A stretch of DNA of 64,000 nt from Petrolisthes cinctipes (Eukaryota; Arthropoda; Malacostraca; Decapoda; Porcellanidae), in contig JAWQEG010000075.1 in assembly GCA_033782935.1 (NCBI GenBank), positions 16,001 through 80,000 on the forward strand. Direction: 5' to 3'. Of the stretch, positions 1 through 64,000 are shown in pieces. The first letter of the stretch is position 1. The number at the start of each line of letters is the position of its first letter. Under the pieces are notes generated by a model. That model was not told where the DNA came from and searched no databases. It saw only the letters and a program-made list of their open reading frames with translations. The position numbers and the translations under genes were made by a program.

Positions 1-235
1 TGCAGGGCACAGAATGAAGTTATTGTGGAGCACGTGGGTACGTAGTGAAGAGGAGATACGTCTGCGATGCATGTAGGGTGTTGGAGTGGATGATAAGGCA
101 CCCCTAAGGTAGGTGAGTGTGTGTGTGTGTGTTGGGATGATGCTGGACACGGAAATAATGAAGGAATAGGAACGCACATGGTGTAAAGGAGGAGAGAATG
201 GGGTCTAGGAGGTAGGAAAGAAATATAGGGAAAAT

Positions 236-1740
236 GAATGGAATGGTAGGTAGAACAACTGTAACACAGTGTTTCGGTTCTTATGATCCACCAGGATATT
301 CCCGGTGCTCCCAACCAAAAACCCTGCGCTATCACAAAAAAAAATATTTGGATTCGTGTTCACTGTCTTCGACCTTCCTCAGGTGGCAGGGTATAGTGCA
401 GAAAAACTACTGTTCACAGATAAAAGACCCAGTGATTTATTATTGTGAGACCCATCAATTTACATATATAATAAATAAAAAATACATATAATTATTATAA
501 TGACAAAGCTTTCACAAGAAAAAAAAATAAAGATTTGATTAATACTGTACTTACGCCCCCCTTATTAACTAAAATTTACCCAATAGATTTAATACAATGT
601 TTTCAAAGACTACTTTCCCCCTTACTCTACTCGAAACTTCAATATTACAAAAAACTAGACCAGAACACAGCCTTGCAACTTGACAAAATACAAAAATAAA
701 ATAAAATGATTTAGGCTAGAGACTAGAAATGTTCTTAGTTAACCCAAAATTAAGTACAAGAAAAAATATAATACATATACCACCTGTAGCACACCACTGG
801 AGACTGGACTCCCACTTACTGTACCACCCCCCTCCCAATTGTGAATGGACCTAGACTTCGCAATCACAATCACCTACTGTAGGAGTCAGTTTCCAGCAGA
901 ATTGCTCACAGGATTAGACACCTGCCATACACGTGGCATTTACAAAAAAAAAAAAAAAAAAATCAAGACACAGGCCAACTAGTGCTTTACCAAAACACCA
1001 CACTAGTGGCTTACCAAAAAATAATATTGGCCAACTAGTGGCGTTACCAACTATAACACTGGCCAACTAGTGGCTTTTACCAGAAATAATAATAATACCC
1101 AACTAGTGGCTTTACCAAAAAAAAAATAATACTGCACTAGTGACTTTTACCAAAAATAATACTGCACTAGTGACTTTTACCAAAAATAATAATAATAACC
1201 TAATGCCTGACACCCTAATTCCTACGCCAGTTCACCAACAGATGAGGCAAGTCCCCACGTGGACAATATGGCGTCACAGCTGGTCGGGTCGAAAGAGAAG
1301 AGTGAGACAAAGTTGGCTACCCTCTTCCTTCTTCCTCGCTCAGCGGAGGCGGGAAAGATGCCACGCACTTCCACATAAATAAATCTTTATGACAACTTTA
1401 AATTAACACTCAACAGATTATTCAATGAAACCTGGTTATCATAAGCCTTTCACATAAAATAAGATTCAGTCTTAATTATATCCTCATCATCATCTCACAA
1501 TATTACAACCTCTGTCGTCACTTCCGGTTCCAATGTTATGTATATTTGGGGACGAGATTATCACAATTGCCACAACAATGTTACCAACTCCCAAAGTAAG
1601 TTTCAGTTTGCTGGACAAATATAAGGCCAGAAAAGCAAGATTATTCCTATTTACAATATTTACACCTATATTCATTCTGCTTCCGTCGCAAGCTTCATCT
1701 CCTAAGGTGAAACAACTTAAGAATTAATTATTAGGAAATA
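236..1740. other. AT-rich insertion in the A0 leader, unidentified
   Basis: This 1.5-kb stretch interrupts the Gypsy-A leader and has no counterpart in A3. It is AT-rich, with poly(A) runs near 335, 520 and 945, and it holds a minisatellite at 975-1200. No open frame resembles a known protein. No terminal inverted repeat or clear target duplication was found by eye, so its class is unknown. A non-autonomous element or a retroposed 3' end are both possible. Confidence 0.4.
975..1200 (+). repeat. Degenerate minisatellite built on ACTAGTGGCTTTTACCA
   Basis: About seven imperfect units of 30-42 bases repeat the core ACTAGTGGCTTTTACCA followed by a variable A/T tract (AAAATAATAATA) and often GGCCA. 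The last two units are nearly identical, which suggests recent slippage. It sits inside the AT-rich insertion. Confidence 0.8.
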
Positions 1741-2102
1741 ATAGGAGCGTTACACAACGAAACAGGAAACCGGTGTAGAGAAGAGCGAGAGTAACAAAAA
1801 CAGAGAAAGTGGGTATAGTACCGGGGACAAAAATTACGTTAAGGCAAATGTGGGAGGGATAGAACACTGGGAAAAGTGACCACAGTAACGAATGAAGCAA
1901 AATTGGAGGTAAAAATGTGAATGAGTAAGGGGTACCTTAGCAGCGAAGCAATGAGGTCGACGTTGGTGAAGTGGTGATGCGAGGCGTAGCTGCAGGGCCG
2001 CTGGGAAGTTTGGAAGTGGCGTGGCGAAGAGGTTGATGTGTACGTAGCGTGGTGGAGCTTGCGAGCATGTACGTATTACCTCGTACCAGTGTAACAGAGT
2101 TG

Positions 2103-2119
2103 AAAAGCCTGGATCGCCA
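2103..2119 (-). promoter_or_regulatory. Primer-binding site of A0
   Basis: Immediately inside the LTR the minus strand reads TGGCGATCCAGGCTTTT. The A3 equivalent is TGGTGGTCCCGG. Both resemble TGGTGACCCCG, which is complementary to the 3' end of tRNA-Trp, the primer reported for CsRn1-clade elements. The tRNA assignment is from memory and uncertain. Confidence 0.5.
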
Positions 2120-2121
2120 AT

Positions 2122-2657
2122 TATAATGGTAAGGAAGCCCTTACGTTACTACCTGGGTGAACAGACTCCAGAATACACGGTACAGTTTATTGGTAATATA
2201 GGGAAATGCAGTACATGTAATATTACGGGAGACCAGCCTGTCGTGTAGCATCGTGGAGAGTCTGTAGTTGCAGTGTAGTATTTGTAGTTACCGTGAGGAG
2301 TTGTGAAGGCTTGAACAACACATGTGTGGCAGGTGGACAATATCAGCGAGACAGGGCAGGACCTCATAGTACTGGAGCTAGTGGTATAATCTGTCTTCCA
2401 GCGGCTGGCAGCCCCCGTTTATCTCGTCAGCCCACATGACTTTCTCACCTGACGCAGGTGCGCGGCTTGGTGAATCACTACCCGGGAATGACTGTGGTCA
2501 GACCGCATGAGTCCCCCAGGGAGGATTAACCTGTCTGGCCAAGGGATTAGTGTACTCGCCATGTCTATAGCTGGATAGCGGTAGACTTGCGGCATCGACA
2601 AAGGTTAGCAGTGCGGCTAAGACAAAGGGAAGGATTGGTGTGCATAGCACCACTACA
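2122..2657 (-). repeat. Gypsy-A LTR (A0)
   Basis: Read on the minus strand the 536-bp LTR starts TGTAGTGGTGCTATGCACACC at 2657. This parallels TGTAGTGGCGCCATACGCACC at the start of the A2 LTR (41340). It contains the shared block ACCAATAAACTGTACCGTGTATTC, which holds the AATAAA polyadenylation signal, here described at about 2172-2195. It ends just before ATTGGCGATCC. The three LTRs in the window are clearly homologous but differ by many substitutions, so these insertions are not recent. Confidence 0.8.
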
Positions 2658-2862
2658 CACTTGTCAGATTAAAACTTTGCCAGCCGTATGATGTTGTTGT
2701 TGTTGAAGTTCCTCAAGCTGTCTGGCCGAGCAGCACTGAGCTCCTGAGGAAGGCCATGGCCTGAACCGGGCATTCCCACAATGCCCTCAGAGAGTGTATG
2801 TTGGTTGTTGGTGAATGTGGTTGTGTACATTGTAGTCTTCCATAATCTGTTTTCCTTTAACA
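2658..2862. other. Unassigned spacer between A0 and A1
   Basis: This 200-bp stretch separates the minus-strand A0 LTR from the plus-strand A1 gag. It contains a short GTT tract near 2692-2707. I see no gene and no repeat match to the other elements here. Confidence 0.4.
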
Positions 2863-3829
2863 TCCACTCGTGGTTCCGCTACATGGAAGCTATGTGGCGC
2901 TGCTCCAAGTACATGAGCAACCAGAAATTAGAGGCAGTATTTCGGGCCCTCCCCGATGAGGTGTTCGACACCATCTCCCCTACTCTTGCACACGACACCC
3001 TTAAGGAAGCCATCATTGCTTCCCAAGTGATGACAGAGCATCAATACTTGAAAGCCCTTGAGGACGCCGCCCATCGACTCTGTTGCGCCACATGCAACAG
3101 CTCAATGACAAGGCGGCCAAACCCTTCATTGAAGCCATCCTCAGGAGCCACCACGCCAAGTTACTGGCACCACCATTCAGCTGCACCTCCAAACTCACTG
3201 ACTCACTCTTGGACACATTCTCAGACTGCGCATTCTCATGGCCCCATCAGCACCCCACAGCCAACATCGTCACGCCGCCTACACCCGCCGCTCCAACAGC
3301 TGCATTACCTTCACCACAACAACACCTGCCGCTAGCGCTGACACAACATTACCAACACCTTCCACAGACACAACACCACCATATACTACCCACTACCCAA
3401 CCACATGTTTCGCTGCCTACACAACACCTCCACACGCTACCACACACCCAACCACACCAGCCTCTGCCACCACAACACCTCCCACCCCAACCTGAACGCC
3501 AACACTCCCTTTCTCCTCCTCAACAACAGTTTCTCACATCACCTCCACAACAACCTAACCTACCTGCAACACAACTACAAGTCGATTCAGTGACACAACC
3601 CCTCAACACCATATTACACACTCTACAACAACCACCCGCTCACCAACAAAAACAGTACACTACACCACCACCCAATCTACAGCAACAGTACACGCCACCA
3701 CCACACATACTACCTCCAATCCAGCGATAATCACCTTCTACCACACTGCAGCAACATTGGCAACACAACCAACTATGCATCTACCACCAGAGGTTTGGTC
3801 ATACCGCACGTAACTGCCACCCTCCCTGC
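2863..3829 (+). pseudogene. gag: gag of Gypsy-A1
   Basis: The first part (2863 to about 3090) encodes a capsid-like helical region with the words FRALPDEVFD and QYLKALEDA. The frame then shifts to one that opens at 3083 with RHMQQLNDKA, a segment typical of this gag lineage. A proline/glutamine-rich tail follows to a stop at 3728-3730. Past that stop, in the same frame, 3776-3829 encodes a CHCC knuckle with spacing C-x2-H-x9-C-x3-C. That replaces the usual CCHC box and is diagnostic of CsRn1-type elements. The protein would package element RNA. One frameshift and one stop make this copy inactive. Confidence 0.8.
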
Positions 3830-4084
3830 CAATAGGGTTTTTCGTCCAACCGCCAGACATTCCAACCGATGTAGGAAAATGAATAAGGCGGTGGCAAGAC
3901 AATGCCCTCTACGCTATCACCCACACCTCAACAAACCACTCGGGGCCGAAGGACAACACACCGACACCACCTCACCTCAACCATCCTGCTACGGACCACA
4001 ACACAGACGGCAACCTCGCTACTACGCCCCTGTTGCCCACACAGCAACAACCAGCCGCTACCTTCCCCACAGCTCGCACTCTCC

Positions 4085-5335
4085 TCTGATTGGAAGACCT
4101 CAAATCATGCGACAACTTCCTCGTTGTTGTTCCACCTCGAGATGAAGATAGGAAGAGCTAGACTTCTACCACTTACGACCTTCTCGCCGCTAACAAGTCC
4201 CCCATCACCACCTAGGGCACAAGGAGTAGGGGTGTGACGCTCCTAAGGCAGGAATACGTCGTATGGCCGTTTGTCGTGGCTGACGTGCAGGCACCAATCC
4301 TGGGTCTGGATTTCCTAACGGCACATGACCTCCTCATCGATGCAAAAAGACAACGACTCATACACCAACCCACGGGAGCTACCATTCCCACCAAACACTG
4401 CTGACACACCACACCCACTATCACACACATCTCGCACTCTAACACCTACCAACACATCCTACAGGAGTTTCCACAACTTCTCTCCACTACCACCTCACAA
4501 CCCACCCATGACCCAGGTTTCTACCACACTATCACCACGACAGGTCCCCCCGTTTTTGCCAAGCCACGGAGGATGCCCCCTGAACGCCTGGAGGCAGCCA
4601 AGAGGGAGTTCCAGGTCATGATCAAGCAGGGCGTGGCCAGACCTTCCTACAGCGCTTGGGCATCTCCACTGCACATGATCCCCTAGCAGCATGAAGGAGA
4701 GTGGAGGGCATGCGGAGACTACAGGGCTCTTAACTCTGCCACCATCCCCGACAAGTACCCTATCCCGCACATCCTGGAATTTTACTCCAAGCTCCAAGGA
4801 TGTGCGGTATTCTTCAAGATAGACCTAGTCCGTGCCTTTCACCAGATTCCTGTTGCAGAGGACGATATAAAGAAGACCGCCATCACTATGTCTTTCGGAT
4901 TATTTGAGTTCCCGTCCATGAACTTCAAACTTCGTAACGCTGCACAGACGTTCCAGAGGGTCATGGGTAAGGTGCTGCGAGGGTTAGAGTACACTGTGGT
5001 GTACATTGACGACATCCTGGTCGCATCACACACCCATGTACAACAGCAGGACCTTGAGGGAACTCTTCTCCCACCTGCAGCAGAATGGACTAAATATTCA
5101 CCCCTCCAAGTGCGTCACCGGGGCTGATCACTTTGACTTCCTCAGTCACCGTGTCACCCCCAATGGCATCACTCTGCTGCCGCAGAAAGTAGAGGCAGTG
5201 AGGGAATTCCCCCTACCAACTACTGCCAGGAAACTCAGGGAATTTCTGGGGGGGGTGAATAATTACCACCGCTTTTTTCCTCACGCCGCCTCAGCTCTCG
5301 CACCTCTCCACAACTTACTCAAGGGACTAAAGAAG
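4085..5335 (+). pseudogene. pol: protease remnant and reverse transcriptase of Gypsy-A1
   Basis: The protease region lacks the catalytic D-S-G: the segment between DNFL and VVPP is missing compared with A2 and A3. Downstream the flap-like part (VVADVQAPILGLDFLTAHD) is readable. RT follows with GDYRALNSA, the KIDLVRAFHQIPV motif and the catalytic YIDD at 5002-5013. The thumb contains LREFLGGVNNYHRFF at about 5230-5280. Several stops (for example in place of K at 4684) and frameshifts interrupt it. Homology ends abruptly at about 5335, where SINE-2 starts. Confidence 0.85.
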
Positions 5336-5640
5336 GCGGTGGAAGAGTGGATAAAGAGACGGACTGCGAATGTCAAGAACCCGGGTTCGAATCCACGAGA
5401 AAACGTCTGGGATTTTTCAGAGGTGAACTAGGTCCAGCTGTTCATCAATTATCCTGGTTACGCTGACACGTCAAGAAAATACCCCCCTACATAGATGCCC
5501 GACCATATTCCAAGATGCTGTGAGTGACGGTGTAGCTGCTCTCCCCTGATAGTGACACCCAGTAATCTTGGGGCCTCGCAAGAGTCACGGGCTACTGATA
5601 GTCTACAGCCCCAAGGTTGAGGTATAGGAAAAAAAAATAG
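5336..5640 (+). mobile_element. SINE-2, tRNA-derived, replacing the A1 RNase H
   Basis: The head has an A-box-like TGGAAGAGTGG at about 5340 and a good B box GGTTCGAATCC at 5385-5395. About 230 bp of unrelated body follows and the unit ends in an A-run (5629-5637). It lies exactly where A1 should continue into RNase H. About 480 bp of Gypsy sequence is missing there, so the insertion was accompanied by, or followed by, a deletion. I see no second copy of this SINE in the window. Confidence 0.65.
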
Positions 5641-5932
5641 TAGACACCTTCTCCCGATCACTGCCAGCACAACCATCCACCTCCAGCATCCAACACATTC
5701 CTCCTCTGGACTTTCCTGCACTAGCCACAGCTCAACAGAGTGACATGCACCTACGAGAGTTCGTCACAGGACTATGCCTGGAGTACCTGACAGCTTCTGA
5801 TTCTATCACCAAGCTCTGGTGTGACATCTCCTTTGGCATCCCATGCCCTTACATCCCCACACAATTCAGGGAGACAGTATTCCAGTACTACCACTTGCTC
5901 AACCACCCCGGGGTGGCTGGTACACTCCGCCT
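5641..5932 (+). pseudogene. pol: end of RNase H and integrase N-terminus of Gypsy-A1
   Basis: The translation resumes with VADTFSRS and IPPLDFPALATAQQSD, which parallels VADALSWAP and IPPLDYAALTHAQQDD in A2. It then reaches the integrase zinc-binding region with NHPGVAGTLRL. The HHCC cysteines and the catalytic core are absent because the minus-strand SINE-1 fragment begins here. Confidence 0.8.
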
Positions 5933-6080
5933 TGTTGTTGTTGTTTTTGATTGCAGGGGAAATTACCTCTGCTTGGGCCTTATGCCTGTGTTGGTGGGCC
6001 CAACTGTCTGGTTTCCACATCAACACCTGACCCTGTTCAGGGTCGGATGCTAGCTTGGTTAACCACATTGTGTTGTTTAT
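5931..6080 (-). mobile_element. SINE-1 fragment (3' part), minus strand
   Basis: The reverse complement contains GGTGTTGATGT, then ACCAACAC, AGGCATAAGGCCC and a CAA-repeat tail at the 5930 end. That is the same order as the 3' half of the full SINE-1 at 11641-11906. Divergence is high. It terminates the A1 integrase. Confidence 0.55.
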
Positions 6081-6640
6081 AGTCATGCCACTTTAAGACC
6101 TCCAGAAAGAACCGCCGTGAAGGGGAAGCACACTACAACCACCAAACCACCGCCAATCCCCCCTCCAAATCAGTAGTGAAGAATGTTGAATCCTGGTGGA
6201 AATGCAGGATATCAAAAAGTCTTGGAGAGTAGGGGATAGTCTGAGTGGTTTAGTAAAAGTTGGAGTAAGGTCTGGAACGGAGTCTAGTTGAAGAGGTAAG
6301 AGGTTGAACTCTGATGGAAAAGCAGAGTTTCTATAGATTGATATAATGAGTGATTGGGTGAGAGTGTGTAGTAAAGATTTAAGGGAAAGACTTTGAGCTT
6401 TTATGTCAAAGTTGGAACGGAGTGTAGTTGGAGGAAGAGTTATTGGATATTCACTTTGCTGAAATTATCCAGTAATGTGTGTGAGGGCGAGGGTATCGTT
6501 GACGAGTGGGTTTGATAAAGTGCAAGAGAAGAGGGGTGAGGATTTGAAGGAAGTAGGGGGTTACAGGGGTTTCAGCCCTGTTTCCCTAAAGTTAAAGCCC
6601 TGGAAGAATAATGATGATTAGTATAGTGTGCTTCATTGTG
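6081..6640. other. Unassigned repetitive spacer
   Basis: No gene is visible. The stretch is purine-rich on the plus strand and holds scattered imperfect repeats of AGTTGGAACGGAGTGTAGTTG (near 6270-6290 and 6415-6435). These suggest a decayed tandem repeat or an unrecognised element. Confidence 0.35.
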
Positions 6641-7210
6641 TGGATGTTGGCATTCGTTGTAGTATGTGTAAAATGTGTGTGTTGCAGTCTAGGTTTGTGG
6701 GGTGGGGTGAGAGCCATCATACGACCCAGACTTGAGGAAAGAAGCACACAAATAGCCCTAGGCTCCACTTGTCCACTGCAGTTCAGTGAACTGTCCCTAG
6801 TCTCTGGTGCCAAGTGGCACTAAACAAAATTAAACAAAATATGCCACATGAATACATCATTCCCGAGCATTACACTTTTGACTGAGACCCTCAGTGACCT
6901 ACACCCGTCACAGGCTGCTAGTAGGAGTTGTACCGTTAACTCAGGGTGCTGCATGTATTTGTATTGTGTATAGTGTTTGCAGTTTAGGTTTGGAGGGTAG
7001 GGCGAGAGCCATCGTAGGACCCAGACTTGAGGAAGGAAGCACACAAATAGCCCTAGGCTCTGCTTGTCCACTGCTTTTTCCATGAGGGAGTGCCTCTCAC
7101 CAGCAAACCATGTGGTTTAACCGAGCAGTGGCATTGCTGAGTGAGACCTTCAGTGACCTACACCCGTCACAGGCTGGTAGTAGGAGAGGTGCCTTGAACT
7201 TTTGGTGCAG
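6641..7210. repeat. Imperfect tandem duplication of about 290 bp next to the LINE-1 3' end
   Basis: Two blocks recur in the same order and spacing. Block one contains GAGAGCCATC and CCCAGACTTGAGGAA and runs at 6684-6780 and again at 6979-7074. Block two is AGTGACCTACACCCGTCACA, at about 6889-6930 and 7148-7190. It directly follows the LINE-1 coding region on the minus strand, so it is probably a duplicated LINE-1 3' UTR. Confidence 0.65.
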
Positions 7211-7221
7211 CAAGTGTATGT

Positions 7222-10200
7222 TTACCGCGGAGGGGCGCATCCCCTCATGAAGCCAACTCTCCTTACGATGTCATCCATGAGGAGGCGCACTTGAGTTGCT
7301 CCTGTGGTGACTTGGTCTTCGCCGGTCTGCACTCGGGGTCTCCTTCTTAAGCTAGCTGTGTTTGGGCACTCCAGAAGGTAGTGAATGAGTGGCTCTTCAG
7401 TCCTGTTTCCACAGTGCTGACACTCTTCTGACGCTTCTTTTAAAATGCAGTAACGCATCGTTACGTATCCCATCCTGATCCGATGTAAGTTGGTCCAGTC
7501 TCGGTGTGGAACTTTGGTTGTGAGGGGTATCAATCCTGTGGCTAGGATGTACCACCTGGCAGCACGTGAGGTTGCAGAGACGTCTCTAAGTCTGGAAAGT
7601 ATTCTATCCTTGACTGCAGCCCTGGCCATGCTCTTGGTTTTCTTAAGGCTGGGAGGGATTTTGAAGGTCGGAGAAGGTCCTCTGGCTGCCAATTTGGCTC
7701 CTTTGTCAGCCCTCTCATTTCCATCTACTCCAACATGAATTGGGATCCAACAGATTGTGATGTGCCTCCCTTGTCCTTGTACCCTTTGTGACGTGGCAAG
7801 TACATGGGTCGTCAGTTGGACATTGTCTTCCGGGATGTACTTCCTGAGGTTCTGCAGTGCCGTCATTGAATCTGAGTAGATGAGGATGTGCTTCTCTGCC
7901 CTTCTCTCCGCATGCCTCATAGCCTGGGCTATTGCTGCGAGCTCAGTCTGAGTGGAGCTGCAGTGGTCAGAGGTCCTCCAACCTAAGACATTGTTGCCAA
8001 GGACAAAAGCGGCACCCGCCCTGCCACTCTCCGGGTCCACGGAGCCGTCAGTGTAGTAGACGGCTGTGTCTTCGTTAATCCTGCTGCCCATCACTCTGTT
8101 GGCATGCTGGAGGAGTTCATTTTCACTGAGGTCTTTCTTGCCTCTCGGAAGCCGAACTATCTCTGTTTTAATGGCTGGTGTGGTCCACGGTGGTGGCACA
8201 TGGTACTCACCGGCTGGTGAGTCTGTACCCTTCTTCAAGAGAAGTTTGACGTTGAGAAGGCTGTGTACTGTGTCTGCCACACTTCGGATCCAGGTCCCTC
8301 TCTTTGCACTCTGCATGTCCTTTCTCAGTTCTTTGATGACCTCACTTTGGAAAGGATTATCCCTATAGTGATGTATGGTTCAAGCTACCACACATGACAC
8401 TACATAGTCGATTCTGTCTTGGATAAAACTCAGACCAGATTCATGCTGCATTACTTCTGTTTTGGTCCATACTGGGGCACCATATATGGTCCTCAGAGCT
8501 TTGTTCTGGATGCATCCCAGCTTGTGTGCTAAGGTCTTTGGTAAACCTGGAAGCACTATGGCAGCATAATCGATGATCGATCGGATGGCTTGTTTGTAGA
8601 ACATTGTGAGAGTTCTGTTTGATGTGCCGCTGTCATAGGACATTAGGGCCCTCAAGGCTGCAAGACGAGATTTAGTCCTATCCTGCAGGTACTCTATCTC
8701 TCTTTTCCAACTGAAGCTGTGTGTTATCCAGATTCCTAGGTACAGTTAAGTTGACACCCATTCAAGTCGGGTGTCCTGTATGTGCAGATGCTCTTGGGGA
8801 GCTCTCCCCCTGATGAACATTGCCTTTGATTTCTCTCTGGAGATTTTCAAACCCAGGTTTTTGCATTGCCCCTCAATCAGGTCGAGACTTTTCTGAGCTC
8901 TTTCCATATTTCGCCCCCGAATCAGAAGTGCCAGATCGTCAGCATAGCTGATCAGTTTGACACCAGCTGGCAACTGGAGTTGCACTAGCTCTTCCATAAG
9001 AATATTGAAGAGGGTTGGGCTTAAGACCCCTCCCTGCGGAGTTCCGTTTTCTAGGGACTGGTAAGTCGATACTCGACCTTGATACTTGACCCTGGCGGTG
9101 CGGTCCAAGAGGTAGTCCTGTACCCATGCGAGCATTCGGCCTCTAACTCCCCTTTCTGCCAGTGCTTCTAGTATGGCATGAGAGTTGGCTAGTTTGAAGG
9201 CTTTTTCTAGGTCGAGAAACACGACAATGGACTTTCGGTCTTTTACCGTGCTCAGTAGAGATGCAATGGCAGTTGTGGTCTCAGTTCTCTTGAAAAAGCC
9301 AAAGAGATGTGGATGCCATGGACCCAGCTTCCACAAGAGTCGGTTGAGCACCATCCTCTCCATGGTTTTATAGAGACAGCTCATCAGAGCTATTGGTCTG
9401 TACTTGCCCTTCTCTTTGGGCTTTGGAATGGGTAGAATATCTGCCTTTTTCCAAGCCAGGGGCAATCTTCCTACACCACATGACTCATTCATGATGGTTA
9501 TGAGGGCTGCGTGACCCCCAGTACCTAGTCCGGAAATAATTGAGTATGTTATGCCATCATTTCCGGGGGCCATGTTTTTGCTCTTTTTCCTGGCTCTTAA
9601 GAGTTCATCCAGCGTGAACGGTCCATCAGTCTCGTCTCGCTCGAGGACTGCTTCATCTATTTTCTCTTGTCTCGTGTCACGGAGCTGTTGTAGGCAGTCC
9701 TGTATTTCCATCGGGATATTAGTTGTTGCTGCCCTTGCTGCAAAGTTGCTATTAAGCCTTTCAGCATCTTCGAGGGGGTCGAGACATGCAGGCGAACGAG
9801 TTGCCATCCTGCCTGTAGCTATATTGATGTTTCTCCATATCTCTCTCAGTTTGCTGTGTTCGTCAATGGTCGAGCACCACTCATACTATTCCTCTGCTTT
9901 CACTCTTCTCGAGATTTCCTTGGCATGCCGTATCACCTCCCATAATAGAGACAGTGATTCAGCAGTGGGGTTTCTCCTGTGAAGTTTTCTGTGTTTGTTG
10001 ATTCTCCTGTTCTGTTCCCTAATTTCGTCACAGTAGAACCAGTAGTCCCGGTGTCTGGCACCGGTCCTCTTTCTTGGGATGGATTTCTCAGCTGCCTTGT
10101 TAACTGCATTAGTGAATGCTGTGAGATTGGCGTCAAGGTCTCCTCCCATTTTGTTTTCGTTGTGCCAACCTTTTAGGTGGCTCTCGAACTTCCTCCAGTT

Positions 10201-10884
10201 GGCCTTCTTGGTGTTCCATCCTGGGAGTGGTCTGGGAACATAAGATCTGGTTCTTAATTCCAGGCTTATCCTGATGGCATAGTGGTCACTGGTGAGGGTA
10301 GGGTGGATCCACCATTTCGAGCAGTGGTCGAGGTCTCTAGATACAAAGGTCAGGTCAAGCCTGCCTCCTGCTTGGTGTGTGGGGACACCAGAGTTGAGGA
10401 GACAGATGTTGTCTGTTTCCTCCATCACCATGGCCAGGTGTCGCCCCACATCATTGTTATGTTGTGAGCCAAGAAAGCTGTGGTGGGTGTTGAGATCACC
10501 CCCAATCAGCAGGGAGTGTGGTATGCTGAAGAGCTCAGAGAGATTCAGCTCCCACCTTTGGCTTCTGTATATGTTGTATACTTGGAGGTCTGTGGATCCT
10601 GTGTGGATCTTGATGGCCAGGACGTCCACTCCTTCCCTGCAAGGTGTTGGCTGTTCGAGGAGTTCCTGAGGGATGCTTCTCTTAATGTATGTGGTCAGAC
10701 CTCTTTGCTCATCACTATGTGGTAGTGTGTAGTGTTCAAATCCTGGGAGTTTAGGTGTTGTCTCGTCAGTAGTGAGAGTCTCCTGAAGGAGGACTATATC
10801 GATCTCTTCCTTGACAACAGCTTCTTTTAGGGAGTTGATGTTGCCACGGAGTCCACAGATGTTCCACTGTAGGATCCTCAGCAT
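7222..10884 (-). pseudogene. LINE-1 ORF2: endonuclease, reverse transcriptase, RNase H
   Basis: One reading frame of about 1,221 codons runs from ATG at 10884 to 7222, with only three in-frame stops: TAG at 9886-9888, TAA at 8746-8748 and TGA at 8380-8382. No frameshift is needed. The endonuclease opens with LRILQWNICGLRGN and has the QET motif, GGDLNTHH and a TSDHYA motif. RT has PIALMSCLYKTMERM, FLDLEKAF, GTPQGGVLSPTLFN and the catalytic SYADDL near 8937-8954. RNase H starts with YYTDGSVDPESG and includes WIPIHVGVDGNERAD. A cysteine/histidine cluster (CQHCGNRTEE...HYLLEC) closes the protein. It would nick target DNA and copy its own RNA. The start overlaps the ORF1 stop as ATGCTGA, the arrangement expected for coupled re-initiation. 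Confidence 0.9.
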
Positions 10885-11378
10885 ACTGTGACATCTGACT
10901 CAGAATCTGTTTCCTCATCCACGCCTGGTCTTTGCCTGGGACAAGGTGGGAAGGCCAGTGCCCTTCTAGGTGCCTCCATTTTTTCTGGTTTGACAGGCGT
11001 GCAGTGTTCTTCAGGGGCATGGGCATTTGCCTGTTGGGCATTCCTGTCGGGCTGTTCCTGTTGTGGTACCAGCACGTTCTGGATGGCAGTAGATACCTCT
11101 TCTGCCATTCTCTTGATACCGAGGGAGGCTAGAACCTTCCCAATGACGTCTGCCAGCATGCTCTGCGTCAGCTGGACTACCTCCTCCCCGTTTTGGCTCC
11201 TCTCAATCACCACTTCCTCCTGTGGTGGTGGTGGTGGGAGGGCAGCAGGGTTGTTTGTATTTTTTTTTTTCTTCCTTGGTTTTCTTTTCTTCTTGGGAGA
11301 GGTGGGCAGTTCATCACCTCTTTGTGTCTCCTTTACCTCCGCCTTGTGGCAGCTAGAATCATATATCCGATACAAGCA
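10878..11378 (-). pseudogene. LINE-1 ORF1, C-terminal part
   Basis: The readable 165 residues contain a lysine/arginine-rich run (KKKRKPRKKKKN), a proline run and then a helical segment with VVQLTQSMLADVIGKVL. It stops at TGA 10880-10878, overlapping the ORF2 start. There is a stop just upstream of the readable part and no ATG, so the N-terminal nucleic-acid-binding region is missing or decayed. No zinc knuckle is left. It is assigned to ORF1 by position and by the overlap with ORF2. Confidence 0.65.
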
Positions 11379-11391
11379 TCAGCCTTCATTG

Positions 11392-11575
11392 CTGATTGGT
11401 CATAATGTGGGACTTGTGAGCCGGCACTACCTTACCATGTGCACAGAATCAGAGACCCATCACACCACGGCTTGCTGCTTCCTGATTGGTCATAATGTCG
11501 GACTCTTGATCATGCACCACCTTACCATGCTACAGAATCAAGAGACCCATCACATGTCTCGCTGCTCTCTGATTG
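11392..11575. repeat. Two tandem 87-90 bp units upstream of LINE-1, each with a CCAAT-type motif
   Basis: CTGATTGGTCATAATGT begins units at 11392 and 11482, and a truncated third start (CTGATTG) lies at 11569. Within each unit CTTACCATG and GAGACCCATCACA recur in register. On the LINE-1 strand each unit starts with GACCAATCAG, an inverted-CCAAT-like sequence. They could be 5' UTR promoter monomers. The link to LINE-1 rests on position only. Confidence 0.6.
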
Positions 11576-11640
11576 TTTTTTATTGCTTCTCTATGATATT
11601 GTCATACCTATATATGTCCGCATGTCTCGCTGAATAAAAA

Positions 11641-11906
11641 ATGGGGGGTGCTGATGGTGTAATGGTTAGCACACTCGCCCAGCACGCAAGAGGTCCCGGG
11701 TTCGATTCCCAGGTCAGTGGGATTGTTGGACAATTTTCCCAGCCCCCTATGTCCCTGTTCACCTAGCAGTAAGTAGGTACCCAGCTGTAAAAATAAGGAT
11801 AACAACCTTGTAGGCTGGGGGAAGATGTGTTGATGTAACAAGACTGACTGCCTTAATGACCAACACCATGAGTCGATAGGCATAAAGCCCTAAATCTTCT
11901 TTTGAA
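11641..11906 (+). mobile_element. SINE-1, tRNA-derived, near full length
   Basis: The head resembles a tRNA gene with A box TGGTGTAATGG at 11655-11665 and B box GGTTCGATTCC at 11699-11709. The anticodon-loop region CCAGCAC would carry AGC (Ala). The body contains CCTAGCAGTAAGTAGGTA at about 11763-11780, which I recall as a block common in decapod SINEs (from memory). The 3' module reads CTTAATGACC, then GAGTCGATAGG, then CATAAAGCCC (11850-11890). No acceptor stem closes, so it is not a tRNA gene. Transcription would be by RNA polymerase III. Confidence 0.8.
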
Positions 11907-11924
11907 TAAAATGGTGAGGGGGGA

Positions 11925-13137
11925 GTCTACATCCAGCCATGGCACTGTCAACACCTACTGGCGACCACACCCCTTCCCCTGCCGACCATCTTGTTGGCAG
12001 AGTGAAGTGGTTTAACCTCTGACTTGCGAGATTATTTCTTCCACAGGAGGGGCATCCTTCTCTCTGCTGCCACCACCTCACCACCATCACTGGGGGACGA
12101 AGAGGAGGTGTCCTTCACTGTGGAGGAAGGGAGGAAGGGCGTGGAGGCTACCAACGTAGCTGGACCTGATAGTGAGCAGGTCCTAGGCTCACTCCATGCC
12201 CGTGGGAGGAGGACGGCTAACGCCCAACCACCACAGCGACGGCAGAAGCAGGCAGACATCGTCACCGTCTGCACCAAAACTGCTGTTGCCTTAGCTGCAG
12301 AAGGGCTAGGTCGTCTTTCCGACCTCCTCCTGGACATCTTCAGTAGAAATGGCTTAACACCAATTGCCATTTCTCCTGATCTTCAACCACCCACCACCAC
12401 CACTAAGAAATGAAGCAGCAAGCTGGCACGATGGAAAAGGTGCAAAGCTGATGCACCAATAACCCCGCCTATGGCCCACCCCCGTCGCTGATTGATGTTG
12501 CCTTGTTCACTCAACAGGGGTAATGTTGGGCAGGCACCACCACCATCACCATTGCCACTACCACCACCTGAGCCTGCCCAACAAGACCCTGTGTCGGAGG
12601 AGGACACTGACACCAGTTCCTACTCCACCTCCAACACCACCACCACCACCACCAAAGATGACTCCACCAACGACAACATGGACCTGGAGGATGAATGAGG
12701 ATGGCAGATGGCGGGGAGGAGGAAGAGGAGGAGAAGAACAGACAGTCCACCAACACCACCACCACCTACTGTCACCATAGAGTGGTGGATGACTGCTTCT
12801 CCTCGCCTTGACCTCTTCTCCCAGTACACCTCACGCTACCGGGACCCTGACGTCTTCAAAGTTTGGGAGGTTTGGAGGAACAGAGCAACACCGTCTGCTC
12901 GTCCACTCTCCAAAACATCAACGCAACACTCCGTAAGGAGATATTGCCTTCATTAGTGATGTGGGCAATACTTTAACGGTTTTGGCACCCCTTCGGCCCC
13001 AGACACTAGCTTTTAGTTCTTCAACTGCCCCCCTTTTCTTTCTATTTCCTTCCTGCTTGCTGTTTCACCTCTCTATCACCGTTTTCTGGTGCTATATGAC
13101 CTCGCTGTTACGGCGCCTAATATCAATCAATCAACAC
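11925..13137 (+). mobile_element. CSD-1: cold-shock-domain element with a LINE-2-like 3' tail
   Basis: It starts with GGGGGGAGTCTAC as CSD-2 does (GGGGGGAGTCTAC before 56355). A broken coding region runs to about 12985. The 3' UTR then ends in GCTATATGACCTCGCTGTTACG, described here by parts: TATATGACC, GCTGTT, GCGCC, followed by ATCAATCAATCAA at 13126-13137. LINE-2a and LINE-2b end with the same ordered words and an AATC repeat. This makes CSD-1 look like a retroposed unit moved by LINE-2-type machinery. Confidence 0.7.
11939..12985 (+). pseudogene. CSD-1 coding region, cold-shock domain protein, broken
   Basis: ATG at 11939 opens MALSTPTGDH and reaches VKWFN, but about 25 bp that would encode the RNP1 motif (KGYGF) are deleted and a stop follows. 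The frame resumes with RDYFFHRRGILLSAATT (RNP2 region) and EEVSFTVEE, then GVEATNVAGPD. Downstream are an AVALAAEGLGRLSDLLLDIF helix, a proline-rich stretch, an acidic/serine/threonine region, and AGRRKRRRR. The C-terminus is longer than in CSD-2, continuing with LRKEILPSLV. Stops and frameshifts at about 12030, 12410, 12697 and 12890 make it non-functional. Confidence 0.75.
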
Positions 13138-13345
13138 AACAAATCTCCTGCTGATATCCAACACGCAGAGGAGGAGGAGACACTAACACACACACACACA
13201 CACACACCTTGACACACACACACACACACACACCCTGACACACCCGTACACTTTTCCACATACATACAAGCAATCACTCTATAAATATATCGCCTTAATG
13301 ACCATTAAGAAGTCGATAGGCATAAGGCATAATAATTAACAACAA
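13138..13345 (+). repeat. AC microsatellite and a free SINE-1-type 3' module
   Basis: AC repeats occupy about 13189-13232. At 13292-13330 the sequence reads GCCTTAATGACCA, then AGTCGATAGG, then CATAAGGCAT and AACAACAACA. This is the same 3' module as SINE-1, without a SINE head. It could be the tail of a severely 5'-truncated SINE or of a second CSD-type unit. Confidence 0.6.
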
Positions 13346-13765
13346 CAACACAGTGGGCAGGTGTCCCTCAGTGTACTTTCCTGCCACATACCAGCTTTGT
13401 GTGTGGTAGTCTTGTCTACCGGATACTCCTTATCTGTGTGACTGTTATCTCCGTCATTATCATCACTACACAAATAGCTATTGTTCAGTAACCCTTGCCT
13501 CTCTCCTCTATGTAACCAGTGTAGCCTAGATTAAGTGTTATTGTTAATAGGTTATGTGTTATTTAGGTTAATTTCTATATGTTGTAAGGAATTGGGTTGT
13601 AACATTGTCTTTATGCTTGTAAACTCTATATACATATCAAATCCTTCCTCTCTTTATTCCCTATTATCCTCTGTGAACCACATTGGTTATCCGTTCTAAC
13701 TCTAATTTTATTCTAATGTTGTGCCTAGTCTCGGGCATGAACTGCAAGATTAACTGGGCGTAACA
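13346..13765 (+). repeat. Gypsy-B1 5' LTR, 5'-truncated
   Basis: It aligns with the 3' two-thirds of the 681-bp B2 LTR. Shared words include TTGCCTCTCTCCTCTATGTA, TTATCCGTTCT and TCGGGCATGAACTG. It ends GGGCGTAACA, parallel to TGGTCATAACA in B2. The U3 start is missing. Confidence 0.8.
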
Positions 13766-13770
13766 TTATT

Positions 13771-13788
13771 TGGCGACCCTGCCAGGAT
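13771..13788 (+). promoter_or_regulatory. Primer-binding site of B1
   Basis: TGGCGACCCTGCCAGGAT lies six bases inside the LTR. The B2 equivalent is TGGCGACCTCGCCAGGAT. The initial TGG pairs with the CCA end of a tRNA; I do not name the tRNA. Confidence 0.6.
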
Positions 13789-14040
13789 GCTACGGTTTTA
13801 AACTACCTAATAAGTTGTAAGCAAACCTCCCTTCCCCACTCTGTGTTTCAAATGATATAGATGTATGTTGTGCAGTGTACAAACCTGGTAGATGATAAAG
13901 CACACTCAAAGTGTCCTTTACTTGTTTAATTAAGTGTTAAGTGTTACGGCTACACCCAAGGACGCTTTCTTTGAACGACGTGTGATTTGTTTACATGCGT
14001 TCATCCTCTAGAACTGTCATTACTAGTGTTAATATTGGTA

Positions 14041-15482
14041 CGTTTAGTCATTATCTCTCTGAAGGAATGGGTATTCATAGGCGTTGATCATTAACATGTA
14101 GAGTATTACGGTATATTCTCTACCTCATGCACTGTACACTTGCGCACCACAGTCTCTAGCCCACCTGAGTTAGGGCCTGAGATATGGCTCGTATCCTTTC
14201 TGGACGACAGCCCACTCCAACGATTAAGATGCCACACAAGCACGAACATACATTTCGAACCGATACAAGCTTGACTCCCTGTTTGCCATGTAAAATTAAT
14301 TGTTTTTTAATGCTACGCAATCATATTTTGGCTGTGTGAATGACATTTATGTATATAATTATTGCAATATACTATCCCCATAATTTACAATGAAATAGCA
14401 CACGAAAGAATATTGCTAGAGGATTCATGAAATCACTAACTAAACAACGCACTTCAAATCAGCGAGTGAACTCAGAGGTTTATTTGGCGCACGCGAGCGT
14501 GTGTCTATATTGTGTGTGAGAGAGAGAGAGACAGAGAGAGAGAGAGAATCATCAGACGTCTAAGCACAGTGGCTAAAAATAATAATGGTTCCAACGCAAC
14601 ATAGTGACCAATAATATAAGAATGACCAAACACAATTTAAAACATATACAGTATAGGGCTATAACAAACAACAATTTGTTACACATTAATCAAGTGACAT
14701 TTTATACGTTCTCAATATTATCTTACAATAATTCCATCTTTTCATACGGAGAGGAGACACACTGCTGGTGTTTCGGGGTCACACACGCAATATTCTTCAT
14801 GTTCATTTTCATGTTAATCTCACCTTAATTTTGTTAATGTTAATCAGCCAAAGCATGGATACTTAAAAAAAAAAAAAAAAAAAATCGTTGTAGATAATTA
14901 TACAAAATACATAAGATTAATCATGTTAAGAAAACAATTTCTGAGGAAGAATCTTGATGTTACAGTAGGCTACACACACACACACACACACTGAATACCT
15001 ATGTGTTCACTGGGTGGTATGGAAGTGCTTCGTTTTAATTGTAGTTCTTGAAAGCTTATTGGTATATTCTTTTGTGTCCCTCTTTCATGCAAATATCTGA
15101 GGAATTAAAATGCAGTAAGAAAATATAATAATTTTTGCAGCCAAAATACTATTGTATAGTATAACCACAGAAAGAGTTGTATATAAGGTTTACATGACAC
15201 AGTGAGTCAGACACCTTTTCAATCTTTTGAAGAATTTCTGTTGGTGCGGGTCTGACCTTGTGATAGTTTCAGTGGGCTGTCGTCCAGAAAGGATCCGAGC
15301 CATATCGCCGCCCCAAACTCAGGTGGGCTAGAGATTGTGGTGCGCGAGTGTACAAGAATCCTTATTTTTGTGTGAAAGAATAGATGCTTATCGTTTGGAA
15401 TTGTCCTTCCCAAACATTTTATATACGGTTCATTTATACAGTGTATCGCCCTACTAAACGTATTGATTAACACCTTGAGAGC
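14041..15482. mobile_element. Non-autonomous element with long divergent inverted repeats
   Basis: It splits the B1 leader; flanks TAGTGTTAATATTGGTA and CATATGGTAATGGTAAACATAG rejoin as the continuous B2 leader. The arms are inverted copies. CTCTAGCCCACCTGAGTT, GATATGGCTCG and TCCTTTCTGGACGACAGCCC occur at about 14154-14213 and, inverted, at about 15269-15335. TACGTTTAGT near both ends extends the similarity. Arms may be about 200 bp. The interior holds a GA tract (14516-14547), a poly(A) run (14864-14884) and a CA tract, with no convincing protein. A target duplication around TGGTA is possible. Ends are approximate. Confidence 0.6.
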
Positions 15483-15660
15483 ATATGGTAATGGTAAACA
15501 TAGACATCGGGTCGTGTTTCAATCAAGCCGCCGCTTACATGCCAAACTAACTCTCTTCATTTATTGTCATATTTAATCATGGTTATCCATCTGGTATATT
15601 TTTAATCATGAAAGGTAAGGGCTATGGTGTAGAATCTTTCCTTGCTAACCCCTCCCCTGA

Positions 15661-15780
15661 CTGAACCATCAGGTTCTGGCGGAACTTCTGGTACGCCACC
15701 CTCGTTTTGGTGGATTTAAGTTGGTCATAATGTAAATATTAGTCTGTATTCTTGTGCTTCATTCTGTTATGTTTTCGTGA

Positions 15781-15815
<35 letters not shown>

Positions 15816-15913
15816 TTATTGGATTTTCATGGGTCCCGCCTACTCTTATGTATTGTTGTCTGCCTATTGATTGATGCCATTGCTCAATGAATTAAAAAAA
15901 AAAAAAAAAAAAG
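15661..15913 (+). mobile_element. 5'-truncated retroposon 3' end with poly(A) and 9-bp target duplication
   Basis: The insert is flanked by CTCCCCTGA at 15652-15660 and 15914-15922 and ends in about 20 A residues. It contains a TG repeat (15784-15813). Perfect flanks plus the A tail indicate target-primed retroposition. The source LINE or SINE was not identified in this window. Confidence 0.75.
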
Positions 15914-17033
15914 CTCCCCTGAATACATAAATATCTTTTGGAAGAAAGAGTGGATTAAAATTGTCAGAACCCTTTACCTGATCACCCAAGTAAACTCACT
16001 AAGTCGGTAATTAAGGATTTTGTTGTAAAATATTTAGTTAAGCAGGGAATTATGGACACCCCTGCTCTACCCGACACTGAAGATGAGGAATAACTCCCTT
16101 TTAACCTTGTCACTATCCCTCCAACTCAGTCTGCTAAAACACCGGGTGGTAAGAGTAATAACAAACCTGAAATTTCTCAGGTTACCCCGGTAGAAGTTGA
16201 AAAGCTCCGGGTAGAGATGCAATACCAGCTCGAATGGGAGAAAATTTAACTTGAAAGAGAAAAACTAGAACTCGAAAGGGAAAAGTTGGCAGTGGGTAGA
16301 GAACAAGGTAGAGAAGGAAGCAGAGTGGAGGAAAAGGAACTATCCTTTAATTAACATGTCTAGGGTAACTGTAATGATACCTGCTTTTGATGAAGGTGAT
16401 ATTGAGGGTTCATTATTTTAGCCTTTTCGAACGATTAGCAACTAAAAACGAGTGGCCTAAGGAGGACTGGATGTCGCTGATTGCCCCTAAGCAAACAAGT
16501 AAATAATTTCATACTTACATTTACCTAGATAGACCCGATGACTATGAGTTTGTCATGCAACAGATTCTGTATGTCCATGTGGTAACCCCAGAGACTTACA
16601 GAGATAAATTCAGAAAACTGGTCAAAAATAAGCATCAAACATATGTGGAATTTGCCAGTGATATGCTTAAATTTTTAAACAAATGGCTAAATACTCTCTC
16701 AGTCACCACCTATTTAGAACTTATTAATCTCATTGTCCTTGATGAATTTAAAAGAAAAATCGCCCTTCCCTATTGTGAAATACATAGAGGAGAGGGGCGA
16801 GATGGAACTATTGAGGGTGGCGGAGCTAGCAGATGCTCAGGCTTTGAGGCTCCAGATCTGGTCGAGGCGTGAGGGAGACCTCACTCTTTCTGTAAAAACT
16901 TCCTCTGACGATTTCAAGTACAAAGATTCTAAGGATAAGCCGAGGGGTAGCGGGTTCACTACTAGCCAATTAACATGTGCATACTGTAGGAAACCAGGCT
17001 ATACTATTGCATTTTGTAAACACCCTAAATGTA

Positions 17034-17243
17034 CAGCTGAGCAAGTAGAAAGTGCAAGTAAAATTTGGCTGTATATGGCAACATCTGGCAGTTCTTTGTA
17101 GTAAGCCTTAGTATATTTATGAATGAATAACTGGGGACCCATAGTCAATGTAAGGTGGAACGTGATTGGCTGAACTTTGAGTAGAGGTGGAGGTGTTGCC
17201 ATATACAGCCAAATATTTCTTGCACTTTCTACTTGCTCAACTG
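17034..17243. mobile_element. 210-bp MITE with TA target duplication inside B1 gag
   Basis: The ends are inverted copies of about 55 bp starting CAGCTGAGCAAGTAGAAAG on the left and CAGTTGAGCAAGTAGAAAG on the right, and including TTTGGCTGTATATGGCAACA on both sides. TA flanks it at 17032-17033 and 17244-17245. Excising one TA plus the insert restores the gag frame exactly across a cysteine-threonine-serine junction. TA duplication and a CAG start suggest a Tc1/mariner-mobilised MITE. No protein is encoded. Confidence 0.85.
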
Positions 17244-18149
17244 TACAAGTAGTAGGAAAAGTTTCATCTCTACTGCATCAGGTTCCTCTACCTTATCAAA
17301 TCCTGTAGCTTCTAATAGTAGTGTTGTCCAGTCAAAACAGTTGTTTGATGACTTTATTTTTGATGGTGAAGTGGCTTTGACAAAGGAGGGTCAGACCTAT
17401 CCTATTAAGGTCTTACGAGACACGGTGGCTTCTCAGTCCATACTGCTAAGTAATGTTCTTCCCCATCTAGAAGATAACTTTACTGGAGATAAGGTATACT
17501 GTATACTAATTTCCAGTCTCACCTCTCAGACTTCATACCCCGTGGCCCATATTTATCTTAAATGTTCCCTTGTCGCCTCGTGTGTCAAAGTGGCAGTACA
17601 GGAAGGAAACCTCTCTGTTGAAGGAATTCATTTATTGCTTGGTAATGACATAGCAGGTATACTTGTGGTACCTAATGTTCTAGCTGTAGAAAAGTCTTTA
17701 CCTGTATTCCCTTCTGAACCTTCTGATGTTTTTCCCTCCTACGTGTTGACTCGTTTTCAGGTCCAACAATCCTTTCAGAAGCAATGTCAGTCTCCGTCAC
17801 TTTCCATGCCTCCTTTTGATATTATCTCTAAAGTAGATTTGATACAGGCACAGGAAACTGACCTTTCTTTAGCTGCAGGGCGACATGCTGCTGCAGACAA
17901 AAAGGATGTAGACATCCTACCTGCCTTCTAGTATGATCAAGGTGTACTCATGAGTGCATACCGGCCTCCAACTCTATCAGCCAACTATTCTTCGTCAGAA
18001 ATCCTTCAGATTCTGTTACCTAGTTCATTACACTCAGATGTATTAAAGCTAGCTCATGACGGTTACAGTGGACATCTTGGGTTCCGTAAAACTTAATAAT
18101 TCTTGTGATACAGGGGAGTTCCTAGGGAACCTCAACTTCATTAGGAAGA

Positions 18150-18212
18150 GGACAACATCTTGTAAGTTTATTCAAACGTTTCGACATATCTTATGTCATC
18201 ATCAGTGATCTA
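18150..18212 (-). ncRNA. Candidate hammerhead ribozyme of the PLE
   Basis: On the minus strand the order is CTGATGA, a hairpin with perfect GACATA and TATGTC arms around AGA, then GAAACG. CTGATGA and GAAA flanking a helix II are the hammerhead core, and PLE terminal repeats are known to carry minimal hammerheads. The cleavage-side helices are short and were not fully resolved by eye. The inverted copy at 18598 keeps GAAACG but has lost CTGATGA. Confidence 0.55.
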
Positions 18213-18269
18213 AAAACAAACACCGAAAGGAATTAAAAACATTATCACAGTATTATAAGTTTACATCAA

Positions 18270-18587
18270 TTAAAAACGAAGGGGATATGAGGAAAGGGTG
18301 TTATTTAACTGGGGCTTTTCTAGTTTGATAAACAGGGACTCAGTAACTCTCAAATCACCAGAAGGACACTGCCTCAATACCTTAAAATGGGAAGAATTTG
18401 GTAAAACACCACAGGACTCACAGTGTTCCCTCACAACAGAGAAAGGAGGAGAGTGTAGCCTGCGACCCGTTCTGCCTGACTGACCCATATGCTCGCCGAT
18501 ACGGATTTTGAGAGCTCGCATGGTGCTACCAGTATACCCTGCTTGGCAGCCAGGGCAAGTAAACTGGTAAACTACCGACGAGCACAA
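18270..18587 (-). pseudogene. GIY-YIG endonuclease domain of the PLE (C-terminal fragment)
   Basis: About 105 residues are open. VVYQFTCPGC is followed by GYTGST, the GIY-YIG-equivalent block. RIGEH, SPPFSVVREHCESC and a terminal ESLFIKLEKPQLN segment match the layout of PLE endonucleases, including the catalytic arginine and glutamate regions. PLE RTs use this domain to nick target DNA. The upstream RT is absent, so this is a dead 5'-truncated copy even though the domain itself is open. Confidence 0.85.
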
Positions 18588-19047
18588 GTCAGTAGGCGTC
18601 GAAACGTTTGAATAAACTTACAAGATGTTGTTCGTCACGACTTTGGCTGTCCTCTTATTAATTCTTTGGTCAACTTTTCTGGCCAAAAAGTAGGAAAGAT
18701 GTGAAAATATTCTTTAAGACCTGTCATGTTTACCAACTGGTTGGTGGAATTAATCAACCTATACCTCCTGCCTCCTTGTATTCCATCCTTCTGCTTGATG
18801 AACCCTTTGAACGAATCATCCTGGATTGTGTAGTACCCCTTCCCAAGACCCAGAAGGGACACCAATATATGCTAACAGTGATGGATACGACAACGTGGTA
18901 TCCGGAGGCATTCCCTCTGAAGAGTATCACTGCTAAAGTGATAATCAAACCCTTGTTGCATATGTTTACATCTAAAGTGATTCCCAAACAAATACAAACA
19001 GATCATGGGACTAACTTTACCAGCCAGGTATTTAAACAGGTGTAACA

Positions 19048-19360
19048 TGAAGTGCCGTTACTAGTTGCATGGGGTGCTCAAACTCACAGGTTACACGGTA
19101 CACTAGTTTATTGGTAGACATGGTGTGTGGATTAGTAGTGTAGTACAAGCAATGAATACTCCAGAACCAAACCAGTAAGGATAGAGAAGGGGCACGTGGT
19201 AGTGGGTGAGCACACACGAGGTAGAGCTGGCAGGTGGAGCCGTGCTGCAGGTGAGTTGCTGTAGTGGGGAGCGGGCATAGCAGTAGCGGAGCAGGCGGCT
19301 GGTCAGGAAACGGCCTAGCTGGTCTGGTTAGAGCTGGAGGCAAAATGAGCACTGTGAACA
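19048..19360. repeat. LTR-like segment (possible solo LTR)
   Basis: This 313-bp piece begins TGAAGTGCC and ends CTGTGAACA, so both strands read TG...CA. On the minus strand it carries ACCAATAAAC followed by TACCGTGTAA, which resembles the polyadenylation region of the Gypsy-A LTR (ACCAATAAACTGTACCGTGT). The rest does not match. No target duplication is visible because a SINE abuts the right side. Confidence 0.4.
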
Positions 19361-19437
19361 TTTAGGGCTTTATGCCTCTCGACTCATAGTGTTGGTCATT
19401 AAAGCAGTTAGTCTTGTTACATCAACACATCTTCCCT
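19361..19437 (-). mobile_element. SINE-1 3' fragment, minus strand
   Basis: The reverse complement matches SINE-1 at about 11820-11890 closely: AGATGTGTTGATGTAACAAG, AATGACCAACAC, GAGGCATAAAGCCC. Only the last 75 bp of the SINE are present. Confidence 0.8.
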
Positions 19438-22369
19438 CTAGCTTCTCTCCTGCATGTGTTTCTCTCCAAGAGACAATGCTTGGGGACTACATTCCTGCCA
19501 GTCCTCCAGCATACTCTGCATTTTATTCCAATTCATTTGAAGGGCGGGGTCACCATGGTGGCTCTGCCATCCTAGTTCGCCAAGATATTCCATGCACGGG
19601 CCTGGAGCTTGACACTCCACTCCAGGCTGTTGCAGTTAAGGTATTTATGGACCGCCCGTACACTGTGTGCAGTCTATACCTTCCTCCCAGTGTTACAGTT
19701 GAGAGGGGTGATCTCAACCGTCTTGTACGGGACCTTCCTTCTCCCTTTATTTTATTGGGTCATTTTAATGGTCGTCATCCTCTGTGGGGTGACAGTTCAG
19801 TCAACCTCAGTGGTGTTTTATTGGCTTCTTTTATTGAGTATGACCGCCATTGACATTTCCCTTTGCTCACCCAGTGCTCTGTTGGATTTTACTTGGAGAC
19901 TGTTGCCTGATTTATATGGCAGTGACCATTTCCCTATACTTTTAGAAGGTAACAGGTATGAACCACAGTCTCGTCTTCCTAGGTGGAAATTAGAGAACGC
20001 TGACTGGCAGTTTTTTAGAGAGCTAACTTCTTCGGTCTCTTCTGTAGCCGATTTTGGCAACTCTGACGAGGCAGTAACATATTTCACTGATATGCTCCAC
20101 TCTGCTGCTCTCAACTCTATCCCGAAAACTTCTGGCTACTTTCCTAAACGTCCTGTCCCTTGGTGGTCACCAGTCTGCTCCACTGCTGTGCGGAAGAAGC
20201 GCGCTGCTTTCTCTCGCCTTCGTCGCAACTGTGGGGACCCAACTCTTTTAGAGGACTTCCGACGGGCAAGGACTCGGCCTATGTGTCTTCAATTAATATT
20301 AAAACTCCATTCACCCAAGTATTCAGGAGAGTCTGTAAGATGGAGGGGAAGTTTTCTCCTAGTTCTCCACCTGTACTTAAGGTCAATGTAATTAAGATCA
20401 ATGATGGTTTGACAGTGGCCAATACCATGGCAGTGGCTTTTGCAAGAGTCTCCAGCCGTGACTCTCGACCTCTGGCTGTTAGGCATGAGTTAAGAGCCAA
20501 GGAGCGCACTGTCCTGGATTTCTCAGGGAACGAGAATGAAAGTTATAACCATATATTCACCCTGAGAGACATGCATTCAGCTCTCTCTCTCTCTGCGGCG
20601 ACACTTCTCCTGGGCCAGACAACATCCCATATGCAATGTTACGACACTTGGGTGAGGAGGCGATCTCATTTCTTTTAGCTTTATATAACAGAATCTGGCT
20701 GGAGGGTGTCTTTCCTTCTGGGTGGAGGGTTGCTACCATCCTTCCTTTCCCCAAGCCGGGTAAGGACTCTAGTCTTGCCCTCAATTACAGACCAATTGCC
20801 TTGACCTCCTGTCTTTGTAAATTATTTGAGAAGATGGTGAATGTCAGACTGGTATACATCCTCGAACGGGGTGTCGAGGAGACTCGCTTTTTGGGTCTCC
20901 TTTTTGACAAACGTTTGACTTGGGCTCCCCACTTACATTCACTTAAGGTCTCTTGCCTCAAGGCTCTGAACCTGTTGAGGGTCCAGGGCCATATGTCCTG
21001 GGGGGCTGATCGGGCCACCCTCCTCCACCTTAACCATGTTCTTATTAGGTCAAAACTCGACTATGGGTGTGAGGTGTACTCCTCTGCCACGGATGCCCGT
21101 CTCAGAGTTTTAGACCCTGTTCATCATGCTGGAGTACGTCTGGCTACCGGATCCTTCAGGTCATCCCCAATCTCTAGTCTCCTGGTGGACGCTGATGAGC
21201 CACCTCTTGATCTCCGTCGACAGTCCTTGATGGTTAGTTGTTGGCATTGATTACATCGACTTCCTGACTCCCTTCCCTGCTTCGCTGTGTCATCTGATAT
21301 AAAGTCTCAGTACTACCTTTCACATCTTCACACACCTTGGCCCTTTGGCTTCTGGATCAGGAAAGCTATGGAGGTGATGGGCATTGATGACTTCCAGATT
21401 TGTCCTGTGAGGGTCCCCAGGGTGGCTCCATGGCTTCTTCCAGAAGTTTTCCCCTGCACCTGCTTTTCAGACAAGAAGAAATCTCTTCCTCCTCCAGTGG
21501 CTCGTTCCCTCTTTTTAGAACATGCCTTCACTCACAGGGAGTCCCTCCCTGTGTACACTGATTGGTCAAAGTCTGATGCTGGAGTTGGTTTTGGAGTTGT
21601 CTTTCCTGACTTGTGTCGTGGCGGCAGGCTCCCTTCTGTCATGTCAATTTTTACTGCTGAGCTATCGGCCATTTTATATGCCCTCCAAGTGATTTTTACT
21701 CTCCCTCAACCTTCTTATACTATTTTTAGCGATTCCTGCAGTGCCTTGCAGGCCTTGGGCAGTTTTAACTCTTCCCATCCCCTGGTGTTGGCCATTCTCG
21801 AGTGGCTTGTCCTCCTGGATTATCGTGGCTGCAGAGTTACATTGTGTTGGGTCCCGGTTCATGTTGGTGTCGATGGGAATGAGCGGGTTGACGCCCTGGC
21901 TAAGGCTGCAGTTTCCAGTTCTCGACCTCCTGCTGGGCGTCATCCCGTTCCTGCAGAGGATCTTCGACCCTACATAGATGTCCTGCTGGCAGGACAGATG
22001 GGATGCCATCGGGGCTAACAATCTCTGCGGCATCTGCCAGCGCCTTGGTTTGTGGAGCTACAGCGGCCTGTCCCGCCGGTGGGAGACGGCTCTTGTCCGT
22101 CTCCGCATTGGCCACACACTATTGACTCATGGGTTTTTAATGGAGAGGGCTCACCCTCCCTACTGTGATGATTGTCTGGTCCCTCTGACAGTATGGCATC
22201 TTATTGTCGAGTGTCCCAGCCTTGGGGACCTTCATCGTAGGCACCTCTCCGGGTATCGGGTGGGTGATGGTTCTTACAATCTCTCCCAAGTACTCGGGGA
22301 GGAGGCTTGTAGTGCGGGAGGGAACACCCTCTCCTATGTGGAGGAGGCTGGCCTCCTCCACAAGTGGTG
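19438..22369 (+). pseudogene. LINE-2a ORF2: endonuclease, RT remnant, RNase H
   Basis: The endonuclease reads SLQETMLGDYIPASPP with the catalytic glutamate. The usual GDFN is GHFN here (19756-19767). RT fragments include NYRPIALTSCLCKLFEKM at 20785-20835, then a jump straight to the thumb (FLGLLFDKRLTW), so FxDD is lost. RNase H runs from about 21555 (VYTDWSK; usual TDGS) through FSDSCSALQAL to WVPVHVGVDGNERVD. A cysteine/histidine cluster with CDDCLVPLTVWHLIVECP follows near 22160-22215. Several frame changes occur. It cannot encode an active protein. Confidence 0.85.
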
Positions 22370-22651
22370 AATTTTATGATATTTATGTTTTTTTAGATAG
22401 TTCAACGTTATTTTAATTTTGATCTTGTATATATCTTGCTTGAATTAGTCAGGTTCTTTTAGTATAATTGTGCCTTTTAGTTTATATGTTCTTTTAATCA
22501 TGCTGCCTATCCCTTTCGGGGTGGAGAAGTCTGTTTAGTTTGTGTAAATATATTATTAATGATGTAGATGACTATTTTATGTTGGGCGGTATATGACCAT
22601 AGCTGTTGCGCCGCCAAATGCCTCATGGCATTAATAAATCAATCAATCAAT
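19438..22651 (+). mobile_element. LINE-2a: 5'-truncated, internally deleted I-superfamily-type LINE
   Basis: It starts within the endonuclease and ends with TATATGACC, GCTGTTGCGCCGCC and AATCAATCAATCAA at 22593-22650. It aligns along its length with LINE-2b (46580-49556). Compared with LINE-2b it lacks 62 bp after 19835, and most of the RT palm is deleted at about 20875. It retains RNase H. Confidence 0.85.
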
Positions 22652-22812
22652 GTGTATAACTACCAGTATGGACAGCCACAGGCCTGAGTGTCATGAACAT
22701 CGTTAATAATAGCAAACCAATTGTGGAAACATTATATATATATTATATATATATTCGCCTTCTCCTCTACATTACGTGCATCGTTGCCTGTTACTCGTCT
22801 CTCCACGTGGTA
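22652..22812 (+). other. Remnant of Gypsy-A2 leader and AT repeat left of LINE-3a
   Basis: CTCCTCTACATTACGTGCATC at about 22755-22775 resembles the degenerate leader repeats of Gypsy-A (for example at 60370-60400). A TATATA tract lies at 22734-22757. The bases before it are unassigned. This supports LINE-3a having landed in the A2 leader. Confidence 0.45.
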
Positions 22813-25497
22813 GAAGTGATAGAAGTTCCCCGCCTGTGGTATGACCTCCCCTCTGTGTTCCTATCTAACGTGACCTCATTATGTAACAAATTCGACGAAC
22901 TGGTGAATACAGTGAACACGATCAGAGCTGATGTAGTTTGTGTTACAGAAGCCTGGCAAGTTATACCAGAGTTGTGTGGCATTGTAAATTACGACCTATT
23001 CCACTGTCTTAGAACAGGAAAACGAGGAGGTGGACTTGTGATGTTTGCACACAACAAATACAAAGCCGAGCGCCTGAACGTTGAAACCCCCAGGGAACTT
23101 GAGGTCATGTGGGTAAGATTAACACCTCCATGTCACCCTCGCCACACTGCCTCCATCATTTGTGGTTTGGTGTATCATCCCCCACGTGCACCCACCCATG
23201 CCCTGCTCGTCGACCACATCATCAACACCTGTGACACCCTACGAGCAAGATATCAATCTTCCAAAATGGTTATATGTGGTGACTTCAACCAACTAGATAC
23301 CAGAGAAATAGAAGATCAACTGAACATCACCCAGATTGTTAACTTTCCCACCCACGAACAAAACACCCTAGACCTCATTATCACTGACCTGACAGACCAG
23401 TACCTACCACCTCAACCACTTCCACCGGTGGGAAGAAGCAACCATCTCTCTGTGTTTTGGGCCCCTGCCACTACCACCTCCCACCACCAAGATAACCATA
23501 CCACCAAGATATGTAGACCAACACCAGACTCTGCTATCAGACAGTTTGGACAGTGGCTGATACAGTACCCGTGGACTGAGGTACTAACTGTTAGTGACGT
23601 TGACAGGAAGTGGGATAATTATCAAACTACCATCACTCAGGCCTACTACCACTTCTTTCCTACTAAGGAGGTTAGGAATCACCCTGCTGACCTACCATGG
23701 ATAACACCACGGATTAAGAGGCTGATGGAGCAGCGCAACAAGGCGTTCTACGATGACAGGAGGAGGTATAACACGCTACGCAACAAGGTCATCACAGAAA
23801 TTAAAGCTGCCAAAAAGTTGTACTACCCAACAAAAATTCACCACCTGAAACAAACCAACATCAGTCAGTGGTACAACAAATTGAAGGACCTGTGTGGGAT
23901 GGGGAAAAAGTCACCTTCTATTCCCTGTGTTGACGGACATACCAGCCAGGAAGCAGCTAATCTCATCAATGACCATTTCGCCAGGATCTGTCAAACCCTG
24001 CCCAGACTGGACTCAGCCCAATTACCAGCCTACCTACCCTCCATCCCTCCCCCACGCGTTAATGAGCACGAGGTCTACTATAAGCTCTTAAGCTTTAAGC
24101 TCAAACGCTCCACTACCCCTATTGACCTTCCCGTTAAATTGTACCGTGAGTTTGCTGTTGAGCTTGCAAAACCCCTTTGTTCAATAATTAATGCATCACT
24201 TAGTCAGAGTAAATGCCCACAGGATTGGAAGACAGCTTATGTTACTCCAATACCAAAAGTTTCAAAACCCCAGTCACTTGATCAATTAAGACCCATTGCA
24301 ATAACCCCCCTCCCAAGCCTGTTATGTGAAAGCTTTGTGTTCGACTGGGCTTCAGCCAACATCTCAAATGTAATTGACCCCCAACAATTTGGAAATATGA
24401 AGTCATCATCAACCACCCATTGTCTCATAAGCCTGCTAGACTTTATATACAGTAACCTAGAAAAAAGAAAGACCTCAGTTGCCCTTGCATTCATAGATTT
24501 CAGAAAGGCTTTTGATTTAGTAGACCATAACGTAATACTAAGGAAAGCTCTTGACATCGGAGTGGAGCCCAGTCTAGTGGCATGGCTGGCAAACTTCCTG
24601 TGTGACAGACGTCAGGCAGTGCGTCACCAGGGTGCAGTATCCGAACACCAACACCTCTCGTGTGGTGTGCCCCAGGGGACTAGGATGGGACCTTTGTGTT
24701 TCCTCATCCTAATCAATGACGCCTTAACCGATACAATCTTTCGCTGGAAATATGTGGATGATTCAACCGTTGGGACAGTCATTAACAACTTGTCTCCTGA
24801 CTACCACCTCTTGCAACAACACCTGACCAACCTCCAAACGTGGACCAACAACAACAACGTCTCCATCAACCACGGCAAGACAGTAGTGATGCAATTTCAC
24901 ACGGCTACCACACCACCACCACCACCAGTGATAACACTAGGACAGCACCAAGTACAAGTAGTGGACACCACCAAGTTATTAGGTGTCATGCTGGATGAAA
25001 AACTGAACTGGAAATGTCACATCAGCACCATCATCCAGTCAGCAACATACCGCCTGTATCTACTAAGGCGGCTGAAGTCCCTAGGCACACCACAAAAGGA
25101 GTTAGTAGCAATCTACAACACCTTCATCATCCCCAAGCTGACGTACGCCTCCCCCGCCTGGTCTTCATCCATCAACCAAACACAGAGGCAGCAGCTGGAG
25201 AGGGTACAAAAGAGGGCATGTCGAGTCATTCTGGGAACGGCATACTACACTTACCAACAAGCCCTGGATACCCTCAGATTACCACCTCTTGTCACCAGAC
25301 ACCAGCAGATCCTCTGGGACTTTAGCAAACAGTTGCTAATCCACCCACGCCATAGAGACCTCCTCCCACCCACCATTCCCAAACCCCGCCACGTCCGTCA
25401 CTATAACTTACTTAAACCCATCAGAGCTAGGACAGATAGATATAAAAATAGCCCAATCCCCACAATAGTCTCCTTGATAAACCAAAGGCACATTTAA
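22693..25497 (+). CDS. LINE-3a ORF2: endonuclease-reverse transcriptase, 934 codons, open
   Basis: This is the longest intact frame in the window. The first 40-55 residues are probably run-in from flanking DNA, since they are hydrophobic and fall in the leader remnant; an internal start is plausible. The endonuclease has TEAW at residues about 85-88, GDFN at about 196-199, TLDLIITD and SNHLSVFW (the usual SDH is SNH). RT spans about residues 500-760. It has FIDFRKAFDLVDH, CGVPQGTRMGP and the catalytic YVDD at about 686-689, where most LINEs have FADD or YADD. The C-terminus ends INQRHI. There is no RNase H. The protein would cut target DNA and prime reverse transcription. The open frame suggests recent activity. 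Confidence 0.9.
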   Translation: MNIVNNSKPIVETLYIYYIYIRLLLYITCIVACYSSLHVVEVIEVPRLWYDLPSVFLSNVTSLCNKFDELVNTVNTIRADVVCVTEAWQVIPELCGIVNYDLFHCLRTGKRGGGLVMFAHNKYKAERLNVETPRELEVMWVRLTPPCHPRHTASIICGLVYHPPRAPTHALLVDHIINTCDTLRARYQSSKMVICGDFNQLDTREIEDQLNITQIVNFPTHEQNTLDLIITDLTDQYLPPQPLPPVGRSNHLSVFWAPATTTSHHQDNHTTKICRPTPDSAIRQFGQWLIQYPWTEVLTVSDVDRKWDNYQTTITQAYYHFFPTKEVRNHPADLPWITPRIKRLMEQRNKAFYDDRRRYNTLRNKVITEIKAAKKLYYPTKIHHLKQTNISQWYNKLKDLCGMGKKSPSIPCVDGHTSQEAANLINDHFARICQTLPRLDSAQLPAYLPSIPPPRVNEHEVYYKLLSFKLKRSTTPIDLPVKLYREFAVELAKPLCSIINASLSQSKCPQDWKTAYVTPIPKVSKPQSLDQLRPIAITPLPSLLCESFVFDWASANISNVIDPQQFGNMKSSSTTHCLISLLDFIYSNLEKRKTSVALAFIDFRKAFDLVDHNVILRKALDIGVEPSLVAWLANFLCDRRQAVRHQGAVSEHQHLSCGVPQGTRMGPLCFLILINDALTDTIFRWKYVDDSTVGTVINNLSPDYHLLQQHLTNLQTWTNNNNVSINHGKTVVMQFHTATTPPPPPVITLGQHQVQVVDTTKLLGVMLDEKLNWKCHISTIIQSATYRLYLLRRLKSLGTPQKELVAIYNTFIIPKLTYASPAWSSSINQTQRQQLERVQKRACRVILGTAYYTYQQALDTLRLPPLVTRHQQILWDFSKQLLIHPRHRDLLPPTIPKPRHVRHYNLLKPIRARTDRYKNSPIPTIVSLINQRHI

Positions 25498-25741
25498 ATT
25501 TAAATATATGTACTATATATAATATATGTCCATGTGTGAGTGAATATGCGTGATTGTAAATTGTGTACGTCTGTGTGTGAATGAATATTATGTGTGTATG
25601 TGTGAGAATGTATTTGTGTATGTATGTTCATTCATCTATATGTACCTATAAATATCACCCATTTCCATTACCATTTTATAATGTATATTTTCAGCCCTTG
25701 GCTGCATGTATCAAATAAACCTATTATTATTATTATTATTA
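22813..25741 (+). mobile_element. LINE-3a: EN-RT LINE with ATT-repeat tail
   Basis: A single ORF2 is followed by a short 3' UTR with AATAAA at 25714 and the tail CTATTATTATTATTATT at 25722-25740. Gypsy-A leader resumes right after. The 5' boundary is set where Gypsy-A-like words end. The element belongs to the broad CR1/L2/Jockey-type group without RNase H; the exact clade is not decided. LINE-3b at 52478-53239 is a related 5'-truncated copy. Confidence 0.85.
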
Positions 25742-26381
25742 CACTACGTGCTTCACTGCCCGACATCACTCCTCTACGTGCCCACGTGCTCCACTCCAGC
25801 CACGTGCACAGCATCACAACACTACGTGCATCGCTGCCCGATCGTCTCACCTCCACCACACAAGTGCTCAACACCATGTGCATCGCCGACAACGCCCTAC
25901 CACGCTGCAATCAACTATGCCACCTACGCCACATCAACGCATATTCTTAAGGACGCCCGTCAATCTTTAACTTAAGTACTGTTTATGCCAATTCCACCAC
26001 TTTTCCTCAGTGACCCCTCTCCGAAGTGCTACTTCTTCCCATTTTCTTCCTTACCCTTTTGTACGTATTATTGTAAAAATCCCTGCATCACTTAGTCGTG
26101 TATCCCACACACACACCTACGCCCATACCCACCCATACTACTCACCACCACTGTTATATTATTATTACTACACCCTCATACCCTTACCTTTCCTATAGTT
26201 CCCACTGTATTACACCATGAACACCACTTTAGCCTCACAAACAGTATCGTCCCCCTATCATTTAATTCTGCCGTCCCTCACTCCCAAAACATTCTTCCAC
26301 TTCAACACCCACTACTTCCTCGTTACATAACGCCACCTCACAATCACCTTATGTCCCACCTTTCTCACTTAACGTACACTC
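25742..26381 (+). other. Gypsy-A2 leader with ACGTGCATCGC-type repeats
   Basis: No gene is visible. Degenerate units such as CTACGTGCATCGCTGCC and CCATGTGCATCGCCGAC recur between 25742 and 25900. The same units occur in the A3 leader (60380-60680) and inverted in A0. The remainder is C/T-rich and matches the region before gag in A3 (60720-60960). Confidence 0.7.
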
Positions 26382-27335
26382 TTGGTTCCATCACAGGGAA
26401 ACTCTGTGGTGCTCCGCAAACTTCACGAGCGAACAAAAGTTAAATGCCGTCCTCCGGGTACTCCCAGAGGACGTATTCGATGCTATCCCGACCACTATCA
26501 CTTGACGCCCATCCTACGAAGATTTGAAGGATGCGATCGTTTCAACTCATGGTATGTCCAACCAGGAGTACTTAAAGGCCTTAGAAGATATACAAGTGGA
26601 CGGCCACCGCCCTTCCGTGGTCTTACGGCACATGCAGCAGCTGAATGAGAAGGCAGGAGACGACTTCTCAGAGGCGCTACTCAAGAGGCGCCACTCCATG
26701 CTGTTCCCTGCGACGGTACAACTCCACCCCCAGGTCCACCTTGATCTTCCCATAAACTAATACGTGAAACATGCGGATGCTATCATGAATGTTTATTCTG
26801 AGGCCGACCCACCACAACTACACTACCACGTCAACACAACCACCACTACGCCACAATCTTCAACACGCTCTACACTCCACTCGCCACCTACTTCATCTCC
26901 TCACTTCCAACACCTCTCATACCCTAAGCATCAAGCACATACATCCACCTCCACACACCCCACGACCATTCAACCTCATATACACAACACATCACCCCCA
27001 TCTCAACAATTTCACCCCATTTCCAACCTCCCCCAGCATCATACACCTATCCCACATCATCAACTTCACACACACGTCTCCACTCAGCCTCACTAACCAG
27101 CTACGCAACACTATCACCCCCAGCACAACCACCCGTATTTTCACCAACATTTCACCCCAACCCCATGCATTCTCCCACCGTCGCCACAATACACTACCCC
27201 ACACAACACAACACAACCTCCACATTTCAATCCTTTACCCCATCAACACAATAACAACATTACACTCATGGAACTGTGTTTCTACAACCAATGCTTCGGC
27301 AACTTCACACGTAATTGCCGCCAAGGTGGGCGTCC
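26382..27335 (+). pseudogene. gag: gag of Gypsy-A2
   Basis: The capsid-like region is readable across frame changes: SNQEYLKALEDIQ at about 26560 and RPSVVLRHMQQLNEKAG at about 26608-26660, a gag signature shared with A1. A long proline/threonine/histidine-rich part follows. The knuckle at 27277-27333 reads CFYNQCFGNFTRNC: the histidine has become asparagine and the last cysteine is lost. Confidence 0.75.
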
Positions 27336-27696
27336 CCTGACACTCGCCATTCACCCTGTATCAACCAGGGAAACTAGTAAGGCGGTGGCAAGAACATGCC
27401 CAGAAAGTCACTGCCACGCATCCTAGCCTGCAACATGCGTACCCACGACGCAACGAGACAAGAACGACGACTACCATACCCTCGAGGCAACGCACAAGCC
27501 CAGGAACCCTCAGAACGCTTCTCTGGCCGCGCCGCTACGTCACTCCTACGCCGCTGCCGTACGTTCCTCACACTCTACGCTACAACAAGTCGATCAACAC
27601 GCCCAATCCACCCACACTACTACGCCACTCCCTCAACCCCGCACGGACCCAGCTCACTGTACGTCGACCCATGTACACGCACGTGTTCCCTCTTTC

Positions 27697-28930
27697 ATGC
27701 CCCCAGACCTTTCCCCTGCGGTTACATGTGTGCCCCCACGCAATCACGCTCGCACACTGCTATGGGTAGAGGACCTCGAGTCAGGGGACACTTTCCTTAT
27801 CGACTCGGTCTCCGATGTTAGCGTAGTTCCTCCCCTGGAGAAGGACCACAAGAAACTGGCGTCTACCGCTTACGATCTCCTCGCTGCAAACCATTCTCCT
27901 ATCGCCACCTACAGAACAAGGAGTAAGGGCATCACACTATTGAAGGACGAGTTCGTGGTCTGGCTTTTCATGGTAGCGGATATCCAAGCACCATTACTGG
28001 GCTTGGATTTCCTGATGGCTCACTACTTGTTAATCGATGCTAAACGTAACAGACTCATACACCAAACTTCAGGAGCTACTATTCCCACCAGAAATTGCCG
28101 ACAAGTCACACCTACTATTACACAAATCACACAAACCACCACTTACGATAGCATTATTCACGATTTTCCACTTCTACGCTCTGCAGAGACTTCACCAAGA
28201 ATCAAAGATGCAGGTATCCACCACACAAATGACACAATCACAACGACGGGTCCCCCAGTTTTTGCCAAGCCTCGACGTATGTCCCCAGAACGACTAGAAG
28301 CTGCACAACGGGAGTTCACAGTGATGATCAAACAAGGGGTTGCCAGGCCGTCTGACAGCGCATGGGCGTACCCCCTGCAAATGGTACCCAAACAGCAAGA
28401 AGGTGAATAGAGGGCGTGTGGGGATTACAGGTCCCTGAATGCACTCTCCATTCCTGACAGGTATCCCATTCCGCAAGTTCTTGATTTTCACTGGAAGCAG
28501 CAAGGATGTGCTGTTTTCTTCAAAATTGACCTCGTCAGGGCTTTCCACTAAATTCCCGTTGCAGAGGAGGATATAATAAAAACAGCGATAACCACACCCT
28601 TTGGACTATATGAATTCCCTGTAATGAACTTCGGCTCACGTAACACAGCGCAGACATTCCAGCGATTTATGGATATGGTACTACGAGGCCTCGATTACGT
28701 ATATAGACGACAAGCAATCATATGCAACACCAGCAACACCTGCGGGAATTATTTTCCCACCTACAAGATTATGGACTAAGGATTCACCCATCTAAGTGAG
28801 TAATAGGGATGAACCAAATAGACTCTCTCGGCCAACGAGTCACCCCGCAGAAGGTGGAAGCTGTTCGGGAATTCCCTCTCCTTACCACGGCTAGGAAGCT
28901 GAGAGAATTCTTCGGGGTGGTGAATTATTT
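27697..28930 (+). pseudogene. pol: protease and RT (5' part) of Gypsy-A2
   Basis: The protease region reads LWVEDLESGDTFLIDS, with catalytic D-S-G changed to D-S-V at 27802-27810. LGLDFLMAHYL follows at about 27990. RT starts after KPRRMSPERLEAA, with GVARPSDSAWAYPL and a stop replacing a tryptophan at 28408-28410. KIDLVRAFH is followed by a stop (28549). The YIDD block is destroyed by a small deletion near 28700. The thumb LREFFGVVNYF is cut at 28930 by LINE-4 and resumes at 37018. Confidence 0.85.
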
Positions 28931-29016
28931 CTCAAGTTCAAGTTCAAGTACAAGTTTTAGGGTCCCGCAGAGGGCCGCTCATGGGCGGCATAATATGCGG
29001 GGGTTGTGCGGGGGAT

Positions 29017-29810
29017 TTAGGGATCCAGGGCAGGATTAGGAAGAGGGTTAGGATAAGGGTGGATTGGGTCAGGGACTGTGGGTTGAGGATTAGGATTGGG
29101 GAGGTAATGATTGGTGATCCTATTTCTAAACGTATCAAGAGTGGGGCTATTAACTACGTGAGATGGGAGATGATTCCACTCTTGGATGCTGCGGGGAAAG
29201 AATGAGTGCCTAAATATATCAGTGCTTGTCTGGTATGTATGGTATTTTAAGTTGTGGCTGCCTCTAGTGGATCGTATACTTGTAGGGTGTAGATATGTGT
29301 CTTTGTCTATGTCAACTAACTTGTTTGTGATTTTGTATATCATCTGTTGTCTGTGTATCTGTCTTCGTGTTACTAATGGGTCTAGTTTTGTGTCTTGTTT
29401 AAGCAAAGTGACTGATATAGTGTGTGTGTAATCACGTCTGGCCCATCTTGCAGTCTTGTTTTGTATGGACTCTAATTTATTGATATAATTGTAAGTGTGT
29501 GGGTCCCAGACGGTGTCGCAATAATCTAAATGTGGCCGAACGAAAGTGTTATATGCAATAATTTTGGTGTCTGTGTTACACCTGCTGAGGTTCCTGCACA
29601 AGAACCCCAGGACCCTACTAGCTTTGGCCTTGATGCTACCTATGTGTGTGTTCCACCTCATGTCTGCTGAGATGTGGACGCCCAAGTATTTGTGGGAAGT
29701 GACTGTGTTGAGGTTGGTGTTGTGTAATTGGTATGTATATGGAATGACATTATGGGCACGGGTAAAACGGATGTGATGGCATTTGTCTGGTCTAAATGTC
29801 ATCTGCCACT
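29017..29810 (-). pseudogene. LINE-4 RT C-terminal part
   Basis: Downstream of the B2 insertion the frame continues with WQMTFRPDKCHHIRFTR and YLGVHISADMRWNTHI, the RT thumb. RPHLDYCDTVWDP, ARWARRDY and FFPRSIQEWNHLP follow, typical of LINE C-termini. The end is a run of asparagine-proline pairs. The frame is open over this segment, to a stop at 29017. Confidence 0.85.
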
Positions 29811-30491
29811 TGTTACGGCCCCTCCATTCGACCCATGTCAACGCCTGGGGAAATGACTAAACGACCATAACACTACTTCAGGTGTTGACCAATCAGGAAG
29901 TTTCCTCTCTTCTCTCATCCACCAATCAGGAGAGGACAAGCCAGTTTTGGCGGGAAACGGTTGATATAAAGCTCGGGGAATCGGCCACAGTCGACAGTCT
30001 TCCTCACCAGTCTCAGTCTCAGTGTGTTTTCCTGCCTCATACCTGCTTGGTGTGGGGTAGCCCTGTCTACCAATCATCATTCGTCTGTGTGTCTGCTGAC
30101 CTCTGCCACGCTTGTCATTACATACGTAATTATGGTTATTAGCACTTGCCCCTCTCCTCTATGTATCTGTTGTAGCCATAGGTTGTTTGTGTTTTGGGTA
30201 ATTGTATTTATTAAGATTAGGTGTGTAAGTGTATTTTGTCATTGGGTTACGTGTATTTTGTTATTAGGTTATGTGTAATTATTTTCTGGTTTCTATGATT
30301 AATTGTTTTAGGAGATTGTAAGGCATTGGATTGTAACCATATACTCCTCCCTATTAAATTGTTTAAGCATAATTTATATAACCTCTCTTCATGCCCTATT
30401 ATCCTTTGTGAATCACTTAAGTTATCCGTTCTTACACTTAATGTTATGCCTATTCTCGGGCATGAACTGAAATAATTCACTGGTCATAACA
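29811..30491 (+). repeat. Gypsy-B2 5' LTR (681 bp)
   Basis: It starts TGTTACGGCCCC and ends TGGTCATAACA. GATATAAAGC at about 29968 is a likely TATA-type promoter. Short frames inside it on both strands repeat in the 3' LTR and are not genes. Confidence 0.95.
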
Positions 30492-30496
30492 TTAAA

Positions 30497-30514
30497 TGGC
30501 GACCTCGCCAGGAT
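30497..30514 (+). promoter_or_regulatory. Primer-binding site of B2
   Basis: TGGCGACCTCGCCAGGAT lies five bases inside the 5' LTR and matches the B1 site in all but two positions. It is where a host tRNA would prime minus-strand synthesis. Confidence 0.65.
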
Positions 30515-30812
30515 CCTATAGTTTTAAAACTACCTATATAATTGTAAGCAAACCTTCCCTCCATAGTTGAAGTGATCTAGATGTATGTTGTGCAGTGCAC
30601 ACAACTGGTAGATTAAGCACACTCAAAGTGCCCTTTATATGTTTTAAGTGTTGCGGCTACACTTAAGGGCGCTTTCTTTCACTTTCCTCTGGGACAGTCA
30701 TTAACACTAGTTTGGTAATCGTAAAACATAGACGTCGGGTCGTGTTTCGATCAAGCTGCCTTGTCCACGCCAAACTCATTCTCTTTATTCTATTTAGTCT
30801 GGTTTATTTCAA

Positions 30813-31478
30813 ATGATGGAGGGTGAGGGCTACAATATTGAATCTTTCCTTGCTAACCCCACCCCTGAATATATAAATATACTTAAAAAGAGTGAATGGA
30901 TTAAAGTAGTGAACCATTTTCAGATCTCTTTACCTGGTCACCCAAGTAAACTCACAAAGCCAGAAATTAAAGATCTTGTTATAAAATATTTGATTAAGAA
31001 AGGTATTATGGATACCCCTGCTCTCCCCGACACGGAAGATGAGGAACAGGTTCCTCTTAATCTTCCAACTCACCCTCCAACTCACACTGTTAAGACCCTG
31101 GGTGGTAAGAGTCAAACGAACCCTGATGTTTTTCAGCTTCCCCCCGCAGTAGAAGCTGAAAAGCCCCCGATATCGTTGCAATACCAGCTAGAATGGGAGA
31201 AAATTCAGCTTGAAAGGGAGAAACTAGAATTCGAAAGGGAAAAGTTGGCTGTGGCTAGAGAACAAGGCAGAGAAGAATCTAGGGTGAAGGAAAAGGAACT
31301 TTCCTTTAACCTGTCTAATGTAATTGCAATAATACCTGCTTTTGATGAAAGTGATATAGAGAGTTCATTTGGCATTTTCGAACGGTTAGCAACTAGATAT
31401 GAGCTGACCTGTTTAGCCAATACTCTTCAGTTACCTCAGACACTCCTGGTTATTATACCTATCTTTTTCATGATGTAA
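30813..31478 (+). CDS. gag: gag of Gypsy-B2, truncated by the internal deletion
   Basis: The 221-codon frame starts at ATG 30813 with GEGYNIESFLANP. Residues 20-70 form a compact basic/hydrophobic region (HPSKLTKPEIKDLVIKYL) found at the N-terminus of many LTR-element gags. Residues 120-165 are a strongly charged coiled coil built of LEREK-type repeats. Homology with B1 gag ends after FERLATRYE (about 31395). The last 25 residues derive from the region just before RT, read in another frame, which marks the deletion join. The zinc knuckle is missing, so the product is at best a partial capsid protein. Confidence 0.8.
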   Translation: MMEGEGYNIESFLANPTPEYINILKKSEWIKVVNHFQISLPGHPSKLTKPEIKDLVIKYLIKKGIMDTPALPDTEDEEQVPLNLPTHPPTHTVKTLGGKSQTNPDVFQLPPAVEAEKPPISLQYQLEWEKIQLEREKLEFEREKLAVAREQGREESRVKEKELSFNLSNVIAIIPAFDESDIESSFGIFERLATRYELTCLANTLQLPQTLLVIIPIFFMM

Positions 31479-31480
31479 AG

Positions 31481-32750
31481 TTGGTAGACTCTTGTCGATC
31501 TCCCATACGACAATCTCCCTATAGACTGAATCCAATGAAGAGAGAGATCATGGAACAGGAAGTTGCCTACCTGCTTAATAATAACTTGGCAGAACCCAGT
31601 ATTTCACCTTGGGCCTCCCCTTGTCTCCTTGTTTCAAAGTCCGATGGGTCCTATAGATTATGTACAGATTACCGAAAGGTGAACCAAGTTACCATCCGTG
31701 ACTCTTATCCCTTGCCCCTAATTGAAGACCTAATTGACAGCATTGGAACATCAAAATACATTACCACCATAGATCTACTGAAAGGTTATTATCAGATCCC
31801 CTTAACAGAAAAGGCAAAGGAAATATCTGCATTCATCACCCCTTCAGGACTATTTCAGTATACAGTATTACCCTTTGGCATGTGTAACGCTCCTGCTTCT
31901 TTCCAAAGAGTTATCGACTGGGTGACGTCAGACCTTGAGGGGACTGCAGCGTATCTGGATGACGTGGTCATTGTAGCAGATACCTGGGAGGAACACCTGG
32001 GTCGCCTCAAACTTCTCATGGAACGTCTCCAAGCTGCAGGACTCTCCATCAACCTACGTAAATGTGCCTTTGGGAAAGGAACGGTCGAGTACAGTTGGAG
32101 GGGGGTTAGTGCGACCTAAAGATGCAAACGTGGCTGCCGTCCTGTCCTTCCCTACACCCAATACCAGAAAAGAAGTCATGCGCTTTCTTGGAATGGCTGG
32201 CTACTACAGAAAGTTTTGCGCTAACTTCACGGATGTCGCAGCCCCCCTGACTGAACTCACCAGCAAGAAAGTAAGGTTTTGCTGGACACCCGCCTGCGAG
32301 ACTGCTTTCAAGAACCTCAAACTATTTCTCTCTTCCCAACCTGTCCTGCGCACTCCAGACTTCCAGAAGCCATTCCACCTACACATCGATGCCAGTGGAG
32401 TAGGAGTAGGAGGGGTCCTGCTGCAGGAATGGAGACGCATTCTACACCCTGTCGCCTATTTTTCGACCAAACTAAAACCCTTCCAACAGAACTACAGCAC
32501 CGTGGAGAAAGAAAGTTTGGCTTTAGTCCTAACGGTCAGGAAATTTGAGTGTTATCTACAAACTACTCCTCATTTAGTCAAGGTGTTCAGCGACCACAAC
32601 CCCCTAACTTTCATAAACTCTATGAAGTCAACAAACCAGCGGATCCTGAGGTGGGCCTTACTACTTCAGCCATACAATCTTCAGGTGACACACATAAAAG
32701 GAACAGAAAACCTGCTCGCTGATACACTGTCCAGAGGATTCTCGGAATAA
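31481..32750 (+). pseudogene. pol: RT and RNase H of Gypsy-B2, frameshifted
   Basis: RT opens with SPIRQSPYRLNPMKREIMEQE and has LCTDYRKVNQVT, the TTIDLLKGYYQIPL motif, LPFGMCNAPASFQ and the catalytic YLDD at 31952-31963. The frame breaks at a run of G residues near 32096-32104, where a few codons around the usual LGH block are also missing. RNase H follows in the new frame: HIDASGVGVGGVLLQ, STVEKESLALV, FSDHNPLTFI and a terminal HIKGTENLLADTLSR. A stop comes at 32748-32750. No integrase lies downstream, as expected for GMR1 order. Confidence 0.9.
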
Positions 32751-32813
32751 TCTCTTGGTTTATACATCCGAGGGGCCGCCGTACTTAACCTCTTCCGGGA
32801 TCCCCCTGCAGTG

Positions 32814-32830
32814 GTTTCGGGGTGGGGGAC
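32814..32830 (+). promoter_or_regulatory. Polypurine tract of B2
   Basis: TTTCGGGGTGGGGGAC abuts the TGTT start of the 3' LTR. It is the expected primer for plus-strand synthesis. Confidence 0.7.
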
Positions 32831-33511
32831 TGTTACGGCCCCTCCATTCGACCCATGTCAACGCCTGGGGAAATGACTAAACGACCATAACACTACTTCA
32901 GGTGTTGACCAATCAGGAAGTTTCCTCTCTTCTCTCATCCACCAATCAGGAGAGGACAAGCCAGTTTTGGCGGGAAACGGTTGATATAAAGCTCGGGGAA
33001 TCGGCCACAGTCGACAGTCTTCCTCACCAGTCTCAGTCTCAGTGTGTTTTCCTGCCTCATACCTGCTTGGTGTGGGGTAGCCCTGTCTACCAATCATCAT
33101 TCGTCTGTGTGTCTGCTGACCTCTGCCACGCTTGTCATTACATACGTAATTATGGTTATTAGCACTTGCCCCTCTCCTCTATGTATCTGTTGTAGCCATA
33201 GGTTGTTTGTGTTTTGGGTAATTGTATTTATTAAGATTAGGTGTGTAAGTGTATTTTGTCATTGGGTTACGTGTATTTTGTTATTAGGTTATGTGTAATT
33301 ATTTTCTGGTTTCTATGATTAATTGTTTTAGGAGATTGTAAGGCATTGGATTGTAACCATATACTCCTCCCTATTAAATTGTTTAAGCATAATTTATATA
33401 ACCTCTCTTCATGCCCTATTATCCTTTGTGAACCACTTAAGTTATCCGTTCTTACACTTAATGTTATGCCTATTCTCGGGCATGAACTGAAATAATTCAC
33501 TGGTCATAACA
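32831..33511 (+). repeat. Gypsy-B2 3' LTR (681 bp)
   Basis: It is the same length as the 5' LTR and differs by one visible substitution (GAATCACTT in the 5' copy, GAACCACTT here). The flank CACT repeats the left flank. Confidence 0.95.
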
Positions 33512-33515
33512 CACT

Positions 33516-34443
33516 TGACTTCCCAGTCTTCAAGTGCAGTTAGGTCGTCCTGTAGTCGAAGGCAGTCATTCCTATCTTTAATTGGTCTGTAAACTAAGCT
33601 ATCGTCTGCAAAGAGTCTAGTGGTAGAGGAAAGTGAAAGTGGGAGGTCATTAATGTATGAAAGGAAGAGAAGGGGACCCAGGACAGTGCCCTGGGGTACC
33701 CCAGAGGTCACAGGAACAGATGGAGACTGACTACCGTCAAGAACTACACGTTGCTTTCTGGTAGTCAAGAACGTTCTAATCCAGTGAAGAAGTTGTCCCT
33801 GTATGCCATAGAATTCTAGTTTGTGTAGTAGTCTTTGGTGAGAGACTTTGTCGAAGGCTTTGGCAAAGTCTAATATTATGGCGTCAACCTGTCTAATTTT
33901 TGTGTCATTGAGGGACTGCAAGATGTCATGAGTAGTTACCAGTAGCTGCGTCTCACACGAGCGTTTAGGCCGAAAACCGTGTTGATTGTCAGTCAGTATA
34001 TTTTGCCTATCATAGTGGTCCAATATGTGTCTATGAATAATGTGTCCTGAAATTTTGCAGGGGACTGAGGTAAGTGAACTAGGTCTATAATTAATGGGAA
34101 GGTTTCTGTCTCCGGATTTAAAAATTGGGGTCACATTTGCCAAAAGCCAGTCTTGAGGGAGTTCACCGGTCTATAAAGTCTGTGAGAATATAACCTGCAG
34201 GACAGGGGCAAGAACGCTAGCGTTAGTCCTCAATATCCTGCAGGGTATATTGTCTGGTCCAGTCGCTTTGTGTATGTCTACCTCAGATAAGAGTTTCTCA
34301 ATTCCTTGGGTGTTTATATGAATGGGAGGGATAGGTGGGTGTGATGGTGTTGGCATGTCTGGTAAGTGTTCATGTTCTTTGGTAAAAACGGACTGGAATT
34401 GTGTGTTAAGGGCGTTGGCTTTGTCTTGTGGGTGTGTAACCAA
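33516..34443 (-). pseudogene. LINE-4 RT core
   Basis: It carries NINTQGIEKLL-type palm entry at 34310, then ATGPDNIPCRILR, PIFKSGDRNLPINYRP, the first catalytic aspartate in ILDFAKAFDKVSH, SGVPQGTVLGPLLF, and FADDSLVYR near 33586-33612. One in-frame stop at about 34171-34173 separates the first part from the rest. The domain runs into the B2 insertion at DLTALEDWEVKC, and the missing thumb is found at 29810. Confidence 0.85.
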
Positions 34444-35864
34444 GGAATTGTTGTGTAGTAATGTTGTAATACCGGTCGAGTCTTGTTTGCGTGCTTTAAA
34501 AAAGCCGAAGAATTTTTTGTGGTTTTGTGTGTTGTTTGCGAGGAAAGTGGATGTGTATTTAGTTTCTGCTTGTTTAGTTTCTTTCTGTAGTGTTTATTGT
34601 ATGTTTTGTATTCTAACCAGTGTTCTGTATCGTTGTATCGTTTTGCTCTGTTGTATGCCTTTACCTTGTTTCTGTGTAGTCTTTTTAATTGTCTATTGTA
34701 CCATGGTAATGACCGGTTATGTGTGATGGTTTTCATGGGTATGTGCTTGTCCATTGTGTCACGTATAAAGTCACGGAGTCTGGTCCAGTTTGTTTCCACA
34801 GAGCTGGCCATTGGGTCTGAATCAAGGAACGAGTCACGAAATTCATCTAAGTCTTGGGTAATGCCATCCATGTCAGCTCTGTTGTACATGTAAATTGTCC
34901 TGGGTAATTGTTTTTGTGTTGTTGGCTTGATGTTTGCGTCAATGAGTACCATCTCATGGTCACTAAGACCAAGTAGTACTCGTGTCCGTGTAATTAAGGA
35001 AATGTTGTTTGTGAAAAATAAGTCTAATATGTTGGATGTGACCCCGTGTCTTATGTTAGGATTATGTCTTTCTACACTGACTTGTGTGCGTGTTGGTTCG
35101 AGTACTGTTTGGGTAAGTGAGTGGGTGTTAATGATGTCAATGAAATTTTCATGTAAGAGTTTCCTATCAGTCTGTAATAGTAAGTCGCCTTCATGGGTGG
35201 AATTGTCCAGTGTCGCCTGTGCTGTCCAGTTTATGTCGGGAAGGTTAAAGTCACCAGTCAACCATATATTTTTGGAGGGGTCAATTTTGGATAAACAATC
35301 GTCAAGGGTCTGCAGGTATTCTAAGTTTGAATTTGGGAGACGATAAAATGATCCTATAATGAGTGTCCTGCAGCCCTGTATCTGTATTTTAGTCCATTTA
35401 ATTTCAGAGTCCGCGTTCAGTTCGGTAGCTGGGGTCGCAACTAGTCCTAGCTTTGTCGCAATTAGGACTCCGCCATGGTTATCGTCTATTCTGTCCTTCC
35501 TGTGTAGGATCATATTATAGGGACTGTCCGTCGGGAAGATTTCACTGTCCTGGTTGTCAGGTGTGAGCCAGGTCTCTGTCCCTATAATAATGTCGGGGTC
35601 ATAGGTCTGGAGGGTTTGGTGAAAGGCAGCTCTTTCGTTTATGATGCTGCGGAAGTTGATGATTAGGGTACGAAGGGAAGACAGTTTTTTATGGGTGATG
35701 GAGTCGAGTGTGGTGTTGGTGGTAGAATGGGGTGTGAGGATGGATGATCTATTGGGGATGGTGATTGGTGTTATGGATAATGAGTGTGCACTATGGAGAG
35801 TCTTGTTGGGTGTAGAATGGTTTGAGAGTGGATGAGTGGATGATGCGGAGTTGAGGGAAGTCAT
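34314..35864 (-). pseudogene. LINE-4 endonuclease
   Basis: The APE-type endonuclease is open over about 516 codons. Key blocks are LIINFRSIINERAAF, GTETWL, KLGLVATPA, LTGDFNLPDINW, ILDLFFTN and GLSDHEMVLI. A basic linker (RQLKRLHRNKVKAYNRAKR) leads to RT. A frameshift near 34440 breaks the link to the RT core. Confidence 0.85.
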
Positions 35865-35975
35865 GTCTTGCTGTCGGTTTTGTGTAGGGGAGGAATTGTC
35901 TTTGTTGCGTCTACCTAAACGTCGGGTGATCCTATCTAATGGTGGAGGTGTGTTGTGAGTTGTGAGTGGTGGTGT

Positions 35976-36310
35976 CTAATAAACTAAATCTATTTGTGTG
36001 GTGTATTGGGGAGTGAAAAAGGGAGGAGGTAAAATTGGGCGCACCACAGTCCCAGCAGATCCACGAAAGGCTCCGACCCTCCAATCCGTCGAACGCCGCC
36101 GTGAAGCCCCCAACACAGCTGACATGATACCAGCCTGCATGCTGGAAACCTCACAGCAGCGATCGCACTGGATGGCCCGCTGGCCCCATTTGACCGCCCG
36201 TCGGCATAATTGACAGGGGTACTTTGGGGTGCGGGGGCCAGGGTTGATCAGAGCCCCTGTGTCACCACACAACATAAGGAGCAACCCCGGAGATTGCCGA
36301 GGCAAGCCAC
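35976..36310 (-). pseudogene. LINE-4 N-terminal PHD-type zinc finger
   Basis: The translation includes LLMLCGDTGALINPGPRTPKYP, stated here in parts, then CQLCRRAVKWGQRAIQCDRC. C-x2-C followed by W-x6-QCD-x-C is the first half of the PHD-type finger that precedes the endonuclease in several invertebrate LINEs. The second half is damaged by a frameshift near 36170. Its role may be chromatin or histone-tail recognition, which is inferred from the fold only. Confidence 0.65.
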
Positions 36311-37017
36311 CTTTAACTCTTGAGGGCCCTTAGGGGTGCCCAGGTTCCCAAACAGGTGTGTGTATATGGAGGTGTGGGTGTAGATGTCTGGTGTTAGTGA
36401 GTCTGGTGTATGGTATGTGTGCAGCCAGTGTTTTTATTGTCAGTGTTGTAGAGTATTAAAACTAGTGAGCAGTATGTGTAGAATATTGTTAGTGTACATG
36501 TGTATGTTGTTTTGTGTGGGGTGTGTCTGTACATTTTTATAAAACACTAATATAAATATACAACACAAACTTACCCCTGTATCGAGACAGTCTGCACGGC
36601 TGCAGGAAGGAAAAAAACGTAATCAAACCCCTAACTTACGTCAGGGGTCAGTTATATAAAAAAAGGGAATTGATAATAAAACCTATGAGTTTAACTAAAA
36701 AGGATATACAAATGTTAAAAATATGATAAAATACACTAAAAAAAAGAACTTTATTATTAAAAATAGTGGAAATTGAGGGGTGGGGGACGGTGTCTGTTGA
36801 GGGAGGGTCTATGTAAATTTAAAATACACTAAAAACGGTAATAAAAAGAAGAAAAAGATGACGTGAAATGACAGCCAGAACAAACAATCTCGATACTTAT
36901 CTTGATGAAATGTGATGATATGAAGGATTCGTTAATTAAAAAAGAAAGGAAAGGATAGATGAGAAGGAAGACGGAGCTCGGGGAGGACACATCCGAGTCC
37001 TGGGACCGCACAACAAC
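36311..37017 (-). other. LINE-4 5' untranslated region
   Basis: No coding frame is evident in this 700-bp stretch upstream of the LINE-4 PHD finger. It is AT-rich on its outer side. The boundary with A2 at about 37017 is set by the resumption of A2 coding. Confidence 0.5.
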
Positions 37018-38655
37018 AACCTCTTTATCTCCCACGTCGCGGCAACAATCGCCCCATTCCATGACCTGTTGAGGGGCCTGAAAACGGCCTCCCAGAAGAA
37101 ACTCACGTGGAACCCTGCTGCAGAGTCCGCCTTCAGCGAGGTGAAAAAAAGGCTAGCTGACTCCCTCCTAGTGTACCCCACGCCCTACGAGCCTACATCC
37201 ATATATACTGACTCATCCAACGACGCCATAGGAGCAGTGCTGGATCAGGAGGTTGACGGGGTACAAAAGCCTATCGCGTTCCTTAGCAAACGCCTCGAGC
37301 CACCACAGAGAAAATACAGCGCTTTTGACAGGGAATTGGTGGCCATGCATGATGCCGTTAAACTCTTCCGAAATTTCCTGAAAGGCAGGACTTTCAACAT
37401 ACGTACCAATCACAAACCACTTACGACAGCCATGACACAACTGGGTGCCAGCTGGTCACCACAAAAATCTCGACATCTCTCATTCATCTCCGAATTTACT
37501 ACAGATATATGGCACGTACGGGCGGAAGACAACACGGTGGCTGACGCACTTTCTTGGGCACCACTGCCACACCCACTCATCGCTACAATACAACGCATTC
37601 CTCCTCTAGACTATGCAGCACTCACCCATGCCCAACAGGATGACACTCACCTCCAGGAACTACTGACGGGCAATACTGGCCTAGCCTTGAATGCACAACG
37701 GCACCCGACTCTACAACACGTGTTTAGTGTGACACTTCTTGCGGCACGCCACGCCCCTACATACCTGAGCAATCCAGAGAAAACATATTCAATCACTATC
37801 ACTCCATAAACCACCCGGGAATTGCAGGTACACTTCACCTCATTATTCGACGTGCAGTATGGCCAGGAAAGAGAAGGCAAGTGAAGGATTGGGTGACAGC
37901 CTGCATCTCCTGTCAGCGTGCGAAGGTAGGACAGCATACACAACCACCAATACACGAGTTCACCGTTCCCTCCAACAGATTCCACACAGTATATGTCGAC
38001 ATCATGGGCCCTCTCACGTCCTCCCGAGGTTACCGATATCTCCTGATGTGCGTAGACAAGACGACGCGGTGGTGTACAGCTGTCCCTATGCATGACATCA
38101 CGGCTGATGTCAAAGCCCGCCATTTTCTCAATAATTGGGTGTCGAACTTTTGTCCCCCTACAATTATCGTGACGGACCAAGGGACACATTTCGAGTCCAG
38201 GGCGTGGCAGGACATGCTCACATTATTAGGGACACGTCGGCAATGGACCATCGCATACCACCCGGCAAGCAACGGCATGGTCGAGCGATTTCATCGCTGC
38301 CTGAAGGATGCTTTCCGAGAACTACAGCCTGATCAATGGACTGACGCCCTCCTGCTCATCCTCCTGACAATATGTACTATGCTGAAGGACCTTAAACACT
38401 CACCAGCGGAGCTCGTGTTCGGCGAGGATGTACTGCATTCTTGCCGGCACTCAAACTAATGCCACACCCACGCCTACATGCCAGCATACCAGGCCTACCT
38501 ACACACCACTCGGCCTACACACCGCACCCTCGCTGCTACTCAGGATGGACTCACATCGCACACCGCTCCAGCAGCTGTACACCTGCCCTCACCCGGTTCT
38601 TGCCAGGACAGACGCAACTGTCACTCTAAGCATACACGACAAACAAGCATAATTT
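37018..38655 (+). pseudogene. pol: RNase H and integrase of Gypsy-A2
   Basis: The first frame (37069-37809) carries RNase H: IYTDSSNDAIGAVL, KYSAFDRELVAMHDAV, TNHKPLTTA and VRAEDNTVADALS. A frameshift near 37805 leads to integrase: zinc region NHPGIAGTLHLI with cysteines ACISCQRAKV, then the core with VDIMGP, TDQGTHFES and NGMVERFHR, so D, D and E are all present. The C-terminal part is readable to about 38600 with a frame change after VFGEDV. It is split from the proline-rich tail by debris at 38656-40050. Confidence 0.9.
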
Positions 38656-38775
38656 GACACCGATATGTAGATGATGTTTTGTGGTTTGGGCCAAATTCTC
38701 TTCCAATGAATGATTATCTGATTACTTTGAATTTATTGGTTCCATACATTAAATAAAGGGGTTCTGCAGTGTTGG
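38656..38775 (+). pseudogene. Penelope-like RT fragment
   Basis: About 36 codons read HRYVDDVLWFGPNSL and then LNLLVPYIK before a stop at 38764. RYVDD followed by a short loop and an LN-x-L-x-P-x-IK block is characteristic of Penelope-like RTs. The flanks are not recognisably PLE. It is separate from the PLE end at 18.1 kb. Confidence 0.65.
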
Positions 38776-38983
38776 TAAATCTGGAACAACTGATTCCTCC
38801 CAACCATTCCAAGAAACAGGCCACCATTATTTGTGTTAATCTGGTCCTGTTTCTTGACATACTTTGAAGGAACCAATGTGCTCTTATAAGAAGAGGACCA
38901 AAAGCTCATCGTCCTTATCTATACAGTACATCTATAAAAATACAGGAGTAGTTCAAAATCATGTCCAGTTTCGTTCGAGATGC
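38776..38983. other. Unassigned stretch
   Basis: No frame or repeat was recognised in these 200 bp, which lie between a PLE RT fragment and a LINE fragment. It is probably element debris. Confidence 0.4.
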
Positions 38984-39454
38984 CTAGACACATTGCGTTT
39001 GAAGGAACATAAGTCGTAGTATGGTGGAAAGATAGATGGTGGATAGATAGAGTGTTCCAGAGTTGACCAGTTGTGTATATGAAAGACTGATAGTACCGGT
39101 TAACTCTTGCATTAGGGAGTTGGACAGAAAAGGGGTGAGAGCGAGAGCCTTGGCCATTTTTGCATGCTCTCCTAAGGGGAGGAAGTATACATTGAGAGAG
39201 TTCAGAAGAGCAATGTCCAGTGTAATAGCGATAGAAGAGAGAAAGTGATGCAACATTGCAGCGAAGAGAGATTGTAGTGAATCAGTAATAGGGGGAGAGT
39301 TGATGAAACAAAAGGCCTTTGATTCCACTTTGTCCAGGAGTGTTGTGAAGGTTGTGCCACCCAACACATGAGAGCCATACTCCATACAGCGGCGGATGAG
39401 ACCCCTGTACAGAGGTCTTAAGGTAAAATAATGGGCCTTTTTTTCTGGCTTCAA
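38984..39454 (-). pseudogene. LINE RT C-terminal fragment
   Basis: The minus-strand frame reads LRPLYRGLIRRCMEYGSHVLGG, given here in two parts, then DKVESKAFCFINSPPITDSLQSL and SSIAITL. Y-R-x-LIR-x-CMEYGSHVWGG and VESKAFRLINSPP are typical of a LINE C-terminus just after the RT thumb. It does not match LINE-1 to LINE-5 closely, so it is another family. Confidence 0.7.
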
Positions 39455-39647
39455 ATTAAGGGAATACTAAAGTGTTGGTAAATTTGAAGGAACTTACATT
39501 AAAGAATTTGATGAGGATAACTGACTGCTCCAAAATCTAATTCTTGACATCAATAATGTTATTGTGCTTAATAATTAAATTAACCTCTTTTTGAAACATA
39601 ACTCATATCCATTTAGTAAGGCATTGTCAATGTGCACACCTTTTTAC

Positions 39648-39896
39648 TTCTTCTTCAGCTTGTTCTCATTTCTATACGGGGTCGCTGTTCCTCACTAGTC
39701 TTTTCCATTCCGCTCTGTCTCTCGTGTGGTCATCTCTTAAACATTTCTCCTGCATATCTTCCTTCAGCTTGTCTTTCCATCTAAATTTCGATCTTTCTCT
39801 TTCTCTGCACCTTTCCACCTCCATGTTCATTACTCTTCTCCCTATATACTCTTGATCTCTTTGCATTACATGGCCATACCAGTTCAATGTGCACAC
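39648..39896 (-). pseudogene. RTE-like LINE C-terminal fragment
   Basis: The frame reads NWYGHVMQRDQEYIGRRVM, then MEVERCRERERSKFRWKD and RAEWKRLVRNSDP. WYGHVMRRDEEYIGRRV followed by an arginine-rich stretch and WR-x-L is a widespread end of RTE/BovB-type LINE proteins, from memory. Only the last 75 codons are present. Confidence 0.65.
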
Positions 39897-40057
39897 CTGA
39901 ATAACTATTTATATAATCAAATGAGATAAAATCAGACGGAGTCAGACGCGTAGAGACCTACATTTCTAAACGACAACAAACTGAACCCGTGAGTAGAAGA
40001 TCCATGAAAACTCACTGTTGCCAAACAAGGTGAGCAACTTATTACGACAAGGTGGTG

Positions 40058-41267
40058 GAAGGGGTGGCCTCGAGTCATCTGCTCTCAATTGTACCAAATG
40101 CCTTCGATTCCTTTTCTTTTAAGGGAGTAATACACATTTGCAGGCACGTACTTTTTCTCTTCTTCAACGGTCCCTCTTACACACTACCCGCCTCACATTC
40201 AACGACGACCACCACTCCTACCTACACTTCGCGCAGTGCCCACGTGAATACACTACGCATCTCTACCCACTCCACCACACCATACTATACACACATACCA
40301 ACCGCCCCTCCACCAGCCTCACACACCAACTTCACTCACAACCAACAACCACACTCACATGCCAACACATACGCATACATACCACTCACCTCCAAACACC
40401 TCGCTACATCATACCACACGTACACATGACTCCCACCCCCATCAACCACAACCATCTACTTCGCCCAGCACCAACTCCCAACCACACACCACCATACCCA
40501 TTCCCCCATCACCTACTCACCTTCCACCTACTACCCCTCATAATCACTCACCTCAACCCACATGCGCACCATCTCCTATCCATTCCCAACCTCATATCCC
40601 ACCACCTCCTCCCACTACCTCTTCAGATTCCTCACCACTGCCCTCACCTCAACCGCCACCGTCTCCTGACTTTCCTTTGATACCCATACCCCTCAATGCC
40701 CCTATCAACACCCCAGACCTACCTGACACCACCCCTCCCCCACCCCACCTCACGCCTCGCCACACCCCACTCCCCTACCCTTACTTGACCCTCACCTGTC
40801 TACCTACTCCTAGGCCTGATGACCCGTTACCCGACCATGACTCAATAACCGTAATCCCTTCTAGTCTTCCACAGGAATTGCCACCCATCATCCACACCAT
40901 CCCAGCCACGTCTCCTCGTCCTGCCATCCCTCCTCGATGGTGCACTCCCTCACCTCGCCCTGCTACACCACCTTCACCATGTCAGGAGCGGCGGCACGAC
41001 GAACCGATGATGGTCCCTGATGGCTTCACCTCCCGCTCGGGGCGCACGATACGGCGCCCAAGTAAATATGTGGCTGCCCTGTACAACACAGACATACATA
41101 CACACACACACACAGTCCCTACTACTAATAACACTCACTTGCAGCTAGCCCCCCACCCCACACTCCACACATTACCCGTACACATCTGTACAACATTTAT
41201 TCCCTATATTTTATGTGTTATCACCTGTAGATATATATATATAGTTTTTTTGTTGTTGATATGTTAA
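40058..41267 (+). pseudogene. pol: C-terminal proline-rich tail of Gypsy-A2 pol
   Basis: Two overlapping frames (40138-40680 and 40359-41267) encode threonine/histidine/proline-rich sequence. The second ends with MMVPDGFTSRSGRTIRRPSK and a basic patch. An SRSGR-x-(I/V)-(R/K)-x-P motif is the usual end of pol after integrase in many Ty3/gypsy elements. There is no signal peptide or transmembrane helix, so it is not an env. Homology to the other copies cannot be checked because A1 and A3 do not reach this region here. Confidence 0.7.
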
Positions 41268-41322
41268 TTGTTAATTTGTATGTATTGAGCCTTCCCCTCT
41301 CCCCTAATAAATTCACTCGGTT

Positions 41323-41336
41323 GGGGGGATGGGGGG
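41323..41336 (+). promoter_or_regulatory. Polypurine tract of A2
   Basis: GGGGGGATGGGGGG precedes the TGTAGTGG start of the 3' LTR by three bases. Confidence 0.75.
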
Positions 41337-41339
41337 TAA

Positions 41340-41921
41340 TGTAGTGGCGCCATACGCACCACTCTATATTTTTCTATATATATTCCATGTGCTGGTATGC
41401 CGCTCTCTGTTCCTTTGTACTCTCCCCGTCCCAGACAAGCCACAGTCTGGCGGTTTCGTTAATCCCGTCTCCTGGCTCAGCATAACGTACTCTTGGGAAC
41501 CCAGCCGCCAGCCTCCCACTTCCTCCAGGTATGAACCAAAGTGGGTTCAGCAGGTCAGGTGATGGCGTGATCACGTGAGTGATGCTACATACGAGAACCT
41601 GAAGCAAGGAGATAAAGAGTGGAGCGGCGCTTGTATAGTAGACTATCCAGTGAGCTACCGAGGTGGAAGGACCAGCCCTATTCCTGCCGTCGTCTCACAC
41701 CTGCATTCCACGTGTTTCCACTCCGACCACATGCTGTACCCCTGTTCTACACTACAACACAAGCGACCCTGCAACTACCGACTCTCCACGATGCTACAGC
41801 GGCAGACTGGCCTTCCCCATATCATATGTATTGAACTCTTGTATGTTACCAATAAACTGTACGGTGTATTCTAGAGTCTGTTGCATAAGGTAGATGCATA
41901 AGGAGCTTCCTTACTGTCTCA
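41340..41921 (+). repeat. Gypsy-A2 3' LTR (about 582 bp)
   Basis: It begins TGTAGTGGCGCC and ends CTTACTGTCTCA. It contains ACCAATAAACTGTACGGTGT at about 41849-41868, the polyadenylation region shared with A0 and A3. The end is fixed by alignment with the LTR/primer-site boundaries of A0 and A3. Confidence 0.8.
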
Positions 41922-41941
41922 GACTTATATATATATATATA

Positions 41942-42262
41942 TATCTGGCATTAATAAGGTCGATAATAGTATATCCACCCATACGACAAATAACCATGAA
42001 GAAAACAACTTTAAACTATCTTCAAATAATTCAAAATAAACTGTTAAAATTCATTTTCAACATAAAATATCCCCAAATAATAACCAATGAAGAACTACAC
42101 AACCGTGCAAATCTTCCAAAATTAAAACATTTACTGCTAGAAAGATCAAATGACATATGCGGAAAAATATCAACACTTGAAATGAGCAATAACTTGAATG
42201 AATTAACAACTGAAACAATGGAAAGACAACAAAATAATTGGTTCCCAATAAGCTACTTATAG
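41942..42262 (+). pseudogene. Jockey-like LINE RT C-terminal fragment
   Basis: The frame reads ALIRSIIVYPPI, then LNYLQIIQNKLLKFIFNIKYPQI and EELHNRANLPKL. Jockey-clade LINEs have ALIRSVLEYPPI, LQ-x-VQNKALRF and EE-H. It is AT-rich and 5'-truncated. A TA tract (41925-41943) separates it from the A2 LTR. 42263-42399 holds no gene and may be its 3' UTR. Confidence 0.65.
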
Positions 42263-42402
42263 AATAGCCATACAATAAACCAGATTAAAAACCTCACCAC
42301 TAGTCTTCCTTTAAACTTCTCTTAACCTACAAGTAAAGGAGAATTATGAACTGCACTGAGTTAAGAATTTATAGACACTATTAAGAGAGGTTACTTATAA
42401 GA

Positions 42403-42942
42403 CTACCCCCCAAATGGGAACTGCCTTGACGTGGTGGGGGGGCTTGCGTGTCTCTGAGACCTGGCGAGCTAGGATAGAGGGGGTTCCGGCCCCTGCTTTG
42501 CCCTGATTTTGGGAGAGAGGGCTTCCCATGCTAGTAAGGTCGCCAGTGAGAGACCAGACTAAATGGTTCCCATGCATTAGGCTGCCAGTACGGACCAACA
42601 GTGCTGCCCTCCGGAGGGACCGCCCTCTAGGGGCCGTCCTATGTTGGATGGTTGGTTTCTGGGCCGGGAGATGTTAGGGAAGGGGGTCTCAGCACCGTCG
42701 TGGGCAAACTTTCGAGCCATTGGGGCTGCTTTTTAAAACGAGTGGCCCCTTGGGGGAAAAGGTATCCCGCCCACGGCGACCAGCGCTCGGTCCCCTCATC
42801 TGCCCGGTAGGTAGTAGCTCTTGGCTCCTGGGGCCAACAACATTAAATAAAAAAATGATATATGGATAAATAAAAGTCCCAATCTCTTCCTCGAGCAGTG
42901 GTCGACTAGGCCCGCGAGACATCACTCTCTGGTCGTAGTACT
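42403..42942 (+). promoter_or_regulatory. LINE-2b 5' UTR with long-range pairing
   Basis: It starts CCCCCCAAATGGGAACTGCC and TTGACGTGGTGGGGGGGCTTG, given in two parts. GTCTCT (42450-42455) can pair with AGAGAC (42549-42554), and CTGGCGA (42461-42467) with TCGCCAG (42540-42546), giving a nested two-part stem. An early CCC-AAAT-GGG hairpin is also possible. LINE 5' ends of this kind can carry internal promoters or self-cleaving ribozymes; neither is shown here. Confidence 0.5.
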
Positions 42943-43581
42943 ATGCAGAAAGCTGCAAATAAGACTAGACCTAGCAGGTCGGGTGTGTGTTTCGACGAAC
43001 CCTGTTAGCGATTTTGACACGTTAATGTTAACGAATGTACTTGCATCCTTTTCCTATGGCGCTATCCACTCCATTTTTAAGTGTTTTGGAGTAGTTCTTC
43101 ATATCCGAATCACATATGACAGTGATTGTAGGTCTAATCGGTGCTATATTACTTTCAATACAAATGCTGCTGCCAAAGCAGCATTTGAGGCAAAAGATTC
43201 TTTGACTGTGGGGGATACTCATTGTAAAGTTCAGATGATGCGGTCCACCAATGTAGTTGACAGTGACAATGACTACTGCCCTAACATATTTGATGACTCT
43301 GTAGAGCATGTCCCAAAGGAACGTTGGGTTCCTACACCCTTTTGGTTTGTGGCTTACTACTGGGAGGGACATGGTAACCTTATCCATGCTTCCCGGTATC
43401 TGGAGAAAGAAATTGGATTATTACCAATGGGCCACCTAAAGAAATATGGTATGGGCGTTTTAATCAGAGCCAAAGATCTTGCACAGGCTATGATGCTCCT
43501 CAATCTCCCCTGTCCTTCTGATAGCATGTTTGAATCTATTAAACCACATCGAACATTTAATTATAGCAAGGGGCATATATA

Positions 43582-45356
43582 TTGTGGCAAAAATACAAAA
43601 AAAAAAAGAATAACACAAGGATACTGCTTACCTCTCACAGCTGCAGTTACTATGTGTGTGTGATCACCGGCCGCCAGCGACTCACTCAATAGGCGAGCCC
43701 ACACTTTAATACGAGTTGCCAAACGGCATTTTGATGGCGATTTCTAGGCTGGAAAAAATGTCCTATGTCGGGCAAAGTTGTATTGGGCTTCCTATTGTGG
43801 AACGACTTATTATAACTTATTCAATATTTTTTACATATTTTTAACTTATCTTGGACTTATTTTCATACGAATACAGCCATGAATAAAAATATATATCCTA
43901 TTATTTCAGAAGAGGCTTTTTAGTCCGATTATACGCAAAGATAACAAATTTAGAATGATATACGAACTTATACAGGCCTTTTATAATTTTATTTTACATT
44001 TTACGTCGTCAATGATAGTAACAGTACTAAATCACAATAAGATGTTGATAATATATTGGTGTCCATACGATACGGTCTCCGCTGCTGCAGCAACACGTAA
44101 ACAAACCAACCCAGCACCCAGTGCTTCCATTTTAGGGTAAAATACCCTAAACTAGGGTAATTAGATCCTCTTTAGGGTAGTGTTTAGGGTAATGCTTAAT
44201 TTGGGGTAATTTTAGGGTAATTCATAGGCAAAACATATTTTATATGTCAAAATCTATCGAAAATTAAGAATAGTACACAAAGCTGTTGTAGACATGAAAA
44301 GAAAGTTGAAAGTTAATTAATACTGAGGCTACATATTTACGTTGTTTTACAATTTTGCTGAACCCATCAAATTATCCATAATACAGTGTATTGGGGCATA
44401 ACCCAGATATCCTAAGTTTATTTTCTTTCACTGAAAAACATGATGATCTTTACAAATAGAATTTATTTTAGTTTTTTCTTATATATGATCCTAAATGATT
44501 GTGTAATAATGCATTACATTATTCAAAGTTACGATGTTGCCGATTTTTTAGGGTAATACATAGTAATTTAGGGTAAAACTGGCTCGATTCTAGGGTAATA
44601 TTTTCGGAGCTCATGGAGGCCCTGCCAGCGCAAGGTATGCATATTTCTAATGCTAATAAATGTGAACATATGGCATTTCAACATTTTCCGCTTCATGGTA
44701 TGGGTCATGCTAAATACAATTGTTAATATTTGTAGGCTGTTATACTCATGCAGTTCATGAAAGCCGCTTAATGCACACATTTCGACTTTTATTATTTACT
44801 AATTTATATGAAAAATATAGTATATTCAGCATATATTATGCGAAAACACAAAAGTATGTATTTTTTTATACATTTAAGTAAAAGGTCGTGAACTAGAACG
44901 CTAATTTTCTAGTGTAAAATAAGGTATGAAATTTAACTAAGTTACCCATGTCCAGCACTTAAAAGGTCGCAGATAAAAAATAGATCACCATTTGGCAACA
45001 TCACTCAAAGTGTGGGCTCGCCTATTATACCCAGTTTGAAAACTCGCACACCAATCTCCAATCCCAGCCCAAAACACCCACAACATCCGATCACAGTGCA
45101 ACAAAACCCCGCTGCCAACGCCAAATAACAAATACAAACCCCAACAACCCACCAATAATAATATAAACCCCGAAAGAGAAAGCAACAGAGGTGGTCACCC
45201 TACAACCTCTCTATCCACAGTCTCTGATCACACTCGCCCCTCTCACCTGTCTGTCCTCCCACAAGCAGTGATGCCAACCAGTGTTGCCAACCAATCTCAC
45301 TTCCCCCATATTTACATTATGTACAATTCACTCCAAAACTACACCTATCAAACCAC
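43582..45356. mobile_element. 1,775-bp insertion with 8-bp target duplication in LINE-2b ORF1
   Basis: CATATATA flanks it at 43574-43581 and 45357-45364. Removing one copy plus the insert gives an uninterrupted ORF1 frame (GHIY followed by NEDL). No inverted repeat was found at its own ends. An A-rich run lies near the left end (43593-43611). The 8-bp duplication suggests a hAT- or P-like event but is not proof. A smaller inverted-repeat element sits inside it. Confidence 0.75.
43692..45022. mobile_element. 1.33-kb inverted-repeat element rich in TTTAGGGTAA
   Basis: The left end GGCGAGCCCACACTTTAATA and the right end (read inverted) GGCGAGCCCACACTTTGAGT match, and GTTGCCAAA continues the match to about 40 bp. 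TA is present at 43690-43691 and 45023-45024, so a TA duplication is likely. The interior is AT-rich and holds at least nine copies of TAGGGTAA-type words at 44130-44225 and 44548-44600. No transposase frame is visible, so it is non-autonomous. Confidence 0.7.
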
Positions 45357-46510
45357 ATATATAATGAGGACCTGTATAAATTCTCTGAAGAGGACATTCT
45401 CGCTATGTGCCCAGACAGTGTCCAACGAGTAACGAAGATGAAAGGCAGTAAAAATATGATCATCCTCACTTTCTATGGCTCGCATATCCCAGATCGCATT
45501 AACATTAACCCCACCTCTTTTGAGGTGAAGCCTTTTGTTGAGCATCCCATGCAGTGTTTCTGTTGTCATGAGTTTGGTCATGGGAGGAGGAACTGCAACA
45601 ACCGTTCCCGGTGTGGTAATTGTTCTGCTCTTGACTCACATCTTACTTCTGAGTGTCGGTCAGAGAGTTACTGCTTTTACTGCAGAGATGCTCACCCCTT
45701 GCGTTCTCGCCAATGTAACATGTGCCTCCTTGAGCAGGATATCCTCCACTTGGCTAATGTCCAATTCATTAGTATTGGTAGTGCCAGACGGCAACTCAAC
45801 TTCAGGCGACAGAAGGATGGTGGTGTGAAGACATACGACTCCTTCCAACACCCTCTCAACCCTCTCAAGAAGCAGCTGATTTTTACTCTAGTGAGAGCGT
45901 TTCTAAGGTTACACTACATAATAGCTTCTCTGTCTTGCAAACTATATCAGACACTCATTCTGGTGATCCTTCAACTCATGACAATTCTCAGACTTTAGGT
46001 AAAGGTGTCCATGAGGTAGAGATTCACGCTGCCACAAGCTCTCCAAAAAGGAAACTTAAGTCACCTAAACTGCCACAGAGACGCCTTCGTGGTTCCTCTC
46101 AATTTCACCAGAAGCATTCTCGTGGCTCTGATGAATCTCTTGATTCAACAGAAGTTCCTCCTCGCAAGCTTCCTTTGGGATGATCAGAGGGGCGTGAAGT
46201 TAATGTGGATACCACGGATGTTGTGACTTCAAAAGATGCAGTTTCTCTTCCGCTTGAGCAGCGGAGTGATTCTGCCAACTGTATTATGGATGTTGATGTC
46301 TCTGCCCGTGTCAGTGATACCACTGTTGTACAGGACAATACCAATGTAATTGTTTCAAAGAATATCCCAGCCCATATACTTTCATCTTCTTCTAACATAT
46401 CAGATGCTTCAGGGACTCGTCTATGGGTCCCAATTACTGCCCCAAGTACTACTCCTCAGGTTCGCTCTTTTTCTAGTGGCCCAGGATTAGACAAATCAGT
46501 ACTAAAGTAA

Positions 46511-49325
46511 CACAGTTCAAGGTCCTTCAGTGGAATTCACGTGGCTTGCATGCTTCTTGGGAGAAACTGCGCGTTCTTCTCTCTAGCTTCTCTCCTGCAT
46601 GTGTTTCTCTCCAAGAGACAATGCTTGGGGACTACATTCCTGCCAGTCCTCCAGCATACTCTGCATTTTATTCCAATTCATTTGAAGGGCAGGGTCTCCA
46701 TGGTGACTCTGCCATCCTAGTTCGCCAAGATATTCCATGCACGGGCCTGGAGCTTGACACTCCACTCCAGGCTGTTGCAGTTAAGGTTTTTATGGATCGC
46801 CCGTACACTGTGTGCAGTCTATACCTTCCTCCCAGTGTTACAGTTGGGAGGGGTGATCTCAACCGTCTTGTACGGGACCTTCCTTCTCCCTTTATATTAT
46901 TGGGTCATTTTAATGGTCGTCATCCTCTGTGGGGTGACAGTTCGGTCAACCCCAGGGGTGTTTTATTGGCTTCTTTTATTGAGGGTGAGGGATTAGGAAT
47001 TTTAAATATGGGAGATGTGACACATTTTAATAGCCCTACTGGGACTTTTACCGCCATTGACATTTCCCTTTGATCACCCAGTGCTCTGTTGGATTTTACT
47101 TGGAGAGTGTTGCCTGATTTATATGGCAGTGACTATTTCACTATACTTTTAGAAGGTAACAGGTACGAACCACAGTCTCGTCTTCCTCGGTGAAAATTAG
47201 AGAAGGCTGACTGGCAGTTTTTTAGAGAGCTAACTTCTTCAGTCTCTTCTGAAGCCAATTTTGGTAGCTCTGACGAGGCTGTAACATTTTTCACTGATAT
47301 GCTCCACTCTGCTGCTCTCAACTCTATCCCGAAAACTTCTGGCTACTTTCCCAAACGTCCTGTTCCTTGGTGGTCACCAGTCTGCACCACTGCTCTGCGG
47401 GAGAAGAGCGCTGCTTTCTCTCACCTTCGTCGCAATCGTGGGGACCCAACTCTTTTAAAAGACTTCCGACGGGCAAGGGCTCGGGCTAGACGAGTTTTAA
47501 AAGAGGCAAGACATGCATCTTGGACGACCTATGTGTCTTCAATAAATACTAAAACTCCACTCACCCAAGTGTTCAGGAGAGTCCGTAAGATGGAAGTTTT
47601 CTCCTAGTTCTCCACCTGTACTTAAGGTCAATGGAATTAATATCATGGATGGTTTGACAGTGGCCAATACCATGGCAGAGGCTATTGCAAGAGTCTCCAG
47701 CCGTGACTCTCGACCTCTGGCTGTTAGGCATGAGTTAAGAGCCAAGGAGCGCACTGTACTGGATTTTTCAGGGAACGAGAATGAAAGTTATAACCATATA
47801 TTCACCCTGAGAGACCTACATTTAACTCTCTCTCTCTCTGCGGCGACACTTCTCCTGGGCTAGACAACAACCCATATGCAATGTTACGACACTTGGGTGA
47901 GGAGGCGAACTCATTTCTTTTAGCTTTATATAACAGAATCTGGCTGGAGGGCGTCTTCCCTTCTGGGTGGAGGGTTGCTACCATCCTTCCTTTCCCCAAG
48001 CCAGGCAAGGACTCTGGTGTTGCCCTCAATTACCGACCAATTGCCTTGACCTCCTGTCTCTGTAAACTATTTGAAAAGATGGTGAATGTCAGACGGGTAT
48101 ACTTCTTGGAACGGGGTGATTTTCTGTCTCCGTTCCAGTCTGGTTTCATAAACACCGTTCCACTATAGATGCTCTGGTCAGGTTGGAAGCTGCTGCATGT
48201 GAGGCCTTTGCACGACATCAACACCTTGTCTGTGTATTCTTTGATTTAGAGAAAGTGTATAACACTACATGGCAATATGGCATCCTGCAGCAACTCCATT
48301 TATATGGCCTGCGGGGTCACCTTCCACTCTTTCCTAAGGAATTTCTTACTGGTCGCAGTTTTTCTGTGAGGGTTGGTACAACCCACTCAGCATCTGTTGC
48401 ACAGTAGGAGGACGTCCCCCCAGGGAAACGTCCTCAGTGTCACATCGTTTGACTTGAGTTCCCCTCTTATGTACACTTACGGTCTCTTGCCTCGAGGCTC
48501 TTAACCTGTTGAGGGTCCTGGGCCATACATCCTGGGGGGCTGATCGGTCCACCTTCCTCCGCCTATACCATGTTCTTATTAGGTCAAAATTCGACTATGG
48601 GTGTGAGGTGTACTCTTCTGCCACAAATGCCTGTCTCAGAGGCTTAGACCCTGTTCATCATGCTGGAGTACGTCTGGCAACCGGAGCCTTCAGGTCGTCC
48701 CATATCCCCAGACTCCTGGTGGATGCTAATGAGCCACCTCTTGATCTCCATCACCAGTCCTTGATGGTTCGTTGTTGGCTTCGATTACATCGACTTCCTG
48801 ACTCCCTTCCCTGCTTGGCGGTGTCATCTGATATCATGTCTCAGTACTACCTTTTACATTCTCGTACACCATGGCCCTTTGGCTTGTCCTCCTGGATCGT
48901 CGTGGCCGCAAAGTAACTTTTTGTTGGGTCCCGGCCCTTGTGGGTGTCGATGGGAATGAACGGGCTGACGCCCTGGCTAAGGCTTCGGCCTCCAATTCTT
49001 GGCCTCCAGCCAGGCGTCATCCTGTTCCTGCCGGTGGGAGACGGCTCTTGTCCGTCTCCGCACTGGCCACACATTATTGACTCATGGGTTTTTAATGGAG
49101 AGGGCTCACCCTCCCTACTGTGATGATTGTCTGGTCCCTCTGACAGTACGGCATCTTATTGTCGAGTGTCCCAGCCTTGGGGACCTTCATCGTAGGCACC
49201 TCTCCGAGTACCGGGTAGGTGATGGTTCTTACAGTCTCTCCCAGGTGCTCGGGGAGGAGGCTTGTAGTGTGGGAGGGAACACCCTCTCCTATGTGGAGGA
49301 GGCTGGCCTTCTCCACAAAATATGA
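46511..49325 (+). pseudogene. LINE-2b ORF2: endonuclease, RT remnant, RNase H remnant
   Basis: It starts with FKVLQWNSRGLHASWEKLR and the catalytic QET. The GDFN motif is GHFN, as in LINE-2a. TAIDISL is followed by a stop at 47071. RT fragments include NYRPIALTSCLCKLFEKM (48027-48080), then QSGFINTV, FFDLEKVYNTTW and a jump to the thumb, so the catalytic FADD block is deleted. RNase H is reduced to its last part (WVPALVGVDGNERAD at 48928-48972). The terminal cysteine/histidine cluster is retained (49120-49170). Confidence 0.85.
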
Positions 49326-49556
49326 TTTTGTGATATTTATGGTTTTTAGATGGTTTGATTTTGTTTTATGTATACGGGTTCTTTTAGTAATAATGTGCTT
49401 TTTAGTTTGTGTGTCTTTTAATCATGGTGCCTATCCCTTTTGGGTGTTTATGTTTTATTAATTATGTAGATGACAATTTTATGTTGGGCGGTATATGACC
49501 TTAGCTGTTGCATCGCCAGATGCTTAGTTGCATCAAAAATCAATCAATCAATCAAC

Positions 49557-49645
49557 CTTATATAGATTGATATAATAAAATGGAACCATTGGCTTAATGA
49601 CCTTTGGCTATATGCCACTGGTTGATAGCCAATATATCCAACAAG
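49557..49645 (+). repeat. Short retroposon 3' end with CAAG-repeat tail
   Basis: Between LINE-2b and LINE-5a lie GGCTTAATGACCTTTGGC and GGTTGATAGCC followed by AACAAGCAAGCAAG. The first words resemble the SINE-1 3' module. The tail is a four-base repeat as in LINE-2. Confidence 0.45.
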
Positions 49646-49985
49646 CAAGCAAGTCTTAAAATCTTTCTTGATGCGACACTCGTGTCGAACAGACGTGTTT
49701 TCTGGCTGCAGCTAGTTTTTGCACGTTTGACAAGAGTTGTAGCACTCTAGTGGAATTAAATAAAGATAGTGAGGTGTCATTTTCCTCCTTACCCTTAGTT
49801 AGGTACAGTAGGTTTCTGTACCTATCCCCCCACTGATCGCTCTGGGGTAAGGAAAACCTGAGACGCGGCCACCTCGTAGTGTCTTGAGAGGTTGTTGTGA
49901 ATGTAGATTTCCTCCCTGGGTAGCGTTTACTTCCCTTGTTTTCCGGCGTGTGAACACTCACTTTCCCCGTAGGGGGAAGTGAGTC

Positions 49986-51090
49986 ATGATGGAACCCCCT
50001 CCCGCCCCTCCCCCCATAGGGGGTAGGGGTCCTGACCCGGCTCAACCCTCGATAAGGCCTGAAAACGTAAAGTTTGTGACGATTCGCGTGTCTGGGACAA
50101 CTCCTATAACAAGTGTCAACCACTTCATTATTAAGAAGGTGATTGACTATTGTTGTGGCGAGGTGGATCAGGTCAAGAAATTGTCGAATGGATCCGTCCT
50201 TGTTAAGATGATTAATGCTGGCCAAATCAGCATGTTTGTTCGATTCCTGAGTCCAAAAACTCGTGCAGGGGAGTTGTCTTCTGTAGGGAGTCCATGAAAT
50301 GAGAGATCAGGATGTCATTGCTGCACGTCGCACTTCACGTTTGGAGCATGGCGAGAGAGTTAAGACAGCTTTGGTTATTTTGACTTTTGGTAACGCTTCA
50401 CTACCTGAATTTATTCGAGTTGGATATGAAATTTGTAACGTAACACCATATATTCCGAACTCCTTGAGATGTTTTAATTGCCAGAAATTTGGAAATGGAA
50501 TGAATTTTTGCCGCTCTGTTGTCATGCTGATAAAGATTGTACTTCTGAGGCTGAGAAGTGCTTGAATTGCATGGGTACCCAACCTTCTTCCTCTCAGGCA
50601 TGTCCCGTGTGGGAGGTGTAGAAGGAGATCTGTGCGGTGAAGGCTACTTCTAGTGTCTCGCCCGACCCGTGATGAAGACAATCTGTATGCAGACTGAACC
50701 TGTTCCTGGACTACCACCACTTTCTGAGATTTTCTCTAAGATTTCTGACCCAACCCCCTCTTCATCATCTTCTTCTTCTACTGAACATGTTTCATGCAAC
50801 CTTTAATCTATCTCTTCAACCCCTGATGTATCTTCACTGCTGTACTCTGATGCTATTACTACTTCTCCAAAACAGAATGGCAAGAAGAACCGTAGGAACG
50901 AATTCAACATGACCCCCCTCAAGAAGCAACCCAACTCTCACGTGATGGCCCAGCCTACCCCCGTGAGAGGAGCAAATAGATCTCGCTCCTCGGAAGGGAA
51001 CATGGAGGTGTCCATCGACAACCGCCGATCGATGCCCGGTGGTGGAGGTACTCCTCCAAAGAATAAGAAGAAGGCTAAGTACTCTTAGGC
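49986..51090 (+). pseudogene. LINE-5a ORF1: RRM-like region and zinc knuckle
   Basis: ATG at 49986 opens with a proline-rich stretch, then FVTIRVSGTTPITSVNHFII and VLVKMINAGQISMFVRFL, an RRM-like pattern. A stop at 50295 and a frame change follow. The next frame has ALVILTFGNASLPEFIRVGYE and CFNCQKFGNGMNFC, a knuckle in which the expected histidine is asparagine. A serine-rich tail ends KNKKKAKYS with a stop at 51087-51089. It is the RNA-binding partner of ORF2. Confidence 0.7.
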
Positions 51091-51118
51091 ACTTCATTAA
51101 ACCCTTTAAACCTCCATC

Positions 51119-53186
51119 ATGTATAATATTCTCCAGTGGAATTGTAGAGGTATTACACCCGTGTAATGCACGTGTAATGCACGTGTAATTACACGGGTAT
51201 GCACCCGTGCTAGATCAACACGTGCCTCAGGTAGTTTGTCTACAGGAGACGTTATTGAGAGATTAGCCTGATCCTCAACTTTTTAAACACTACCATTAGT
51301 ACAGGAAACATGACGGTCATGAGGTAGCTATTTACGTTCACAAGTCAATACCCCATTCAGCAGTGGGGCTGAATTCTCCTCTGGAAGCCGTCGCATGCAG
51401 AGTGAAATTCGGCAAAACGTACCTGACAATTTGTTCTCTGTACTGTCTACCACTTGGTCGCATTGATGATGATGATTTTACTTCACTTTTTGATTCATTG
51501 CCCGGTAGAAAAATAATTCTTGGCGATATTAACGTCCATCACCATCAATGGGGTAGCTTGAGGTCGGATGGACGTGGGAATCAGATTGCTGACCTTTTAT
51601 TGCTTTCCAACTTGTGTTTACTGAATGATGGTCGTGCGACTCGTGTAGATGATCATACCGGCCAAACCACATGCATTGATTTATCTTTATCTTCCCCCGG
51701 AATACTAACAGACATCACTTGGGCAACATATGATGACTCTCTGGGAAGCGATCACTTACCCATCTGTCTTACTTATTCATGCGGCAACTTTCGGCCACCA
51801 CCACCAATACCAAAATTTTACACGCAGCCGAGGCTGCTATTCCTAAATCTCCTACAACCCACGATAGCCGAAGAGTTCCTTGGTGGACACCAGAATGCCG
51901 ACAAGCACTCACTAAGCGTAATAGGCGATACAGGATTTTTGACAGAGAGCCAACACAAGCTCACTTCATTGCTTATAAGGCAGCAAGGGCTGAGGCGAGG
52001 AGAACAATTAAGTCAGCAAAACGAGACTCCTGGAGGAGTTCGTGTCCACAGTGAGTCGTACCACCCCATTAGGTCAGGTCTGGTCCACAATTAATGTTTT
52101 TAATAATACAGTAAATACACCCGCACGCCCATCACCACCCTTGAGGTGGGCGGTAACATCATCGACGATCCCGTGGACAATTTGTTGACGTAAGCAGCTC
52201 AGCTAACTACGACCCCCGTTTTCAAGACCACAAACGGGAGGCTGAGCTGCGAGAGATAGACTTTGCCACAGAAGACGTAAATTCTAGCTACAACAAAGAG
52301 TTTACGATTAACGAACTTCTCCTCACCCTGAAATCCTGTAAAGGCTCCAGTCCTGGCCCCTCAGCCATTATGTACGGTATGATTCAGCATCTTACTCAGG
52401 GCAAACCTGAGTAAGCTGTTAGCGGTGTTTAATGAGATTGGGACGTCTCGAACGTTTCCAAACTCATGGCACTACGCACGTCTGCTCCTCATCTGCAGCT
52501 GTACCGCTCCCCCAGCTCATAATTGGCCCTCATCCACTCCAAGTCATCCACTCCTTCAAGCTTCTCAGCATCACTGTGGATGACCAATTATCATGGAAGC
52601 AACATGTCGCTAGGATGGTCAAGGTAGCCTCATACAAGCTGTACATGCTGCGCAGACTCAGGTCTCTGGGGACTCCAGCAGGAGATTTGAAGGCAGTTTA
52701 CACCTCTTTCATATTACCCTCACTGCTGTACACCTCCCCAGCGTGGTCTTCATTTCTGAACAAAACGCAACAACAATAGCTTGAGAAGGTTCAGAAGAGG
52801 GCATGCAGAGTCATACTCGGCCCTGCCTACACCAGCTGCAATAATGCCCTCACCACCCTAAGTCTGCCCAGGCTGACAGCCATGTATGAGCAAGCCCTTA
52901 GCAAGTTCGGGGAAGGCTTGCTACGTAACCCACGCCACCGTCACCTCCTACCACCTGACGCCCCCACACCAGCCAGGGCTACCCGACACCAAAACAAACT
53001 GGTGCCGCTAAGAACCCCTCGCACTGACAGCTATCGCCAGAGCGCTATTCCTACTTTAGTGCGAAAAATAAACACCTAGACTAGTATGTCTCCAAGTTGT
53101 AGCCTATAGATCTTAGAATTAATAATAATGTAATCTTCCCCTCTGTAAATTTTCAGTCTCTGACTGCCATATAAAATAAATCGTTA

Positions 53187-53239
<53 letters not shown>

Positions 53240-55462
53240 GTCGTACCGATACCTAAACGAAATGGTCACCTTACGAATCCCAGTTCGTTTCGTCCTATTG
53301 CGCTGACTGACTGTTTATGTAAGGTCATGGAACGTAGGGTAAATAAAAGACTGGTTTTTGTTTTAGAGGCGAAGAATGTGTTAAATGTTCAACAGAGTGG
53401 ATTTCGTCAACATCGGTCCACTCTAGACCATTTAATGCATTTGAAGCATTGCATTGCCGAGACATTTGCCTGGAAACATTTCATGATAAGTATATTTTTG
53501 GATATTCAAAAAGCATACGACATGACATGGCGTAACGGACTACTACAGAAACTTTACGCCTATGGCTTAAAGGGTAATTTGCCTATATTTATCAGTAACT
53601 TCCTTGCTGACAGGACATTTTCTGTCAGGTTGCCCTATAACATAACATCTGACATATTTGTCCAAGAAAATGGGGTGCCCCAAGGAAGTGTACTTAGCCC
53701 GACTCTTTTCAGTATTGCTATTAATGATATTCTGTCATCAGCTTCTGTTCCCCGAAACCTTAAATACTCACTGTATGCTGACGATTGTGCATTGTGGTAC
53801 TCATCCCCCAATGTTCAGTTTTCGGCGAGGCAGATTCATTTAGCACTTGACTCTGTCCATCAGTGGGCCTCGTAGTGGAGTTTTAAGTTTTCAGTTCCTA
53901 AGTGTGTCGGCATTGTTTTCACACGTAAACGTAGAGTACCTGATTTGCATATTACTTTAGATAATCAGCAGATACCTTTTCAAAATTCAGTAAGATTCCT
54001 AGGCCTACATTTTGACAAAAATAGGAAAAGTCATATTAATTATTTGCTTGTTTGTTGTAGAAAGAAATTAAATGTCCTTAAATATTTATCTGATAAATCA
54101 TGGAGAGCTGACAGAACATCTTTATTGATGGTGTATAAGTCCCTCATACGTTCAAAGCTTGACTATGGCGCACAGGTGTATGGGTCGGCGTCTGAGGCGA
54201 CACTCAAGAGATTGGATGTATTTCAGAATGTATGTTTACGATTATGTCTTGGAGCTCTTCGATGTACTCGTGTGGAGAGGATGGAAGTAGAGGCTAATAT
54301 TCCTCCCTTCTGTATTCGTCGAGACCACCTATTGTTATCATACGGTATTACCACCTACCGAAAACGATCGCTGGCCATCCAGGCTTGTGGGATCCTCATG
54401 CAGTGGGAACATCTGCTGCATGGGGCCCTCAAGTCAGTGGCTGTGCGGCTTCACTTCCTCCGTCAAGCGCTAGGGTACGACCTGTCTAGTGGGGATCGAC
54501 GCATCATGTTAAATATAGCGCCCTGGGAGTCTAGTCCCACCACTGTTATTACTGACTGGCTCCCCACCGCCAAGTCCCAGTCGCCGGAGGTGGATGTCAG
54601 ACAATTGTTCCGGAAGATCCTCATAAGAAACCTAGCATCATTCCACTTGTACACTGATGGCTCTAAGATGGATGAATGCGTGGGTGCAAGTGTATGGTCA
54701 GCGGAGTGTCGTCTTAGATACCGGTTGCCCGTATATGCATCTGTGTTTACTGCAGAACTATTTGCCATAGCCAGAGCTATAGATTTTGCTGAAAATTCAA
54801 ATTACGACAGTTTTGTCATTTTTTCGGATTCACAGTCAGCCCTTCAGGCAATTAAATCTTGCAAAACGACTAAAAATGTAATCCTGGGCAATATTATCAA
54901 TAAATTACATGTGTCTGCTAAGTCCTTCTCTCTGATCTGGGTGCCTGGTCATTGTCGAATCTTCGGTAGCGAACAGGCTGACTTACTTGCAAAGTCTGCG
55001 GTAGAACTTGAGGAGATGTGGGAAGTCCCTCGGGAGCTACAGTCGTGTCTCTCTTTCGGTAAGAAATCAATAAATCTTCTGTGGCAAATTCAGTGGACCG
55101 ACCTGGCTATACCCACCATCAAGGCCACAATAGAAGACTGGCCCTCAGCATATCGCCAACATCGCCGTGAGGAAGTAGTACTTGTAAGATTAAGAATGAA
55201 CAGCACACTTCTAACTCATATGTTGCCTTACATCAATCATAGTGTCCCACCACAATGTAACACCTGTGGTGTGGTGCTATCAATCAGTCACATCATTTTG
55301 CACTGTAATAGGTATGTTGTGGAGCGTCAACCTCTAGCTGTCTATTGCAGGGTAAATGAAGTCCCCATGAATCTGAACTCTGTCTTAGGTGATGGGGATT
55401 CTGATGTGACTGATAAATTGATGACTTTCTTGAAAGAGACCAGACTACTCAGAGAGTTGTGA
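51119..55462 (+). pseudogene. LINE-5a ORF2: endonuclease, RT, RNase H
   Basis: ATG at 51119 opens MYNILQWNCRG. A small palindrome at about 51156-51198 breaks the frame, and CLQETLL follows. The endonuclease has LGDINVHHHQWGS, CIDLSLSSPG and GSDHLPICL. RT reaches FNEIG and PNSWHYA at 52477, is split by LINE-3b, and resumes at 53241 with SSFRPIALTDCLCKVMERR. FLDIQKAYDMTW, GVPQGSVLSPTLF and YADDCALW (53773-53796) follow. A stop occurs at 53873. From 53945 to 55462 the frame is open for 505 codons, covering the thumb, RNase H (LYTDGSKMDECVGASVW, FSDSQSALQAI, WVPGHCRIFGSEQAD) and the end CNTCGVVLSISHIILHC. Confidence 0.9.
52478..53239 (+). mobile_element. LINE-3b: 5'-truncated LINE-3 copy inside LINE-5a RT
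   Basis: The readable part (thumb and C-terminus) has SWKQHVARMVKVASYKLYML, GTPAGDLKAVYTSFILPSL and VQKRACRVILGPAY, parallel to LINE-3a. It ends RKINT with a stop, AATAAA near 53174, and an ATT tail of about 17 units (53187-53239). A single stop at 52778 interrupts the frame. LINE-5a coding resumes right after the tail. Confidence 0.85.
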
Positions 55463-55520
55463 CTTAGATTTTATTATTATTTATGTGTGAGATGAGTATT
55501 CTTTTTAATGTACATATTTA

Positions 55521-56334
55521 TATTTATATCTATGTCTTGACGCCTCAATTCACAAAAGAAGTGTCCACAAATGAATCAATTCCATGCATTTCAATCACCC
55601 GCCAACTGGCGTCCCTCCCATCAACCAACGCCACTCTCACTCATATACCTATCAACTCCATCCGTTAACCTTAGCCTACTCCTGGTATGAATTTTCCCAT
55701 CCATCTATTCACTTCACTCTCATAAACATCTTAACCAACCAATCAATCCTCATGTGCTCCACATGACTGAACCACCTCAAGATGTTCCCTTTCACACTCT
55801 ACAGTACATCCATATACACACCATATAACACACATACCTCTACGTACGTCAATTGATTACACCATGCTGCACCACACACACACCTCAGATAAATTATATC
55901 CATAAACATTCGTATGTGTACATTCATATGTACAATAATTATCAGGACAAAAGTTAAATGTATTTTAAATATATATATTTATTTGTGTATATCAGATTTA
56001 TCTTCTATATACATTTATTTTTATATGTGAGATTAGATTGCTAAAATAGTAAATTTTTGTATTGTTTTGCCTTTGAATTAGCATAATGATGAAAGATTAC
56101 AAATGAGGTATGCGAGGAGGTGCTTTTCCTGAGGCAATTCTCGCATACTGATGTGTCCTTCATTGTTCACATGAGCCAGCATCTATGACTGGAGCGAACT
56201 ACTGGTTTGGCATATTTGTTTACATGTATGTCATCCTGGGGTCACAAGGTCATAGATGCTGGAGTTGCAAGCCTAATACCCCCATCAGAGGTGATGGCTT
56301 TTTAAAGTGAAGTTAAAAAAAAAGAAAGAGAGAA
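55521..56334. other. Unassigned AT-rich spacer between LINE-5a and CSD-2
   Basis: No gene is visible. A pair of inverted 14-bp arms, CCAGCATCTATGAC (56171-56184) and its complement near 56249-56264, could form a hairpin with a loop of about 70 bases. A purine run precedes CSD-2 at 56315-56345. Confidence 0.4.
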
Positions 56335-57398
56335 GGCAGGGGGGAGTCTACAACCAGCCATGGCCCTGACAACACCTACTGCCGACCACACCACTTCTCC
56401 TGCCGACCGTCTTGTTGGCATGGTAAAATGGTTTAACCATTTGAAGGGCTATGGCTTCATAACCTCTGACGAGAGAGATTACTTCGTCCACAGGAAGGGC
56501 ATCCTTTTCTCTGCTGCCACCACCTCATCACTATCACTGGAGGACGGAGAGGAGGTGTCCTTCACTGTGGAGGAAGTGAGGAAGGACGTGGAGGCTACCA
56601 ACGTAGCCGGACCTGATGGTGGGCAGGTCCTCGGCTCACTCCATACCCATGGGAGAAAGACGGCTGACGCCCAACCACCCCAGCGACGGCAGCAGCAGGC
56701 AGACATCGTCACCGTCTGCACCAAGACTGCTGTTGCCTTAGCTGCAGAAGGGCTAGGTCGTCTCTCTGACCTCCTCCTGGACATTTTCAGGAGAAATGGC
56801 TTACCACCAACAGCTATTTCTCCTGATCTACAACCACCCACCACCACCACCACCACCAAGAAACGAGGCAGTAAGTCAGCACGACGTGGGAGGTGCAGAG
56901 AGGAAGCGCCACCACCACACCCTCCGGCCCACCCCTGTCGCCGGTTAATGCTGCCTCGCCCACTCACCCGGGCAAACAGCGGGAAGGCACCACCACCACC
57001 ACCAACATCACCACCACCACCACCACCACTACCTGAACCTTCCGTACGAGACCCCAAGACGGAGGAGGACTCTGACACTAGTTCCTCCTCCAACACCAAC
57101 CGCAACACCAACGACACCAGTGACAACATGGACCAGGAAGATGGAGTGGAATGGCAGACGGCCGGGAGGAGGAAGAGGAAGAGGAGAAGAAGTTGGGACA
57201 GCCAGTTATCAGAACAACAGCTGCCTGACACCACCAAATATTGGATGACAGCTTCTCCTCTCCTCGACCTTTTTCAACAACACATCTCCCGGCGACGTGA
57301 CCCCAACACCTTCCAGGTTAGAGAAGAGTGAACCACTCCCATAAGATGACCTTATAAGTACCAGCCAATACAAAATAAATGACCACTATGAGTGATAG

Positions 57399-57440
<42 letters not shown>
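56335..57440 (+). mobile_element. CSD-2: cold-shock-domain element with an open frame and poly(A)
   Basis: It starts around GGGGGGAGTCTAC at 56340 and ends with AATGACCACTATG, GTGATAGGC and about 37 A residues (57403-57440). The 3' words match the SINE-1 module. Poly(A) and the lack of introns indicate retroposition. No target duplication was identified, because the 5' flank is purine-rich and the 3' flank follows a long A-run. Confidence 0.7.
56360..57331 (+). CDS. Cold-shock domain protein of CSD-2, 324 codons, intact frame
   Basis: Residues about 16-85 form a Y-box-type cold-shock domain: GMVKWFNHLKGYGFI (RNP1), RDYFVHRKGIL (RNP2), then GEEVSFTVEE and VEATNVAGPDG, the end typical of animal Y-box proteins. 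Residues 105-145 contain a helical AVALAAEGLGRLSDLLLDIF. A basic KKRGSKSARRGR patch, a proline-rich region, an acidic serine/threonine stretch and WQTAGRRKRKRRR follow. The last motif, W-x-T/V-x-x-RR(K/R), is common in LINE ORF1 proteins (from memory). The C-terminus is shorter than that implied by CSD-1. It is expected to bind single-stranded nucleic acid. Host Y-box genes are usually longer at the C-terminus with RG-rich islands, absent here. Confidence is high for the domain, lower for the function. Confidence 0.85.
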   Translation: MALTTPTADHTTSPADRLVGMVKWFNHLKGYGFITSDERDYFVHRKGILFSAATTSSLSLEDGEEVSFTVEEVRKDVEATNVAGPDGGQVLGSLHTHGRKTADAQPPQRRQQQADIVTVCTKTAVALAAEGLGRLSDLLLDIFRRNGLPPTAISPDLQPPTTTTTTKKRGSKSARRGRCREEAPPPHPPAHPCRRLMLPRPLTRANSGKAPPPPPTSPPPPPPLPEPSVRDPKTEEDSDTSSSSNTNRNTNDTSDNMDQEDGVEWQTAGRRKRKRRRSWDSQLSEQQLPDTTKYWMTASPLLDLFQQHISRRRDPNTFQVREE

Positions 57441-57446
<6 letters not shown>

Positions 57447-57481
57447 GGCAGTCACTTCGCTACAAGACAGTGAACAGGTAT

Positions 57482-57560
<79 letters not shown>

Positions 57561-57562
57561 CT
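57401..57562 (+). repeat. Poly(A) run followed by CT microsatellite
   Basis: About 37 A residues lie at 57403-57440. CT repeats run at about 57483-57557 (some 37 units). Apparent open frames here are low-complexity artefacts. Confidence 0.95.
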
Positions 57563-58256
57563 CTGAGTGATTATTCATCTCGTGTCAAACGTAGCCTGCT
57601 GCACATACTATATGAAAGTTAAGTGTTTTGCTTCCATTGTTTTACATTTGTTGAACAGTAAGTTCTGTGTTCATGCCTAAGTTCATGATTTCGATTCTCA
57701 AATATTGGGTCTATATTGAGTGTGTGTATTTGTTAACAGTAACAAAGTGATGGACTTATGGGGTGTATATACCGAGAAATTATAGTAATTAATTTTTACT
57801 GAATTATTTTATTGTTTCTCCTTTGGTTGTCTTACTTGATGCTTCGTGACATTGGTCCCGTATCCAAACTACATTGACTCTAGTACGAGTAATCATTGTC
57901 GTGGGTATTTATATAATACCTTGAGTGGTTATATTGCTCCAGTTACACTTGAAATCTTATAAACTTAAACTGAGTTCTAAGCCCTTCTCAGTTTCTCATA
58001 ACTCAGACTCAGACGAGTCTCAAATATTCATGTAAGAGCTCTAAGCTTTGGTCGTTGCCACTTAATTAATTAATCCAGTATATTATACTAATTCCCACAT
58101 TTACCCCTAAGCCTTAATTAATTACGGAGCATTCTCACATAACCATTCAATTTTTGTCATGTTATGGCCATCATCCCTAGATGACCCTTACCTAAGTATC
58201 TCCATTGATTTCGAATTTGTCCTATATATATATATATATATATATATCACCACTAT
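57563..58256. other. Unassigned AT-rich spacer
   Basis: No gene or repeat family was recognised. A TA tract (58223-58248) marks the edge of LINE-5b. Confidence 0.4.
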
Positions 58257-58930
58257 ATGACCACCATACGGAAGTCGGAGGTCGGTAACGATGCCAGTGC
58301 CTCCCTCCTACACCATAGAAAACGGAGGCCACTGGCAATACGCTTCCACCAGCTGGCCGAGCAACTATGGGGTATGGACTTGGGGACTTCGACAAGTTGG
58401 TGACCAGCAGAATACCACCATGGGAGACACCCAACATCGGCGTCAATACATCATGGCTACCAACATCGAAGGAAAAGGCGCCGGAGTTGGAGATACACCA
58501 TTTGTTTGGAGACTCATCTGCAGTCACCTGGGAGCCCACCACGTGTACACTGACAGCTCCAAGTCGGATGAATGTGTGGGTGCGAGTGTATGGTCAAAGG
58601 AATGTGAACTTAGGTATAGATTGCCGACTCATACATCTGTATTTACAGCAGAATTCTTTGCAATAGACAAAGCCATAGACTATGCAATAACACCTCATCA
58701 TTTGTTTGTCATTTTCCTAGACTCGAAGTCAGCCCTTCAGGCAATTAAGTCATGTCAAACTATTTCCAATGAAATCCAGGGTCGCATCATTAATAAGTTG
58801 CACGTATGCAACAAGTCCTTCACTATGATCTGGATGCCTCGGCATTGTCGTATCTATGGCAATGAACTGGCAGGCTTACTTGAGAAATCGGCGGTAGAGC
58901 TCGAGGGGACTTGGGACGTCCCTCGTGATC
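58257..58930 (+). pseudogene. LINE-5b: RNase H fragment of a LINE-5 relative
   Basis: The translation in two frames reads LAIRFHQLAEQLWGMDLG and then HVYTDSSKSDECVGASVW, FTAEFFAIDKAIDYA, LDSKSALQAIKSC, MIWMPRHCRIYGNELAG. It is about two-thirds identical to LINE-5a by eye. It stops at VPRDL, where CSD-3 begins without a spacer. Both ends are truncated. Confidence 0.85.
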
Positions 58931-59555
58931 TACCAGCCATACCCCAGTAAACACCTCTACCAACAGACACCACTTCCCCTGCTGACTGTCTTGTTGGCCG
59001 GGTGAAGTGGTTTAACTATTTGAAGGGCTATGGCTTTGTTACCTGCGACGAGAGAGATTACTTCGTCCACAGGAAGGGCATCCTTCTCTCTGCTGCCACC
59101 ACCTCACCACCATCACTGAGGGAAGGAGAGGAGGTGTCCTTCACTGTGGAGGAAAAGCGTGGAGGCTACCAACGTAGCCGGGCTTGATGGTGGTAAAGTC
59201 CTAGGCTCACTCCTTGCCCGTGGGAGGAAGACGGCTGACGCCCTACCACCGCAGCGACGGCAACAGCAGGCATACATCGTCACCGTCTTCCAGTTCTGAA
59301 AGGAATGGAGGCGGTTTGAGCCTCCTTTAAGGAAAACATCATTCGCCGCTTCCAAAACAACAACAACATCAACAACGAAGGTGGTTCAATACCACCAATA
59401 ATACAACTATTGCCACAATAACAACAACAACTACTACTACAACTACTAATACAACAAATACTACTACAACTACTAATACAACAACTACTACTACTACTTT
59501 TGTCTTCTAAAGTGTTTGATGCCTTAATACCACGAAAGGGGTGATAGGCAAAAAT
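58931..59555 (+). mobile_element. CSD-3: degraded cold-shock-domain element
   Basis: Homology to CSD-2 begins around CCAGCCAT at 58931, but the start codon is ATA. The domain reads RVKWFNYLKGYGFVTCDERD, YFVHRKGILLSAATT and GEEVSFTVEE, then shifts frame at about 59155. Homology resumes with GLDGGKVLGSLL and RRQQQAYIVTV (about 59185-59290). An internal deletion leads to CAA/ACT-type simple repeats at 59355-59500. The end has GCCTTAATACCACG and GTGATAGGCAAAAA (59521-59554), the shared 3' module. Confidence 0.75.
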
Positions 59556-59840
59556 TTAAATGAAGAAGAACAGACGGCAGACTATTCTGCTAGCTACAGT
59601 ACAAGAAGGACCAGCCCCACACTCGCCGTCGTCATACACCTACATATTCACGTGTTCCCGCTTCGATCACCCATGGCGTTCCTGCTCTACACAACTACCG
59701 ACTCTCCACGACGCTGCACGACTGGCTGGTCTTCCCTATATCTACATGTACTGCATTACTGTGTATTACCAATAAACTGTACAGTGTATTCTGGAGCCTG
59801 TTCACCCAGGTAGAAACATAAGGGCTTCCTTATTGTTTTA
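59556..59840 (+). repeat. Gypsy-A3 5' LTR, 5'-truncated
   Basis: From AGACGGCAGACTATTC onwards it matches the 3' half of the A2 LTR. ACCAATAAACTGTACAGTGT at about 59769-59788 holds the polyadenylation signal. It ends TTATTGTTTTA before the primer site. Confidence 0.85.
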
Positions 59841-59842
59841 AT

Positions 59843-59860
59843 TGGTGGTCCCGGATTTTC
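59843..59860 (+). promoter_or_regulatory. Primer-binding site of A3
   Basis: TGGTGGTCCCGGATTTTC lies just inside the LTR. Its first 11 bases resemble TGGTGACCCCG, the complement of a tRNA-Trp 3' end. Confidence 0.55.
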
Positions 59861-60995
59861 AAATATGTTACACTGGTGCAAGGTAATGCGTACAAGCACA
59901 CAAGTTCCACCTCGCTACATGCACTTCAACCACGCCAATCCGACGTTCCCAGCGGCCCTGCAGCTATGCCTCGCTTCACCACTTCATCTAATTCGACCTC
60001 ATCGTTTCGTTGCTAAGGTACAACGTACACATACACTTCCCTAACCCCAATTTTTTGCTTGCATTCGTATTGTGTTCACATTCCCCAGTGCTCTATCCTG
60101 CCCAATTTTGCCTTAACATATTTTTTGTGTCCCCGTTAGTATACCCACTTTTGCTGTTTTTTACTCTCGCTCTGTTCTACTCCTGTCCTCTGTTTCGTTA
60201 TCTACCTACCTGTCCAATCACTCGCCCTACTTTCATCTCCTACTTCCTAGACCCCTTTCTCTCCTCCCGCACACCACGTGTGTTTCTGTCCAGCTTTATT
60301 TCGCCCCCCCCCCTCTTTCGTCCCTACACACACACACACACGCTCACCCACCCGGGGAGTACCTCATCGCCCTCTCCTACACCATACGTGCATCGCAGAC
60401 CTTGCTCCACGATATCTACATGCCGTGCCCTGCAGCTCTTCCATGTCCACCCCTGTCGTGCTCCCACCCTAAGACGTGCCGACATCTACTCTACGTGCAG
60501 CGAACTATACTGTCGCTTCATTACATGCCCACATACTCATCTCCAACTACGTGCTGTGCCTTGTAAGGACTCTACATACATCGCTGCCTGAGCATCGCAT
60601 CTCTTCGTACACACGTACTCCACACCAGCCACGTGCACATCCCCCAGAAGACCCTACATGCATCGCAGCCGACTTCTATACAACACTGCCTCCATCTACG
60701 CCCTCACGTATTCTGAAGTACTTACTCCACGCCTATAAGTTAAGTACTGTTTTAACACACTTCCAATGCTTTTTCTCGGAGATTCCTCCCACAAGTGCTA
60801 CTTCCACCCATTTTTTTTCCATATTCTTTTGTATATTTATTGTTGTGTTTGGTACCTTTGGGCCCATTGTTGTGTATTGTTGTGCCCCCACACCTTCATC
60901 CGTATTCACCCATACCTCTCACCACCCCTGGGGTTGATTGTTGCATCTTCATACATTACCTATACTCATACTTCCCGCTTACGCCATGGACACCA
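59861..60995 (+). other. Gypsy-A3 leader, C/T-rich with repeated ACGTGCATCGC units
   Basis: It matches A0 (inverted) in its first half and A2 in its second half. Degenerate units such as CATACGTGCATCGCAG and CTACATGCATCGCAGCC recur at 60380-60680. A long frame at 60010-60591 is not conserved in A0 or A2, so I do not call it a gene. An AC tract lies at 60323-60341. Confidence 0.75.
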
Positions 60996-61270
60996 CATCG
61001 CAGCAGCTCAATTACCAGCAATTACCAGCAACACTTCACCCCAACCCGACAAATTCTCCCACCTTTACCACAATACCCTACATCACACAACACAACACAA
61101 CTTCAACATATTAACCCATCACCCCATCACCACAATAATAACACTCCAATCACTCAACTTTGCTACTACCACCAACGCTTCAGCAAATTTACACCTAATT
61201 GCTGCCCACCTTGCCATTGGGTGTCTCCTGACACCCGCCAGTCACCCCACACCAACCAGGGAAACAAGTG
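60996..61270 (+). pseudogene. gag: gag remnant of Gypsy-A3 with intact CHCC knuckle
   Basis: The capsid region seen in A1 and A2 is deleted. Only the glutamine/threonine-rich C-terminal part and the knuckle remain. The knuckle at 61161-61214 reads CYYHQRFSKFTPNC followed by CPPC, giving C-x2-H-x9-C-x3-C. Confidence 0.75.
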
Positions 61271-61599
61271 AGGCGATGGCAAGAACACGCCCAACAAGTC
61301 ACCGCCCCGCATCCTACCCAACACCACGGGCCCTCAACAGATGTACCCTCGCCTCGATGACTACCCTTTCCTCGAGGCAACTCATGGCCTCCCTAACCTC
61401 TACCCGCGCCGCTACGCCACTCATACGCCTCTGCCACACGTTCCACACACTCCACGCTACAACACACTGATACCCATGGTAAGCCCCTATTCGGACACAC
61501 ACCCTCGAACTTCTGGGATGACCACATCCAAGCCACCTCCAATACCACGACCACCCATCAACCACACCTGGACCCTACACGACAATTGTCTTCCCACGT

Positions 61600-64000
61600 C
61601 CACGCGTGTATGACCCCTCTCATACCTCCTAAACTTCCTCCCGTGGGTACATGTTTGCCCCCACACAGTAACGTTCGTACCCTCCTATGGGTAGAGGACC
61701 TCGAGTCAAGAGACACCTTCCTTATTGACTCAGGCTCCGAAATGAGCCTAGTACCTTCCATGGAAAAGGATCACAAGAGATAGGCTTCTACCGTTTATGA
61801 CCTCCTCGCAGCAAACCAATCTCCTATCAACACTTATGGAACCAGGAGTAAGGGCGTCACACTATTGAAGGATGAGTACGCGGTCTGGCCCTTTGTCGTG
61901 GCGGATGTCCAAGCACCGATACTGGGTCTGGATTTCTTCACGGCACATGACTTGCTAATAGACACCAAACATAACAAACTCATACACCAACCTTCGGGAG
62001 CTACTATTCCTACCAGACACTGCCGGCGCACAACTCCTACCATTACACACATCACACAATCCAGCATTCTTCACGACTTTCCACTCCTACGCTCTTCAGA
62101 GACTTCTCCGCGAATCAAGGACTCAGGCATCTGTCATACCATTACAATGATGTCCCCCCAGTTTTTCCCAAACCTCGACGTATGCCCCCAAAATGACTCA
62201 GAGCTGTCCAACGGGAATTCCATGTGATGATCAAACAAAGGGTAGCCAGACCATCTGACAGCGCATGGGCGTCACCCCTGCACATGATACCCAAACAGCA
62301 GGAAGGGGAATGAAGGGCATGCAGGGATTACAGGGCCTTCAATGCAGTTATTATCAACAACTGGCACCCCATCCCGGATGTTCTTGGCTTTCACTCGAAG
62401 CTCCAAGGATGTACAGTGTTCTCAAAAATAGACCTCGTCAGGGCTTTCCACCAAATCCCTGTGGCAGAGCAGGATATCAAGAAAACTGCCATAACCACTC
62501 CCTGCGGTCATCACGAATTCCCTGTAATGAACTTCGGCCTATTGAACACGGCGCAGACATTCCAGAGGTATATGGATAAAGTACTACACAGCCTTGATTA
62601 CGTCATGGTGTATATCGACGACATCCTCATCTCTTCAGGCAACTATTCACAGCACCAGCAACATCTGCAGGAACTGTTCACCCTCCTCTAAGACAACGGA
62701 CTCAAGATAAACCCATCAAAGTGCGTTATCGGGGCAGACCACCTAGACTTTCTCGCCATCGCATCACCTCGAAGGGAATAACTCCTCTCCCACAGAAGGT
62801 GGAGGCAGTTCATGAGTTTCCACTTCCTACCACTGCAGGAAACTGAGGGAATTCTTAGGGGTTGTTAATTACTATCACCGCTTTATCTCTCACACCGCAG
62901 CAACACTCGCCCAACTCCATGACCTCCTGAAGGGTTTGAAGAAGGCCTCCTAGAAGAAACTCACGTGGAACCCTGCAGCAGAGTCCGCCATTAGAGAAGC
63001 TAAAAATAAGCTGGCTGACTTCACTCTCCTGGCATACCCCACGCCCCACGCACCTACCTTCATATACACTGACGCATCCAACGACGCCGTAGGAGCAGTG
63101 CTACAGCAGGAGGTTGACGAGGTGCTAAAGCCCATTGCGTTCTTTAGTAAACGCCTTGAACCATCACAGAGGGAGTTGGTGGCCATGCATGATGCAGTGA
63201 AACACTTCCGGTACTTCTTAGAAGGCAAGGATTTTCACATACGTACTGATCACAAACCTCTGACAATAGCTATGAAACAACTGGATGCCAGCTGGTCACC
63301 ACATGTCTCTCGTCATCTCTCATTCATCTCTGAATTTCCTATGGATATCCGGCACGTGCGGGGAGAAGACAACACGGTTGCTGACGCACTCTTGAGAGCA
63401 CCACCGCCACAACCACTCATCGCTACGGTACAACGCATTCCTCCTCTGGACTACGCAGCACTCGCTCACGCCCAACAAGATGACACTCATCTCCAGGAAC
63501 TACTGATAGGCGCCACTGGCCTGCGCCTAGAATGCATAACGGCACCTGACTCTAAAACACACATCTGGTGTGACACATCCTGCAGCACGCCACGCCCCTA
63601 CATACCTGAGCAATTCAGAGAAAATGTATTCAACCACTAACACTCCAAAAACCACCCAGGGATTGCAGGTACACTTCGCCTTATTAGTCGACATGCAGTA
63701 TGGCCGGGAATGAGGAAGCAGGTTAAGGATTGGGTGTCACCTTGCCTCCCCTGTCAACGCGCGAAGGTGGGACGACATACACGAGTTCACCGTTCCGTCT
63801 AGCAGATTTCACACTGTGCACGTCGACATTGTGGGCCCTCTTCCCTCCTCCCGAGGGTACCGTTATCTCCTGACATGTGTGGATAGGATGACACGGTGGT
63901 GTACGGCCATCCCGATGTGTGACATCACTGCTGATGGCACTGCACGTCACTTCCTCAGCAACTGGGTGTCTGACTTTGGTCCCCCTGCAGTTATCGTCAC
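61600..64000 (+). pseudogene. pol: pol of Gypsy-A3: protease, RT, RNase H, integrase (partial)
   Basis: The protease keeps its catalytic D-S-G (61727-61735) in TFLIDSGSEMSLV and LGLDFFTAHDLLI near 61920. A stop follows DHKR at 61780. RT has KIDLVRAFHQIPVAEQDI and YIDD at 62611-62622; a stop at 62689 and a frameshift near 62750-62850 break the thumb. RNase H (63065-63410) has IYTDASNDAVGAVL, RELVAMHDAV and VRGEDNTVADAL. Integrase starts with NHPGIAGTLRLI-type zinc region (HPGIAG at about 63655), CLPCQRAKVG and VDIVGPLPSSRGYRYL, and is cut by the window end before the second aspartate. Confidence 0.9.

What the first reader, a model, noticed from the sequence alone, without database searches (positions are those of the whole stretch)
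56335..57440. A retroposed element family encoding a Y-box-like cold-shock domain protein
Three dispersed copies (11.9, 56.3 and 58.9 kb) encode the same architecture: cold-shock domain with RNP1 (KGYGFI) and RNP2 (YFVH), helical segment, proline-rich and acidic linkers, and a basic WQTAGRRKRKRRR patch. One copy is open over 324 codons and ends in poly(A). LINE ORF1 proteins are nucleic-acid chaperones, usually RRM/CCHC or L1-type. A cold-shock domain would be a different solution to the same job. The element could be ORF1 of an unseen LINE or an ORF1-only parasite comparable to HAL1. I do not know of a described family with this layout.
Basis: partly seen in the sequence, partly recalled or inferred. 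Interest (0 to 1): 0.85.

Follow-up and report, generated by a model that had tools for sequence, protein, structure and literature searches.

The report
Promoter-seeking cold-shock-protein retroposon family
A short copy-and-paste DNA element in this animal genome carries one gene, for a cold-shock-type nucleic-acid-binding protein, has no copying enzyme of its own, appears to borrow that of a larger element with the same tail, and often lands at what look like transcription start points, so that a new copy may find a ready-made promoter.

Summary
The 323-codon ORF at 56360-57331 has a Y-box-like cold-shock domain and belongs to a retroposon family: 126 matches in the 1.48-Gb genome, 102 without internal stops. 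Independent copies share one plan of about 1.1 kb: leader, one ORF, 3' hairpin, poly(A), target duplications of 7-12 nt. In 18 loci read, no EN-RT frame continues the element. The same hairpin, with double changes in 6 of 8 pairs, ends EN-RT-RNaseH LINEs and a tRNA-like SINE; the window copy sits directly behind such a LINE, whose own ORF1 is of CCHC type. So this is an ORF1-only parasite rather than that LINE's ORF1. dN/dS over the ORF is 0.34-0.50. In 15 of 24 target families a TATA box lies about 25-40 nt upstream, in sense orientation (shuffles: mean 0.98, maximum 5); in nine loci the target duplication starts 21-25 nt after it, where transcription should start. My literature searches found neither feature described. 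The host Y-box gene, LINE 5' ends and total copy number could not be tested.

The parts
56329..56339 (+). 5' target duplication AGAGAAGGCAG of the window copy c2
   Evidence: the same flank in 20 of 20 fetched top-tier copies
56340..57441 (+). retroposon copy c2: leader GGGGGAGTCTACAACCAGCC, ORF, 3' tail, poly(A)
56360..57331 (+). CSD protein ORF, 323 codons plus stop
56417..56611 (+). cold-shock domain, residues 20-84, Y-box-like
   Evidence: PF00313 51.4 bits; best PDB sequence YBX2, 53.1 bits
56678..56794 (+). predicted helical segment, residues about 107-145, nearly invariant among copies
   Evidence: AlphaFold2 secondary structure of low confidence
57152..57190 (+). basic patch WQTAGRRKRKRRR, residues 265-277
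57377..57400 (+). 3' tail ending GATAGGC, a decayed form of the family hairpin, followed by poly(A)
57441..57451 (+). 3' target duplication (its first A cannot be told from the poly(A))
11645..11899 (+). tRNA-like SINE with the same kind of 3' hairpin, at a TATATATG...TGAATAAA site
   Evidence: tRNA likeness by eye, ARAGORN reports none
11917..13330 (+). copy c1: full-length start, 26-nt deletion over RNP1, stops, a foreign-looking stretch before the tail at 13292-13328
58933..59550 (+). copy c3: N-terminal part only, frameshift, tail at 59520-59549, joined to a truncated LINE
50050..56299 (+). decayed LINE directly 5' of c2: CCHC-type ORF1 remnants, EN, RT (53180-53872), RNase H (53876-55459), tail AAGCCTAATACCCCCATCAGAGGTGATGGCT at 56269-56299
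   Evidence: start of the LINE approximate

Best explanation
A non-autonomous, protein-coding retroposon family of about 1.1 kb. SHOWN: many copies, mostly open; a constant 5' leader; no EN-RT frame belonging to the element in the loci read; a 3' hairpin shared by structure with LINEs and a SINE of the same genome; poly(A) and short target duplications; insertion about 21-33 nt downstream of TATA boxes, in sense orientation, in most target families read; a coding sequence under purifying selection. INFERRED: a LINE with an EN-RT-RNaseH ORF2 recognises the 3' hairpin and copies the RNA by target-primed reverse transcription; the machinery is aimed at Pol II start sites, by contact with promoter factors or by preferring melted DNA; a copy placed just behind a start site is transcribed from the captured promoter and needs none of its own; the protein (CSD, helix, basic tail) binds and chaperones the element's RNA, the job that LINEs give to their ORF1 protein.
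For: 126 matches, 102 rows without internal stops. In 18 independent loci: intact ORFs of 335-372 codons, poly(A), duplications of 7-12 nt in 15 (14 by script, one by eye), no common downstream frame. Hairpin: 63 of 64 cells paired, 6 of 8 pairs changed on both sides, covariation score not reached in 500 shuffles. LINE tail directly 5' of the element at c2, L025 and five further flanks. dN/dS 0.34-0.50 over the whole ORF. TATA in 15 of 24 target families against 0.98 in shuffles; duplication starts 21-25 nt after TATA in nine loci of seven target families; no antisense TATA on the other side in 18 loci.
Against: 9 of 24 target families lack a TATA match at that place; among loci with a clean duplication L028, L031, L032 and L035 lack one. 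No transcription start was mapped. c2's own tail has lost half of the outer stem although c2 is a full-length insertion. The linker within tier 2 has dN/dS 1.19, and the CSD part of c1 against c2 is not distinguishable from 1. The LINE's 5' end and its own target site were not read directly. LINE frames lie within 1.5 kb downstream at five of 18 loci (L024, L025, L026, L032, L033), though beyond poly(A) and target duplication. No binding or mobilisation was tested.
Confidence: 0.8

Rival explanations
1. Processed pseudogenes (retrocopies) of one host Y-box-related gene, copied by LINE machinery that takes any polyadenylated mRNA.
For: Intronless copies with poly(A) and short target duplications; a Y-box-like domain; AATAAA upstream of the poly(A) in c2.
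Against: Copy number and intactness; at least two lineages of intact independent copies besides the c2 segment; mosaic divergence, 4.3% against 25.7% in two halves; a 3' hairpin shared with LINEs and a SINE by compensatory change; the architecture outside the CSD is not that of Y-box proteins (recalled).
Confidence: 0.08
2. The CSD ORF is ORF1 of an autonomous LINE, and the copies read are internally deleted derivatives.
For: LINE frames lie within 1.5 kb downstream at five of 18 loci; the element ends in a LINE-type hairpin.
Against: Those frames begin beyond the element's poly(A) and target duplication and enter different parts of LINEs. The copies share one length plan and end. The LINE with this hairpin has a CCHC ORF1.
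Confidence: 0.07
3. The TATA pattern does not reflect aiming at start sites: the endonuclease prefers a DNA sequence or composition that happens to occur behind TATA boxes, or a few promoter-bearing repeats were multiplied after insertion.
For: Some targets are LTR-retrotransposon or other repeat promoters, and some target families recur.
Against: Counting was per target family after clustering of flanks. The duplicated sequences differ widely (ACCCTGG, CTCACTC, TCTCACAGTC, TGAATAAACC, GACTGAACTC, TTTTAGGGCAG) while their distance from TATA is nearly constant.
Confidence: 0.15

Closest known systems
HAL1 (half-LINE, ORF1-only derivative of L1; recalled, only listings seen)
   Same: Non-autonomous, one ORF for a nucleic-acid-binding protein, no ORF2, LINE-type poly(A) and target duplications.
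   Different: HAL1's ORF is the LINE's own ORF1 (recalled). Here the LINE with the matching tail has a CCHC ORF1 and the ORF carries a cold-shock domain.
SINEs that share the 3' tail of a LINE (recalled kind; one such SINE at 11645-11899 in this window)
   Same: 3' hairpin shared with LINEs, poly(A)-type end, same target site as the LINE.
   Different: No tRNA-like head; codes for a protein of 323-372 residues in the copies read.
Y-box / cold-shock-domain proteins
   Same: PF00313 and the Y-box-type extension behind the barrel.
   Different: The rest of the protein is proline-rich, acidic and basic blocks, not the arginine-rich repeats of Y-box proteins (recalled), and the gene is a mobile element.
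LINE ORF1 types as listed in PMC4120745 (passages seen)
   Same: Presumed role: binding and chaperoning element RNA.
   Different: The types there use RRM, CCHC, PHD, coiled coil/CTD and esterase; 'cold shock' occurs 0 times in that text.
Retrotransposons aimed at promoters: yeast Ty elements at Pol III genes (listing PMC5911963), Tf1 at Pol II promoters (recalled); trypanosomatid non-LTR elements that accumulate where transcription starts and carry the Pr77 promoter (abstract of PMC4748587)
   Same: Insertions at or near places where transcription begins.
   Different: Ty and Tf1 are LTR elements with integrase (recalled); the trypanosomatid elements carry their own promoter. Here insertions lie 21-33 nt behind a TATA box in sense orientation, with the marks of target-primed reverse transcription.

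Membership tests
HAL1-like ORF1-only element | No ORF2 within the element | tested here: met
   18 of 18 loci read
HAL1-like ORF1-only element | ORF derived from ORF1 of the mobilising LINE | tested here: not met
   The LINE with the matching hairpin has a CCHC-type ORF1; no CSD there by eye, no Pfam match
HAL1-like ORF1-only element | Coding sequence under purifying selection | tested here: met
   dN/dS 0.34-0.50 over the whole ORF, with exceptions in the linker (1.19 within tier 2)
SINE | Pol III (tRNA, 7SL or 5S) head | tested here: not met
   The element begins GGGGAGTCTACATCCAGCC-ATG; ARAGORN reports no tRNA in the window
SINE | 3' tail shared with a LINE | tested here: met
   tails chosen by eye
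Processed pseudogene of a host gene | Intronless, poly(A), target duplication | tested here: met
Processed pseudogene of a host gene | Close parent gene with introns in the same genome | not tested
   PF00313 search of the genome did not complete
Processed pseudogene of a host gene | Neutral decay (dN/dS near 1, frames broken) | tested here: not met
LINE ORF1 | EN-RT ORF follows within the same element | tested here: not met
   18 loci; other copies not read
Y-box protein | Cold-shock domain of Y-box type | tested here: met
Y-box protein | Place within the Y-box clade in a tree | not tested
   No host or other metazoan Y-box set could be fetched
Start-site-targeting retroelement | Insertions at a fixed distance from core-promoter elements | tested here: met
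   15 of 24 target families with TATA; spacing in nine loci
Start-site-targeting retroelement | Experimentally mapped transcription starts at the insertion sites | not testable with these tools
   No transcript data held

The most novel reading that the evidence does not exclude
A non-LTR retroposition system of LINE, SINE and a CSD-coding parasite that integrates into the melted DNA of Pol II preinitiation complexes. The target duplication corresponds to the open bubble, about -9 to +3 around the start. The cold-shock domain, a single-strand binder, guides the RNP to that bubble or keeps it open, and each new copy takes over the promoter in which it lands.
Probability: 0.35. Interest if true: 0.95.

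Novelty: new variant of a known kind. Interest (0 to 1): 0.85.

Why it matters
A retroposon appears to have taken up a host-type Y-box cold-shock domain for the job that LINEs give to RRM/CCHC or L1-type ORF1 proteins. It also points to a non-LTR machinery that finds Pol II start sites by position rather than by sequence. That would give a short element an answer to its hardest problem, getting a promoter, and a natural system in which target-primed insertion at transcription starts can be studied. Since at least some targets are promoters of LTR retrotransposons, it may be a case of transposons living on transposons.

Tried and rejected
LINE ORF1 idea: rejected for the copies read (18 loci) and because the LINE with the matching tail has a CCHC ORF1. 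A 2292-aa open frame near a LINE copy (C1911) proved to be an assembly gap of N. RNase H followed by CSD at 58.3-59.3 kb: a junction of a truncated LINE and copy 3, not a fused gene. Protein database: no relative of the CSD element although the database holds crustacean LINE proteins; low-complexity words may have crowded the first search, and the second had only 44 candidates. Viral contigs: none. Structure: two AlphaFold2 jobs with mean pLDDT 37 and 47, used only for secondary structure; no fold search was made. Window-level test of tail similarity against random stretches was weak (5, 5 and 19 of 2000 scored as high for c1, c2 and c3, the tails themselves being among the possible hits) and was replaced by the pair count, for which I chose 8 tails by eye; c2's decayed tail, the 19.4-kb SINE tail and the LINE tails of L071, L075, L091, L093 and L103 were not in it. 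CCAATCA/TGATTGG: 8 of 24 families against 0.6 in shuffles, but promoters carry CCAAT boxes anyway, so this does not show that the CSD binds them. TSD spacing: I dropped L033, whose 'duplication' is poly(A); the call's own last line says 10 loci, starts 21-33, ends 28-43. L027's duplication was set by eye. TATA count: 13 of 58 flanks were set aside because another element's tail or poly(A) precedes them; one of them, L106, lies in the TATATATG promoter family. One search's two bins give 12 and 4 hits, one search gives 15 of 24 families; I use 15.

Full report
WHAT WAS CLAIMED AND WHAT IS THERE. The window copy (c2) is an ORF of 323 codons plus stop at 56360-57331. Pfam finds a cold-shock domain at residues 20-84 (PF00313, 51.4 bits, cut-off 27). 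Among PDB sequences the best match is Y-box protein YBX2 (53.1 bits), ahead of CspA (40.3 and 40.2) and Lin28B (28.7); the extension after the barrel that aligns with Y-box proteins is present (EATNVAGPDGGQVLGS). c2 starts GGGGGAGTCTACAACCAGCC-ATG, ends in 41 A's and is flanked by AGAGAAGGCAG on both sides. Copy 1 (11917 on) has the same start but a 26-nt deletion over RNP1 and three later stops; copy 3 (58933 on) holds about the first 115 codons with a frameshift.

THE FAMILY IN THE GENOME. The window lies in a 1.48-Gb assembly of 9385 contigs. A search with the c2 protein gave 126 matches, 124 candidates scored of 37,099 in the first look; 102 of 126 rows list no internal stop (my count). 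By identity to c2 there are 22 rows at 94-100%, 78 at 80-89% and 26 at 73-76% (my count). The top tier is not a set of insertions: 20 of 20 fetched members (L001-L020) have the same 5' flank, and 13 of the 16 contigs with the closest copies of the LINE next to c2 are among theirs. So c2 is one insertion carried along in a multicopy segment. The 18 loci read from the other two tiers (L021-L038) have intact ORFs of 335-372 codons and poly(A), with target duplications of 7-12 nt in 15, one of these (L027) set by eye. L025, L033 and L038 gave no clean duplication by script. Two pairs of loci share a target family (L026 and L029, L027 and L034) but differ in leader.

NO ORF2. In the up to 1.5 kb downstream of those 18 loci there is no common frame. 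LINE frames do lie there at five of 18: ORF1 at L024 and L033, EN-RT at L025, EN at L032 and, by eye, an RT/RNase H part at L026. They begin beyond the element's poly(A) and target duplication and enter different parts of LINEs. At L030 another CSD element follows. The element is thus a self-contained unit of about 1.1 kb in the loci read.

SELECTION AND MOSAICISM. Nei-Gojobori dN/dS over the whole ORF is 0.44 between tiers 2 and 3, 0.50 within tier 2, 0.34 within tier 3 and 0.39 between c2 and tier 2; the basic-plus-helix part is 0.14 and the C-terminal part 0.31 between tiers. Against this, the linker within tier 2 is 1.19 and the helix within tier 3 is 0.72 on very few changes. Between the decayed c1 and c2 the value is 0.52 (95% 0.36-0.74), with the CSD part alone not distinguishable from 1 (0.74, 0.34-1.78). 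Divergence is mosaic: tiers 2 and 3 differ by 4.3% in the first 470 nt and by 25.7% in 560-970, which suggests template switching or conversion between lineages.

THE 3' HAIRPIN AND THE PARTNER. Tier-2 and tier-3 copies typically end TGCCT-TAAT-ACCC-loop-GGGT-GAT-AGGCA and poly(A); L026 and L028 have damaged forms. The LINE directly 5' of L025 ends GGCCT-TAAT-GACC-loop-GGTC-GAT-AGGCC, then poly(A); its frame contains RNase H and resembles the window LINE. Relatives of the window LINE (L062) end AAGCC-TAAT-ACCCC-loop-GGGGT-GAT-GGCTT; the tRNA-like SINE at 11.65 kb ends TGCCT-TAAT-GACC-loop-GAGTC-GAT-AGGCA; a further LINE-like tail precedes L074. On eight such tails, 63 of 64 cells are standard pairs, 6 of 8 pairs change on both sides, the covariation score is not reached in 500 shuffles, and sliding the partner by one column brings the paired cells to 33-41%. 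I chose the tails by eye and left out c2's own decayed tail, which flatters the percentage paired. The LINE's own ORF1 is another protein: a frame of 385 residues, open at the end of L033, with three CCHC knuckles by eye and no Pfam match, and remnants of the same kind in the window. The two best database relatives of the LINE's ORF2 that carry an organism's name are from Meganyctiphanes and Petrolisthes, so the host is probably a crustacean (inference).

THE TARGET. Thirteen follow another element's tail or poly(A): six a LINE tail of the L025 type (L025, L071, L075, L091, L093, L103), four a second LINE-like tail (L074, L078, L079, L081, near-identical flanks), two a CSD element (L030, L033), one plain poly(A) (L106). 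The other 45 form 24 target families. In 15 of 24 there is a TATA match at -60 to -41 relative to the ORF's ATG, about 25-40 nt upstream of the element; first-order Markov shuffles of the same flanks give 0.98 on average and 5 at most in 500; per flank it is 32 of 45; the strict motif TATAWA is in 13 of 24 there against 2, 2 and 0 of 24 in three control bins. 9 of 24 families have no match there. In nine loci with both a TATA match and a clean duplication (seven target families), the duplication starts 21-25 nt and ends 28-33 nt after the first TATA base; L028, L031, L032 and L035 have clean duplications and no such TATA. Animal start sites lie about 30 nt after that base (recalled), so the duplication would span roughly -9 to +3. 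None of 18 has a TATA box in the opposite orientation on the other side. The duplicated sequences differ widely. Some targets are LTR-retrotransposon promoters: L024 lies downstream of a Gypsy-type RT-RNaseH frame; L036 and L037 lie upstream of a DUF7041 and a weakly SCAN-like frame (E 0.0024, below cut-off). The LINE shares the target: the sequence between LINE poly(A) and CSD element at L025, L071, L091 and L103 (TGACTGAACAG, GACTGAACTCGG, TGACTGAACAG, TGACTGAATAGG) is the kind that follows the TATA box at L072 and L034, where the CSD element inserted directly. In the window, the SINE and then copy 1 stand at a TATATATG...TGAATAAA site of the family used by L026, L029, L082, L083, L086, L087, L098, L100 and L106, some of which are duplicates of one another.

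HOW IT MOST LIKELY WORKS. A host promoter, often that of another mobile element, drives a transcript that begins within the target duplication and runs through the CSD ORF to the poly(A). The CSD protein is made and, by analogy with ORF1 proteins, coats and remodels the RNA. The LINE's reverse transcriptase recognises the 3' hairpin and copies the RNA at a nick made near a Pol II start site; the new copy again stands behind a TATA box in sense orientation, so it is expressed. The structure of the element, the shared hairpin and the places of insertion are observations; transcription, binding, recognition and nicking are inference. Whether the machinery recognises promoter factors or melted DNA cannot be told from sequence.

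WHAT IS KNOWN. The ORF1 types in PMC4120745 (12 passages seen) use RRM, CCHC, PHD, coiled coil/CTD and esterase; 'cold shock' occurs 0 times there. Searches for cold-shock domain with retrotransposon, ORF1 and LINE (two papers on host factors against human LINE-1, listing), with non-LTR retrotransposon (one paper on dinoflagellate retrogenes, listing) and with transposable element and crustacean (none) showed nothing of this kind. Searches for start-site or TATA targeting showed nothing of this kind either; the nearest is an abstract (PMC4748587) saying that trypanosomatid non-LTR elements accumulate where polycistronic transcription starts and carry a promoter. Subscription papers and repeat databases are not held, so absence from print is not shown.

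VERDICT. A real retroposon family, with intact and near-identical copies that point to recent activity (inference): a new variant of the known kind 'protein-coding parasite of a LINE', with a new ORF1-like domain, and with a start-site preference that, if it holds in a full census, is the more remarkable part.

Noticed in passing
window about 50050-57450; L001-L020; L039-L054: LINE plus CSD copy c2 form part of a duplicated segment present about 20 times on other contigs, 96-100% alike; what multiplied it is unknown.
   Followed up: partly
window 29811-30491 and 32831-33511: A 681-bp direct duplication, 99.9% identical, 3 kb apart, looks very recent.
   Followed up: no
window 11608-11640 and L026, L029, L082, L087, L098, L100: A repeat with tandem CTGATTGG motifs and a TATATATG/TTTATATG box is a recurrent landing site for the SINE and the CSD element.
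   Followed up: partly
window 12960-13290: A stretch ending in ATCAATCAATCAA inside the 3' part of copy 1 looks like a LINE 3' end inserted there.
   Followed up: no
window 7222-11378, minus strand: A LINE with long EN-RT-RNaseH frames and a proline-rich ORF1 remnant, of a family other than the one behind c2.
   Followed up: no
L030, L033 and neighbouring contig C883: CSD elements stand in head-to-tail arrays at one target site, each with its own poly(A) and copy of the target sequence.
   Followed up: partly
L074, L078, L079, L081; window about 49650-49710: A further LINE-like 3' end, GGCTTAATGACC...GGTTGATAGCC, has a larger loop on the same hairpin; it suggests a LINE clade with this tail in several forms.
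   Followed up: partly
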